Below, piece after piece: positions 1 to 52,584 of a DNA stretch of 52,584 nucleotides. The notes below the pieces were generated by a model, which worked only from the letters and a program-made list of their open reading frames with translations, made no database searches and was not told where the DNA came from. The translations under genes were made by a program, and so were the position numbers. Location of the stretch: assembly GCA_025355875.1 (NCBI GenBank), contig JANXYV010000025.1, forward strand, positions 1-52,584, given 5' to 3'. Each line of letters starts with the position of its first letter. Position 1 is the first letter of the stretch. This DNA comes from Prolixibacteraceae bacterium. Its GTDB lineage: Bacteria; Bacteroidota; Bacteroidia; Bacteroidales; Prolixibacteraceae.

Positions 1-1
1 C

Positions 2-280
2 AAAGCTGCACTTTGGATATATAAAAAACAATCACTTGGTTCAGTTAATAGCAAAGTTCATGGTTCAAAAATTGTCACTACTTTCTATTTCAGTAATGGT
101 GGAAATGGAAAAATCAAGGAATTGACTTTGTTTAACCTTAAAGCTACTTTCCCTGACAACCACATGTTGCACGATGCAATTGATGATCAATTTAAGACTG
201 ATACTTCATTAGAGGAATACGACCAGTTCCACAACCATTATAAAATCAATCATTTTTTAGAAGCACAAGGAGTAAAATAA
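2..280 (+). CDS. 3' end of an unknown gene (partial)
   Basis: The frame is open from the first bases of the window to a TAA at 278-280, giving the last 92 residues of a protein whose start lies outside. The visible part is polar and mixed charged, with several aromatic residues and a His-containing tail (HNHYKINHF). I do not recognise the family. It ends 7 bases before the ATG of the His-rich mini-lipoprotein and is on the same strand as the metal-efflux genes, so it may belong to the same metal-response unit, but this is inference from position only. Confidence 0.6.
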   Translation, partial: KAALWIYKKQSLGSVNSKVHGSKIVTTFYFSNGGNGKIKELTLFNLKATFPDNHMLHDAIDDQFKTDTSLEEYDQFHNHYKINHFLEAQGVK

Positions 281-287
281 TTCAGCA

Positions 288-461
288 ATGAGAAAGTCCA
301 TTTTAATTTCAACCATTTTTGCTATTATCCTTTTATCTTTAAGTGGATGCTTGGGGATGCATCACATGAGTCATGTTAACGTGAGAACTGCAAATAATGA
401 AATTACTAATTACGTGCAGGCTAATCATGGAACAAACAATCATTCTGGTGGTTGCCACTAA
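288..461 (+). CDS. His/Met-rich 57-aa lipoprotein, putative metal-binding
   Basis: This ORF of 57 residues has a basic start (MRKS), a hydrophobic stretch and a lipobox LSGC at residues 18-21, so the mature protein would be a lipid-anchored peptide of about 37 residues starting at Cys21. The mature part is rich in potential metal ligands: GMHHMSH just after the lipid anchor and NHSGGCH at the C-terminus. It lies 7 bases after the preceding gene and upstream of a complete Cus-type copper/silver pump. A periplasmic or surface metal scavenger or chaperone is a reasonable inference; no known family was recognised. It is followed by a strong hairpin at 518-555. Confidence 0.7.
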   Translation: MRKSILISTIFAIILLSLSGCLGMHHMSHVNVRTANNEITNYVQANHGTNNHSGGCH

Positions 462-517
462 AAGAGAACTGTTCCAGTTTACCAATCGGTAAGTTGGCTC
501 TGATTTTTTACTTATTT

Positions 518-555
518 TCGGGGGCAACTAATTTTACTGTTTTTATTGCCCCCGA
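518..555 (+). terminator. Hairpin downstream of the mini-lipoprotein gene
   Basis: Perfect 10-bp arms TCGGGGGCAA (518-527) and TTGCCCCCGA (546-555) around an 18-base loop. The tail TATTTAATAATTTTAC is AU-rich but not a pure T-run. It probably ends the lipoprotein transcript, separating it from the cus operon. Confidence 0.5.
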
Positions 556-557
556 TA

Positions 558-588
558 TTTAATAATTTTACAATTCGACCGATATTTG
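558..588 (+). promoter_or_regulatory. Possible promoter of the cus operon
   Basis: GATATTTG at 581-588 matches the Bacteroidota -7 box TAnnTTTG with one mismatch. TTTA at 558-561 lies 19 bases upstream, where the -33 TTTG box is expected, also with one mismatch. The start codon of cusA is about 100 bases downstream. Confidence 0.35.
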
Positions 589-636
589 TGGATTCTGGTC
601 AAAGAGCAAAACTCAATAATTCCCATTGCCCAAACT

Positions 637-659
637 CCCTTCCCCATTTTGGGGAAGGG
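637..659. repeat. GC-rich palindromic hairpin (REP-like) before cusA
   Basis: CCCTTCCCC (637-645) and GGGGAAGGG (651-659) form a perfect 9-bp stem with the loop ATTTT. It is followed by TTGGGGATGGGG and ends 28 bases before the cusA ATG. The composition differs from its AT-rich surroundings. From memory, similar CCCTTCCCC/GGGGAAGGG strings are scattered through many Bacteroidota genomes, which suggests an interspersed repeat rather than a gene-specific element. Confidence 0.5.
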
Positions 660-687
660 TTGGGGATGGGGCTAATACTTTTTCAAC

Positions 688-3600
688 ATGTTTAACCGAC
701 TCGTCAAATATTTTCTCGAAAATCGGCTGATTACCTTTCTGTTCCTGATCACATTTGTGGTTTTGGGATTGGTGTACATGCCGTTCAACTGGAAGTCCGA
801 ATTTTTTCCTCGCGACCCGATTGCGGTAGATGCCATTCCGGATATTGGCGAAAATCAACAGATTGTGGCCACCGAATGGATGGGCCGCTCGCCAAAAGAC
901 ATTCAGGATCAGGTGACTTATCCGCTGACAACAGCATTGCTGGGAATTCCGGGTGTTCAGACCATCCGCAGCACTTCCATGTTCGGAATGTCGTTTATCT
1001 ACATCATCTTTAAAGATAAGGTTGAATTTTACTGGAGCCGCTCCCGAATTCTTGAAAAGCTGAATTCACTGCCTTCAGGTACTTTGCCTTCCGGAGTGCA
1101 ACCCACTTTGGGACCCGATGCTACGGCGCTTGGACAAATTTTCTGGTACACGCTCGAAGGTCGCGATCCGAAAACCGGCAAACCCAACGGTGGCTGGGAT
1201 CCGCAGGAACTACGCACTATTCAGGATTTTTACGTCAAATACGGATTGACCACTGCCGAAGGTGTTTCTGAAGTGGCTTCTGTCGGCGGCTTCATCAAAG
1301 AATACCAGGTCGATCTCAATCCTGAAGCATTGAAAGCATTCAATGTTTCAACCATGGACGTGATGAATGCCGTGCGCAAAAGCAACCTCGACATTGGCGC
1401 TGAAACCATTGAGTTGAACAATGTGGAATACATTATCCGTGGTTTGGGTTATGTGAAAAATCTGGAAGATCTTGAAATATCGGTAGTTGCAGTCCGGAAT
1501 AATGTTCCTGTTCGAATCAAAGACGTGGCGAATGTGTCGTTTGGTCCGGCTACCCGTCGCGGCGGTCTTGATAAAGCTGGGTCAGAAGCTGTTGGCGCGG
1601 TAGTGGTTGCCCGTTACGGTTCCAATCCGACGGATGTAATCAACAATGTAAAGGACAAAATCAAGGAACTGGAAGCCGGGATGCCGCAAAAGACTTTGCC
1701 TGACGGAACTGTTTCGAAAGTGACCATTGTGCCGTTTTACGACCGCACCGGATTGATCAAAGAAACGATTGGAACGCTCGAATCAGCGCTGTCGCACGAA
1801 ATTCTGATCAGCATCATTGTCATTATAATTCTGGTAATGAACCTGCGGGCATCGCTTATTGTTGCCGGATTGCTGCCAATTGGCGTACTGATGACATTCA
1901 TCCTGATGCGGTTTTTCGGAATCGAAGCCAATGTGGTTGCCTTATCAGGAATCGCCATTGCCATTGGCGTGATGGTCGATATTGGAATTGTGGATGTGGA
2001 GAACATTCTCCGACACCTCGAAATGCCCGAAAACAAAGGCATCCGGGGCAAAAAACTGATGGGGGTGATCTATCAGGCAACTACTGAAGTTCGTGCGGCA
2101 GTGGTCACCTCAATTGCCACAACCATCGTCAGTTTCCTGCCTGTTTTTGCCATGCAGGCTGCCGAAGGAAAGCTCTTTCACCCGCTGGCTTTTACCAAAA
2201 CTTTCGCGCTGATTGCCGCGTTTGTTCTCGGAATTGTGGCGCTGCCAAGCTTGACTTATCTCTTTTTCAACATTCGGTTCGATACCAAAAAGATCCGCAA
2301 GATATGGAATAGCTGCCTGATTGTGGCCGGATTCACATTTGTGATCATCTGGCAAACCTGGCCGGCGCTGGCTTTGGCGGCAATCGGTATCAACAATTTG
2401 CTCGGCGACCGATGGACTCAAAACCGGAAAGAATTTCCGAACTTCATCAATATTGCAATCACGGTGCTGGTTGCAGCCTGGTACCTTACCATCGAGTGGC
2501 TTCCGCTGGGCGCGCACAACAGCGTTCTGGTGAATTACCTTTTCGTTGGTGGAATTATCGGGGCGATCCTTTTTGCCCTGATGTCGATGGTTCATTTTTA
2601 TGAAAAAATTATGCGGTGGGCGCTCGAAAACAAATGGAAATTCTTGGTTATTCCGATTGTTACCCTGATTTTCGGTGTATTGGCCTGGCAAGGTTTCGAC
2701 AGATCATTCGGATTTTTTGCTTCCGGAGCAGAAAATGCTGGCTGGAAAAGCGTGAGGCAAACAGCCATCTGGCAAACTCCTGAAAAGCTGTTTCCCGGAA
2801 CGGGCAAGGAATTTATGCCGTCATTAAACGAAGGTTCGTTCCTGCTGATGCCTACCAGTATGCCGCATTCGAGCATCGAAAAAAATCTTGATTACATCGA
2901 AACACTCGACAAGCGACTGTCTGCCATTCCTGAAGTGGAAGTAGCCGTTGGCAAATGGGGTCGCGTTAGTTCGGCACTCGATCCGGCACCGGTGCAGATG
3001 TTCGAGAATACCATCAATTACCGGCCGGAGTATATTCTGGATGAAAACGGTCAAAAACAAAGATTCAAAACTGATGGAAATGGACGGTTTATTCTTGATA
3101 ATGAAATAATTAGAAGTACGATAGAAAAGAATGGAAGGACAAATGAAATAAGTGGAAATAAAATTGAAATAAATGGAAGTGTGGTTGAAATAAATAGCAT
3201 TAAAGGTATGAAATATGATAAGAGAAACGACATATTTCATATTCTAATCAACGATAAATGGTTAGAAGTGGAAAAATTATCTTCCAGTATTTCAACTTAT
3301 TTCAACCTATTTCAACCTATTTCTAATTATCTCATTCCTGACCAAAATGGCGAATATTTCAGACAATGGCGACCACAGATCAAAAGGCCAAACGACATTT
3401 GGAACGAAATTGTGAAAGTAACCAACATTCCCGGTTTGACTTCGGCACCTAAATTACAGCCGATTGAAACACGCCTCGTGATGCTTTCGACCGGAATGCG
3501 TGCTCCAATGGGACTGAAAGTTTATGGTTCCGATCTGGACGCGATTGAAAAGGGCGGAATGCTGCTTGAACAGGCGCTGAAAGATGTGCCGTCGATCAAA

Positions 3601-4695
3601 GGTTCGTCGGTATTTTACGACCGGGCTGTTGGCGCTCCATACCTTGAAATCAAACTGAACCGCGAAGCAATGGCGCGCTATGGCATGAGTGTCAGCGATG
3701 TGCAGGAAGTTCTATCGGTGGCAGTTGGCGGCATGGCGCTTTCGTCTTCGGTTGAAGGGCGTGAACGGTTTCCGATCAGGGTTCGGTATGCCCGCGAACT
3801 GCGCGATAATCCCGACGACATCAAACGCATCCTGATTCCGGCCATGAACGGCGTTCAGGTTCCGTTGAGTGAAATTGCCGACATCGATTATACCCGTGGT
3901 GCCCAGATGATTCGCAGCGAAAATACCTTCCTGAACGGTTATGTGATTTTCGACAAAAACGAAGGCAAAGCTGAAGTGGATGTGGTGGAAGAAGCCACTA
4001 AATTTCTTCAGAAAAAAACGAGTTCAGGTTCGCTGGTTTTACCTGCCGGAGTTTCCTATAAGTTCGCAGGAAATTACGAACATCAGATGCGCGCCACCAA
4101 ACGACTGGCTATCGTCATCCCGATCAGTTTGCTCCTGATTTTGCTGTTGCTCTATTTCCAGTTTCGCACGGTCACCGCTTCGTTTATTCACTTTTCAGGC
4201 GTGTTTGTCGCTTTTGCCGGAGGTTTTATCATGCTTTGGCTTTATGGGCAGGACTGGTTTATGAACTTTTCGGTTTCAGGAGTCAACCTGCGCGACCTTT
4301 TTCAGATGCACACCATTAACCTGAGTGTGGCCGTTTGGGTTGGGTTTATTGCCCTCTTCGGAATTGCCACCAACGATGGCGTAATTATGGGAACCTACAT
4401 TCATCAAGTGTTTGAAGACCGGCATCCGGCAACCGTTCACGAAGTTCGCGAGGCTGTAGTTTCCGCCGGAATGAAACGAGTTCGTCCGGCAATGATGACT
4501 ACCGCAGTGGCTGTTATCGCGCTGCTGCCCGTTTTGTCGTCAACCGGAAAAGGTTCCGATATCATGATCCCGATGGCCATCCCCATGTTTGGCGGCATGG
4601 TCATTCAGGTCATGACCGTCTTTGTCGTCCCAATGTTTCAGTCGATGTGGCGGGAGTACACAGTGAAAAAGACAAACACAGACGAAATACGATAG
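688..4695 (+). CDS. cusA: CusA-type heavy-metal efflux RND pump (Cu/Ag), with an in-frame insert
   Basis: This is the inner-membrane proton-driven pump of a tripartite heavy-metal exporter, 1335 residues. The N-terminal helix (residues about 10-30), the RND porter regions and the multi-helix blocks near 370-600 and 1140-1330 are visible. The helix-4 signature at about residues 421-439 reads AIGVMVD followed by VEN, closest to the Cu/Ag (HME4) type rather than the DFG...DGA type of zinc/cobalt pumps. It is about 300 residues longer than E. coli CusA. Part of this is extra hydrophobic and linker sequence common in Bacteroidota homologues; part is an AT-rich block, residues about 806-882, made of phased GAA/TTC repeats (see separate entry). 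The stop codon itself lies inside a second such array. An outer-membrane channel and adaptor follow. Confidence 0.93.
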   Translation: MFNRLVKYFLENRLITFLFLITFVVLGLVYMPFNWKSEFFPRDPIAVDAIPDIGENQQIVATEWMGRSPKDIQDQVTYPLTTALLGIPGVQTIRSTSMFGMSFIYIIFKDKVEFYWSRSRILEKLNSLPSGTLPSGVQPTLGPDATALGQIFWYTLEGRDPKTGKPNGGWDPQELRTIQDFYVKYGLTTAEGVSEVASVGGFIKEYQVDLNPEALKAFNVSTMDVMNAVRKSNLDIGAETIELNNVEYIIRGLGYVKNLEDLEISVVAVRNNVPVRIKDVANVSFGPATRRGGLDKAGSEAVGAVVVARYGSNPTDVINNVKDKIKELEAGMPQKTLPDGTVSKVTIVPFYDRTGLIKETIGTLESALSHEILISIIVIIILVMNLRASLIVAGLLPIGVLMTFILMRFFGIEANVVALSGIAIAIGVMVDIGIVDVENILRHLEMPENKGIRGKKLMGVIYQATTEVRAAVVTSIATTIVSFLPVFAMQAAEGKLFHPLAFTKTFALIAAFVLGIVALPSLTYLFFNIRFDTKKIRKIWNSCLIVAGFTFVIIWQTWPALALAAIGINNLLGDRWTQNRKEFPNFINIAITVLVAAWYLTIEWLPLGAHNSVLVNYLFVGGIIGAILFALMSMVHFYEKIMRWALENKWKFLVIPIVTLIFGVLAWQGFDRSFGFFASGAENAGWKSVRQTAIWQTPEKLFPGTGKEFMPSLNEGSFLLMPTSMPHSSIEKNLDYIETLDKRLSAIPEVEVAVGKWGRVSSALDPAPVQMFENTINYRPEYILDENGQKQRFKTDGNGRFILDNEIIRSTIEKNGRTNEISGNKIEINGSVVEINSIKGMKYDKRNDIFHILINDKWLEVEKLSSSISTYFNLFQPISNYLIPDQNGEYFRQWRPQIKRPNDIWNEIVKVTNIPGLTSAPKLQPIETRLVMLSTGMRAPMGLKVYGSDLDAIEKGGMLLEQALKDVPSIKGSSVFYDRAVGAPYLEIKLNREAMARYGMSVSDVQEVLSVAVGGMALSSSVEGRERFPIRVRYARELRDNPDDIKRILIPAMNGVQVPLSEIADIDYTRGAQMIRSENTFLNGYVIFDKNEGKAEVDVVEEATKFLQKKTSSGSLVLPAGVSYKFAGNYEHQMRATKRLAIVIPISLLLILLLLYFQFRTVTASFIHFSGVFVAFAGGFIMLWLYGQDWFMNFSVSGVNLRDLFQMHTINLSVAVWVGFIALFGIATNDGVIMGTYIHQVFEDRHPATVHEVREAVVSAGMKRVRPAMMTTAVAVIALLPVLSSTGKGSDIMIPMAIPMFGGMVIQVMTVFVVPMFQSMWREYTVKKTNTDEIR
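3103..3333 (+). repeat. AT-rich in-frame insert in cusA with phased GAA and TTC arrays
   Basis: GAA triplets begin at 3103, 3113, 3124, 3134, 3145, 3155, 3166, 3176 and 3187: spacings alternate 10 and 11 exactly, i.e. a degenerate 21-bp (7-codon) tandem repeat. The first GAA is on a codon boundary, so the protein shows heptads of the form E-I-N-G-x-x-x. After about 100 bases the opposite strand motif follows as ATTTC at 3289, 3299, 3309, 3319 and ATCTC at 3329. The block therefore has GAAAT repeats on the left and ATTTC repeats on the right, an imperfect inverted arrangement. It is clearly more AT-rich than the rest of cusA. Normal cusA homology resumes at about LIPDQNG. Confidence 0.8.
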
Positions 4696-4752
4696 AAACA
4701 AAGTGGACTAAAATTGAAATAGATTGAAATATTATAGAAATACAATTGAAAT
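4684..4752 (+). repeat. Left phased GAAAT array of the four-helix-bundle cassette
   Basis: GAA-like triplets start at 4684, 4695, 4705/4706 (GGAC), 4716, 4726, 4737 and 4748, again 10-11 bases apart. The array begins inside the last codons of cusA and contains its TAG stop (4693-4695). It is the same repeat class as the left side of the insert within cusA. Its partner array, ATTTC on the same strand, lies at 5211-5276 on the other side of the small gene. Confidence 0.75.
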
Positions 4753-4806
4753 ACTATTGTAAATTTATTGGACGAATCAATCTAAAACAAAGTAATACAC
4801 TAATTT

Positions 4807-5193
4807 ATGGAAGAACAAAAGAAATATATACCAGTACAGCAATTGAAGGTTTATCAGCTTGCCAGAGAACTTTCATCAAAGGGATGGGAAATATACTGCA
4901 AGCTTAGTTTTGAGCAGAAAAAGTTGTTTGGAGATCAGTTTTTACGGGCAATTGATTCGATAGGCGCGAATATAGCCGAAGGATATGCCAGATACCATGC
5001 TTTGGATCAGGTTCGCTTTTACCATATTGCCAGGGCATCAATGAGTGAAGCGATAAACCACTGGGCTTCCTTATTGCTTGAAAGAAAAGTAATTTCTGAT
5101 ACAGATTATAATTTTCTTTTTGAGAAATATAAAGAGCTTGAAATCAAACTCAACAATTTTATTTCAACAACTCGAAACGCCTCTGAAAAATGA
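4807..5193 (+). CDS. Four helix bundle protein (S23/IVS-type family)
   Basis: A 128-residue, all-helical protein of the four-helix-bundle family (TIGR02436/Pfam 05635 type). The signature is clear: a short N-terminal part with LKVYQLAREL, then a core with DSIGANIAEGYARY at about 53-66, RFYHIARAS, and E(A/L)-rich C-terminal helices. Relatives are encoded inside intervening sequences of bacterial 23S rRNA, and a diverged relative (Avd) works with reverse transcriptase in diversity-generating retroelements; the molecular role of the stand-alone form is unknown. Here it interrupts an RND efflux operon between pump and channel. Its TGA overlaps the ATG of the next gene (ATGA, 5190-5193), and it is bracketed by phased GAAAT/ATTTC arrays. 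No reverse transcriptase or rRNA is nearby. Confidence 0.85.
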   Translation: MEEQKKYIPVQQLKVYQLARELSSKGWEIYCKLSFEQKKLFGDQFLRAIDSIGANIAEGYARYHALDQVRFYHIARASMSEAINHWASLLLERKVISDTDYNFLFEKYKELEIKLNNFISTTRNASEK

Positions 5194-6629
5194 AAACCCA
5201 CAAACGAAGTACTTCAAAATATTTCAAAATACTTCTATGTATTTCAGTTTTATTTCCATGTGTATCTGCCTATTCTCAATCCGATTCTCTAACTTATTAT
5301 CTGGAAATTGCCGCAAAAAACAATCCGTCTGTTCAGCAGAAATTCACCGAATATGAGGCCGCCCTTCAAAAAGTACCACAGGTTGGCGGTTTGCCCAATC
5401 CGGAGTTGAATGTTGGTGTATTTTTGAGCCCGATGGAACTGGTTGCCGGAAAGCAGGTTGCCGATATTCGCCTGATGCAGATGTTTCCGTGGTTTGGCCA
5501 ATTGAAAAATGCCAAAGACGAAATGAGCCTGATGGCTAAAGCAAAGTTCGAATCCTTTCGGGAAGCCAAGCTGCAGGTCTATCTTGATGTGCAGCAAAGC
5601 TGGTATGAATTGCAGAAAGTCCAACAATCGATCCTCATTTCGGAAAAGAACCTGGAGATTTTGTATTCGTTGAAACGACTTTCCACGGTGAAATTCAAGG
5701 CTGCTTCGAATGGTGGAAGCAGCTCATCCGGAAGTTCTGTTTCACGAGGAAATTCATCCTCCGCAAGCACCGCTTCCTCCGGAATGTCAGGCATGAGCGG
5801 AAATGCCGGAACTTCACCAGTTCAATCTTTACCTGTGATGCCATCCAATCCGATGAGTTCTTCCGGAGCGTCGGGATTGGCTGAGATCTACCGAATCCAA
5901 ATGGAAATCGGTGAACTGGAGAACAGTATTTCATCGCAGCAGAACCAGTTGCAAACTATTTCAGCGCGATTTAATGGTCTCCTGAACCGTAAGTCGCAAA
6001 CTCCAGTTCAATTTACAGAGAAATTAATCGCTGATTCGCTCGGTATAGTTCTGACGGCTGTTTCAGACAGTATGTTTGCGGATAGTCCGATGTTAGGGAT
6101 GTTGAAATACGAAGAACAATCGCTCGATGCGCGTCAGCAAATGGTGACTAAAATGGGATACCCGATGGTTGGCGTTGGATTGAATTATTCAGTAATAAGC
6201 AAAAATCCAATGTCGGCTTCCGAAATGAACGGAAGTGACATGATCATGCCCATGGTGACCGTTACTTTACCGATCTACCGGAAAAAATACCGGGCCATGC
6301 AGGAGGAAGTCAGGCTGCAGAAAGTCGCTACGCAGCAAGGATTTCAGGCAACAACCAATGCGTTAAGAACCGAGTATTACGAAGCCATGCAACTTTATCA
6401 GGATGCCCAGAGAAGAATGAAACTATACGACAATCAGTCGGATTTAGCCAATAAATCACTAAATATCATGATGAAAAGTTTCTCAGCTTCAGGCGCCGGA
6501 TTAAGCGATTTACTTCGGATTCGCCAGCAAACGCTCGACTATGAAACCAAAAAGATAGAAGCCATTCGTGATAACAACACATCCATTGCCTGGATCAAAC
6601 GACTGACGGCATGTTCTCAAATCCAATAA
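5190..6629 (+). CDS. cusC: TolC-family outer-membrane channel of the Cus system
   Basis: A 479-residue TolC/OEP protein with a signal peptide (about residues 1-30, cleavage near SAYSQ). It forms the outer-membrane and periplasmic duct for the CusA/CusB pump. The two repeated OEP halves are recognisable (LPNPELNVGVF... and later MQEEVRLQKV...). Between the helices of the first half, about residues 172-230, there is a Ser/Gly/Met-rich low-complexity insert with GMSGMSG and VMPSNPMSS. In TolC this place corresponds to the periplasmic tip that meets pump and adaptor, so the methionines could contact Cu(I) or Ag(I) (inference). The start overlaps the four-helix-bundle gene, and the signal-peptide codons coincide with the right ATTTC array, so the N-terminus may have been reshaped by that insertion. 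Confidence 0.85.
   Translation: MKTHKRSTSKYFKILLCISVLFPCVSAYSQSDSLTYYLEIAAKNNPSVQQKFTEYEAALQKVPQVGGLPNPELNVGVFLSPMELVAGKQVADIRLMQMFPWFGQLKNAKDEMSLMAKAKFESFREAKLQVYLDVQQSWYELQKVQQSILISEKNLEILYSLKRLSTVKFKAASNGGSSSSGSSVSRGNSSSASTASSGMSGMSGNAGTSPVQSLPVMPSNPMSSSGASGLAEIYRIQMEIGELENSISSQQNQLQTISARFNGLLNRKSQTPVQFTEKLIADSLGIVLTAVSDSMFADSPMLGMLKYEEQSLDARQQMVTKMGYPMVGVGLNYSVISKNPMSASEMNGSDMIMPMVTVTLPIYRKKYRAMQEEVRLQKVATQQGFQATTNALRTEYYEAMQLYQDAQRRMKLYDNQSDLANKSLNIMMKSFSASGAGLSDLLRIRQQTLDYETKKIEAIRDNNTSIAWIKRLTACSQIQ
5211..5276 (+). repeat. Right phased ATTTC array of the four-helix-bundle cassette
   Basis: ACTTC/ATTTC motifs begin at 5211, 5221, 5231, 5241 and 5252, with weaker copies near 5263 and 5272. 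The spacing is 10-11 bases. The array lies in the signal-peptide codons of the TolC-family gene. Relative to the GAAAT array at 4684-4752 it is in inverted orientation, mirroring the two sides of the insert inside cusA. Confidence 0.7.
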
Positions 6630-6640
6630 ATTCAATTCAC

Positions 6641-8173
6641 ATGAACAAACTATTTTCAAATCAATATGTCCGTGGCGGTTTATTCATCGCAATCGGACTT
6701 TTTCTGGGTTGGGCTGTTTTTCATTCTCCTGAAAAGGTCGGGGAAAAGGTGAAACAGACAGTGGTTGAGTCAAAATCCGAAATCTGGACCTGCTCAATGC
6801 ACCCGCAAATTCGGATGGATAAACCCGGCAAATGTCCCATTTGTGCGATGGATCTGATTCCGCTCATTTCGATTGCGGCATCACAATCTGATCCGGAAGC
6901 CATTCATCTGACCAAAGAATCTGCTCAACTGGCCAATGTGATGACTTCGGTTGTTTCGCGCCAGAATCCTGAGAAAGAGGTGCGCCTTTATGGAAAAGTG
7001 CAGGCTGATGAGCGCCTGCTGCAAAACCAGGTGGCACAAATCTCCGGGAGGGTTGAAAAACTGTTCGTGAATTTCACCGGTGAACCTATTCGCAAGGGAC
7101 AAAAGCTGGCAGATATCTATTCGCCCGAACTGGTTACCGCCCAGCAGGAATTACTCGAAGCCGCTAAAACCAAATTGACACAGCCCGAAATTTATGAGGC
7201 AGCCAAAGAAAAACTGCGACAATGGAAACTTTCAGAAGCACAGATATCGGAAATTGAAAACCCACATAACATCCAATCAAACATGGCCGTAGAGGCGACA
7301 ACTTCAGGCATTGTTACAGCTCGTCGCATTAACATGGGCGACTATGTCAGTGCCGGAACGGTGCTCTTTGAAGTTTCCGATTTATCTCGGGTGTGGGTGT
7401 TGTTCGATGCCTACGAAACCGACCTTCCGTTCCTGAAAACCGGAGACAAAATTGACTTTTCAGTTCAGGCTTTGCCGGGAACATCGTTTTCAGCAACTGT
7501 AAAATTCATCGATCCGGTGATAGATCCGGTGAACCGCGTGGCGAAAGTTCGCATCGAAATTGGCAATCCGGGGGCCAAACTGAAACCTGAAATGTTCGCT
7601 ACCGGAAACGTCAAATCGAATCTGGCTGAATACAGGGATAAGTTGGTTATTCCGGCTTCAGCAGTACTTTGGACCGGAAAACGTTCCATCGTTTACGTGA
7701 AAAAGGCAGGAGATGAACCCATTTTCAAAATACGTGAAGTTGAACTGGGACCCAAGTTAGGCGAAAGCTACGTGATTCTGACAGGTTTGACCGATGGCGA
7801 GGAAATAGTTACCCAGGGCACATTCAGTGTAGATGCAGCGGCTCAACTCGAAGGAAAACCAAGCATGATGAACCAACCCGACGCGACTCCGATTACGAAT
7901 CAAAGTCAAGCCCGGAATTCCAAATTCAAAGTTTCAGGAAATTGCGACCAATGCAAGGAACGAATCGAAATGGCTGCCAAATCGGTTTTCGGAGTAGCCT
8001 CTGCCGAATGGAATGCGGAATCCAAAATACTGAAAGTTAGGTTTGACGGCACTAAAACCAATTCTGATCAAGTTCAAATGGCGATTGCGAAAGTTGGTCA
8101 TGATACCGAAAAATTTAAGGCTTCGGAAAATGTCTACAAATCATTACCAAAGTGTTGTCTATACCGTGAATAG
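6641..8173 (+). CDS. cusB: Efflux RND periplasmic adaptor (CusB) with N-terminal HMBD and C-terminal HMA-like domain
   Basis: The periplasmic adaptor linking pump and channel; 510 residues from the ATG at 6641. An upstream in-frame ATG at 6611 would overlap the previous gene, so 6641 is preferred. A membrane anchor lies at about residues 12-28. A heavy-metal-binding domain follows at about 48-72 (WTCSMHPQIRMDKPGKCPIC, then AMDLIP). The usual hairpin, lipoyl and beta-barrel parts make up about 90-400. Unusually, a C-terminal heavy-metal-associated (HMA) fold at about 425-495 has GNCDQCKERIE (CxxC), and the last residues contain a vicinal Cys pair (KCCLYRE). Both ends can therefore hold metal, fitting delivery of Cu(I)/Ag(I) to the pump. 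Same operon as cusA and cusC. Confidence 0.88.
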   Translation: MNKLFSNQYVRGGLFIAIGLFLGWAVFHSPEKVGEKVKQTVVESKSEIWTCSMHPQIRMDKPGKCPICAMDLIPLISIAASQSDPEAIHLTKESAQLANVMTSVVSRQNPEKEVRLYGKVQADERLLQNQVAQISGRVEKLFVNFTGEPIRKGQKLADIYSPELVTAQQELLEAAKTKLTQPEIYEAAKEKLRQWKLSEAQISEIENPHNIQSNMAVEATTSGIVTARRINMGDYVSAGTVLFEVSDLSRVWVLFDAYETDLPFLKTGDKIDFSVQALPGTSFSATVKFIDPVIDPVNRVAKVRIEIGNPGAKLKPEMFATGNVKSNLAEYRDKLVIPASAVLWTGKRSIVYVKKAGDEPIFKIREVELGPKLGESYVILTGLTDGEEIVTQGTFSVDAAAQLEGKPSMMNQPDATPITNQSQARNSKFKVSGNCDQCKERIEMAAKSVFGVASAEWNAESKILKVRFDGTKTNSDQVQMAIAKVGHDTEKFKASENVYKSLPKCCLYRE

Positions 8174-8262
8174 GTCGATTGCCTTTGCAGAATTCACATA
8201 TACCTATGACATCAATTTTTTGCGTATATTTGACCACCTGAAAACCAAAATGAACAGACCGA

Positions 8263-8661
8263 GTGAACAGACTTTTTAAAAATATAACTGTATTTTCCTT
8301 GTGGCTTCCTTGTCTGGTCATCCTTGCGCATCTTTTCATTCCTCATGACCATCATTTTGAATCGACTACTTTTAAAACTGAGGCAACCTGCCATTCGCAA
8401 AATTCTGAATCACCAAAACATTCAACAGGTTTTCCCAGGCATTGCCAGGCATTCAGCGATCTGACATTTGACAAGGCACCATCAACACTGTTGGTTTCGC
8501 AACTTAATTCAAACTTTGTTCTATTTTTCCATTCCGGAATGGATTCAAACCTTCCGGAATTTACTTGTATAAAAATAGATAGAATGGATTTTAGGGAACC
8601 TATCCTGAAAATCAATTCTCAAAGATTACAGCTATTCAGGGCACCTCCGGTCCTGGTTTAA
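8263..8661 (+). CDS. Small membrane-anchored His/Cys protein of a metal-efflux operon
   Basis: A 132-residue protein read from a GTG start. A single N-terminal hydrophobic helix (about residues 8-27) is followed by IPHDHH and a Cys/His-containing stretch (CHSQNSE, HSTGF, RHCQAF), then a polar C-terminus. It resembles the small HDHH-containing proteins (possibly DUF6769) that precede CzcA/CusA-type pumps in Bacteroidota. It lies 75 bases upstream of the pump-channel fusion gene, so a periplasmic metal-binding accessory role is likely but unproven. The GTG start is chosen because no ATG in this frame precedes the hydrophobic helix; the frame is otherwise well supported. Confidence 0.65.
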   Translation: MNRLFKNITVFSLWLPCLVILAHLFIPHDHHFESTTFKTEATCHSQNSESPKHSTGFPRHCQAFSDLTFDKAPSTLLVSQLNSNFVLFFHSGMDSNLPEFTCIKIDRMDFREPILKINSQRLQLFRAPPVLV

Positions 8662-8736
8662 ATTCCCAGTTCTCCAAATTCGGGAAAATCCAAATTTCTT
8701 ACATTTCTATTTCTGCAACTATCAAAAAAATCCAAA

Positions 8737-11700
8737 ATGATAGAACGGATCATTCATTTTTCTATTAAGAATAAATTCATCGTTGGACTCTTTGTAATCG
8801 CCTTGATTGGCTGGGGAAGCTTCTCACTGACCAGGTTACCCATCGATGCCATTCCTGATATTACTAACAATCAGGTTCAAATTATTTCGCTGGCGCCTTC
8901 CCTGGCAACCCAGGAGGTCGAAAGTATTATTACTGCTCCGATTGAAGTGGCAGTGGCCAATATTCCGGATATCATTGAACTTCGCTCCATTTCCCGTCTG
9001 GGATTGTCGGTTATCACGGTCGTTTTTAAGGATGAAGTCGATCTTTACTGGGCTCGTCAGCAATTGAACGAGCGGCTGAAAGAAGCCGAAGACGCCATTC
9101 CGACAGGATTGGCAAAGATTGAACTTGCACCAATCTCATCCGGATTAGGCGAAATTTATCAGTATCGGCTGGCCGTAGATAAAGGTCTGGAAAAGAAATA
9201 TACGCCGATGGAACTACGTACGCTTCAGGATTGGGTCGTTCGCCGTGAGATGCTTGGAACTATCGGTGTTGCCGATATCAACAGTTACGGCGGATTCATT
9301 AAGCAGTATGAAATTGCCGTAAATCCTGAACGCTTGCGTGGAATGAATCTTTCGCTCAACGATATTTTTCAGGCTCTGGAGCGGAACAACGAAAACACCG
9401 GAAGCGCCTACATCGACAAAAAGCCAACCGCTTATTTCATACGGGGAATCGGAATGGTCAAAACGCCGGAAGATATTGAACGAATCGTGGTAAAGTCAAA
9501 TGCCTCGGGTATTCCGGTTTTGATTCGGGATGTCGCCACCGTTCAGTTTGGTTCTGCAACGCGCTACGGAGCATTTGTGGTGGATACTACCGAAGCCGTC
9601 GGTGGTGTGGTAATGATGCTGAAAGGGGCAAATGCGCATAAAGTGATCGAAAGTGTCAAAACGCGGATCGAATCCATTCAGAAATCGTTGCCGAAAGGGG
9701 TTCGGATCGAACCGTTCCTGAACCGCTCTGAACTGGTTGGCCGTGCCATCGAAACAGTTTCGAAAAACCTGATTGAAGGCGCGCTGATCGTGGTTTTTAT
9801 GCTGGTTTTGCTCCTGGGAAACTTTCGCGCCGGATTGGTAGTGGCTTCAGTTATTCCTCTCTCCATGCTTTTTGCAATTTCCCTGATGAATATTTTTAGT
9901 GTTTCAGGGAACCTGATGAGTCTTGGAGCCATTGATTTTGGGCTGATTGTCGACGGAGCAGTAATTATCGTTGAAAGTGTGGTGCATCGGATATCTTCCA
10001 GTAAACATCATCATCCGGGAGTAACAAAGCTTTCGCAGCAACAAATGGACGAGAATGTTTTCGATTCGGCCAAACGGATGATGAGTTCGGCCACTTTCGG
10101 GCAAGTCATTATCCTGATTGTTTATTTGCCCATCATGGCTTTGATTGGCATCGAAGGCCGGATGTTTCGTCCGATGGCAGAGGTTGTCAGTTTTGCCTTG
10201 CTGGGAGCTGCAATCCTTTCGCTGACTTACGTTCCGATGGCTTCGGCCTTGTTCCTGAGTAAAAAGACCGAACACCGGCGCAATTTTTCGGACTGCCTGA
10301 TGGAAGGATTTCACAGGGCTTTTAATCCTATGATTGCATTTGCACTGCGAAGCAAAATACTGGTTTCTGCCTCAGCCGTATTGTTGTTTTTCGCCAGTCT
10401 TTTTCTTTTTTCCAGGCTTGGCGGAGAATTTATTCCCCAGCTCGAAGAAGGCGACCTGGCAGCTGGAGTCATGACTTTGCAGGGTGGATCACTGACCAAT
10501 ACCATTGAAAAAGTGGAAATGGCCAATAAAATCCTGCTCGAAAATTTTCCTGAAATTAAACATGCTGTATGTAAAATCGGGGCCGGTGAAATTCCGACCG
10601 ATCCGACTCCCATGGAAACCGGAGATTACATCATTACCCTAAAGGATAAAAGCGAGTGGACAAGCGCTAAAACCCGCGAAGAGCTGGTCGAAAAAATGCA
10701 GGAAAAGCTGGTGGTTTTGGCCGGTGTCAAATTTGAGTTTCAACAGCCGATACAAATGCGATTCAATGAATTTATGTCGGGTTCAAAACAGGACATCGCC
10801 GTTAAAATATTTGGAGACGACCTGAATACTCTCGCTGAAAAAGCCGTCGATGTTGAGAAAATTATCAGGAATATCGAAGGTGTGACAGAAATTAATGTAG
10901 AGAAAGTGACCGGGCTTGCCCAGGTGCAGGTTGAATACAATCGCGACAGGCTGGCACAATACGGCCTCTCGGTGGATAATGTGAACCGGGTACTGCGGGC
11001 TGCTTTTGCCGGAAGTCAGGCTGGCGTAGTGTTTGATGAAGAAAAACGTTTCGGTCTGGTTGTTCGCCTCGACCGGGATTACCGTCAAAGCCTCGATGAT
11101 GTAAAAAATCTTTCGGTATCGCTTCCCGGAGGAGGGCAAATCCCATTTGATATGGTGGCTGACATCCAAATCAAATCTGGTCCGGCGCAAGTTTCGCGCG
11201 AAGACACGAAACGTCGGATTACCGTTGGATTTAATGTCCGTAACCGCGATATTCAGAGCGTCATTTCGGAAGTATCCCAACGAATCGACCGGCAGGTCAA
11301 ACTTCCAACGGGTTATTATGTATCGTATGGCGGTCAGTTTCAAAACCTCGAAGCAGCCAAAGCGAGGCTGGCTATTGCCGTTCCCGTTGCTTTGCTCATG
11401 ATTTTTGTACTACTTTATTTCACTTTTCATTCTGTTTCGCAAACCTTTCTGATCTTTTCAGCGGTGCCTATGTCGGCCATTGGCGGCGTTTTCGCATTGT
11501 GGATGCGTGGTATGAATTTTTCGATTTCCGCTGGAGTGGGATTTATTGCCTTGTTTGGTGTGGCGGTTCTGAATGGAATCGTTTTAATCGCCGAATTTAA
11601 CCGGCTAGAAAAGGAAGGGTTGAGTGATATTACCGAGCGTGTGCTCAAAGGACTGCACACCCGTTTGAGGCCGGTAATCATGACGGCTGCGGTTGCTTCG

Positions 11701-13128
11701 CTTGGGTTTCTTCCAATGGCACTGTCGAACTCAGCCGGAGCTGAAGTTCAGAAACCATTGGCAACGGTCGTTATTGGCGGACTGATTTCAGCCACTTTCC
11801 TGACACTCATTATTCTGCCTGTATTTTATATTCTCTTTTCCTCAGGCAATTTCAGGTTCAATTTTACACGGAAGTCCATGAAAGTAGCATCTATCCTATT
11901 GTTCTTTCTTTTTTCTTCTTCCTTATTCATGACCACCCAGGCACAACAAACTAAAACGATCAACTTGACTCAGGCAATTCAGATGGCTTTGGACAGCAAT
12001 TTGACAGTCCGTTCTTCAGGATATTCGGTCGAAGTTCAGAAGTCTCTGAAAGGCGCCACATGGGACGTCCCAAAAACGATTGTCGAAGGTCAGTACGGGC
12101 AATTTAATTCCTACTCGAAGGACAACAGTTTTACTCTGTCGCAGGAATTTGCATTCCCAACCGTTTACATGAACCAAAACAAACTGGCCAATTCCAATGT
12201 CAAGAGTGCTGAATGGCAGTTGAAGGCTTCGCAGCTCGAAATTTCCACCCAGGTGAAACAGGTATACTGGCAGTTGACCTACCTGTTTTCCAAACAAAAG
12301 CTATTTGTGTACCAGGATAGTTTGTTTGGTGGATTTCTAAGGGCAGCCGAACTTCGGGCTAAAGTTGGTGAAACGAACCGGCTGGAAATGATCAATGCCC
12401 GATCTCAAAGCATGGAAGTGGTGAATCAGTTGCATCAGGTAACTGCCGATATTGCAATCTATCAGCAAAAACTGCAAACGCTTATAAACACCGGATCTGC
12501 ACTGACCATTTCTGACACGGCTTTGCGGCGCATTACCTATTTGCCGGTGGCAGATACATCAGTACTGAACGCAAATCCCACAGTTGGACTTGTGAAACAG
12601 GAGGTGGAAACTTCGCAGGTTGAAAAGAAGCTGGAACAAAGCAGGATGATGCCCGATTTCAGTCTGGGATATTTCAGTCAAACCATGCAGGGAACTCAGG
12701 ATATGAATGGAATTCCACATACTTTTACCACTGGCGATCGGTTCAACGGGATTCAGGCCGGAATTGCAATACCTTTGTGGTTTTTACCTGGTACGGCCAA
12801 AACCAGGTCGGCCAAACTGAAAGAGCTGGTTTCTCAAACCAATGCTGAAAATTTCATAAAGTCACTTTCGGGCAACTATAAATCGTTGCTTGGCGAATTC
12901 CAGAAATACAGCAAAAGTGTGGAATATTACGAGCAGCAGGCGGTTCCTGAAGCCAATATTATCATCGATCAGGCAACCAGAAGCTACAAAGCAGGTGCCA
13001 TGGATTATCTCGAATACATCCATAATCTCAATCAGGCCCTCAGCATCCGTAAGAATTACCTCGATGCCCTGAATAATTACAACCAAACTATTATTTCGAT
13101 TGACTATCTAACAGGTAAAATTTTCTAA
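8737..13128 (+). CDS. czcA: CzcA-type RND pump fused to a TolC-type channel domain
   Basis: A 1463-residue fusion. Residues 1 to about 1040 are a complete heavy-metal RND pump. The helix-4 signature DFGLIVDGAVIIVES (about 400-414) is of the divalent-cation (Zn/Co/Cd/Ni, HME1-like) type, unlike the Cu/Ag-like motif in the first pump. After the last pump helix, residues about 1048-1070 look like an uncleaved signal peptide (MKVASILLFF... ending TQAQ), followed by an OEP/TolC domain to the C-terminus. The inner-membrane pump and outer-membrane channel are thus one polypeptide; this architecture recurs in Bacteroidota. The adaptor follows 11 bases downstream. The internal ATG at 11878 could also allow separate synthesis of the channel part. 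Confidence 0.92.
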   Translation: MIERIIHFSIKNKFIVGLFVIALIGWGSFSLTRLPIDAIPDITNNQVQIISLAPSLATQEVESIITAPIEVAVANIPDIIELRSISRLGLSVITVVFKDEVDLYWARQQLNERLKEAEDAIPTGLAKIELAPISSGLGEIYQYRLAVDKGLEKKYTPMELRTLQDWVVRREMLGTIGVADINSYGGFIKQYEIAVNPERLRGMNLSLNDIFQALERNNENTGSAYIDKKPTAYFIRGIGMVKTPEDIERIVVKSNASGIPVLIRDVATVQFGSATRYGAFVVDTTEAVGGVVMMLKGANAHKVIESVKTRIESIQKSLPKGVRIEPFLNRSELVGRAIETVSKNLIEGALIVVFMLVLLLGNFRAGLVVASVIPLSMLFAISLMNIFSVSGNLMSLGAIDFGLIVDGAVIIVESVVHRISSSKHHHPGVTKLSQQQMDENVFDSAKRMMSSATFGQVIILIVYLPIMALIGIEGRMFRPMAEVVSFALLGAAILSLTYVPMASALFLSKKTEHRRNFSDCLMEGFHRAFNPMIAFALRSKILVSASAVLLFFASLFLFSRLGGEFIPQLEEGDLAAGVMTLQGGSLTNTIEKVEMANKILLENFPEIKHAVCKIGAGEIPTDPTPMETGDYIITLKDKSEWTSAKTREELVEKMQEKLVVLAGVKFEFQQPIQMRFNEFMSGSKQDIAVKIFGDDLNTLAEKAVDVEKIIRNIEGVTEINVEKVTGLAQVQVEYNRDRLAQYGLSVDNVNRVLRAAFAGSQAGVVFDEEKRFGLVVRLDRDYRQSLDDVKNLSVSLPGGGQIPFDMVADIQIKSGPAQVSREDTKRRITVGFNVRNRDIQSVISEVSQRIDRQVKLPTGYYVSYGGQFQNLEAAKARLAIAVPVALLMIFVLLYFTFHSVSQTFLIFSAVPMSAIGGVFALWMRGMNFSISAGVGFIALFGVAVLNGIVLIAEFNRLEKEGLSDITERVLKGLHTRLRPVIMTAAVASLGFLPMALSNSAGAEVQKPLATVVIGGLISATFLTLIILPVFYILFSSGNFRFNFTRKSMKVASILLFFLFSSSLFMTTQAQQTKTINLTQAIQMALDSNLTVRSSGYSVEVQKSLKGATWDVPKTIVEGQYGQFNSYSKDNSFTLSQEFAFPTVYMNQNKLANSNVKSAEWQLKASQLEISTQVKQVYWQLTYLFSKQKLFVYQDSLFGGFLRAAELRAKVGETNRLEMINARSQSMEVVNQLHQVTADIAIYQQKLQTLINTGSALTISDTALRRITYLPVADTSVLNANPTVGLVKQEVETSQVEKKLEQSRMMPDFSLGYFSQTMQGTQDMNGIPHTFTTGDRFNGIQAGIAIPLWFLPGTAKTRSAKLKELVSQTNAENFIKSLSGNYKSLLGEFQKYSKSVEYYEQQAVPEANIIIDQATRSYKAGAMDYLEYIHNLNQALSIRKNYLDALNNYNQTIISIDYLTGKIF

Positions 13129-13139
13129 TTCCAACGACC

Positions 13140-14324
13140 ATGATTAATTTAAAAAACATAGCAGCCATCCTGATTTCAATGCTTTTTCCTGCATTGTTTT
13201 CTTGCAGCGGAGGAACTAAAAGTACGGAAGAAAAGAAAGAAACAGAAGTCCTTCCTGAGAATATTGTTGAACTGCGTGCCGACCAGATCAAACTGGCCAA
13301 AATCGAAACCGGGCAAATTGAAACACGCACAATGAGCGGAAAACTTAAAGTGAGCGGAATTGTGGCCGTTGCTCCTCAAAATATGGCCACGGTTTGCATG
13401 CCCATGGGTGGCTTCGTAAAGAGCACCACTTTAATGCCCGGAAATGTGGTTCAGAAAGGACAAACTATGGCTATTCTTGAAAATCAGGAATTTGTGGATA
13501 TCCAGCAAAATTTCCTTGAAGCAAAAAATAAACTGGAGTTTGCTGAAGCCGATTTTAAACGTCATTCAGAACTTTACAAAAACGATGTGTATTCTGCCCA
13601 GAACCTTCAGCAAGTGACTTCGGATTACAAAAACCTGAAAGCGCAAGTCAGGGCTCTGGAGCAAAAGTTGACCCTGATCGGGATCAATCCTGCCAATCTG
13701 CACGAGGATGATATCAGCAGTTCTGTGGCAGTAGTTTCTCCAATTTCAGGATTTGTGAAAACGGTGAATATCAATATTGGCAAGTATGTTGGCCCGGCTG
13801 ATGTAATGTTCGAGGTTGTCAACAGCGACAAGCTTTTTCTCGAACTTACCCTGTTCGAAAAAGATGCCGACAAGGCATTTGCAGGACAAAAGATCGGTTT
13901 CTTTATAAACAATGAAACCGAGAAGCACGATGCGGTGATCTACCAAACCGGCAAATCGATCAGCTCCGACAAAACATACCAGGTTTATGCAAGCGTTCAG
14001 GGAACCTGTAAAAATGTGTTGCCCGGAATGTATGTAAATGCGCTGATTGAAACCTCCGGCAACCAGGCAACTGTGCTGCCGTCGGATGCCGTGGTGAGTT
14101 TCGATGACAAGGATTACATCTTTGTTTTCGATAAAAACAAGATGGAAAGTGGCAAGGAATTCACCGAATACCGGATGGTTGAGGTCCGAAAAGGACTTGC
14201 CGATGCGGGGTTTGTGGAAGTTATTTTGCCTGAAGGTTTCGACCTGCAAGCGGCCAAAGTCGTCACAAAAGGTGCATACAGTCTTCTTTCGGCCAAGAAG
14301 AACGCCGGAGAAATGGCTTGCTGA
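13140..14324 (+). CDS. czcB: RND periplasmic adaptor lipoprotein (CzcB/CusB family)
   Basis: A 394-residue membrane-fusion protein. The N-terminus is a lipoprotein signal with lipobox ALFSC (Cys about residue 21), placing it in the periplasm anchored by lipid. The barrel-sandwich halves are visible around SGIVAVAPQNMATVCMPMGG and VVSPISGFVKTVNI, separated by an alpha-hairpin (about 115-180), and a beta-barrel region follows. Unlike the adaptor of the first system it lacks HMBD and HMA modules. It starts 11 bases after the pump-channel fusion and should complete that exporter. A weak hairpin follows near 14347. Confidence 0.9.
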   Translation: MINLKNIAAILISMLFPALFSCSGGTKSTEEKKETEVLPENIVELRADQIKLAKIETGQIETRTMSGKLKVSGIVAVAPQNMATVCMPMGGFVKSTTLMPGNVVQKGQTMAILENQEFVDIQQNFLEAKNKLEFAEADFKRHSELYKNDVYSAQNLQQVTSDYKNLKAQVRALEQKLTLIGINPANLHEDDISSSVAVVSPISGFVKTVNINIGKYVGPADVMFEVVNSDKLFLELTLFEKDADKAFAGQKIGFFINNETEKHDAVIYQTGKSISSDKTYQVYASVQGTCKNVLPGMYVNALIETSGNQATVLPSDAVVSFDDKDYIFVFDKNKMESGKEFTEYRMVEVRKGLADAGFVEVILPEGFDLQAAKVVTKGAYSLLSAKKNAGEMAC

Positions 14325-14346
14325 TTTTAAAAGTTCCGATAACAAA

Positions 14347-14365
14347 AAGGCTTTTGCCTTGTTTT
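14347..14365 (+). terminator. Weak terminator after the czc genes
   Basis: A short stem AAGGC-TTTT-GCCTT (14347-14360) followed by GTTTT. Only 5 bp of stem, so termination strength is doubtful. It sits in the 66-base gap between the adaptor gene and pdxH. Confidence 0.3.
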
Positions 14366-14390
14366 AATTGAAAAATAAAATCATTCGAAC

Positions 14391-15023
14391 ATGCTTCGCG
14401 ATATCCGCACCGACTATCAGAAATTTGAGCTAAACGAATCAGAACTTGAAAAGGATCCGTTTAAACAGCTTGCTCTGTGGTTGAAAGAGGCGATTGGAGG
14501 TAAAATCCCCGATCCTACTGCAATGGTATTGTCAACGATCGACCAGAATGGGAATCCGGATTCAAGGGTGGTACTTCTGAAAGAATTAACTCCGGTAGGA
14601 TTGGTGTTTTTTACGAATTACCACAGCAAAAAAGGAAAGCAAATTGAAGAACACAGGCATGTATCGGCAGTTTTCTTCTGGAAAGAAACTGAAAGGCAGG
14701 TTCGGATAAAAGGAATTGCGGAAAGAATCGCTGAAAAAGAATCGGAGGCTTATTTTTTATCCAGACCACTGGAGAGCCAAATTGCTGCCTGGGCATCACC
14801 GCAAAGCCAGGTCATCGAAAACAGGCAGGTTTTGACAAATAACTACTTCAGGTACCAAGAATATTTCAAAAACAAGGAACAAAAAAAACCACCTCACTGG
14901 GGTGGTTTCCTGATTCGTCCGGAATATTTTGAATTCTGGCAGGGACGTTCAAACCGGCTCCACGACCGGATTGAATTTTCTCTGTGTGAAAATCAATGGA
15001 AGATTCAGCGTCTGGCTCCCTGA
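14391..15023 (+). CDS. pdxH: Pyridoxamine 5'-phosphate oxidase
   Basis: FMN-dependent enzyme that oxidises pyridoxamine or pyridoxine 5'-phosphate to pyridoxal 5'-phosphate (vitamin B6 pathway), cytoplasmic homodimer. At 210 residues it has the normal length. Recognisable blocks are DPTAMVLST and SRVVLLKEL near residues 40-65, FFTNYHSKKGKQ, the SRPLESQIAAWASPQSQ motif near residue 125, and the C-terminal PdxH motif HWGGFLIRPEYFEFWQGR with RLHDR. The gene ends 2 bases before the converging anti-sigma-like gene. Confidence 0.95.
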   Translation: MLRDIRTDYQKFELNESELEKDPFKQLALWLKEAIGGKIPDPTAMVLSTIDQNGNPDSRVVLLKELTPVGLVFFTNYHSKKGKQIEEHRHVSAVFFWKETERQVRIKGIAERIAEKESEAYFLSRPLESQIAAWASPQSQVIENRQVLTNNYFRYQEYFKNKEQKKPPHWGGFLIRPEYFEFWQGRSNRLHDRIEFSLCENQWKIQRLAP

Positions 15024-15025
15024 AT

Positions 15026-15472
15026 CTATTTGATGTGAATCCCGGAAGACCGATGGCTGAACTTTCCCAAAAAACCATCCAACGTCCAGAGGGCTAGGGA
15101 AGCCAGCACAATCAGGTAAGCGATTTGTGGAACCGATGAAAAGATTCCGGCACCTTTTTGCATGATGGACGATTGACTTGTTTTGAAGGCATTCATCGAT
15201 TGGGCAACTGATGACCAAAATCCGGAATTACTTGCCGGCGCAGCATCATTTCCTGAAACTGAGATGAAGATCATCAGCAGAACAAAGCCAGAAATCAGGA
15301 TGATCCAGGTCTTTTTGCTGATTACAGGCTGGTAATCAGCCAGGATTGGACGTTTTGCAACGGCAGCTTCTGCCTGAATACGGCTCATCACTTTCAATGT
15401 AAAATCAGATGAAGGCGAATCAATCCGGATTCCTTTCATCATATCTTCGAATTGTTTATCCAGCTTGTTCAT
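15026..15472 (-). CDS. Single-partner membrane protein of the ECF sigma unit, putative anti-sigma factor
   Basis: A 148-residue protein with a cytoplasmic N-terminal part (about 1-50) resembling short anti-sigma N-termini (MNKLDKQFEDMMKGI, DFTLKVMSRI), a transmembrane helix at about 54-72 (TWIILISGFVLLMIFISV) and a second hydrophobic segment near 115-130. Its ATG overlaps the stop of the sigma gene (ATGA-type, 15469-15472), so the two are translationally coupled. This arrangement is typical of a membrane anti-sigma factor holding its ECF sigma factor, but there is no zinc motif and the assignment rests on context. Confidence 0.65.
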   Translation of the reverse strand: MNKLDKQFEDMMKGIRIDSPSSDFTLKVMSRIQAEAAVAKRPILADYQPVISKKTWIILISGFVLLMIFISVSGNDAAPASNSGFWSSVAQSMNAFKTSQSSIMQKGAGIFSSVPQIAYLIVLASLALWTLDGFLGKFSHRSSGIHIK

Positions 15473-16044
15473 AGCAGTGAGTATATTTCTTCGTTCAACA
15501 TTTCGTGTAATAAACTGTACATTTTTTTTCGCGCCCGATGGATTTTTACTTTAATATTGCTGACCGTCAATCCTGTAATTTCGCTAATTTCATCCATCGA
15601 CTGGTTTTCGTAATAATAGAGCGTCACTAAAATCTGGTCATCTTCCGGTAATTTTCCGAGTGCAAGATTCAGGTATTTCTCCTGATCTTCCTTTTTGGTT
15701 TCCCGGTAATAATCGTGCATCTTCATCTCATCCTGCTCGGTAATCCGTTGATCTTCGAGCGACTTAAATTCAATGCGGCGTTTCCTTAATTCAGAAATAC
15801 AGGCATTGTAGGTGATGCTATAGAGCCAGGTCGAAAATTTCGATTTCCCTTCGTACATATCCAGCTTCTGAAAAGCTTTAATAAAGGTATCCTGAGCCAT
15901 TTCTTCAGCATCCTCAGGCCGTTTGAGCAATTTCAAAGCCAAGGTATAGATCAGTTTCTGATACTTTTCAACCAGAAAGGAGAATGCCTGGATATTTCCT
16001 TTCCGAACTGCTTCTATATAATATTGGTCTTCGTTTTTGTCCAT
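15469..16044 (-). CDS. ECF-type RNA polymerase sigma factor
   Basis: A 191-residue sigma-70 family protein with regions 2 and 4 only. Region 2 shows AFSFLVEKYQKLIYTLALKL and the DAEEMAQDTFIKAFQKL/FSTWLYSITYN motifs (about 20-95); region 4 shows LPEDDQILVTLYYYENQSMD and the helix-turn-helix EISEITGLTVSNIKVKIHRA (about 130-175). It is transcribed away from the DUF6249 gene. The 137-base divergent region holds two matching ECF promoters, one driving this gene, so it very likely activates itself. Confidence 0.93.
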   Translation of the reverse strand: MDKNEDQYYIEAVRKGNIQAFSFLVEKYQKLIYTLALKLLKRPEDAEEMAQDTFIKAFQKLDMYEGKSKFSTWLYSITYNACISELRKRRIEFKSLEDQRITEQDEMKMHDYYRETKKEDQEKYLNLALGKLPEDDQILVTLYYYENQSMDEISEITGLTVSNIKVKIHRARKKMYSLLHEMLNEEIYSLL

Positions 16045-16053
16045 CTTTCTCCA

Positions 16054-16084
16054 ATAGACGAACTTTTAGATGTACGGTTACAAA
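16054..16084 (-). promoter_or_regulatory. ECF promoter of the sigma factor gene
   Basis: Reading the minus strand: TTTGTAACC (complement of 16076-16084), 15 bases, then CGTCTAT (complement of 16054-16060). The -35 and -10 boxes and the spacer length equal those of the divergent plus-strand promoter at 16110-16140. The -10 box lies only about 10 bases from the sigma start codon, so the leader must be very short. Confidence 0.75.
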
Positions 16085-16109
16085 TTTCACAAAAAATTCT
16101 TTTCAAATG

Positions 16110-16140
16110 TTTGTAACCGGAATAAAAACCCTGCGTCATA
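16110..16140 (+). promoter_or_regulatory. ECF promoter of the DUF6249 gene
   Basis: TTTGTAACC (16110-16118), 15 bases, CGTCATA (16134-16140). With the mirrored copy at 16054-16084 this gives a 10-bp inverted repeat CGGTTACAAA/TTTGTAACCG at 16075-16084 and 16110-16119. The predicted start of transcription leaves a leader of about 35 bases before the ATG at 16182. Confidence 0.75.
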
Positions 16141-16181
16141 CCAGCGAGTTTGAAAACAATTAACACTTAAAACTGAATATT

Positions 16182-16526
16182 ATGCAAGTAGAAATTTTAG
16201 TCCCGATTGCTATGTTTGCGATGGTGTTTGGTGTGGTATATATCGCTGTCACCACCCGAAACAAAGAACGTTTGGCACTGATCGAAAAAGGCGCAGATCC
16301 TGAATTGTTTAAAGCAAAAGCTCAGCCGGAAAATGGTCAACGTACTATGAAAGCCGGACTTTTCTTTATGGGAATCGCCATGGGTATTCTGGCCGGGTAT
16401 TTCCTGAGCCGGGGAGGTATGGAAGAAACACCTGCCTATTTCTCGATGATCTTTCTTTTTGGCGGAATTGCATTGGTAGTTTCCCATTATTTACAAAAGA
16501 AAAATCAGGAAAACGAAGACTCCTGA
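16182..16526 (+). CDS. DUF6249-type small membrane protein
   Basis: A 114-residue protein with an N-terminal helix (VPIAMFAMVFGVVYIAV, about 5-24), a basic/acidic cytoplasmic segment with RNKERLALIEKGADPELF (about 26-46), then two more hydrophobic helices (about 58-75 and 86-104). The ERLALIEKGADP motif is the mark of the DUF6249 family, common beside ECF sigma/anti-sigma genes in Bacteroidota. Function unknown. It is divergently transcribed from the sigma factor from a promoter with identical boxes and is therefore probably the main target of that sigma factor. Confidence 0.8.
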   Translation: MQVEILVPIAMFAMVFGVVYIAVTTRNKERLALIEKGADPELFKAKAQPENGQRTMKAGLFFMGIAMGILAGYFLSRGGMEETPAYFSMIFLFGGIALVVSHYLQKKNQENEDS

Positions 16527-16556
16527 TCTTCACCGGGATTCCAAAACCAGATATTG

Positions 16557-18660
<2,104 letters not shown>

Positions 18661-18762
18661 AAGTGACATATTCCTGTTTTACCATGCTTTTTACTTTCAT
18701 TCCGGAACTTTTCACATTTTCCAAACCTGAAAAAGAAACGAATTGTTATTTTTGCAGCAACT

Positions 18763-19287
18763 ATGGGTTTAAAATCGAAGATTGCCAATTGGATTCTCAA
18801 TAAAAGATTGAGTTCAGTAGTCAGAGAAAAAAAAATTTTCAACCTGGATACTGCCCAAAATGCGGGAATTATTTGGACCATTGATCAACAGGAATCGTTC
18901 ATTCGGGTTAATTCAGAACTTAGGAAAGCCGGGATTCAAACTTCCGGTTTGTGCTATTTTCCGCAGAGAAAGGCCATTATTCCGTTGGATATTCATGGTT
19001 TTACCAGGAAGCATACCCGTTGCTGGACTGAAATCCCGAAGTCGGAGTTGGCCGAAGATTTTATCCGGCAAAAGTTTGATATTCTGATTGACCTGAGCAC
19101 ATCCAAATCATTTCCACTGGTATGGTTAGCAGCATTGTCGGTAGCGGCATTTAAAATCGGTTATGCCGGAAATTCAGCGAATTACTATGACTGGAACATC
19201 GAATTTACCGAGCAACCCGAAACCAGCCAATTAGCCGAACAGATATTGTATTATTTGAAAAGGATTAATAAAACAACGATAGAATGA
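18763..19287 (+). CDS. DUF6913-like protein upstream of dapA
   Basis: A 174-residue soluble protein of unknown function. It has an amphipathic N-terminus (KIANWILNKRL), then mixed alpha/beta sequence with FDILIDLSTSKSFPLVWLAALS near residue 115 and KIGYAGN. Proteins of this kind regularly precede dapA in Bacteroidota (DUF6913 as I recall it). The end overlaps the dapA ATG by 4 bases (ATGA), so translation is coupled. No catalytic motif was recognised. Confidence 0.7.
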   Translation: MGLKSKIANWILNKRLSSVVREKKIFNLDTAQNAGIIWTIDQQESFIRVNSELRKAGIQTSGLCYFPQRKAIIPLDIHGFTRKHTRCWTEIPKSELAEDFIRQKFDILIDLSTSKSFPLVWLAALSVAAFKIGYAGNSANYYDWNIEFTEQPETSQLAEQILYYLKRINKTTIE

Positions 19288-20165
19288 CACATCCATTTAC
19301 AGGAGCAGGAGTTGCACTCATCACGCCTTTTAATGAGGATAAAAGTGTTGATTACAGTGCATTGGAAAGATTGGTTGAGGATCAGGTTTCCGGAGGAACC
19401 GATTATTTGGTCGTGCTGGGAACCACCGGTGAAACCCCTGCCCTCTCCGATTCTGAAAAAAAGGAAACCGTTCGTTTTGTCATCGCAAAAAACGCCGGAC
19501 GATTGAAAATCGTGGTTGGAATGGGTGGAAATGACACCATGAGCCTGGTTAAATCGATTCAAAATTTTCAATTTGATGGAGTGGATGCCCTACTTTCGGT
19601 GACCCCATATTACAGCAAACCCACTCAGGAAGGCCTTTTCCAGCATTTTAAAGCAGTGATCGAAGCAAGTCAGGCGCCTGTTATTCTATACAATGTTCCC
19701 AGCCGGACAGGTGTAAATATGGAGGCAGAAACTACCCTGCGAATTGCAAATCTCTCTGAAAAAGTAATTGGAATCAAAGAAGCTTCGGGTGACCTAGGCC
19801 AATTCGCCAAAATCATCAAAGATGCACCCGAATATTTCAAAGTGATTTCAGGCGACGATAGCTTGACGTTGCCTTCCATTGCTATTGGTTCTATAGGTGT
19901 TATATCGGTAATTGCCAATGCTTTACCGGCTCATTTGAGCCAATTGACACATGCAGGACTGGAAGGAAAAACAACTTTAGCAACCCGCTTGCACCTTCAA
20001 ATGGCCGAAATGTTGAAACTGATTTTTAAGGAAGGAAGCCCTGGCGGTGTAAAAGCCCTGATGGAACTGATGGGAACTGCAAAAAATCAGCTCAGGTTAC
20101 CCTTGGTGCCGGTTTCTGCCGCAACTAAAATATTGATTGAAGCTGAGTGGAAAAAAATGAATTAA
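19284..20165 (+). CDS. dapA: 4-hydroxy-tetrahydrodipicolinate synthase
   Basis: Condenses pyruvate with aspartate semialdehyde, the first committed step to lysine and diaminopimelate. The 293-residue TIM barrel has the expected signatures: GTTGETPALS near residue 50, the tyrosine in ILYNVPSRTG (about 137) and the Schiff-base lysine in IGIKEASGD (about 165), then SGDDS. It overlaps the upstream DUF6913-like gene and is followed by the converging surface-protein gene 42 bases away. Confidence 0.97.
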   Translation: MTHPFTGAGVALITPFNEDKSVDYSALERLVEDQVSGGTDYLVVLGTTGETPALSDSEKKETVRFVIAKNAGRLKIVVGMGGNDTMSLVKSIQNFQFDGVDALLSVTPYYSKPTQEGLFQHFKAVIEASQAPVILYNVPSRTGVNMEAETTLRIANLSEKVIGIKEASGDLGQFAKIIKDAPEYFKVISGDDSLTLPSIAIGSIGVISVIANALPAHLSQLTHAGLEGKTTLATRLHLQMAEMLKLIFKEGSPGGVKALMELMGTAKNQLRLPLVPVSAATKILIEAEWKKMN

Positions 20166-20207
20166 AATCTCTTCCATTTTGATTTACAACCACAACCAAT
20201 CTGACAA

Positions 20208-22502
20208 CTATCTCACGAGCATTACCGTTCCTTTCTGGGAATGTTCATAACCCTGAATGTCGTGGTATTTTACAATCCAAACATAAACACCAGGTTCTGA
20301 ATCTGTTCCATCCCATCCTGCATCGACATTTCTGGTTTCAAAAGTGGTTGCGCCGGTTCGGTTATACACCACAAGCTGATATTTTCCCGGATCAACTGCA
20401 TTGAGAATTGGCCGGAATATCCGGTTTTCCGGAATATCACTGGCCGGCCTGAACGCATTCGGAATGAAAAATTTAAATGGAATCACTTCCACATACCTTC
20501 CGAGGGTATCCGAACAGTTGAATTCGCTGATTGCCTTCATAATAACCCGATATTTCCCCATTTCCGAATACCTGTGTGTTGGGTTCATTTCCAGACTGGT
20601 CTTGCCGTCACCAAAATCCCAGTTGTAAGTGAAAGCTCCATTTGTCAGGTTATTGAACTTGATTTCAGGATGCTCAATCGTCACCACAGGAAAATCTGGC
20701 TGAAAAGAAAGCTTAGGCATGATTACCTGAACATGGATCGTGTCGATGGCCAGACAGCTATACTGATTGGTTGCAATGACCGTATAATAACCCGTGGAAT
20801 CAACAGTATAGGTCGGATTTTTCGAGCCATCCTGCCATCTATAACTTTGAAAACCTTTTTCTGCTTCAATTACCAATTCGCCGGGCAGGCAAACCGAAGT
20901 ATCATTTCCCAGAAATATTTCGGGCTTGTTAACCTCAACATACAAGCTGTCTGTTTTCCTGCAACCAGCAGCGGTTGTAGCCGTTACTGAATACCAATTC
21001 TCTTTCGAAACCATGATTGAGGAACTTGTTTCGCCGGTACTCCACAAATAGGTTTGGAAATACTCACCGGCGACCAATTGGACTGAAGTTCCCTGGCAAA
21101 TCAGCAAAGAATCTTCATTTCGCATAAAACTGCCCCCGATTTCGAGTTGAATATCCAAATTGAATCCGACGCCATAACCATACGACTCTGTATTGTTGTT
21201 GTCACCAAACCCATAAACGTATGCCAGAAATCCTCCATTTTTATTTGGATTCTGTAAATGATGAGTTCCGGGTCGAATCGGAATCTGCGCATAGGAGAAT
21301 TTGCCGTCAGGGTATGTGCTGAAAAAGGTTTGGATCGATGTTCCATCAAGCTGGATACGACTGGTTTCAGAAGTTAAGGTGATGATATTGACATAAAAAA
21401 TATCCCGTATCAGGGCCGATTCGTAGGCTTCAAAGGTAATGTCGTTGATTTTCTGAGAGATCGGACTCAAAATAATCATAAATGGATCTCCCACCCCATT
21501 GTTGCCGTCGATTGCCTGAGATCTGCAATACTGCGAAAGCAGCACCTTTTTGGATGCGATCAGACGGCAGGCCTCCATATTCGTCAGGTCAAACTCGAAG
21601 AATTTCCCTTGATCTATAGTGACCGAACGATGAAGACCTTCTATGGTCACAACAGTTCCATTCTCTGCCGCCAAAACCCGGTAAGTATCGCGGACCTTCA
21701 ATTTAAGCGGAACGATATAAAATTCACGTCCCCAGGTGGTTGTGGGTGGTATTTGCTCGTACAGATGGTCGCGCGACTGGCCTGCATAAGGGATTGCCGT
21801 TGACTTCACTCCGGAATAGAAAGCAATGGGTTTATCTGCAAGAACATAGCTACCTGTAAGGTCACCCTGCCCTGTGATGGAGCTATTCATCGATTGAACC
21901 TGATACGATTGCCCTTTATTCAGGATCACCGAAAAGGGAACCAATGCTTTTTCCCCTTTATCAGTATCTACGGAGGGAGTAATTTTTACCAGTGTTTTAG
22001 CTTCAGATGCAACAATCAAAAATTCGCTGTTCGATTCAACCGTGCTGGTAGGGTGAGGCGTGTAGCACATGGCATAATATTCTTTTCCCAAAGATTCGGT
22101 CGGATAAATCACGGCCACATCCGACGATCGTGTCCGGTAATTCAGGGCATAAACGCTGACCGAATCCGTGGCAATCAAATGAATTCCTTTGTCCTCCGGG
22201 GTTTCAGAACCTTTTGCTTCCAAAATGGAATAGTCAATTGGAACCGATGTGGAAGTATTGGCTGTGACTGTAAACTTGCCGATTAAGGTTTCGGCAGGTC
22301 CGTAGGAAAGTGTAAAATCAGCATCTTTCCGAGAGGTGACGGTGATTTCAATATAATGTTCGGGGCCTTCATTCCGGTTTTGCATAAATCCAAACCAAAA
22401 ATCCGTCCCTTCGGTGGAGTAATGGCAAGGATCTTTTCCCTCAGCACAAAAAGGAAAAAAGGAAAACAGAAAAACAACCAGAATGGGAATCAGTTTTTTC
22501 AT
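20208..22502 (-). CDS. Secreted IgGFc-binding-like/PKD protein with T9SS type-B sorting domain
   Basis: A 764-residue exported protein. A signal peptide (about 1-22) is followed by an IgGFc-binding N-terminal-type module (about 25-450: STEGTDFWFGFMQN, later YEQIPPTTTWGREFYIVPL). Then come two repeated segments with QTYLWSTGETSS and QSYRWQDGSKN (about 470-600, Ig-like 'flagellar hook/SprB-like' repeats), a PKD domain with YNWDFGDGKTS (about 625-665), and the gliding-motility-associated C-terminal domain (about 675-764: FIPNAFRPASD ... VYVWIVKYHD). The last domain is the type-B signal for secretion by the type IX system, which implies that the organism has one. Probably a surface adhesin or binding protein. 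Confidence 0.85.
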   Translation of the reverse strand: MKKLIPILVVFLFSFFPFCAEGKDPCHYSTEGTDFWFGFMQNRNEGPEHYIEITVTSRKDADFTLSYGPAETLIGKFTVTANTSTSVPIDYSILEAKGSETPEDKGIHLIATDSVSVYALNYRTRSSDVAVIYPTESLGKEYYAMCYTPHPTSTVESNSEFLIVASEAKTLVKITPSVDTDKGEKALVPFSVILNKGQSYQVQSMNSSITGQGDLTGSYVLADKPIAFYSGVKSTAIPYAGQSRDHLYEQIPPTTTWGREFYIVPLKLKVRDTYRVLAAENGTVVTIEGLHRSVTIDQGKFFEFDLTNMEACRLIASKKVLLSQYCRSQAIDGNNGVGDPFMIILSPISQKINDITFEAYESALIRDIFYVNIITLTSETSRIQLDGTSIQTFFSTYPDGKFSYAQIPIRPGTHHLQNPNKNGGFLAYVYGFGDNNNTESYGYGVGFNLDIQLEIGGSFMRNEDSLLICQGTSVQLVAGEYFQTYLWSTGETSSSIMVSKENWYSVTATTAAGCRKTDSLYVEVNKPEIFLGNDTSVCLPGELVIEAEKGFQSYRWQDGSKNPTYTVDSTGYYTVIATNQYSCLAIDTIHVQVIMPKLSFQPDFPVVTIEHPEIKFNNLTNGAFTYNWDFGDGKTSLEMNPTHRYSEMGKYRVIMKAISEFNCSDTLGRYVEVIPFKFFIPNAFRPASDIPENRIFRPILNAVDPGKYQLVVYNRTGATTFETRNVDAGWDGTDSEPGVYVWIVKYHDIQGYEHSQKGTVMLVR

Positions 22503-22761
22503 GAATGTGAATTTGATCTGTTTTCATGACTCGTAAAACAACGCAATTTACGAAGTAAACAAGACCATTGGTTTGAAATTCATTAATTCATATGAAAACA
22601 CAAAACCAAACGATGGCAAAACTGTCAGACGAAAGAGTATCGCTTTTTCATACTTAGTCGGGCTTCAGAGTGAACTCCGTTGAACGCTAAACCCAGAATG
22701 CAGAGGTTTTAGCTCGGCCACAAAATTTTTGAAACCTGGAATATGGAACATGGAACACATT

Positions 22762-23445
22762 TCAGCACCCAAACCGGTATCCAATACCCGACTCGGTGAT
22801 CAGTAATTTTGGTTTGGTAGGTTCATCTTCAATTTTTTTGCGCAACTGGGCCACAAATACCCTTAAATACTGGGTTTGTTCGATATATCCCATTCCCCAT
22901 ATTTCCTTCAAAATATACTGGTGAGTCAATACTCGTCCTTCATTTTTGGCTAAAAGCGCCAGTAATGAGAATTCGGTAGAAGTTAGTTTGATGATTTCAT
23001 TATTCTTCCGCGCAATGTGATTCGCTAAATCCACTTCAAGTGAACCAAAAAGCATGCGGGGGTCTTCGGCTGTGCCCTGGTTCTGCCGGATGGATGCCCT
23101 GATCCTCGCCAAAAGTTCACCCGTCCGGAATGGTTTGGTTAGGTAATCGTTGGCTCCGTGATCAAGCGCCTTTACAATGTCCTCTTCCGAACTCCGAACC
23201 GAAAGTATGAGGATGGATTTCTGATACCATTCGCGCAATTTCCGGAGAATTTCAAAACCATCGGCATCCGGCAGACCCAAATCGAGAATAATCAGGACAG
23301 GCACATGCGAAACAGCTTTTTGGATTCCTTCGTGTCCGGTAGAAGCCGAGAATATTTTGTAACCGTTCGACGACAGGGTTATTTCAAGCAATCTTCGGAT
23401 CTGAACTTCATCGTCAATGATCAGAATGGTATCGTTATCGCTCAT
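22762..23445 (-). CDS. kdpE: KdpE response regulator
   Basis: OmpR/PhoB-family regulator of potassium-uptake genes, 227 residues from the ATG at 23445 (an in-frame GTG at 23454 is the alternative). The receiver domain has the acidic pocket in IIDDE, the phospho-acceptor aspartate in LILDLGLPDADG (about 50) and the conserved lysine in YLTKPF (about 103). The C-terminal winged-helix domain (about 130-225) is complete with TSTEFSLLALLAKNEG and the TQYLRVFVAQLRKKI recognition helix. Last gene of the kdp operon. Likely binding sites are the 11-bp-phased boxes at 31735-31785 and 41470-41520. Confidence 0.93.
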   Translation of the reverse strand: MSDNDTILIIDDEVQIRRLLEITLSSNGYKIFSASTGHEGIQKAVSHVPVLIILDLGLPDADGFEILRKLREWYQKSILILSVRSSEEDIVKALDHGANDYLTKPFRTGELLARIRASIRQNQGTAEDPRMLFGSLEVDLANHIARKNNEIIKLTSTEFSLLALLAKNEGRVLTHQYILKEIWGMGYIEQTQYLRVFVAQLRKKIEDEPTKPKLLITESGIGYRFGC

Positions 23446-23459
23446 GGGTTTCACTGATG

Positions 23460-26129
23460 TTAGATACCGGAAATATCGGAAATTTTTGTCGGAATCCGAA
23501 TAGTAAATCTGGCGCCTCCATTGTGACGGTTTTCAGCAATAATCGTCCCTTTATGAGCCTCAACCATTCCCTTTACAATCGAAAGTCCAAGGCCGGTGCC
23601 ACCTGCAACAGCCAACTCTCCCCGGTAAAATTTATTAAATACCATGGGTAAGTCTGCAGCTGTAAATCCTGAACCTCGGTCCATGACCTGTATCGTCAAA
23701 ACTTCGTTGTCGTAAAAGAATTTAATCCTGATGTTACTTCCTGCCGGTGCATGCTGAGATGCATTCAGCAGCAAGTTGTGGAGTACCTGTTCCATTAGAC
23801 CAAAATCAAGTTGTACCAAAGGCATTTCGTCCGACAAAACGCAATGCAAGGTGAATGGCTTCAATTCGTCAGCAAGGGTTTGGACTACTTTGTTATACAG
23901 ATCGTGTAAATCGCACCAGTCGATACGGGTAGTCATTCTTCCGGAATCGAGACGCGACATGTTTAATAAATTCTCGATCAACCGGTTTAACCTGATCGCG
24001 GCGGTATTGATTTCCTGATGCAGGATATTTCGCGTTTCCGGAGAATAGTCCTGGGCAATCAACGTATCGGAGGCGCCCATAATCGTTGCAACCGGAATGC
24101 GGAGTTCATGCGAAATAGAATTAAAAAGAGTTTTGTACAATTTGTCCGATTCGCTCAGAATAAAAGCATTTCTGGCTTCATTGCGCAGAAATTCACGCTC
24201 GATTTTCCCTGAAATTTGCGGCAGGAAACCTTCCCAGAATTGTTCCTCGCCTTGCGTAAACACGGTCGGGTGTTGAACTGCAATGACTCCAACATTGTCG
24301 TTGTTCCCTTTGAGCGGGTAAAAAGTATAATTACCCGATGGCAATGTATCTGAAAATTTACCTGCTTTGGACGAATGCTTGAAGGTCCATTCGGCGATAC
24401 TCATATCATTCTCCGAAAAAGTGAGCGAAGTTTCATGCCTGATTGTTTTTTCGATATGGTTTGATTCATCTTTCAGGATGATGGCGCTTTCCAGATTGAA
24501 ATACTTCCGGATATCTTTCACAGCCAGTGTTAAAACATCGTCGATGCCCGAGGCTGAGGATAGTTCTTTGGCCAACTGATAGAGGGCATGAGTCCGTTCT
24601 TCGCGTATCCTGATTTTCATTTCCTGCCTCCGCACCCGTGATGTTAAAACGCCATTTAATAAGGCGATGATGAAAAACATAGCCAGCATCAACATGTCTT
24701 CGGGCCGCTCGACATGAAGGGTATATGGAGGAGGGATGAAAAAAAAGTCCCAGATCAGTGAACTTAGTGTCGCAGCCAGTAAAATAGGACCGGTTCCATA
24801 GAAAAAAGCAAGAATTGAAACCATAAACAGGAGGGCGAACGAAACAACCTGGTAACCCACAAAACCTTTCAAAATGAAGAATATTCCGGAAGTTACAGCA
24901 ATAATCAGCGAAGCGATCAAATATTGATTTGAACTGGAAGTAAATGACGGCATTGAAGCTTTTCGTCCATACTTGTCATCGTCAGTTTTGTCAGAACCAA
25001 GAATATAGACATCAATATTTCCACTGTAACGGATGAGCCGGTTCACAAAATTTCCAAGCCTGAACAATGTGAACAGGTTACGAACCCGAGGTTTCCCGAT
25101 AATGATATGGGTTATATTCTCCTTTTGGGCAAAATCGACAATGGCTTTAACAATATCGGAATTGGTAACTATACGGAATTGAATACCCAGTTGTTTGGCA
25201 AGGCTTATATTCTTATCCAGGTGTTCACGCTCATAGTCGGTTAACTCGTGTGAAGTCTCCACATATATTGCCTGCATATTTCCACCCATCATATCAGCAA
25301 GATTCTTTGCCCATCTCAACAATTTAGTTGATTGGCGTGTATAGCTTACTGCTACCAGAAGGTGTACTCCCGATTTCCAGGGTCCCTTTATTCGCTTCAA
25401 CTGCATATAATCGTGCAGTTGCTTGTCGACCCGGTCCGCAACGTTACGCAGAGCCATTTCCCGAAGAGCAGTAACATTTCCCTTTCGGAAGAAATTCTGA
25501 ATGGCTTCTTTCGAACGTTCCGGAGTGTATACTTTGCCTTCGGAAAGCCTTTGTAAAAGCTCATCCGGAGTAAGATCAACCAGTTCTACCTCGTCTGCGC
25601 GTTCAAAAACATCGTCAGGAAGCGTTTCCCTTACAATGATTCCTGTAATTTGCGCAACTATTTCAGAACGGCTTTCCAGATGTTGGACATTGACCGTGGT
25701 ATAAACATTTATTCCATTATCGAGTATTTCCTGAACATCCTGGTATCGCTTTAAATGGCGGCTTCCGGGGGCATTGGTATGCGCCAGTTCATCAACCAGC
25801 ACGATTTGTGGCTTTCGGGCGATGATGGCATCCAAATCCATCTCCTCCACTTGAGCCGTTTTGTATAAATATTTTTTACGTGGAATAAGTTCAAAGCCTT
25901 CAACCAGAGCAGCCGTTTCCGAACGGTTATGTGTTTCCACATATCCGATCACCATATTCGCGCCTTTCGATTTCTCGATTTGGGCAGCCTGCAACATGGT
26001 GTAAGTTTTACCCACACCGGCACACATCCCGAAAAATATTTTCAGTTTTCCCCGTTTGCTTTTTTCCTCTTCATCTTTTAACGAAGCCAGCAAATCATCA
26101 GGATTCGGACGGTTGTCGGTGAAGCCCAT
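23460..26129 (-). CDS. kdpD: KdpD sensor histidine kinase
   Basis: Membrane histidine kinase sensing potassium limitation, 889 residues from the ATG at 26129 (a TTG at 26132 directly precedes it). Order: KdpD N-terminal domain with Walker-A-like GMCAGVGKT (about 34-42) and LVDELAHTNAPGSRH (about 115); a USP-like domain (about 250-370); four membrane helices (DUF4118-like, about 400-500); a GAF-like linker; HisKA with the phosphorylated histidine in SISHELRIP (about 672); and an ATPase domain with GLGLSIVKGM near the end. The start lies 3 bases after the stop of the upstream kinase-less sensor gene; kdpE follows 14 bases downstream. Confidence 0.96.
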   Translation of the reverse strand: MGFTDNRPNPDDLLASLKDEEEKSKRGKLKIFFGMCAGVGKTYTMLQAAQIEKSKGANMVIGYVETHNRSETAALVEGFELIPRKKYLYKTAQVEEMDLDAIIARKPQIVLVDELAHTNAPGSRHLKRYQDVQEILDNGINVYTTVNVQHLESRSEIVAQITGIIVRETLPDDVFERADEVELVDLTPDELLQRLSEGKVYTPERSKEAIQNFFRKGNVTALREMALRNVADRVDKQLHDYMQLKRIKGPWKSGVHLLVAVSYTRQSTKLLRWAKNLADMMGGNMQAIYVETSHELTDYEREHLDKNISLAKQLGIQFRIVTNSDIVKAIVDFAQKENITHIIIGKPRVRNLFTLFRLGNFVNRLIRYSGNIDVYILGSDKTDDDKYGRKASMPSFTSSSNQYLIASLIIAVTSGIFFILKGFVGYQVVSFALLFMVSILAFFYGTGPILLAATLSSLIWDFFFIPPPYTLHVERPEDMLMLAMFFIIALLNGVLTSRVRRQEMKIRIREERTHALYQLAKELSSASGIDDVLTLAVKDIRKYFNLESAIILKDESNHIEKTIRHETSLTFSENDMSIAEWTFKHSSKAGKFSDTLPSGNYTFYPLKGNNDNVGVIAVQHPTVFTQGEEQFWEGFLPQISGKIEREFLRNEARNAFILSESDKLYKTLFNSISHELRIPVATIMGASDTLIAQDYSPETRNILHQEINTAAIRLNRLIENLLNMSRLDSGRMTTRIDWCDLHDLYNKVVQTLADELKPFTLHCVLSDEMPLVQLDFGLMEQVLHNLLLNASQHAPAGSNIRIKFFYDNEVLTIQVMDRGSGFTAADLPMVFNKFYRGELAVAGGTGLGLSIVKGMVEAHKGTIIAENRHNGGARFTIRIPTKISDISGI

Positions 26130-26132
26130 CAA

Positions 26133-27032
26133 TTAGGTTTTATTTTCTATTTTTGAAATTACTTCTTCTGCTTGTTTTTCAATGCTTTTGATATTAACCA
26201 GAAGACGTTTCAATTCCTGGGTATCGCTTAAACGAAAATCATCTTCCAATTCATCCAGAAAATTTTCTGATTTTTCCATGCGATTTTGGCTATCGCTCAT
26301 CTTCTCAGCCATTTCGTTAAAAAGCAAAGAAATTTCATAAAACTCATCAATCCCATCGAAATATAGCCTTTGCCCGTAGTTACTTGAAACGATTTCCTTT
26401 ATCCCGTTGTACAACTGAAAGAATCGCCCATTGAAGTATGAAGCAAAGCTATAAATAAAACTTAAGGCAAGCAAAAAACAGATTGTACCTAAAATGGACA
26501 TTTGAGTTAAGGCACTTTTTGACGAATCCTTGGCATCATCGGTTTTCGATTCAATGGCTTTACCATTCATTTGCGACAAAGCAATTAGCTGGTGTTGAAT
26601 GTCGCCAAACATTTTTTGCAGCAGGAGAATATTGTTTGGCTGTCCGGAAGATTTTATAAATTTCAAGACCGAACCGCTGTAAGTTTTAATTCCGGATTCT
26701 ATCTCACCAGTAAGTTTATCCTCACCAGGTTCTGTAATGTTACTTTTCTCCAATTGAAGAGAATTGTCGATGGTAACCAATTCTTTCCGGATGAATAAGC
26801 TGTCAGGGCTTTTCTTTTCAATAAAACTTGTCGTAATTTCCTGATTGATATTCAGCAAGCCTTCCGACATTTCGCGCGCATAAACCACAGACAAATAATT
26901 TTCCTTAAGGATTGCGCTTGTTTTGTTCGATAATTTATTCAGATAAAAAGCCGAAAAACCTAATAAAACCAGAATGATAAGAAAGATAAATACCATTCCA
27001 ACTCCAAATTTAGTACGGATCGATAGTTTCAT
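26133..27032 (-). CDS. Kinase-less sensor-like membrane protein of the kdp operon
   Basis: A 299-residue protein with an N-terminal helix (about 10-30, VFIFLIILVLLGFSAF), an extracytoplasmic helical domain of about 150 residues, a second membrane helix (about 185-207) and a HAMP-like cytoplasmic part with coiled coil to the end (LLFNEMAEKMSDSQNRM, then SIEKQAEEVISKI). It looks like the sensory half of a histidine kinase or chemoreceptor, with no histidine-kinase or signalling domain attached. It sits between kdpC and kdpD with almost no spacing (3 bases to kdpD). An accessory potassium/turgor sensor working with KdpD is the natural inference; no named family was recognised with certainty. Confidence 0.75.
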   Translation of the reverse strand: MKLSIRTKFGVGMVFIFLIILVLLGFSAFYLNKLSNKTSAILKENYLSVVYAREMSEGLLNINQEITTSFIEKKSPDSLFIRKELVTIDNSLQLEKSNITEPGEDKLTGEIESGIKTYSGSVLKFIKSSGQPNNILLLQKMFGDIQHQLIALSQMNGKAIESKTDDAKDSSKSALTQMSILGTICFLLALSFIYSFASYFNGRFFQLYNGIKEIVSSNYGQRLYFDGIDEFYEISLLFNEMAEKMSDSQNRMEKSENFLDELEDDFRLSDTQELKRLLVNIKSIEKQAEEVISKIENKT

Positions 27033-27055
27033 GATTTTTAGTTTTTAGTTGTGAT

Positions 27056-27628
27056 TTAGAGTTTATCCAACGCAAGATTTAGCGTTAATACATTGATCCG
27101 GGTTTCGCCCAGAAATGAAAACTGAGGCGATTCTGTCTGATCGGTTATAACCTTTATAAGCTGTTGCTTTCTTTCTTCACTGAAATTTCTGGCCTTTGCA
27201 ATCCGATCCACCTGAAGGAGCGCAGCTTTTGGAGAAATATGCGGATCAAGTCCGCTGGCCGAAGCTAGGAGCATTTCAGCAGGAATTTTTTCCGGGTCAG
27301 ACGTTGGATTGGATTTCACCCATTGAGCCTTACGGTCGGATATAAGTTGTTTGAGTTTTGAACTTGTCGGCCCGAAATTTGAACCGCCTGAAGGCATCGG
27401 ATTATAATCGATTGCTGACGGACGAGACGAAAAATAGATGATGCTGTCGAACTTCTGACCGATCAATTCGCTGCCAATTACCTTATTCCCTTGAACAATC
27501 AGGCTGCCATTTGCTTTTGCCGGAAAAACAAGCTGTGCAATTCCGGTAATAAAAAGCGGATAAACTATTCCACAAAGCAGGGTTAAGACTGCGAATATTT
27601 TTATTGAAATTATGAGTTGTGTTTTCAT
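27056..27628 (-). CDS. kdpC: Potassium-transporting ATPase subunit C
   Basis: The KdpC subunit, which stabilises the KdpFABC potassium-pump complex; 190 residues. It has the single N-terminal membrane helix (about 8-30, ending QLVFPAKANGSL) and the periplasmic domain with the family motifs GSELIGQKF, YFSSRPSA (about 68), GGSNFGPTS and ASASGLDPHISP (about 125). It is transcribed between kdpB and the accessory sensor gene. The 96-base gap from kdpB is unusually long for this operon and contains repeated TTTGAAAAT words. Confidence 0.95.
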   Translation of the reverse strand: MKTQLIISIKIFAVLTLLCGIVYPLFITGIAQLVFPAKANGSLIVQGNKVIGSELIGQKFDSIIYFSSRPSAIDYNPMPSGGSNFGPTSSKLKQLISDRKAQWVKSNPTSDPEKIPAEMLLASASGLDPHISPKAALLQVDRIAKARNFSEERKQQLIKVITDQTESPQFSFLGETRINVLTLNLALDKL

Positions 27629-27724
27629 GTTTTTTAAATTTGAAAATGTGTTGATTTGAAAATTTGAAAATGAAAAATTCTATTTGAAGATGACAAATGC
27701 ATGCAAAGCAATTTTCAAATTGGC

Positions 27725-29815
27725 TCATTTTCTAATCATCAAATTGATGATCATATCTATGATTTTGATCCCCACAAACGGTGCCAAAATTCCACCAAAA
27801 CCATAAATAACCAGGTTCCGGATTAACGCAGTATTTGCAGATACTGGCTTGTAGGCGACACCTTTGAGGGCAAGAGGAACCAAAAGAATAATGATGAGCG
27901 CATTAAAAATCACCGCGCTCAGAATGGCGCTTTCCGGCGAGCCCAAATGCATCACATTTAATGCTGAAAGCGGACCAATTCCGTCTTTTCCGGCGTAAAG
28001 CGAAACTGCAATGGCTGGAATTATCGCAAAATACTTGGCCACATCGTTGGCAATACTGAATGTGGTCAAAGCGCCACGGGTCATCAGTAATTGTTTGCCA
28101 ACTTCAACTACTTCAATCAGTTTGGTTGGATTGCTGTCCAAATCCACCATATTTCCGGCTTCGCGGGCAGCCTGAGTTCCGGAATTCATCGCGATTCCAA
28201 TATCAGCCTGAGCCAACGCCGGAGCGTCATTGGTTCCGTCGCCAATCATTCCGACCAGATGACCATTGGCCTGTTCTTCGCGAATACGGCGAAGTTTATC
28301 TTCAGGAGTAGCCTCGGCCATAAAATCGTCAACTCCTGCTTCAGCAGCAATGGCTGCGGCGGTCAAAGCGTTGTCGCCGGTAATCATTACAGTTCGGATT
28401 CCCATGCTGCGTAATTGGGCAAACCGTTGTTTGATGCCGCCTTTTACAATATCTTTCAATTGAATAATTCCCAAAACTTTATTGTCTTCAGCCACGACCA
28501 GTGGAGTTGCTCCCATCCTGGCCAGTTCGGCCACTTTCTCTTCCATCTTTTTTGGAAAAAAACCATTGCCATTCAGTATAAACGAACGAATGGCTTCCGA
28601 CGATCCTTTCCTGATATGATGGACAATTCCCTTGTCATCAGTTAAATCTACTCCGCTCATTTTTGATTGAGCCGTAAATGGAATAAAAACTGCATTTTTC
28701 TGATGTATTTCCTTTCCGCGGAAATCAAATTTTTCTTTGGCCAGAATCACGATCGACCGGCCTTCAGGAGTTTCGTCGGAAAGTGAGGAAAGCTGTGCTG
28801 CGTGGGCAAGATCGACCTCACTCACACCATCAGCCGGGAAAAAGTTGGTTGCCATGCGGTTTCCCAGAGTAATGGTTCCGGTTTTATCGAGTAAAAGTAC
28901 ATCCACATCGCCGGCTGCTTCGATAGCTTTTCCGCTGGTTGCGATGATGTTTCGCTGCAAAAGCCGGTCCATTCCGCTGATTCCGATTGCACTCAGTAAA
29001 CCACCGATGGTGGTTGGAATCAGACAAACCAGCAAGGCAATCAAAACCGGAATCGTCAGGTTTTGCGACAGTGGCAATCCTGAAGCAGTCAAACTGTATC
29101 TGAAGAAAGCCGGAAGAGTTACCACTGCCAGTAAAAAGATAATCGACAAACCGGCAAGTAAAATTGAAAGTGCAATTTCGTTTGGTGTTTTCTGTCGTTT
29201 GGCACCTTCAACAAGGGCAATCATCCGGTCCAGAAAGTTATCGCCGGGTTCCGAAGTAATTTTCACCAGGATCCGGTCGCTGATCACTTTGGTTCCTCCG
29301 GTTACTGCCGATCGATCACCACCACTTTCACGAATAACCGGGGCAGATTCACCCGTAATTGCCGATTCGTCAACGCTTGCAATGCCTTCAACCACTTCGC
29401 CATCCGAAGGAATAACATCACCGGCATCGCAAATCACCACATCACCTTTGCGTAATTCCGGAGCAGCAACCAGTTCTTCCTTATCGCCGACCAGTCTGCA
29501 CGCCATGGTTTGGACACGGCTTTTCCGTAAACTGTCGGCCTGTGCTTTGCCACGTCCTTCGGCAATGGCTTCAGAGAAATTGGCAAACAATACGGTAAAC
29601 CAAAGCCAGATGGAAATATTCAGGTTAAAACCTGAAAAATTGCCTGAAAAAAGTCCGCTGATTACTGCAATTGTTGTTAAAACCGATCCGATACCGACCA
29701 TGAAGATGACCGGATTTTTAATCAAAATAACCGGATTTAATTTGATGAAACTATCTTTTGTTGCCTGAATCAAAATCTTCTGATTGAAAAGGCTATTTAT
29801 TTGTCGTGTACTCAT
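27725..29815 (-). CDS. kdpB: Potassium-transporting P-type ATPase subunit B
   Basis: The catalytic P-type ATPase subunit of KdpFABC, 696 residues. It shows the phosphorylated aspartate in [12 protein letters not shown] (about residue 307), TGES in the actuator domain (ITGESAPV), the nucleotide-binding KMSG element and the hinge [16 protein letters not shown]. About seven membrane helices are visible. The usual N-terminal region is present ([18 protein letters not shown]). A 343-residue antisense reading frame inside this gene is a compositional shadow. Confidence 0.97.
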
Positions 29816-29826
29816 TTTGTCAGAAA

Positions 29827-31518
29827 TTAAAAGGTTATTCCACTGTGCATCAGCAAGTGTTCAACAATCGGCCCCAGCGACAAGGCAGGAAAATAGGTTA
29901 ATCCGCCAACAATCAGGATAACAGCAATCAGCAGACTGGCAAAAAGCCAGTTGTCGGTGCGAAAGGTTCCCGCTGATGTTGGAGTGATATTTTTCCCGGC
30001 CAAACTACCAGCAATAGCCAACATCGGAATGATAACCCCAAAGCGGCCTATAAGCATAACCAGTCCAAGTGCTAAATTGTAGAATAGTGTATTTGCATTG
30101 AGTCCGGCGAAAGCGCTGCCATTATTTCCTGCCGCTGAAGTAAAGGCATAAAATATTTCGGAGAACCCATGTGGTCCGGAATTATTCAGGCTTGATAAAC
30201 CATAACTGCTAACCGAGGCCCAGGCTGTAAAAAGCAGAATCGCAAAGCTGGTCGACAGGTTGGCGATGATGGCCATCTGAACCTCGAAAGCCCCGATTTT
30301 TTTTCCGAGGTATTCCGGAGTGCGGCCAACCATCAATCCGGCGATAAAAACGGTTAGGATAATGAATACCACCATACCATATAAACCGGCACCTACACCT
30401 CCAAAAATCACTTCACCCAGCATCATGTTAATCATAGGTACCATTCCTGAAAGCGGTGAAAGACTGTCGTGCATCGCATTTACAGACCCGCACGAAGCAT
30501 CGGTGGTGACCACAGAAAACAGCACGCTATTGGTGATTCCGAAACGGGTTTCCTTACCTTCCATAGCGGCAATGTTTCCAAAAACCGGATTGGCTGCGTA
30601 TTCGCTGTACAATGAAATTCCCAGACCAGCCACAAATAAAAACATCATCACCATAAAGATGGTCCATCCCTGACGAGTCGAGCCGACCATTTTCCCGTAG
30701 GTATAAGTCAGTCCTCCTGAAATCAGGAAGATGGTCAGCATCTCCAGAAAATTGCTGAAAGGGCTTGGGTTTTCGAAAGGATGCGCGCTGTTGGCATTGA
30801 AAAAACCACCTCCATTTGTACCGAGTTGTTTAATTGCAATTTGAGAAGCTGCAGGTCCCATCGGTAATACCTGTTGTCCGCCCTGTAAAGTATGAACAGT
30901 CTCATACGAATTGAAATTCTGAACAACTCCCTGCCCTACCAAAACTACTGCGAACAGAATTGAAAGAGGTAAAAGGATATACAAAGTTGAGCGGGTTAAG
31001 TCGACCCAAAAATTACCCAATTTATCAGTGGTTTTTCGCGAAAGACCTCGTATGAGCGCAATGATTACGGCGATTCCGGTTGCTGCACTAACAAAGTTCT
31101 GCACGGTCAGGCCAACCATTTGTACAAAGTAGCTCAGCGTCGTTTCTCCGGAATATCCCTGCCAGTTGGTGTTGGTCACAAAACTGATGGCTGTGTTCAG
31201 GGCCGAATGCCACGACACATTGGGGAGATTCGCCGGATTTAGCGGCAACTGCGCCTGAATCATCTGAATCAGGAATAAAAAGATAATTCCAACCAGGTTA
31301 AACAGTAATAAGCCAAAAGTGTACGACTTCCAGTTCGACTCTTCGTTTGGGTTTACTTTTATAAGTTTATAGCTGAGCTTTTCGAGTCCCCCAAAAACAG
31401 GGTGCATAATGGTCTTTTCACCCGCAAATACTTTATACATGAACTTCCCTAAAACGGGTGTCAATGCAATTACCAGAGCGATAAACAGGAAAATCTGAAA
31501 ATAATCTAAGGTTGTCAT
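29827..31518 (-). CDS. kdpA: Potassium-transporting ATPase subunit A
   Basis: The K+-selective channel-like subunit of KdpFABC, 563 residues with about ten membrane helices. Selectivity-filter-type segments of the four repeated pore loops are visible ([58 protein letters not shown]). It starts 12 bases after kdpF and ends 11 bases before kdpB, so the subunits are made from one message. Confidence 0.97.
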
Positions 31519-31529
31519 GGTCGTGGATT

Positions 31530-31694
31530 TTAGAATTTTTCAGGTTTGATAAGCGCATAAATTAAATACGCAAAGAGAAAAATGGTGAGCAACGCTCCAA
31601 TGATATACCATACCGGACTGTTCATCTCGCCGGTTTTTGAGCCGCCTTCTACTGCAGATGGCACAACTCCTAAAATAAAATTCAATGTCTTCAT
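31530..31694 (-). CDS. kdpF: KdpF-type small subunit, with a longer N-terminus
   Basis: A 54-residue ORF missed by length cut-offs. Its C-terminal half is a single membrane helix ending in AYLIYALIKPEKF, the mark of KdpF, the lipid-like stabiliser of the Kdp pump. The first 25 residues (MKTLNFILGVV, then SAVEGGSKTGEMN) are extra compared with the roughly 29-residue E. coli protein. An internal ATG at residue 24 could give a classic-length form. It lies 11 bases before kdpA and is the first gene of the operon, 41 bases downstream of the KdpE-like boxes. Confidence 0.88.
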   Translation of the reverse strand: MKTLNFILGVVPSAVEGGSKTGEMNSPVWYIIGALLTIFLFAYLIYALIKPEKF

Positions 31695-31734
31695 ATCAAT
31701 CTATATTTTAACGATACAAATTTGCGCCGTATTC

Positions 31735-31785
31735 TATAAGGGTTTTATAAGGATTTGAGGAACAGGTGTAAAGATTTTATAAGGA
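31735..31785 (-). promoter_or_regulatory. Double KdpE-like box upstream of kdpF
   Basis: Two 19-base boxes lie 32 bases apart. In the operon direction they read TCCTTATAAAATCTTTACA (31785 to 31767) and TCCTTATAAAACCCTTATA (31753 to 31735). Each box consists of two half-sites 11 bases apart (plus-strand TATAAGG/TGTAAAG at 31735, 31746, 31767, 31778), as expected for an OmpR-family dimer. The half-site pattern TTATA-N5-TTTACA resembles the E. coli KdpE site as I remember it. The same pair with the same spacing occurs before the KimA-like gene. Confidence 0.7.
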
Positions 31786-31813
31786 ACATCAAAAAAAGTG
31801 GTTTTCGAACCAA

Positions 31814-32030
31814 ACACAACTGTGGCGGCTCTCCTTTTTAAATTTTGAAGCATACCACAGGTGCGGTCGCCTTCCCTTACTCTTTTTGGAGCAAACCACA
31901 GGTGTGGTTGACCTCCTTTTCTCATTTTGGCCTAAACCACAACTGTGGTTGATATGCTTTTCATGAATTGACCCAAACCACAACTGTGGTCAGGTTCTAT
32001 TTTTTAAATCCGGCACATCCACGCCTCTGG
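31814..32030. repeat. Six-unit 41-bp array with CCACAACTGTGG palindrome
   Basis: The core begins at 31814, 31855, 31896, 31937, 31978 and 32019, exactly 41 bases apart each time. The middle four cores are CCACAGGTGCGG, CCACAGGTGTGG, CCACAACTGTGG and CCACAACTGTGG; the outer two are degenerate. The 29 bases between cores are diverged but still similar (pyrimidine-rich, then TTTTGG, ending in AAA). The array fills the gap between the KdpE-like boxes and the DUF6261 gene. In RNA each core would form a small hairpin; in DNA the sites fall on nearly the same helical face. Confidence 0.85.
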
Positions 32031-32205
32031 TTGGAAATTTATATTCCCACTGACATTCACCATCGAATGTGTTTTCTTTCCAGAAAACAGCATAACTACT
32101 TAATAATGTGAATTTATTTTCAATTTTACATTGTTGAGATGATGATTTATTTAAAATAATGTGATAAATTAGCTTGTACCTTTAAACCCATAAAAAAAAT
32201 CAAAC
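32031..32205. other. Leader region before the DUF6261 gene
   Basis: AT-rich stretch of 175 bases after the 41-bp array. TACCTTTA at 32177-32184 is one mismatch from the -7 box TAnnTTTG and would give a short leader. I see no convincing -33 partner and no other structure. Confidence 0.3.
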
Positions 32206-32949
32206 ATGAAACTAAAACTTGAACCCTTAAAGACAGCCAACTTGACCAATATGGAAGTTGGACAACTAACTTTTCGTCATTTGAGTGATCTTGACACGAT
32301 CGATCCGGCCTTGAAGACCGATGCACCTTTTAACGCTTATACGAATGGCCTGGGCTTACAATTGGGCGAATACCAAAAAGGACTGGCGCAGGTGCAAAAA
32401 AACGAAGAAACCGAAAAGATTGTTTTGGCCGATGCCGCTCGCGACAAATCGGTGAGCGCTATCAGTGCTGCACTGAAATTACATGCGATGTCGGATGTTC
32501 CGGAAGAAGTGGAAGCCAGCCGCAGCCTGAGTATTTTATTTGGCACGTATAAAAATCTGACAACCTTAAATTACGAAGCAGAAACGCTTGCCATCGACAA
32601 GCTAACAGGCGAACTAAACAGCCCGGCATACAGCGAAAAGATCAACATGCTGCACATGAGCAAATATGTTGCACGCCTGAGTGAAGCCAACGGAGCGTTC
32701 AAAACCCTCTTTAGCGATCGTATGGTCGGAAATGCCATGACCGAAAGCTACGACATGAAAATCCTCCGCACCGCGTTGCTGAATAAATACAGCGACTTTG
32801 CCAATTATGTGCTGGCTATGGCCAAAGCCACCGACAACCCATTATTTGCCAATGCGCTGAACCTGCTGAATACCGCCCGGAAATACTACAACGATATGGT
32901 AGCAAAGCGCACGACGCCAAAGGCAGATAAAGCAAAACCTGAAGCATAA
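32206..32949 (+). CDS. DUF6261 family protein
   Basis: A 247-residue soluble, strongly helical protein without signal peptide. It has a repeated-looking alpha-helical layout, with blocks such as FNAYTNGLGLQLGEYQKGL (about 43-61) and a C-terminal LLNKYSDFANYVLAMAKAT (about 196). It ends in a Lys/Ala-rich tail (TPKADKAKPEA). It matches what I know as DUF6261, a Bacteroidota family of unknown function often found in several copies per genome. The gene stands alone, with the 41-bp array upstream and a clear terminator downstream. Codon use is ordinary for the region. Confidence 0.75.
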   Translation: MKLKLEPLKTANLTNMEVGQLTFRHLSDLDTIDPALKTDAPFNAYTNGLGLQLGEYQKGLAQVQKNEETEKIVLADAARDKSVSAISAALKLHAMSDVPEEVEASRSLSILFGTYKNLTTLNYEAETLAIDKLTGELNSPAYSEKINMLHMSKYVARLSEANGAFKTLFSDRMVGNAMTESYDMKILRTALLNKYSDFANYVLAMAKATDNPLFANALNLLNTARKYYNDMVAKRTTPKADKAKPEA

Positions 32950-32998
32950 TAGAATTTGTAATTTTGGTGGAATAAACAAACCCGCTAAGGTTTGGTCA

Positions 32999-33042
32999 AA
33001 CTGCTCTGTTGACTTCATGTCTTCGGAGCAGTTCTTTTTTTT
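32999..33042 (+). terminator. Rho-independent terminator after the DUF6261 gene
   Basis: AACTGCTC (32999-33006) pairs with GAGCAGTT (33026-33033) and is followed by CTTTTTTTT. A smaller hairpin CAAACC/GGTTTG (32977-32994) precedes it. Confidence 0.85.
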
Positions 33043-33193
33043 GAAGTTTATAATGATTGTTGCAATGTTCTGCCTGTCTATAAAAGTTCTACTGATATAA
33101 TGGGACGAACTAATGAACTAAAAAATCAGCTAATTTTCTTGAAATCCGAAATTTTTTGTGTTACGTTTCCACTACATATTTAAATATAATAAG

Positions 33194-33445
33194 ATGAGCA
33201 GTAGACAACTTGATGAAATAGAAGAGGAAAAGAGTGATAAGCATTTAGCTGAAGTTTTAGGCATCTCTTATGATGATCTATCTCAATTAAATTATGACTT
33301 TTATCCTGATGAAAGTAAAGGAGGATTTATCAGTGGTTATTTAATACTATTTAGTGATTCGTCTCCCCAAAAGATATTGAGAAAGATAAAGGGTATTGAT
33401 GATAACAATACCGTATATTTAAGTCATGCCATTTTTAGGAATTAG
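33194..33445 (+). CDS. Small acidic hypothetical protein
   Basis: An 83-residue soluble protein (from the ATG at 33194; an in-frame ATG at 33158 adds an implausible basic leader). It is acidic at the start (DEIEEEKSDKHLAEVLGISYDDL) and ends IFRN. Similar short proteins with an LGISYDD motif and an SPQKIL segment are common unannotated genes in Bacteroidota. The function is unknown. The gene is the first of an AT-rich stretch (33194-35186) whose base composition differs from the flanking kdp and kimA genes, suggesting acquired DNA. Confidence 0.55.
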   Translation: MSSRQLDEIEEEKSDKHLAEVLGISYDDLSQLNYDFYPDESKGGFISGYLILFSDSSPQKILRKIKGIDDNNTVYLSHAIFRN

Positions 33446-33503
33446 GACAATAATAACGCTATATTTGAAAAGAAAGAAATTCATAATCTTAAATTGTTGT
33501 TAC

Positions 33504-34190
33504 ATGAGAAAGAGAATAATTTTGATTTACCCATTCATTGTTATCACTGCATTATTTACATTAATAAGCAGTTTTCTAATGAGTCAAAACATTGTCAAAG
33601 ATATTGATGGTAATATTTACCATACTATAACCATTGGAACCCAGGTTTGGATGGTTGAAAACCTAAAAACTACGAAATTTCAAAATGAAGACCCAATACC
33701 TAATGTTACGAACAACTCCCAATGGACAAAATTAACAACTAGTGCATATTGCAACTATGAAAATAAAATTGTCAACGGAAAGGTTTATGGACATTTATAC
33801 AATTGGTACGCAATAAATGATAGTCGACATATTGCACCAAAGGGATGGCATGTGCCGAGTGATGCCGAGTGGACAACATTAACTGATTATCTAGGAGGAG
33901 AAGATATTGCTGGAGGCAAATTGAAAGAAATAGGAATTTCTCATTGGAAGAAGCCTAATAGTTTAGCGACTAATAAATCTGGCTTTACTGGTTTGCCTGG
34001 AGGCTACCGATCCTCAAGTGATGGATCTTTCTGCGAATTTGAAATCAACGGTTCCTGGTGGAGGTCTAGTGATACTAATACATACGAAGCTTGGTACCGA
34101 AGCCTACTTTATAACAATAGTAGTGTTTACAGAAGCTATCTCGGCCTTTATGAATGTTCAGGTTTTTCTGTCCGTTGTGTTAAAGATTAA
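33504..34190 (+). CDS. FISUMP-domain secreted protein
   Basis: A 228-residue exported protein (start at 33504; an upstream in-frame ATG at 33426 lies within the previous gene). The signal peptide spans about residues 1-28. The rest is one FISUMP domain (the Fibrobacter major paralogous domain): DIDGNIYHTITIGTQVWMVE near the start, AYCNYEN, GHLYNWYA, PKGWHVPSDAEW (about 118) and the end GFSVRCVKD. Such proteins are surface or secreted with a fold near C-type lectins; the ligand is unknown. AT-rich like its neighbours. Confidence 0.85.
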   Translation: MRKRIILIYPFIVITALFTLISSFLMSQNIVKDIDGNIYHTITIGTQVWMVENLKTTKFQNEDPIPNVTNNSQWTKLTTSAYCNYENKIVNGKVYGHLYNWYAINDSRHIAPKGWHVPSDAEWTTLTDYLGGEDIAGGKLKEIGISHWKKPNSLATNKSGFTGLPGGYRSSSDGSFCEFEINGSWWRSSDTNTYEAWYRSLLYNNSSVYRSYLGLYECSGFSVRCVKD

Positions 34191-34220
34191 TACATTTATT
34201 TTCATAAAATTGCTTCTATC

Positions 34221-35186
34221 ATGGAATGTAGATTATGTCATAATAGTGAAGCCAACCAAACAGGATCACATTTATTATCTGCTTTTCTTGTTAAGTCCAT
34301 GATTGGTGAAAGAGATAATGAAACAGGATTCTTAATAACTAAAAAGCCGGAATTAGATTATCGGCAAAATAAAATGGCAACTCCAATAAAGGAAGATAAT
34401 ATTTTATGTCGTGGGTGTGAACAACGATTATCTTTTTTGGAATCCTATATAAGTAACGAGTTTACAGAGAAATTGAATATTTCTAAATATTCTGCCAATT
34501 TTCCTATCACAATCAATGATAGTAGTATTACATATAAAACCTGCTTAAATGTTAATCAAAATGCCTTTTCTTTGTTTATATATTCTGTTATTTGGAGAGC
34601 GTCTATATCAAGTAATGATTTATTTAGACCGTTCAAGCTACCAATTAGGATAGAGGAAAATATTAGTAATATGTTGGATAATCTACTTCCAATATATAGT
34701 GATTTTAAAGTAAAAACTAAATTAAAGATATGGCTTAAATATATTGAGAAGTTTCAGAAAGATTACATATGGTATCCATTTGCAATAATTACCAATTCTG
34801 AATATAAAACCCAAACTAATTCAAGGAATATGGTTTTTATTCACCCGGTATACCAAAAACCCTTCCATTTTTTGTTTAATGAATATTTGATATTATTTTT
34901 TGAATCAGCAGAATTGTTTTTAGAAGATGACTATTTTAATCTAAAAAATATGCATTTTGAACTTGATGAAATAGTAAATATAGATAAACCTTTAAAAATT
35001 GGATATTTCTCACAATTAGAATGGAATAAAGTCTTAGATGTACCAAAGTATGCATTAGTTAAGCAGAAAGTGAAAGAGATAAAACAATTTTGCTCGAAGA
35101 ACTTCTATGATATATATGGTCGCATGCCAGTTGAAACAGAATTGAAGAGTGAAGTTTTGAGATATTTAGATTCACAAAAAACTTAA
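34221..35186 (+). CDS. Putative zinc-binding protein of unknown function
   Basis: A 321-residue soluble protein. The N-terminal part has two Cys pairs (CRLCHN at residues 3-8 and CRGCEQ at about 63-68) with SHLLSAF in between. The layout C-x2-C, then SH, then C-x2-C-E resembles HNH-like or zinc-ribbon N-termini of poorly described proteins that occur singly in accessory regions. The remaining 250 residues are AT-rich coded, helical and without motif that I recognise. No signal peptide and no membrane helix. It stands alone, 30 bases after the FISUMP gene. A nuclease role cannot be claimed from what is visible. Confidence 0.5.
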   Translation: MECRLCHNSEANQTGSHLLSAFLVKSMIGERDNETGFLITKKPELDYRQNKMATPIKEDNILCRGCEQRLSFLESYISNEFTEKLNISKYSANFPITINDSSITYKTCLNVNQNAFSLFIYSVIWRASISSNDLFRPFKLPIRIEENISNMLDNLLPIYSDFKVKTKLKIWLKYIEKFQKDYIWYPFAIITNSEYKTQTNSRNMVFIHPVYQKPFHFLFNEYLILFFESAELFLEDDYFNLKNMHFELDEIVNIDKPLKIGYFSQLEWNKVLDVPKYALVKQKVKEIKQFCSKNFYDIYGRMPVETELKSEVLRYLDSQKT

Positions 35187-35255
35187 AATCATATTTATGG
35201 GGATTAAACATTCAATATCAAGGGAGTGATAAATTTAAGTTTGGCTAATTATTCA

Positions 35256-35767
35256 TTATTGACAATATTTTCTTATCGCATCATAAGCTTCAGCATCGCC
35301 TAACTCACCGGCCTTGCTTAAATCTAAACATCCGCTATCTTTCTGATCTAATATCAGTTTTGCAAGTCCTCTGTAATAATAAGCTCTTGAAAATTTAGGA
35401 TTTATCTCAATTGCTAGATTATAGTCTTTAATTGCACCGTTGTAGTCCTTCAATCTTGACTTTACAAGTCCTCTTTGAGCCAGTGTTGCTGCATCTTTAG
35501 GATCTAACACTAATGATTTAGAAAAATCACTTATTGCTCCCCTGTGATCTTGGAGATCAGCTTTTGCTGAGCCTCTATTGGAATAGGCAGGAGCAAGTTT
35601 TGGATTAATTTCAATTGCCTTTGTGAAGTTGGTAATTGCTGCTATGTTATCTTTGATATTAGCCATAACTTCCCCTCTGCCAAAATATGATTCAGCAAAT
35701 TTTGGGTTAATTTCAATCGCTTTGTTATAATCTTCAATCGCTTCGTTGTTGTTCCCTAAGTTCTTTC
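35256..35767 (-). pseudogene. C-terminal part of a TPR protein cut off by IS66
   Basis: About four tetratricopeptide repeats (NNNEAIEDYNKAIEINPKFAES, each about 34 residues, with GRGEVMA, YSNRGSA, LAQRGLV, YYRGLAK) and a short tail ending in KYCQ. This is the 3' part of the gene whose 5' part lies at 38378-39094. Removing the IS and one target copy rejoins the frame exactly (...GECRKN + LGNNNEAIEDY...). An ORF now runs from an ATG at 35810 inside the IS end, so a truncated cytoplasmic TPR fragment of 184 residues could still be made. Confidence 0.85.
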
Positions 35768-35859
35768 GTAAGCATTCGGTAAACCCCGTCTTGGTTTCAT
35801 AGAAAAACATTAACGCACTTTGAGAGGTTCTCTAAAATGTTCGGAGAACTTTGATAGGC

Positions 35860-37501
35860 TTAGGAGACGGAGCGGTTGCAATTTTGGTTTTGAAGTTTAA
35901 AGTTGTGCGGAAGCAGTTCGGCCAGATCCTTGCTGTAATCGGTATCGTACCTGTGGATGTTGTTCAGGAAGTAGACAAGCCAGTCGCGGAAGTTAACTTC
36001 GTTGGCCTTGCAACATCCCAGCATGGAATACATGATTGCTGCATTTTCTGCTGCATCATGATTTCCACAGAACAACCAGTTCTTCCGGCCTAAGGCTATT
36101 GGCCTGATAGCATTTTCGCCAAGGTTGTTGTCAATTTTATATCGGCCATCCAAATGGTAACGGGTCAACTTGTGGTAGATATTGTAAGTATACCGGATAG
36201 CCTTCCCAATACGTCCTTTGGGCAAGACTTGGGGATGCTCATTCACTAACCATTTTTCAAAGGCTACCATAATTGGGTAAGCCAATCGGGAACGCAGGTC
36301 GGCCCGCTCGTCATAAGAGAGTTGCTGATGATCGGCTTGCCTTTCAACATCATAAAGCAGGCCTATTTGCTCCAGAGCATACGAAGCCCGAACTTTGTCT
36401 TCCTTTAATGCTTCTTCAAAGTACCTTCGGGAATGAGCCCAGCACCCAATGGGCAGAACGCCTTTTTTGTGTTCGTAAATATCGTAAACGGCATAGCCAT
36501 CGGTTTGGATCACTTCCTGAAAATCTTTGAACAATTGCAACGCGACTTTTTGTGCCCGGGAACCCTGGTCGTAATGAAAGAAGACCAGATTCCCCATAAC
36601 CGCCCGTATCATCCAGATGTATCCTTTTATTGTGGCGTGTTTTTCATTGTTTATTATCGGAATGGTAGTTTCATCACTCTGGATATAATCTGAATCCAGG
36701 ACCAGTTCCTTTAACCGGTAATAAGTAGGTCTCATCAGGTCGGCTACATTCTGGAACCAGCCGTTAATGGTTGCAGGGGCAATGGTTATGCCCTGTTGCT
36801 TGAACATTTCGATCTGGCGGTAGAAAGGAAGATGGTTCACATATTTGTCGATGATGATATCGGCCAGAACAGTTGCCCCTGCATAGCTTTTGGTTATTGG
36901 AAGTGCGGGCATGGGAGCTGTAATGATTTGCTTCTCCACATCCTGGCTTTTGTCTTTCAATACGTATTTGTGGCGAATGATCCGGCGCACGTACCATCTG
37001 GCAGTTTCGCGTTCCAATATTTCGGTAATTTCAGGAGCCAGTTCTGTCCAGTTCTCCAGATTGACATTTTCAGGATAAATTATGGGTTTCTTCTCTCGGC
37101 AGGCTTTCAGGAAGGGGTTTGCGTACCGGGTGTTTTTTGTCTTTTACCTCAATAACACGAACCTTCTTGTACTGTTCGATCTCTTCTTTGGCGCTGGTGG
37201 CAAGTTCTTTTTCTTCCGGAAGCAAATCAAGACCCTCAAAATCGAGCTTCCGTTGCAGGGGATCTTCATTGATGTACCGTTCGCTGGATTTGCCCCAAAT
37301 CTTTCGCTGAAGCATCTCGATCTGTTGTTTCAGCTTAGTGATGGTGGTATCTTTTTGGTCTATCAGTTGTTGGTAAGAAACTCTTTCTTTTTCGAAGTTT
37401 TCAAAGCTGGAAAGTTGGCTTTTAAGCCTGGATGTCTCCCGGTAAAGCTGGTCGCGATCCTCCAGAATTTGTTGTAAAAAAGCCTCTTGTTCAACTGCCA
37501 T
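35860..37501 (-). pseudogene. tnpC: IS66 transposase TnpC, frameshifted
   Basis: The DDE transposase of the IS in two frames. The first (37501-37070, 143 residues) has the N-terminal coiled coil, the DNA-binding segment (LQRKIWGKSSERY) and part of the linker, and ends PREETHNLS-stop. The second (open to 35860, 385 residues from its first Met) carries the zinc/linker end and catalytic core (SDETTIP, IQTDGYAVYD and the Glu in GENAIRPIALGRKNW). Dropping one C from the CCC of the coding strand (37084-37086) joins them as REETIIYPENVNLENW, the normal IS66 sequence. IS66 transposases are not known to use programmed frameshifting, so this is a broken gene or a base-call error. Confidence 0.85.
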
Positions 37502-37575
37502 TTTCCTTTACTTTTGATGGCTCGAAGATACTAAAAACCAATCGTATAGCCAAACAAAAAGTCAAGTAAAACCTG

Positions 37576-37932
37576 CTATTTCAAAGGTTTTTTCCATCTT
37601 TTTTTATTCTTTTTTCCATCCATCGAAATACCTTGTACCATCATCATCAGATCCTGCCAACTGGTTTGAAAGGTGTTGGTATTTTCATCAAAAACCGGCA
37701 ATTTGAAACACCCCGATTCCAGTTTCATGTGATAGATTACCAAACCACCGCATTCCATGTGCAGGATTTTCATACTTGTGCAAGGGCGGTTGATAAATAT
37801 GTACACGTCCCCGTCCTGTACGTTGCGACCCATTTGGTTGGTCACCATTCCGCCCAAGGTGTAAAAGCTCCGGCGCATATCCGTTGGATACGAATACAGA
37901 TAATACCGCATTGAGGATGTGAGGCTGAACAT
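37576..37932 (-). CDS. tnpB: IS66 Orf2 accessory protein
   Basis: A 118-residue TnpB of IS66 elements: SSMRYYLYSYPTDMRRSFYTLGGMV near the start, DVYIFINRPCTSMKILHME in the middle, and a basic C-terminus (KKNKKRWKKP). It is required together with TnpA and TnpC for transposition of this family. Its ATG (37932) immediately follows the tnpA stop, indicating coupled translation. Confidence 0.93.
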   Translation of the reverse strand: MFSLTSSMRYYLYSYPTDMRRSFYTLGGMVTNQMGRNVQDGDVYIFINRPCTSMKILHMECGGLVIYHMKLESGCFKLPVFDENTNTFQTSWQDLMMMVQGISMDGKKNKKRWKKPLK

Positions 37933-37933
37933 G

Positions 37934-38299
37934 CTACCGGCGCGTTAAAACTAACAGAGACCTTAACAACTGCGCGTCTGGCAAACCGTTCAGTTTTACA
38001 TGCACTCCGTTAGGGTAGCTTATCTCACAGGATATGGTTTGCATAGTAGTCTCAGGGTTGGGAAAGGGTGCTGACTGTGACTGCACCGAAGCTGGAACCC
38101 CCGATGACTGGGCTTGCCCACTATTCTCAAAAACCACCGGAACGAATCCTCTTTTAGGGGGCAACTGGTCTTTCAACTTGTTCTGCCAATAATAGAACTT
38201 GGCCTCATTCATCTGCCCGTTTGCACAAAAATCACGGATGGTTAAACCAGAGCCCAGAAACTCATCATAGATGGCCCGGAATTTTTTCTCGTTATACAT
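37934..38299 (-). CDS. tnpA: IS66 Orf1 accessory protein
   Basis: A 121-residue TnpA with a helix-turn-helix-like N-terminus (FRAIYDEFLGSGLTIRDFC, FYYWQNKLK) and the conserved C-terminal part (YPNGVHVKLNG, LLRSLL). The natural start is the ATG at 38299. Because the IS landed in frame, the disrupted TPR gene now reads through the IS end into this gene without a stop, making a hypothetical 400-residue TPR-TnpA fusion. Confidence 0.88.
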   Translation of the reverse strand: MYNEKKFRAIYDEFLGSGLTIRDFCANGQMNEAKFYYWQNKLKDQLPPKRGFVPVVFENSGQAQSSGVPASVQSQSAPFPNPETTMQTISCEISYPNGVHVKLNGLPDAQLLRSLLVLTRR

Positions 38300-38377
38300 G
38301 TCGATTGTCTTTAAAGAAAAAGGCAAACTTAAAGACTGGAACGCAAAATTAGATGACGTACTTGGGCGAATGCTTAC

Positions 38378-39094
38378 GTTCTTTCTACATTCACCCCTCA
38401 AATAATATGCAGTTTCATGTTTAGGATCAAACTCAATTACTTTAGTGAAATCAGCGATTGCTCTTACATAATCTTTTATTTGGAACTTTGCTCCGCCTCT
38501 GCTAGAAAACCATTTATTTTCTGGTTCGACTTCAATTGCTGAAGAATAATCGGAAATCGCTCCTTTAAAGTCTTCTAAATGTTTCCTAGCCTCGCCTCTA
38601 TCGTAATAAGCAAAGCTATTCTTTGGATCAATCTCAATTGCAGAAGAATAATCAACAATCGCACCTTTATAGTCTTGAAGTTCGCTTTTTGAATACCCTC
38701 TATTGCTCAAAGCCATTGAATGCTTTGGATCAATCTGTAATGTTCTTGTAAAGTCGGCGATGGCACCTTTATAATCTTTTATGTCACTTTTACTGACGCC
38801 TCTAAGGAAATATGCTTCTACCAATTGAGTGTCAATAGTAATTGCCATTGAAAAGTCTTCAATTGCCCCAGCATTGTCTTTAAGACTGCTTTTTGAAATA
38901 CCTCTAAAGCAAAAGGCCTTTGCGTTTTGAGGATCAAATTCTAATGCTTTAGAAAAGGCTTCAATTGCGCCCCTATAATCTTTATGGTCATTCTTTTCAT
39001 TTCCGCTATCTATATAATCTTTTGCTGTTTGACTGTATCCGGAAGAGGCAAGTATTAGAAAGAGAATAAATAAATTGAAGTAGGTTAATTTCAT
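38378..39094 (-). pseudogene. N-terminal part of a TPR protein disrupted by IS66
   Basis: The 5' part of a secreted or periplasmic tetratricopeptide-repeat protein: signal peptide from the ATG at 39094 (MKLTYFNLFILFLIL, cleavage near GYSQ), then six to seven repeats of about 34 residues (DYRGAIEAFSKALEFDPQNAKA and similar). It stops at GECRKN where the IS starts. With the 3' part at 35256-35759 the original protein would be about 406 residues. The function of the original is unknown; such repeats mediate protein contacts. An in-frame ATG at 39136 is a less likely start because it precedes the signal peptide by 14 polar residues. Confidence 0.88.
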
Positions 39095-39247
39095 TGGATT
39101 TGGGGTTAGGAACATATTGGTAAACCTACTAAACAAATGTATGATTAACTAAATAAACCCCAATTAATAATTTTTATAGATACTTTCGTATGTTCAAATG
39201 CCAGCGGCATCAACTGCTTATAGAGTCAGATTGTATCAAACGAAATT

Positions 39248-39266
39248 CGACCCCAGATTGGGGTCG
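39248..39266 (-). terminator. Short hairpin downstream of kimA
   Basis: CGACCCC (39248-39254) and GGGGTCG (39260-39266) pair perfectly around AGATT. On the minus strand the stem is followed by AATTTCGTTT, on the plus strand by TACTTTTTG. It lies between the kimA stop and the TPR gene start and could end the kimA transcript. Confidence 0.4.
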
Positions 39267-39283
39267 TACTTTTTGTAGGGTGT

Positions 39284-39378
39284 CCGTTGGCTAAAGCCAA
39301 CGGCAAAGGATATCGCATTGAATGAGAGCTGATGTTGATCGAAGCATTTTATCCTTTGCCGTCACATTTATGTGACGG
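39284..39378. repeat. REP-like pair in inverted orientation (BIME-like)
   Basis: Two 20-bp perfect hairpins, CCGTTGGCTAAAGCCAACGG (39284-39303) and CCGTCACATTTATGTGACGG (39359-39378), each have a 4-base loop. Each carries the same 9-base tail pointing inward, CAAAGGATA (39304-39312) and its complement TATCCTTTG (39350-39358). The CGG ends extend the outer inverted repeat to 12 bp. The whole is a 95-bp compound palindrome. No REP transposase (RAYT) gene is in the window. Confidence 0.75.
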
Positions 39379-39397
39379 AGGTGAGAATTTTAATGCT

Positions 39398-41410
39398 TTA
39401 CTCAATCTTAATCGGGAAAATCACAATGGGAATCCCGAATTTGAAGAATCGTTTTTGAATGCCGAAGATGGTATGGTTATGAAGTAATTGCGACATATAG
39501 AATGTTTTTGAAAATACCAATTGACCACCAAAAAATGTAGGATTTGGAATCAAAGGCATGAGTTTCTTTACGATCATGTAAACTTCGTCGATAGGGTCAG
39601 TTCCTATCGTCCAGATACTTTTGCCATAGAACCCAAATTGATTGGCAATTTTCACATACTTTTTCCCGTCTTCTTTTACCGAAGTCTTGAAATGTTCCAG
39701 TTCTTCTGATCCCCGGTAGATTTTAGTGTTAATGACACCAACACGTACGAATATGAAATTCTGATACATCCCTTTGAAACTCTCATTAATCCTTAAATAA
39801 GTATGAAGGCCAGTACCGCCATAACCTTTCACCAGGATTATAGCGGTTTTTGCTTCAGGATTAAATTTCACAGTTTCCGGCTCCTGATGTGGATCATAAC
39901 CGGGTAATTGTTCCAATGCTAAATGAAGGTCAGAAATAGCATGCTGGCGAATCCGGTGTAAGCGAACAGTTGTTCTGAAGTAATGCTTTTTAATCCGAAT
40001 CGCCAGAAAAACAAACACGCCGGTAATAATCAGGGTGATCCAGCCACCTTCCTCGAATTTGATAATAGTTACTGATATAAGGATAAACGAAGTCAGTACA
40101 AAGCCAATTCCATTGATCATCATTTTCCGTTTCCAGTGGCCCAGTTTGTCGCGTTCTGTCCACCAATGTTTGACCATACCGAGTTGCGAAATGGAAAAGG
40201 TGATAAACACATTGATGCTGTAAAGCACAACCAGAAATGCCACGGAACCTTTTGAAATAGCCATCAGAATAATTGCTGAAATACCCATCAGCATTACACC
40301 ATTCATTGATACAAGTCGGTCGCTCAATGAGGAATATTTTTTAGGGAACCATTTGTCAACCGCCATATTGGCCATGATTCTTGGTCCGTCAATAAAGCCG
40401 GTTTGAGCTGCGACGAATAGCAAGGCCGCTTCAGAAACCAGAGTAGTCAGTATAAAACTTTTCGACCAAAAAGGTGACCAGCCTGCAGTAACATTATCAA
40501 ATAAAACAGCATTCAGGGTCTTATGCGAACTAATCTGAACATTATAAAGGGCATAGGCAACCATCAAGCCCATCACAATAAATGATAGCGATACCGCCAT
40601 CAGCATCATGGTCTTTCTGGCCGTTTTCACCCTCGGTTGCCGAAGAATAGGCATTCCGTTACTTACAGCTTCAATTCCGGTAAATGTTCCGGCTCCCATG
40701 CTGTATGCTTTCAGAATGATAAACATAGTGCCTAAAAGTCCCAATTCCGAAACAGATGAATGTAACTGAGTGGCAGTCTCGTGAGAAACTACCTGAAAAT
40801 CATTGGCTTTTAGCACAATTGCGTATATAATTATAAATACATGTGAAGCGATAAACAGCACAAAGATTGGCATAAGTGAAACCACTGATTCCTTGACTCC
40901 ACGCAGGTTCAGTAAAATGAGTAAACAAACCCCGCCAACAGCGACACCCAATTTATATACTTGCCACGATTCGGGGAAGAAACTGAACAAGGCATCCGAA
41001 CCGCTCGAAACAGAAATGGTAATGGTAAGAACGTAGTCGATGATGAGGGCACAACCTGATATCATTCCAACCGTTGGTGATAAAAGTTTACTACCCACCA
41101 GGTATCCACCGCCACCCTGCGGAAAGAGTTTGATGATTTGGCTGTAGCTCGAACTTACTATGAAAATCGTAAAGACCGTACCCAATGCGACAAATATGGC
41201 CAGCATGGAATGGCCCTGTAAGTTCCGGAAAGCTTCTTCAGGACCGTAACATGACGATGAAATACCATCAGCGCCCAAACCTATCCATGCAAAAAAAGCT
41301 ATCAGAGATAGCTTGTGGAATATAGATGTATCCTGTAAAGTCTTTGCCTTTCCTATAAAAATGTTCTTCGCTTTTCCGATTATTGGAAAACTTTCTGCAG
41401 CACCAGTCAT
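39398..41410 (-). CDS. kimA: KimA-like APC-superfamily potassium permease
   Basis: A 670-residue membrane transporter from the ATG at 41410 (a TTG at 41416 is the alternative). Residues about 35-480 form twelve helices of the amino acid-polyamine-cation fold. The start of helix 1 reads GLGADGISSSCYGPEEAF, the hallmark of KimA/YdaO-type proteins, proton-coupled high-affinity K+ importers. A cytoplasmic C-terminal domain (about 480-670) follows, as in KimA. An amino-acid permease role cannot be fully excluded. However, its upstream region carries the same paired KdpE-like boxes as kdpF, supporting potassium. Confidence 0.85.
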   Translation of the reverse strand: MTGAAESFPIIGKAKNIFIGKAKTLQDTSIFHKLSLIAFFAWIGLGADGISSSCYGPEEAFRNLQGHSMLAIFVALGTVFTIFIVSSSYSQIIKLFPQGGGGYLVGSKLLSPTVGMISGCALIIDYVLTITISVSSGSDALFSFFPESWQVYKLGVAVGGVCLLILLNLRGVKESVVSLMPIFVLFIASHVFIIIYAIVLKANDFQVVSHETATQLHSSVSELGLLGTMFIILKAYSMGAGTFTGIEAVSNGMPILRQPRVKTARKTMMLMAVSLSFIVMGLMVAYALYNVQISSHKTLNAVLFDNVTAGWSPFWSKSFILTTLVSEAALLFVAAQTGFIDGPRIMANMAVDKWFPKKYSSLSDRLVSMNGVMLMGISAIILMAISKGSVAFLVVLYSINVFITFSISQLGMVKHWWTERDKLGHWKRKMMINGIGFVLTSFILISVTIIKFEEGGWITLIITGVFVFLAIRIKKHYFRTTVRLHRIRQHAISDLHLALEQLPGYDPHQEPETVKFNPEAKTAIILVKGYGGTGLHTYLRINESFKGMYQNFIFVRVGVINTKIYRGSEELEHFKTSVKEDGKKYVKIANQFGFYGKSIWTIGTDPIDEVYMIVKKLMPLIPNPTFFGGQLVFSKTFYMSQLLHNHTIFGIQKRFFKFGIPIVIFPIKIE

Positions 41411-41469
41411 AATCAAATCTTAATAAAACATTGTAACTTATAATGAATGTACAAAGAAAGTGATCATGG

Positions 41470-41520
41470 TATAAAGGGATTATTAATATTGAAAGCAGAT
41501 GTATAAAGATTTTATAAAGA
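41470..41520 (-). promoter_or_regulatory. Double KdpE-like box upstream of kimA
   Basis: In gene direction the distal box reads TCTTTATAAAATCTTTATA (41520 to 41502), identical to the kdpF distal box at 17 of 19 positions. A second, weaker box starts (plus-strand TATAAAGGGATTATTA) at 41470, exactly 32 bases away, the same offset as at kdpF. Half-sites TATAAAG at 41502 and 41513 are 11 bases apart. The pair ends 60 bases before the start codon. Confidence 0.65.
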
Positions 41521-41572
41521 AGATTAAAACAGAAAATTCGGTTGAGATTGAATTTTCCGATCGACATTTTTG

Positions 41573-44500
41573 CTAAACTTTTACCCGTTTATTTGTTTTG
41601 GTATACCAGATAAATCCTGAAACACTTTGGAAACCACAGTTTTTTAGTTCCTGGATGTAGCTGCGAAGTTGAGATTTGTACTTGTCCGACTCCTGATCGC
41701 CGGATTTGTAATCCACCACAACGACCTGGTTTGCGCCAATCATGATCCGGTCGGGACGTTTAATTCCATTTAAGCCAGTCAGAATATTTCGTTCATTGAC
41801 AACCCTGTAAGTACCGTCGAACCATGATCTCACTTCAGGATCGCCGAGCAGTTCTTTCAATTCTGCCAACAACCGGACGGCCTCGTCCGAACCAATTTTG
41901 CCTTCGGTTTGGATTCGGTAAATAGCCTTGGTCAGATCGCTGGACGAATCAATCAATGACAGGATTTCGTGAATGAGTTTGCCGCGGTTGATGCCACTTT
42001 GCTTCTTGCTTTCCTGACTAAAAAAGTCTTCACCCCGTTTCCGTATATTCAGGAATTTTCTGAAATCGGCAAATTCAAAGGCCGAAATCCGGACATCCTT
42101 CATCGCCGGTCCGGACTTTTTCTGGTCTTCTGCCAAAACAGACACTTCTCCATACTCGAAAACCAGATTCTCCTTATCATAATCTGAAGCAAACTGAACC
42201 GATTCCTCTTCTTTTAAGCCGCAAGTCCCCAGCAGGTTTTGACTGTCAATCGCCTGTTTCAGCAAATCTCCGGCGGATTTTAAAGTATCCGTGAACGATG
42301 CCCAAATCCACAAACCCGACTTGGCACGGGTAAAAACCACGTACATCAGGTTCAGGTTATCGATGTAGGTATTCAGTTTCTCAGCAAAATATTCCTGGTA
42401 AAAAATCGATTCCCCAACTTCCTTTTTATACCTCACGGGTACCAGCTCCATTTCGTTAAATGGCACTATTTCAGGTTTACACCAAAGCAATGGCGCCATT
42501 TCAGCATAGCTTTGCGGCTGGATGTTCCAGTTGCAAAACGGCACGAAAATATACGCAAATTCCAATCCTTTCGATTTGTGGATGGTGAGCACATTAATGG
42601 CGTCGATACTGTCGGAAACCGGAATGGTGAACCGGTCGCCGTTTTCTTCCCACCAGTCCAGGAAGCTTGTCAGCTCGGAAACATGGTTCCGTTCAAATAC
42701 CGAAATCTGATCGACAAATGCCTGTAAATAAGCCAGCTCGTCGGCAAGATTAAAAATATTGAACTTATCACAAATACTGTAAATAATCTCCAGTATCGGT
42801 TTGTCGGCCAACAATTCCTGAAAATCCTTTCCGGCAAGAAACTGAAGCAATTCATTCTCCAGGAGGCTGGTTTCCTCAAATTGCTGCTGAATATCCAGCC
42901 CGAAAAGTGCCTCAAATCTCCCTTCTACGCCGGTTTTCTCTTTCCATTTTCCTTTTTCCTTCAGTTTTGGCCGAATCTTTTGGTAATATAAAAAGCTCAC
43001 TTCCGCCCTGACCACCTGATCGTCAGGATTTAAGAAAGCTGTCAAAACAGCTATCAGGAAGGAAATGACTTCGGAATTGGCAATGAACAGAGATTCTCCG
43101 GAAAGGATGTCGAAATTATAGGCACGATTCTCCGGAAGGCTATTCTGTTTCAGGAACAAGTCGGCAATGGCGCTGGCTTCCTTTTTCTGGCGGACCAAAA
43201 TTGCGATCTCCACCGCTCGGACACCCTTGTCCTGAAGCGATTTTACCGCGTCGAGCAATTCGGAAAAAATCAATTCGAGGTTCTCCGTTTTATCATTTTT
43301 TGAATTCAGAAAATGAACCTTCACATAACCCAATCCGGCCACCTGGCTGTTCGATACCTGTTGGACGCTGTCGGCATAAACCTCTGGAATGGTAATCGGT
43401 ACGGGATTTTCAGCAATTCCGGCATCTGCTAATTCTGTTTCATAAAACTGTTGAAGCAATTCGGGAACCAGCCTGAAAATCGTATTATTGAAACGGATAA
43501 TCTTTCCGTGACTTCGCCAGTTGCTGTTGAGCACTTCGTTTTGAAGTCCAAAAGCCGGAAAACTTTCGCCCAAGTGGCCTGCCAGCAAACGCCAGTCGCC
43601 GCTTCGCCAGCGGTAAATGGCTTGTTTCACATCGCCAACCACCAGGCTCAGGTTATCTTCCGAAAGCGAATTTCCGATCAATGGCTTGAAATTATTCCAC
43701 TGCAATCCAGAAGTATCCTGAAATTCGTCAATCATAAAATGCGAATACACCGAGCCGGTTTTTTCGTACACGAACGGAGTTTCCGAATCGGCAATCACAT
43801 CTTTGAGCAAATGACCCGAATCTGAAATCAGGATGATACCTTTTTCGCGGCTCAGTTCCTTGACCGATTTTCGCAAATCGACCAGAATTCCCAGGGTGTA
43901 CAACTGATTCACAATCAACCTGGCGGTGTTATAATTTCGTTTTTGGGTTTCGATCAGGCCAATGGCTTCATGAAGTTTGGGCATCAGTTTGGTTTCGGCA
44001 ATTCCGGTCAAACGCGATTTCAGCGGTTCTTTGACCGATGCTGTCACCCAGGCGGATGAATCGTTGGCTGCCCCAAGAATGGTATTCGAAAAATCAGTTT
44101 TCAAATCTTTCATCTTCTGAAAAACAGAGGCCACTCCCCTGCCCTTCCCTTTGAAATCATCTGCCGACAAATTTTCCATAGCCAATACGTTCAAACCGTC
44201 CTTTCCCAGCGATTTCAATTTATTTTTATATCGCGCAATAATCTTCATGAGCTTTTCGCGGTACTCACTCAAAAATTTCCGGTCGTTCAGCTTTTCATAT
44301 AAACTGTTATCCAGCGACTTAAACGTCTCGTTATAGATTTCACTGCCCAATCGAAGAATATCTTTTTTCAGGTTCCAGCCCTGACCTTCGCGGATTTTGT
44401 CGGAAGCAAACGCGTTCAGCCATTCGAGCAGTTTAGGATCGTCTTCGATCGATTGGATCATCCGGTCGGCCGCTTCTTCCAGGATGCTTTTTTCGTCGAG

Positions 44501-44893
44501 TTCAACATTGTAGGCCGCGTTGATGCCCAGTTCGCGGTTAAATGCCTTGATGACCCGCTGAAAAAAACTGTCGATGGTGCTGATTGAAAACCGCGAATAA
44601 TCGTGCAGAATCCGCTTCAGAACCAACTGTGCCTGACGTTCTACCTGAATTGGCTTCCATTCCAGTTCGTTGCAGAGAACTTCCATGTACACCGAATCCT
44701 GTCCTTTGGCCAGATGGTACAACTCGTCGATGATGCGCGATTTCATCTCGGCAGTGGCCTTGTTGGTGAAGGTAACCGCCAGGATGTGCCGGTAATTCGA
44801 TTCGTTGGTCAGGGCCAGTTTCATGTATTCGATGGCCAGCCGGAAGGTTTTCCCGGAACCTGCAGAAGCTTTATATACTTTGAGTTGCGACAT
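41573..44893 (-). CDS. UvrD/AddA-type helicase-nuclease
   Basis: A 1106-residue superfamily-1 helicase of the AddA/RecB kind. The Walker A motif KASAGSGKTFRLA is at about residues 7-19, followed by VTFTNKATAEMKSRI (motif Ia), DEFQDTSGLQW (motif II, about 388-398), VGDVKQAIYRWRSGD (motif III) and VLTIHKSKGLEFAYIFVPF (motif V). The C-terminal PD-(D/E)XK nuclease domain ends with PDRIMIG and VVVVDYKSGD (about 1070-1085). It resects and unwinds double-strand breaks for recombination. The usual partner AddB-like gene is not in the window. The ATG at 44893 is preferred over a TTG at 44902. Confidence 0.9.
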   Translation of the reverse strand: MSQLKVYKASAGSGKTFRLAIEYMKLALTNESNYRHILAVTFTNKATAEMKSRIIDELYHLAKGQDSVYMEVLCNELEWKPIQVERQAQLVLKRILHDYSRFSISTIDSFFQRVIKAFNRELGINAAYNVELDEKSILEEAADRMIQSIEDDPKLLEWLNAFASDKIREGQGWNLKKDILRLGSEIYNETFKSLDNSLYEKLNDRKFLSEYREKLMKIIARYKNKLKSLGKDGLNVLAMENLSADDFKGKGRGVASVFQKMKDLKTDFSNTILGAANDSSAWVTASVKEPLKSRLTGIAETKLMPKLHEAIGLIETQKRNYNTARLIVNQLYTLGILVDLRKSVKELSREKGIILISDSGHLLKDVIADSETPFVYEKTGSVYSHFMIDEFQDTSGLQWNNFKPLIGNSLSEDNLSLVVGDVKQAIYRWRSGDWRLLAGHLGESFPAFGLQNEVLNSNWRSHGKIIRFNNTIFRLVPELLQQFYETELADAGIAENPVPITIPEVYADSVQQVSNSQVAGLGYVKVHFLNSKNDKTENLELIFSELLDAVKSLQDKGVRAVEIAILVRQKKEASAIADLFLKQNSLPENRAYNFDILSGESLFIANSEVISFLIAVLTAFLNPDDQVVRAEVSFLYYQKIRPKLKEKGKWKEKTGVEGRFEALFGLDIQQQFEETSLLENELLQFLAGKDFQELLADKPILEIIYSICDKFNIFNLADELAYLQAFVDQISVFERNHVSELTSFLDWWEENGDRFTIPVSDSIDAINVLTIHKSKGLEFAYIFVPFCNWNIQPQSYAEMAPLLWCKPEIVPFNEMELVPVRYKKEVGESIFYQEYFAEKLNTYIDNLNLMYVVFTRAKSGLWIWASFTDTLKSAGDLLKQAIDSQNLLGTCGLKEEESVQFASDYDKENLVFEYGEVSVLAEDQKKSGPAMKDVRISAFEFADFRKFLNIRKRGEDFFSQESKKQSGINRGKLIHEILSLIDSSSDLTKAIYRIQTEGKIGSDEAVRLLAELKELLGDPEVRSWFDGTYRVVNERNILTGLNGIKRPDRIMIGANQVVVVDYKSGDQESDKYKSQLRSYIQELKNCGFQSVSGFIWYTKTNKRVKV

Positions 44894-44964
44894 GGATTCC
44901 AATTTTTACCGCAGAGAACGCTTAGACCAATGAGATAATTTCTTGCGTCTTTGCTCACCATAAA

Positions 44965-45105
44965 TTAAAAACTAAAAGTAAGCATTACTCCGATACGGAA
45001 GGCACGAACAGAATTGCTTAATTGATCAATTGTTGAAAAGTATTGGAAAAGAAGCGATTTTAGTTTGGTGAACATATAGAAAAAAGGTCGTAGCTTTAGG
45101 TTCAT
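44965..45105 (-). pseudogene. 46-codon remnant, possibly the end of an outer-membrane beta-barrel gene
   Basis: An open frame on the minus strand ends ...RAFRIGVMLTFSF-stop. An alternating hydrophobic strand with a terminal Phe is how many outer-membrane barrels end. Upstream a TGA closes the frame just before its first ATG (45105), and nothing barrel-like continues. It may be a decayed 3' end or chance. It is the only thing seen in the 236-base gap between the helicase and the 57-aa membrane protein. Confidence 0.3.
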
Positions 45106-45129
45106 TTTTCACCAACTAAAACTGCCATC

Positions 45130-45303
45130 ATGGGACTATTTGCCTTCCTTCCGATATTACTTATCGGTGTTTTCTATTTGGCCATCATCGTTGCTATCTT
45201 TTTTCTGATTTACAGCTGGGTCAATAAGTTTATCACTTTGCGGCAGGAGCAAAACGATCTGCTCCGGGAAATCGTCAAAAAGATGGATCAGAAAAATAGT
45301 TAA
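45130..45303 (+). CDS. 57-aa membrane protein, copy 1
   Basis: A 57-residue ORF with one long hydrophobic helix (about 3-30, GLFAFLPILLIGVFYLAII) and a charged C-terminal helix SWVNKFITLRQEQNDLLREI (about 29-48). It is clearly paralogous to the ORF at 47781-47954: the shared block SWVNKFI-x-LRQEQNDLLREI-x-KK is nearly identical in both. Conservation of the reading frame, the length (57 in both) and mostly conservative changes argue that it is a real gene. No named family was recognised; the tail could form a coiled coil for self-association. Confidence 0.7.
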   Translation: MGLFAFLPILLIGVFYLAIIVAIFFLIYSWVNKFITLRQEQNDLLREIVKKMDQKNS

Positions 45304-45353
45304 CTTTCTGTTGCTATAAGAAGTAAAAAAAAATCCAAGAAAGTGAGCGAAAT

Positions 45354-45545
45354 ATGAAAACCAACTACCTGATAACTACCCTGATATTCATGACTTTGTT
45401 CATTCACTTCTCGTATTCCCAGGAAGGAAATTGCAAGGTACTGAAGACTGAGATATCAACCAGCTATTCGAGCGACTGGCTTATAGGTTTAAAACATAAC
45501 TGTTCGCTGCATCAAGGATTGGCGTATTGCCTGATGTATATGTAA
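45354..45545 (+). pseudogene. Truncated copy of the MORN-repeat protein gene
   Basis: The first 38 or so residues copy the protein at 47042: signal peptide MKTNYLITTL..., then SYSQEGNCKVLKTEISTSYS, with few changes. After SYSSD the similarity ends abruptly, all MORN repeats are missing and the frame stops at 45545. The following bases belong to a different, unrelated remnant (S41 protease end), so a deletion or recombination has joined two broken genes. Confidence 0.8.
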
Positions 45546-45622
45546 CGAAAATAATTCAGGGAATTAAAGAACACAAAGATGAATTTCTAGCCAAAGCTAT
45601 TGAACTAGCCAAACAAAAATAG
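45506..45622 (+). pseudogene. Remnant of an S41-type peptidase C-terminus
   Basis: In the frame ending with TAG at 45620-45622 the translation reads RIGVLPDVYVTKII, then GIKEHKDEFLAKAIELAKQK. The pattern G-(I/V)-x-PD-x-x-V followed after about 12 residues by KD-x-x-L-x-x-AI is that of the end of S41 (C-terminal processing/tail-specific) peptidases. It has no start and no catalytic part. It overlaps the tail of the truncated MORN gene. Confidence 0.5.
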
Positions 45623-45781
45623 CTAGTTGGGAACATCAGCTGCCAGCAAAGTCAGGCAGCCAGCTTAGTTGAAAGGAAATTGAAAATTTGAAGTGTAATT
45701 CTTAGCAGGAAGTCGATTGGTAAACTCTCGCCATGCTTGTATTTGCAATACATTGGCAGTTTTTTCAATAAGAAAATCATT

Positions 45782-46693
45782 ATGAAAATAGACGGATTTA
45801 CATATGTTAGAAATGGAATAAAAATGGGATATCCCTTTATCAGTTCTATTAAATCTCTGCTACCTCTGGTAGATGAAATGTTCGTAGTTTTAGGAGATTC
45901 TGATGATGGATCAAAGCAAGCAATTCAAGGTATAGGAAGTAACAAGATTATTATTGTAGATACCGTCTGGGATGAAGAAAAACGAAAAGGAGGCGAGATT
46001 TTTAAAGAACAGGCAAATATAGGATTAACAAAGGCAACCGGAGACTGGTGTTTCCAAATACAGGCTGATGAAGTTCTAAAGGAAGACTGTTATGATGAAA
46101 TTCTTAAATATATAAAAATAGCAAATGAATTTGATGATGTTGATGGGTTACTTTTTCCATTTTATCATTTCTGGGGCGATTATAATTATATTAGAAAAAC
46201 AAGACAAACTCATGCTTATGAAATACGAGCCTTTAAAAATAACAGAAGCGTTTTTTCTTATAAAGACTCTCAAGGCTTTAGAAAATTAGCAAACAGCAAA
46301 GAAATAAAACTCAAAGTATTAAAAACAACTATACCGATTTATCATTACTCATATACCCGAAATCCGAACCTAATGAAGAAGAAATCAAATTATTTTCATC
46401 GGTTTTGGCATAATGACAATTGGTTGAATGACAATACCAATGACTTGGAATTTGATTACAATGATGTTGATAAGCTCCAGTTATTTAAAGGTAATCATCC
46501 TGAGTACATGAAAGATTTTATGCTTAGCAAAGATTGGGATTTCGAATATGATCCATCTAAATCGAATATGAGTGTAAAAGATAGAATCCTAAACAAAATT
46601 GAGGAATTGATTAATTACAGGCCTTTTGAATATAAAAACTATAAGATAAAACTATTATCAACATCGGTTCTTAAGCAATGGCGGGGCTTGTAG
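45782..46693 (+). CDS. Family-2-like glycosyltransferase
   Basis: A 303-residue cytoplasmic protein (from the ATG at 45782, MKIDGFTYVRNGIKMGYPF). The N-terminal nucleotide-sugar-binding half has the features of GT-A family 2 enzymes: SIKSLLPLVDEMFVVLGDSDDGS (about 23-45), then ATGDWCFQIQADEVL near 98, where the QADE acidic motif takes the DxD place. The C-terminal part is basic and Tyr/Trp-rich. The gene is more AT-rich than the core genes and lies alone between a broken and an intact MORN gene, as if inserted there. The sugar and acceptor are unknown. Confidence 0.75.
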   Translation: MKIDGFTYVRNGIKMGYPFISSIKSLLPLVDEMFVVLGDSDDGSKQAIQGIGSNKIIIVDTVWDEEKRKGGEIFKEQANIGLTKATGDWCFQIQADEVLKEDCYDEILKYIKIANEFDDVDGLLFPFYHFWGDYNYIRKTRQTHAYEIRAFKNNRSVFSYKDSQGFRKLANSKEIKLKVLKTTIPIYHYSYTRNPNLMKKKSNYFHRFWHNDNWLNDNTNDLEFDYNDVDKLQLFKGNHPEYMKDFMLSKDWDFEYDPSKSNMSVKDRILNKIEELINYRPFEYKNYKIKLLSTSVLKQWRGL

Positions 46694-47041
46694 CGTTTTT
46701 TGACATTCAATCCTGTATCATGTTTTGGTGTAGTTTGATCAGGAAGCATTCCACAACTCCTAGTGGCGGATGTTTTGCGGGATTAGATAAAATACCACGC
46801 GCCTTGATTATTAAACCAATATTTGGCAACTTTGGAATAAATTGATGAATTACGAGTAGAAACGCTTCAATATCAATTGGAGACAATCTTGATGGTTCTA
46901 TTTAAAATAGAATATCTGCCGGAAGGTATAACTTAAGATGCCCCCGAAACATATGAAACGAGCATTATCGCTAAACACAAACACGGATGGACATCTCCTA
47001 TGCGGGTTCCAACCGGCCATTAAAAAACAAATTATATTCGA
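46694..47041 (-). pseudogene. 348-bp gap with a decayed minus-strand reading frame
   Basis: The gap holds one notable open stretch on the minus strand (46901 to 46707, 65 codons, no start): SPIDIEAFLLVIHQFIPKLP, then IGLIIKARGILSNPAKHPP. A stop (TAA, 46902-46904) separates it from further in-frame coding-like sequence (RGHLKLYLPADILF). It looks like the decayed end of a gene broken by a stop codon; I do not recognise the family. No promoter, repeat or RNA was seen in the rest. Confidence 0.35.
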
Positions 47042-47725
47042 ATGAAAACCAAAAATCTGATTACGTCTCTAATTTTAATGATCTCGGCGTTTCACTTTTC
47101 GTATTCGCAGGAAGGAAATTGCAAGGTACTGAAGCCGGAGATATCAACCAGCTATTCGGGCGACTGCAAAAAAGGCCTGGCAAGCGGGAAAGGAATTGCA
47201 GCAGGCATCGACAAATACGAGGGCAAATTCAAGGAAGGCTTGCCTCATGGAGCCGGAATCTATCGATATGCCAACGGCGATATTTATGAAGGAGATTTCA
47301 AGGAAGGAAAGAAGAATGGCAACGGCAAATTTACCTTCAAATTTCTGGGTAAAGACTCCACGTATACGGGAATCTGGAAAGAAGATCAGTTAGTCAGGCA
47401 AGTCGTACCGCCGCCATATATCATCGATCAAACCTCAAACATTCAACGCTACTCCGTTCGGAAGACGAGTGCTGGAAATCGGGTCATGTTTTCATTTATC
47501 CAGAATGGAAAGACCAATTTGTCCATTACCGGTTTATCGTTTGCCGGAACCGCCGGAAGCCCGCTAACTATTGGACAGGAAACGGGATTTGACAATATCC
47601 AGTTCCCATTCCATTGTAAAGTATCGTATACCTCATCCAACTCATTTCAGTCCACCACCTTTGCGGTAATTTTTGAAATTCAGATCAATGAGCCGGGCCA
47701 ATGGCAGGTTACCCTTTACAATTAA
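47042..47725 (+). CDS. Secreted MORN-repeat protein
   Basis: A 227-residue exported protein with signal peptide (about 1-22, cleavage near SYSQ). A MORN-repeat block at about 35-115 follows (GLASGKGIAAGIDKYEGKF, GLPHGAGIYRYANGDIYEGD, KKNGNGKFTF). The C-terminal domain of about 100 residues is beta-rich (RVMFSFIQNGKTNLSITGL, TFAVIFEIQINEPGQW) and not recognised. The first 38 residues are duplicated in the pseudogene at 45354. The 57-aa membrane protein copy 2 follows 55 bases downstream, so MORN gene and membrane peptide form a unit that has been duplicated. Confidence 0.8.
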   Translation: MKTKNLITSLILMISAFHFSYSQEGNCKVLKPEISTSYSGDCKKGLASGKGIAAGIDKYEGKFKEGLPHGAGIYRYANGDIYEGDFKEGKKNGNGKFTFKFLGKDSTYTGIWKEDQLVRQVVPPPYIIDQTSNIQRYSVRKTSAGNRVMFSFIQNGKTNLSITGLSFAGTAGSPLTIGQETGFDNIQFPFHCKVSYTSSNSFQSTTFAVIFEIQINEPGQWQVTLYN

Positions 47726-47780
47726 TTCTATTTCAATTTCTATAATATTTTAAGAATATTCAAAACTAAAACCATCCATC

Positions 47781-47954
47781 ATGGGCATGTTTACCTTCTT
47801 TCCGTTTTTAATCATCATGGTTTACCTTGCCATACTGGCAGGAATCTTTCTTTTGATTTACTCCTGGGTAAATAAATTTATCAATCTAAGGCAGGAGCAA
47901 AACGATCTGCTCAGGGAAATCATTAAAAAGTTGGATCATAAAGCCAGCGAATAG
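47781..47954 (+). CDS. 57-aa membrane protein, copy 2
   Basis: Same length and layout as the ORF at 45130-45303: a hydrophobic helix (about 3-29), then SWVNKFINLRQEQNDLLREI and a charged tail (KKLDHKASE). DNA identity is high over the second half and lower over the membrane helix. It sits 55 bases after the MORN gene and was probably co-transcribed with it. Function unknown. Confidence 0.72.
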   Translation: MGMFTFFPFLIIMVYLAILAGIFLLIYSWVNKFINLRQEQNDLLREIIKKLDHKASE

Positions 47955-48063
47955 AAATGTTCTACTTGATCGTTTCATAGGAGAGCTCTTTGAACTGTCC
48001 TCAGCGCTCAACGCAATGCGATGATTATTGAATTTTTGACCGTGTTATATCTATCGGGTTAAA

Positions 48064-48183
48064 TTAACATGCCGCATACTGAGCTGCAAAGCATATCAAA
48101 GTAAACATTGTCGCAAAACCGATTCCGAAATAGAAAGCCAGGTATTTCCATTTGTACCCAAAAGAGCCGATGTTTTCACAGAT
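48064..48183 (-). pseudogene. Fragment of a membrane-protein gene
   Basis: On the minus strand a 39-codon frame without start codon reads ENIGSFGYKWKYLAFYFGIG and continues FATMFTLICFAAQYAAC-stop: a polar end, a membrane helix and a short tail. It is preceded by a TAA in frame, so it is a remnant of a larger gene or noise. The rest of the 279-base gap 47955-48232 shows nothing clear. Confidence 0.35.
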
Positions 48184-48232
48184 TTAGCTTAATTTGTATC
48201 GATTTAATTTCAATGATTTAAACAGGAATAAA

Positions 48233-49273
48233 ATGAGAATTGAATACGACATCAAGCTGGGGTTCAAGGATGTAATGTTTCGACCAAAGCGCTCAACGCT
48301 GAAGAGCCGGTCGCAGGTAAATCTGGAACGCACCTTTAAAATGATGCACAGCAATACTGATTGGACCGGCATTCCGATTATGGCCGCGAACATGGATACC
48401 GTCGGAACCTTCGAAATGGCGCTAAGCTTGGCGGGAAAAAAATTGTTTACCGCCATTCACAAGCATTACAGTATCGATCAGTGGAATGAGTTTCTGTCTT
48501 CCGCTCCTGATGGAATCGAAAATCACATTGCCTTGAGTACCGGAACCGGATCTCAGGATTTTGAAAAAATCGCCCAGTTAGTGACCGCGAATCCACGCCT
48601 GAAATATATCTGTATCGACGTGGCGAATGGCTATTCGGAGCATTTCGTGGCATTCGTAAAGCAAACCCGAAAAAAATACCCGGACAAGATTATCATTGCC
48701 GGAAATGTGGTGACTGGCGAAATGGTGGAAGAATTGCTCCTTGCAGGCGCCGACATTATTAAAGTGGGAATTGGTCCGGGATCGGTATGTACAACCCGCA
48801 TAAAAACCGGAGTTGGATATCCCCAGCTTTCGGCCATCATCGAATGTGCCGATGCGGCGCACGGGCTTGGCGGACAAATCATCAGTGATGGAGGATGTTC
48901 CACTCCGGGCGATGTCGCAAAAGCTTTTGGAGCCGGAGCCGATTTTGTAATGCTGGGTGGAATGCTGGCCGGACACGACGAAAGTGGAGGCGAAAATATA
49001 GAGCACGATGGTAAAACCTACAAACAGTTTTATGGCATGAGTTCGGCCACGGCCATGGACAAACACGCCGGAGGAGTTGCCGAATACAGGGCCAGTGAAG
49101 GCAAAACCGTGGAGGTTCCATACCGTGGAAAAGTTGAAAATACTGTTCAGGATATCCTGGGAGGCATCCGCAGCACTTGTACCTATGTTGGTGCCTCTCA
49201 CTTAAAAGAATTGAGCAAGCGGACCACATTTATACGTGTGGCCGAACAGGAAAACAGAATCTACACGCGATAA
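48233..49273 (+). CDS. guaC: GMP reductase
   Basis: NADPH-dependent reductive deamination of GMP to IMP, 346 residues, the normal length for GuaC. The first residues [20 protein letters not shown] and the phosphate and catalytic loop GPGSVCTTR with Cys at about 186 are diagnostic. GMP reductase is preferred over IMP dehydrogenase because there is no CBS insert and the total length is short. The ATG at 48233 is chosen over an in-frame ATG at 48194. It ends 3 bases before the sensor kinase gene, so they may be co-transcribed. Confidence 0.94.
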
Positions 49274-49276
49274 TCC

Positions 49277-50251
49277 ATGATTTTAAAGATTCTATTTGTT
49301 ATTGCCATCATCCTTCAATTTTTTGCGGTTTGGGTTGCTATTAAACTGACCCGTGTAACCAAATACAATTTTTCGTGGGTGCTGCTCACCATCGGGTTCA
49401 TTCTTATGGCCATAATGCGTTTGGTCGAGTTTCTGCCATATGTAAGTACAATCAAACCACAGGATTACCGCGAGATCTTTGTATGGGGAGGTGTGATCAC
49501 ATCGCTGGCCTTTGCCATCGGAGTTTTCATGATTCAAAAGATCTTTAAATACATGAAGAAAGTGGAAGATTCGCGCCGACTGACCGAAAAAATGTTCCTG
49601 AATACCATCATTCAAACCGAAGAAAAGGAGCGCAAACGCTTCGCCAAAGACCTGCACGACGGGCTTGGACCACTGCTTTCGAGCGTGAAAATGTCGGTTT
49701 CGTCGCTGGCCCAGATGAAACAGGACGACGCCTCGCGCGAGATTGTCGAAAATACGGAACTGGTTATCAATGAAGCTATCAAAAGCCTGAAGGAAATTTC
49801 GGACAACCTGAGCCCACATATTTTGAATAACTTTGGTTTGGTCAGGGCGTTGAATAACTTTTCGAACAAAATCAATATAGCAAAAACCATCCGGATCAAT
49901 CTCATTTCCGACCTGAAAGACGAACGGTTCGAAAGCAATGTCGAGGTGGCCTTGTACCGCGTCATTTGCGAACTGATCAACAACACCATCAAACATGCTC
50001 AGGCCAAAAAAATTGACATCCAAATCACCCGGGAAAATGAATTTCTATCTGTTGTTTATAAAGATGACGGCAAAGGATTTGACATGAGTAAGGTCTTGGA
50101 AAAGCCTGCCAGCAGTGGAATGGGTTTTTCGAACATTTATTCGAGAATCAACTCGCTCAAAGGCGAAATCAGCATTGAAAGTGAACCAAGAAAAGGAACC
50201 GTGGCGATCATTAAAGTATTAATCAATGGCGAATATTCAATCGAAACGTAA
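49277..50251 (+). CDS. NarL-type sensor histidine kinase
   Basis: A 324-residue kinase with two N-terminal membrane helices (about 4-22 and 32-52), a third at about 68-86, and a short linker helix. HisKA_3 follows with the phospho-acceptor histidine in FAKDLHDGLGPLLSSVK (about residue 126). The ATPase domain has the N-box ELINNTIKHAQAKKI (about 235), DDGKGF and a G-box GMGFSNIYSRI. There is almost no periplasmic domain, so the signal is probably sensed in the membrane or cytoplasm. Its end overlaps the start of the response-regulator gene by 26 bases. Confidence 0.93.
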   Translation: MILKILFVIAIILQFFAVWVAIKLTRVTKYNFSWVLLTIGFILMAIMRLVEFLPYVSTIKPQDYREIFVWGGVITSLAFAIGVFMIQKIFKYMKKVEDSRRLTEKMFLNTIIQTEEKERKRFAKDLHDGLGPLLSSVKMSVSSLAQMKQDDASREIVENTELVINEAIKSLKEISDNLSPHILNNFGLVRALNNFSNKINIAKTIRINLISDLKDERFESNVEVALYRVICELINNTIKHAQAKKIDIQITRENEFLSVVYKDDGKGFDMSKVLEKPASSGMGFSNIYSRINSLKGEISIESEPRKGTVAIIKVLINGEYSIET

Positions 50252-50882
50252 GATAATCATCGTCGATGACCATACCCTTTTCAGGAATGGCCTTCGCATT
50301 TTGCTCAATAACATGGAAAATTACCGGGTTATTGCCGAAGCCGCAAATGGCAAACAATTTCTCGATCAGCTTGAAAAGGAAATGCCCGATCTGGTTTTGC
50401 TCGACATCAACATGCCGGTTATGGATGGAATTGAGGCTGCAACCCTTGCCCATGAAAAATATCCGGAATTGAAAATCATTACCCTTTCGATGTATGGCGA
50501 GGAAGACTACTACTATAAAATGGTCAACGCCGGGGTAAAAGGATTTGTACTGAAGAATTCTGATATTAAGGAGGTGAAAAATGCGCTGGACGTCGTTTTC
50601 GATGGAGGATCATTCTTTTCATCCGAATTGCTCCAAAACCTGGTAAATAGTCTGCGATCGACGGCCAAAAGCAAGGAATTTCATACCGAACTTTCGGAGC
50701 GAGAAATGGAAATACTGATCCTGATCTGTCAGGGATTATCGAACCAGGAAATAGGCGATAAACTATTCATTAGCAAGCGTACGGTCGACAAGCACCGCGC
50801 CAACATCCTCGAAAAAAGTGAAAGCAAAAACACTGCCCAGTTGGTGGTTTATGCCATCAAAAACCGGCTTGTGGAATTATGA
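50226..50882 (+). CDS. NarL/LuxR-type response regulator
   Basis: A 218-residue regulator. The receiver domain (about 9-125) has the acidic pair in IIVDDHTLF, the phospho-acceptor aspartate in LLDINMPVMDG (about 60) and the lysine in FVLKNS (about 110). A GerE/LuxR helix-turn-helix is at about 155-210 (LSEREMEILILICQGLSNQEI, with SKRTVDKHRANILEKS). The ATG at 50226 lies inside the kinase gene, so the pair is translationally coupled. The targets are unknown. Confidence 0.93.
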   Translation: MANIQSKRKIIIVDDHTLFRNGLRILLNNMENYRVIAEAANGKQFLDQLEKEMPDLVLLDINMPVMDGIEAATLAHEKYPELKIITLSMYGEEDYYYKMVNAGVKGFVLKNSDIKEVKNALDVVFDGGSFFSSELLQNLVNSLRSTAKSKEFHTELSEREMEILILICQGLSNQEIGDKLFISKRTVDKHRANILEKSESKNTAQLVVYAIKNRLVEL

Positions 50883-51200
50883 AATGAACATGTTGGCGCC
50901 AACACAAACTCCATTGAGAATAATTTTCTGCAACCTGTGAATTCCCTGTCCGCCCAGTCTTGACCGGCAGGCATCAGAGGGGCTTTGGCAGAGAACAGCG
51001 TAACCAATTATCAATGAGTCAAATCCCCTTTTAAGGTTGAATTTTTATACATGAAGGGTTGTAATGAGTACAGAGTTTCCTTTCTATAACCAGCGGAGTA
51101 TACTTTCGTTTAGTTAAACAAAAATGATCTATATTTGTTAAGTGCGTGAAGTCTTAGAAAACGACTGTAAGAAATTAAAAATCCATCTTATTAACCTGAA
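50883..51200. other. 318-bp gap: palindrome and a promoter-like box, no gene
   Basis: Right after the regulator stop there is a perfect 14-base palindrome TGTTGGCGCCAACA (50891-50904), not followed by a T-run. Further along only a -7-like box is seen (51130-51137). No open frame of note on either strand. Confidence 0.45.
51104..51137 (+). promoter_or_regulatory. Probable promoter of the PAS-domain gene
   Basis: TATATTTG at 51130-51137 is an exact match to the Bacteroidota -7 box TAnnTTTG. The -33 region (TTTCG at 51104) is weak and slightly too far (22 bases). The start codon lies about 63 bases downstream. Confidence 0.45.
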
Positions 51201-52584
51201 ATGCTGAAACAATTATCTGAAATTGAAGCACTTCAAAAGGAATTAAAATTGAAGGAGGAAGAACTGAAGCAAGCCGCTTCAACCATTGAATCCTTAAATG
51301 CAGAGTTGCATTCTTTCAGAAGTTACCTCGATAATTCAATCGATATCATCCACACAGTAAATATAAAAGGTGAATTCAGATATGTTTCCAGCGCATGGGA
51401 GCACTATTTCGGCCTGCCTATCAGTGCAGCGCTGGGCAAAGAGTTTGTGCTTTTCGTTCATCCTGATGATCGTGAAAGCTGCATTGAATATGTCCAAAAC
51501 ATATTGAAAACCCGGCAGGGCGGAAAAAGCAAGCCATTCCGGGTCACCCTTGCCAATGGCGATTTGCGCTGGATTGTGACCAATGGAAAATCATTCGTTG
51601 ACAATCAGTGGGAACTTCTTTTTATTGGGATCAGCCACGATATTACCGACAGGATTAAAGCCGAAGAAGCTCTCTTTGAAAGCGAGAAACGATTCAGCCT
51701 TTCCATGGATGCCACCAATGATGGATTATGGGACTGGGATGTTCCATCAGGAAAAACCTATTTTAGCCCGGGTTATTATCGGATGTTAGGCTACGAACCG
51801 GGAGAATTTGATAACACCTTTGAATATTGGAAAAACCTGATTCATCCCGATGATATTAAGGCCGTTATTTCGAACAATATGGATTGCTTGAATAACATAA
51901 GCCAGATAATTCATATTGAGTATCGAATGAAAGTCAAAGACGGCAGCTGGCATTGGATTTTAGGCAGGGGAAGAGCCGTAGAACGGGATACCAATGGAAA
52001 GGCTCTCCGTATGATCGGCACCCATGTAGATATTAGCCAAAGAAAATTAGCAGAAGAAGACCTGTTCCGAAAAGATTTCTTATTGAAAATTACGGGATTG
52101 ACTGCGAAAATTGGTGGTTGGGAAATTGATACTGAAACAAGGATACTGCACTGGTCTGAAGAGGTTTACCGCATTCATGAATTGGATTTGACATTTGTTC
52201 CAAATATTGATGCAGGGATACATTTCTATGCTCCTGAATCCCGTCCGGTAATTGTAGATGCCGTAACACGGGCAATTCGATTTGGCGAATCCTTCGATCT
52301 GGAGCTGGAATTTATTTCAGCCAAAGGAAATCATAAATGGGTACATTCGATTGGAGAAGTTCTTCAGGAAAATGGGAAAACAAAAAAGGTTTTTGGCTCT
52401 ATTCAGGATATTACCCGGCGCAAGGAAGTGGAAAAAGCGCTCAGGGACAGTGAAGCGCTTTATCGTGCAATTATCAATGCCTCTCCTTACCTGATAACCA
52501 TCTGCGATTTGGATGGCCGCATCAGGATGTATTCTCCTGCTACCTCGAAATTATTTGGGTACGATGACAGCAATGATATAATTG
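51201..52584 (+). CDS. Multi-PAS sensor protein (partial, probably a histidine kinase)
   Basis: An open frame from the ATG at 51201 to the end of the window (461 codons, no stop). After an N-terminal coiled coil (LSEIEALQKELKLKEEELKQ, about 5-45) there are at least four PAS domains in series: about 45-155 (FRYVSSAWEHYFG, FVHPDDRES, ending ISHDITDRIKAEEAL), 160-285 (TNDGLWDWDVPSGKTYFSPG, LIHPDD, ending VDISQRKLAEE), 290-415 (IGGWEIDTETRILHWSEEVY, ending QDITRRKEVEK) and 420 onward. PAS_3-type folds without membrane helices suggest a cytoplasmic sensor. The kinase part, if present, lies outside. Confidence 0.85.
   Translation, partial: MLKQLSEIEALQKELKLKEEELKQAASTIESLNAELHSFRSYLDNSIDIIHTVNIKGEFRYVSSAWEHYFGLPISAALGKEFVLFVHPDDRESCIEYVQNILKTRQGGKSKPFRVTLANGDLRWIVTNGKSFVDNQWELLFIGISHDITDRIKAEEALFESEKRFSLSMDATNDGLWDWDVPSGKTYFSPGYYRMLGYEPGEFDNTFEYWKNLIHPDDIKAVISNNMDCLNNISQIIHIEYRMKVKDGSWHWILGRGRAVERDTNGKALRMIGTHVDISQRKLAEEDLFRKDFLLKITGLTAKIGGWEIDTETRILHWSEEVYRIHELDLTFVPNIDAGIHFYAPESRPVIVDAVTRAIRFGESFDLELEFISAKGNHKWVHSIGEVLQENGKTKKVFGSIQDITRRKEVEKALRDSEALYRAIINASPYLITICDLDGRIRMYSPATSKLFGYDDSNDII

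Follow-up and report, generated by a model that had tools for sequence, protein, structure and literature searches.

Genes encoding four-helix-bundle proteins of the PF05635/TIGR02436 family (here, IVP genes) and inverted arrays of short units co-occur far above controls, and this association points to a gene-plus-repeat element of a kind not yet described. In the window, by which we mean the whole stretch of 52,584 nt that was analysed, one such gene (4807..5193, 128 aa) lies in a metal-pump operon whose features are all on the forward strand. As the initial annotation had proposed, it splits a pump-channel gene pair: upstream is a CusA/CzcA-family heavy-metal RND pump gene (688..4695; PF00873, TIGR00914) and downstream an outer-membrane efflux (CusC-like) gene (5190..6629; PF02321). 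The product matches PF05635 (23S_rRNA_IVP) with an E value of 7e-23, and also TIGR02436. The locus, at the junction of cusA and the channel gene, is not in a 23S rRNA gene, and Rfam gave 0 matches at gathering score for window positions 1-9000. A profile search with the protein returned PF05635 and four-helix-bundle models only, with no known catalytic domain. Two solved relatives, 2RLD and 2GSC (the latter being XCC0516, whose source is X. campestris), are pentamers, and the IVP protein is probably a pentameric nucleic-acid-binding protein.

The gene is flanked by a left array of GAAAT units spaced mostly 10-11 nt apart (4684..4752) and a right array of ATTTC/ACTTC units with a spacing of 10-11 nt (5211..5256). 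Seven GAAAT words had been read on the left; those at 4684, 4716, 4726, 4737 and 4748 are exact and two of the seven differ, position 4695 reading GAAAC and 4705/4706 reading GGACT/GACTA, which is not GAAAT. The right-hand words stand as described, with ATTTC at 5221, 5241 and 5252 and ACTTC at 5211 and 5231. The stop codon of cusA falls within the left array, and the right array lies in the opening codons of the channel gene, in a region that is signal-peptide-like by eye. A second array pair, hosted by the pump gene 1.5 kb upstream, occupies an in-frame insert (3054..3330; GAAAT at 3103-3214, then ATTTC at 3289-3323) that contains no PF05635 gene and shares both words, in identical orientation, with the flanks of the IVP gene. 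When all non-homopolymer 5-mers were considered, GAAAT/AAATA and ATTTC/TATTT alone formed a phased chain of four in the 52.6-kb window, and 0/5000 resamples drawn from a first-order Markov model of the local flanks reached the observed chain on either side, with right-side words scored as A[TC]TTC. In the whole 5.18-Mb genome the phased GAAAT triple occurs 6 times, 5 of them in the window operon, compared with 1 occurrence of the reversed control, and the only gene-less GAAAT pair in this genome is the insert within cusA.

Comparison with sister operons shows that the gene and arrays are absent together: gene-less relatives carry neither insert. The junction insert (4656..5282) cannot be aligned to the same-genus ortholog lacking a PF05635 gene (G033, locus L180), to which alignment stops at 4655 and restarts at 5283; its ends are not sharp, since the alignment breaks and resumes within coding sequence. 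Neither a target-site duplication, as expected with the fixed terminal inverted repeats of a classical transposon or MITE, nor an excision product came up in incidental inspection. The CusA insert measures 277 nt in the window versus 103 nt in G033, and the corresponding loop is 35 aa long in 27/28 relatives without the gene. By anchor alignment (missing anchors excluded gene-bearing L027, L059 and L066 and gene-less L194), two-sided arrays were found in the CusA loop of 10/26 operons with a PF05635 gene versus 0/28 without, and are absent from it in 16/26 gene-bearing loci. The proposal that gene and arrays form one cassette is supported, both tests named with it as able to refute it having come out in its favour: the arrays recur around relatives and are missing with the gene in sister genomes. 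Likewise, the cusA insert looks like a gene-less counterpart of this cassette. In L019, GATAT/ATATC words (with GATAC variants) flank the gene and also fill the CusA loop. Codon pairs in these loops are biased toward GAAAT and ATTTC spellings; the total use of codons for glutamate and for phenylalanine in the loops is unshifted (p 0.76 and 0.9), the shift being limited to word-forming pairs and to codons for N, R and I and, weakly, for G. The CusA loop is an instance of arrays turning into protein sequence. Over the 1.3 kb that separates the inserts, identity is 87% to gene-less G033 versus 72-76% to gene-bearing L016 and L044; this stretch is native, so arrival of cusA, loop and gene as a single foreign block was rejected.

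Enrichment of arrays around other family members, named beforehand as the test of the association, was found, also where the sites are unrelated and the hosts belong to other phyla. Among the best 80 of 229 relatives, phased chains of at least three GAAAT words occur in the left flank of 17 and of at least three ATTTC words in the right flank of 29, with opposite-orientation chains at 4 and 0 of 80 and displaced controls at 14, 9, 11 and 12 of 280. Chains of at least two on both sides are present in 30 of the same 80, 10 of these outside cus operons, versus 0/280 displaced controls. Many of the cus loci are orthologous and hence not independent. A motif-free test of inverted sharing between flanks, from which L003, L006, L009 and loci with flanks of <100 nt were excluded, exceeded z 4 in 24/113 loci versus 0/354 controls. 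Periodicity above z 4, measured for 174/186 genes, was detected in 57/174 left and 75/174 right flanks (displaced controls, 14 and 5 of 335), with 73/174 genes periodic on neither side; where both flanks were periodic, the period or its double was concordant in 29/31. PF05635/TIGR02436 proteins are present in 51/61 genomes. Within the source genome, 1/6 loci passed the inverted test at z>4 and 2/6 had both flanks periodic at z>4, with concordant periods in 6/6. The closest homolog among the 61 genomes (G030, 48%) lacks the phased GAAAT triple, and its flanks by eye carry GAAAC/GAAAT and an ATTTC variant.

These counts bear on the reading in which the gene's presence is due to chance and the arrays are nothing more than simple repeats, prone to slippage, that accumulate at operon junctions. 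Other junctions of the same loci are indeed periodic too (21/167), arrays occur in a genome without PF05635, and some flanks are self-similar in both orientations. However, array orientation is fixed, the periods of the two arms are concordant, unit similarity tracks protein similarity, and inverted z values of at least 3 were obtained for 16/18 plasmid and viral-contig loci versus 5/70 controls; the gene-array association itself also argues against chance, and we regard this explanation as highly improbable. Chance or low complexity as the origin of the arrays was ruled out by the Markov resampling, the displaced controls and the plasmid/viral sample.

Inverted arrays flank many of the relatives, be they chromosomal, plasmid-borne or on viral contigs; the period of the array unit is 7, 8 or 10/11 nt depending on the locus, and the two arms of a locus share period and unit. 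The GAAAT motif, which had been expected in the flanks of four-helix-bundle genes from Bacteroidota, is present around relatives of the window protein, but mainly in one subfamily. It is not a signature of the whole family, because loci of other subfamilies carry other units, with periods of 7 or 8 nt; similarly, a genome-wide repeat unlinked to the protein was rejected since the IVP loci of the source genome differ in unit. Flank similarity grows with protein identity, also across non-homologous sites (0.161 versus 0.093 permuted, with a maximum of 0.126 in 2000 permutations), and the array unit tends to follow the protein subfamily. Pairs of GAAAT words are spaced 10 nt apart in 122 cases, 11 nt in 121, 9 nt in 2 and 12 nt in 3, with further left-arm peaks at 14, 16, 25 and 27. 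A spectral fit gave 9.75, which is probably driven by long perfect 10-nt arrays, and we therefore relied on the pair counts. In non-GAAAT classes, likeness of the flanks in direct orientation is raised too (18.8 versus 12.8, and 23.1 versus 13.6).

Gene-less inverted arrays are also dispersed at operon junctions, and are commoner where the matching subfamily is present. GTCATT arrays were found in 15/15 genomes encoding a GTCATT-class protein (at least 46% identity, a line set after the list was viewed) versus 11/46 others, and in 4/4 versus 1/34 outside the genus; with an alternative cut at E 1e-20, which 19 genomes in all satisfy, the counts are 17/19 versus 9/42. The reversed GTCATT pattern scored 0 in 61/61 genomes. 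In the source genome, 23 of 24 gene-less places could be parsed, of which 17 are two-armed, all GTCATT..AATGAC; 18 of the 23 lie between co-directional genes and 5 between convergent genes, with 0 divergent and 0 intragenic. Some GTCATT-rich genomes lack a close cognate (G006, 35 matches; G009, 50; G010, 50; G011, 76; and G032, 71, where the best match is 39%). For GAAAT, G041 has 33 matches spread over ~11 places and encodes nothing that matches the window protein, and G024 has 13 and no PF05635 gene. The sites of arrays and elements differ between close relatives: at the leuC-leuD junction, inspected by eye in 21 genomes, 6 carry one PF05635 subfamily with arrays, 2 carry another and 13 carry none.

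This distribution could also be accommodated if the IVP protein were a sequence-specific regulator, the arrays its operators in DNA or mRNA and the gene-less pairs its regulon, nothing being mobile. The parsed gene-less places come after gene ends, with 0 between divergent genes; the IVP gene is co-stranded with both neighbours in 131/161 cases versus 30/87 control triples (from crude ORF calls, 25 genes at contig edges or with distant neighbours being excluded); a mean spacing of ~10.5 nt fits one face of B-DNA; and words in the CusA loop are conserved beyond amino-acid demand. We nevertheless consider a purely regulatory role unlikely, since a single junction carries different element families or none across sister genomes, relatives of the gene occupy different operons and phyla, inverted arrays inside coding sequence would hardly be needed, and the few host operons read through showed no obvious common theme.

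The initial annotation had further suggested a stem-loop excised from RNA: the arms would pair in the transcript and RNase III would remove the gene-bearing loop, as in 23S rRNA intervening sequences, whose proteins belong to the same family as the IVP gene product (PF05635; PMC4990558). Both window segments fold better than shuffles (z -4.2 and -4.15), and across 37 GAAAT-class loci arms of the same locus match better than arms of other loci (29.4 versus 21.9, p 2e-4). The predicted pairing of the window arms is interrupted by many loops and falls short of a near-perfect terminal stem. Also against excision, the arms of 17 gene-less GTCATT elements in one genome are less alike within than between loci (14.9 versus 17.7), so that the unit alone is kept and not a base-paired stem, which finds no support as a conserved feature. 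Moreover, adjacent GAAAT words follow each other at 10 or 11 nt and hardly ever at 12, a spacing closer to B-DNA than to an RNA helix, and excision is needed neither by an in-frame CusA insert nor by arms that provide one gene with its stop codon and the following gene with its opening codons. With arms of gene-less elements agreeing in unit only, excision from RNA is improbable.

The explanation that we favour, and consider more likely than not, is a widespread module consisting of an IVP gene and inverted, subfamily-linked arrays, organised like RAYT with its REPINs, in which the IVP protein would act as the specificity factor and of which the window locus would be a member. The protein, a pentamer in the two solved relatives, may bind the units of both arms and, in trans, gene-less pairs, supplying specificity only, while an enzyme, probably host-encoded, would spread both the module and the gene-less pairs. 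In the window, one module would sit at the cusA/channel junction and one gene-less pair in frame in the CusA loop; on this reading, both inserts probably entered a native cus operon.

We know of no established function for PF05635/TIGR02436 proteins, and of no known partner for the phased and heptamer arrays of many bacteria; among the open-access literature matches listed, none linked the PF05635 family to such arrays by title or abstract. The link offers testable roles on both sides: the protein would bind repeats sequence-specifically, and the repeats would have a gene acting in trans. Such a link could account for repeat differences between genomes, placement at gene ends and the origin of the odd proteins in rRNA intervening sequences. 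If the arrays spread without a known transposase, short DNA would have a new means of multiplying. More tentatively, and with the balance somewhat against it, IVP four-helix-bundle proteins might be the partners that have so far been missing for a large group of short repeats in bacteria. Each subfamily would recognise its own short unit in arrays, one unit per ring subunit, and would guide new copies of inverted array pairs, whether or not they carry the IVP gene, to gene ends within operons or even into reading frames. The cyanobacterial, Xanthomonas and Beggiatoaceae heptamers and the phased arrays of Bacteroidota would in that case form a single class of element, and 23S rRNA intervening sequences would be its rRNA-borne branch.

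Among known systems, Rickettsia palindromic elements resemble the CusA insert in being palindromes inserted in frame into protein-coding genes; to our knowledge they lack both phased arrays and a partner protein gene. The STRRs of cyanobacteria are a heptamer class of short repeat. Heptamers include GGGAATC in Xanthomonas, where 70 and 75 convergent inverted pairs occur, GGGGA(C/T)T in Nostoc (PMC4692102) and TAACTGA in Beggiatoaceae and others (PMC4679880), and have been interpreted as G-quadruplex or possible regulatory elements (PMC4692102, PMC4679880). They resemble the arrays described here in having 7-nt units, mostly between aligned genes (PMC4692102, PMC4679880), and X. campestris also encodes the solved IVP protein XCC0516; they differ from the window, where units are spaced 10-11 nt apart, although a 7-nt period does occur elsewhere in the module. 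A word search of the retrievable text of PMC4692102 and PMC4679880 found no mention of S23 or four-helix proteins. The REPIN-RAYT system likewise has group-specific inverted repeats beside a gene and many dispersed, extragenic, gene-less inverted pairs of that repeat (PMC3116915), which the GTCATT class parallels here. However, RAYT is a Y1 (HUH) tyrosine transposase (PMC3116915), whereas the IVP protein is without such a domain, and the RAYT-linked repeats are single REPs, whereas the arms of the module are arrays of 7-11-nt units. PF05635 is said to resemble Avd of diversity-generating retroelements in sequence and structure (PMC10053308). In the 23S rRNA intervening sequences with an S23p/IVP ORF in Coxiella and Leptospira, termed a selfish element, a 28-bp near-complementary stem is cleaved by RNase III in vitro (PMC4990558). 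Both encode the same protein family (PMC4990558), and both place the gene between inverted repeats inside an unrelated transcribed gene that stays functional; the intervening sequences reside in 23S rRNA and have a near-complementary stem, whereas the window module resides in a protein-coding operon and its arms are short-unit arrays with dispersed gene-less copies.

The window is C115, one of the 230 contigs of a 5.18-Mb genome. Three consecutive genes share a strand: a CusA-like pump gene (688-4695), a gene at 4807-5193 for a 128-residue protein of the four-helix-bundle family PF05635 (E 7e-23), and the gene of an outer-membrane channel (5190-6629). Five of the GAAAT words that the initial annotation placed to the left of the PF05635 gene were recovered (4684, 4716, 4726, 4737 and 4748), the site at 4695 reading GAAAC and that at 4705/4706 another word; direct reading bore out all the ATTTC or ACTTC words to its right (5211, 5221, 5231, 5241 and 5252). 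Among all 5-mers of the window, phased chains of four arise only from these array words and from the same words shifted by one base, and none of 5000 flank resamples matched the observed flank chains. Phased GAAAT triples number six genome-wide, of which five lie within the cus operon of the window. By reading, the right array (5190-5279; likewise in loci L012, L026 and L027) encodes hydrophobic residues in a signal-peptide-like start of the channel protein. Short palindromes also lie at 16557-16617 and 39283-39379 and look similar in kind to those of other junctions in the genus.

Nine PF05635 matches, eight above the curated cut-off, are present in this genome, and by reading their loci are flanked by short arrays in inverted orientation, almost every locus having a unit of its own (for example TTGACAA, CCCGAA, GGACTGA, AAAAGAT, ATTCAAG and GTCATT). 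Best left and right flank periods agree in all six loci tested (7/7, 7/7, 8/8, 7/14, 14/7 and 11/10); periodicity reaches z > 4 on both sides only in L001 and L003, and the inverted test at z > 4, from which L003 was excluded, was passed by one of six loci. L006 and L009 each hold a partial PF05635 gene near a contig end, where it adjoins sequence that begins TGGACAAAAAGAATGG and is probably an insertion sequence; the two parts seem to be halves of a single GTCATT-class gene interrupted by IS-like sequence.

The chromosomal sample drew on named genomes for 80 relatives of the window protein, the best of 229, to which 29 loci from relatives and 60 further stretches were added. Among the best 80 of 229, chains of at least three units were found in 17/80 for GAAAT on the left and 29/80 for ATTTC on the right, with 4/80 and 0/80 in the opposite orientation; displaced controls for the four counts gave 14, 9, 11 and 12, each out of 280. 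Chains of at least two on both sides occurred in 30/80 of these loci and 0/280 controls, 20 of the 30 being in cus operons and ten elsewhere. Inverted 7-mer sharing between flanks exceeded z of 4 in 24/113 loci (controls 0/354) and direct sharing in 14/113 (controls 12/354). Flanks were periodic at z > 4 on the left in 57/174 and on the right in 75/174 (displaced controls 14/335 and 5/335), and both arms in 31 loci (controls 2/335), with the period or its double common to both in 29 of the 31. By a stricter control, the other gene junctions of the same loci, 21/167 were periodic, so that arrays are frequent elsewhere in these genomes too. Neither side was periodic in 73/174 PF05635 genes tested, where arrays are either absent or decayed and missed by the periodicity test.

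An independent sample covered 15 of 35 places among the plasmid matches listed, spanning Cyanobacteria, Bacteroidota, Spirochaetota and Chloroflexota, and three viral-contig loci. Inverted similarity of z at least 3 was observed in 16/18 of these loci compared with 5/70 controls; the two misses were L306 and L314, and L314 does have repeats on either side of the gene, though without inversion. Many of the loci are clean heptamer arrays, as in L313, where AATTCGT repeats lie 5′ and ATTACGA repeats 3′ of the gene. Plasmid neighbours in L310, L314, L315 and L316 are of defence type, the gene being flanked by cas2 and cas1, by csx2 and cas1, or by a helicase and an N-6 methylase, or adjoining a HEPN-domain gene. 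Flank similarity rises with protein identity, from approximately 0.06 at <40% to 0.13 (40-50%), 0.21 (50-60%) and 0.29 (60-80%). After removal of pairs with homologous neighbours, the 2240 pairs that were 45% or more identical, non-independent since they have loci in common, averaged 0.161 versus 0.093 when permuted (maximum of 2000, 0.126).

The CusA loop carries arrays as well. Alignment of the window with G033, a relative of the same genus that lacks the junction gene, is broken into 1651-3053 (84%), 3331-4655 (87%) and 5283-6509 (73%), and therefore two separate local inserts, in the loop (3054-3330) and at the junction (4656-5282), flank a native 1.3-kb stretch, itself only 72-76% identical to the gene-bearing loci L016 and L044 of other taxa. 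Among 28 CusA orthologs with a junction of at most 303 nt, too short for a PF05635 gene, loop arrays were found in 0/28 and the loop is 35 aa in 27; the exceptional 21-aa loop belongs to a genome with a PF05635 gene approximately 1.7 kb downstream of cusA. Two-sided loop arrays occur in 10/26 orthologs with the gene at the junction (p 2.2e-4 against 0/28, a value that overstates independence because the groups differ in taxonomy), and the within-genus comparison with G033 is stronger evidence than this contrast. In L019, GATAT/ATATC with GATAC variants is common to gene flanks and loop; in L052, GAGAT/GAGAC flanks the gene and the loop is without arrays. In array-bearing loops 21 nt, or seven codons, can hold two units. 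Across 11 loci the array-word spelling was used in loops versus the rest of CusA in 44/54 versus 10/23 cases for G/R-N, 46/49 versus 29/44 for E-I, 19/27 versus 4/27 for I-S and 21/33 versus 12/56 for Y/N/D/H-F, counts that are partly dependent because of expansions inside loops.

Array pairs also occur without a gene. The phased GTCATT triple has 34 matches in the genome and its reversed pattern none. In 23 of 24 gene-less GTCATT places that could be parsed (L217 and L218 being one place; crude ORF calls), 17 are two-armed, with GTCATT preceding AATGAC in every case; the neighbouring genes are co-directional at 18 places and convergent at five, and no place lies between divergent genes or within a gene. 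One arm is often 14-nt spaced with a conserved spacer like TGCTTCAC and the other mostly 10-11 nt (L215-L338), so these elements look asymmetric. GTCATT arrays are present in 26 of 61 genomes: 15/15 that encode a GTCATT-class protein at 46% identity or more versus 11/46 others, and, outside the genus, 4/4 with such a protein versus 1/34 without (p approximately 7e-5, by hand). Five genomes that are array-rich without a close cognate (G006, 35; G009, 50; G010, 50; G011, 76; G032, 71) count against the protein-array link. Broken cognate genes, with stops in G001, G037 and G048 and split in G000, would fit arrays surviving loss of their gene. For GAAAT, G041 has 33 matches at about 11 places and no match to the window protein, and G024 has 13 and no PF05635 gene, which counts against strict dependence on the gene. 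ATTTC arrays of 10-bp period are seen at L261-L264 of G024. The nearest homolog of the window protein in the 61 genomes (G030, 48%) is accompanied by no phased GAAAT triple; by eye, a GAAAC/GAAAT array lies to its left and ATTTC words to its right.

Occupancy of shared junctions varies within the genus. Between leuC and leuD in 21 same-genus genomes, by eye, one PF05635 subfamily with ATTCAAG-type arrays is present in 6/21, a second subfamily with other arrays in 2/21 and none, often with other palindromes, in 13/21. Upstream of a gene named by reading as 6-phosphogluconate dehydrogenase (20 genomes, by eye) there are GTCATT pairs in 4/20, one with an ACATAG-type tail, ACATAG pairs in 4/20, other palindromes in 7/20, nothing in 1/20 and a different upstream context in 4/20. 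A further dispersed pair, ACATAG..CTATGT, recurs at these operon junctions in other members of the genus (L182, L184, L188, L189, L266, L269, L281, L282), and CCCTGAAAGGG-type palindromes with CCGGTG..CACCGG-like parts occupy the same junctions in sister genomes (L180, L181, L195, L199, L270, L271).

PF05635 genes are co-stranded with both neighbours in 131/161 cases versus 30/87 control triples (crude ORF calls). The initial annotation had raised the possibility of a mobile or RNA-processed stem-loop cassette, and RNA of both window segments does fold better than shuffles; own arms also match better than foreign arms in 37 GAAAT-class loci, an excess that relatedness can produce. Yet gene-less elements within one genome show no own-arm excess, and flanks outside the GAAAT class are self-similar in direct orientation as well. 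Together with relatedness, these two observations lead us to read the arrays as putative recognition sites and not as a stem. Close GAAAT pairs are spaced by 10 nt (122) or 11 nt (121), rarely 9 (2) or 12 (3), which is close to a B-DNA turn; left arms also show spacings of 14, 16, 25 and 27. The solved relatives 2RLD and 2GSC have five chains each, and the one from Xanthomonas is described as a homopentamer of toroidal structure (PMC4990558). If such a ring took up equal units in a row, each subunit contacting one, it would be reminiscent of the RNA-binding protein TRAP.

No paper joining the PF05635 family with such arrays was among the matches listed in a search of open-access literature. 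The 23S rRNA intervening sequences have the protein family in common with these elements, REPIN-RAYT the organisation and heptamer repeats the units, and each of these systems misses a defining feature or stands unlinked to the rest in the literature covered. Because no known family considered fits, we rate the kind of element as new, with a parallel for its organisation.
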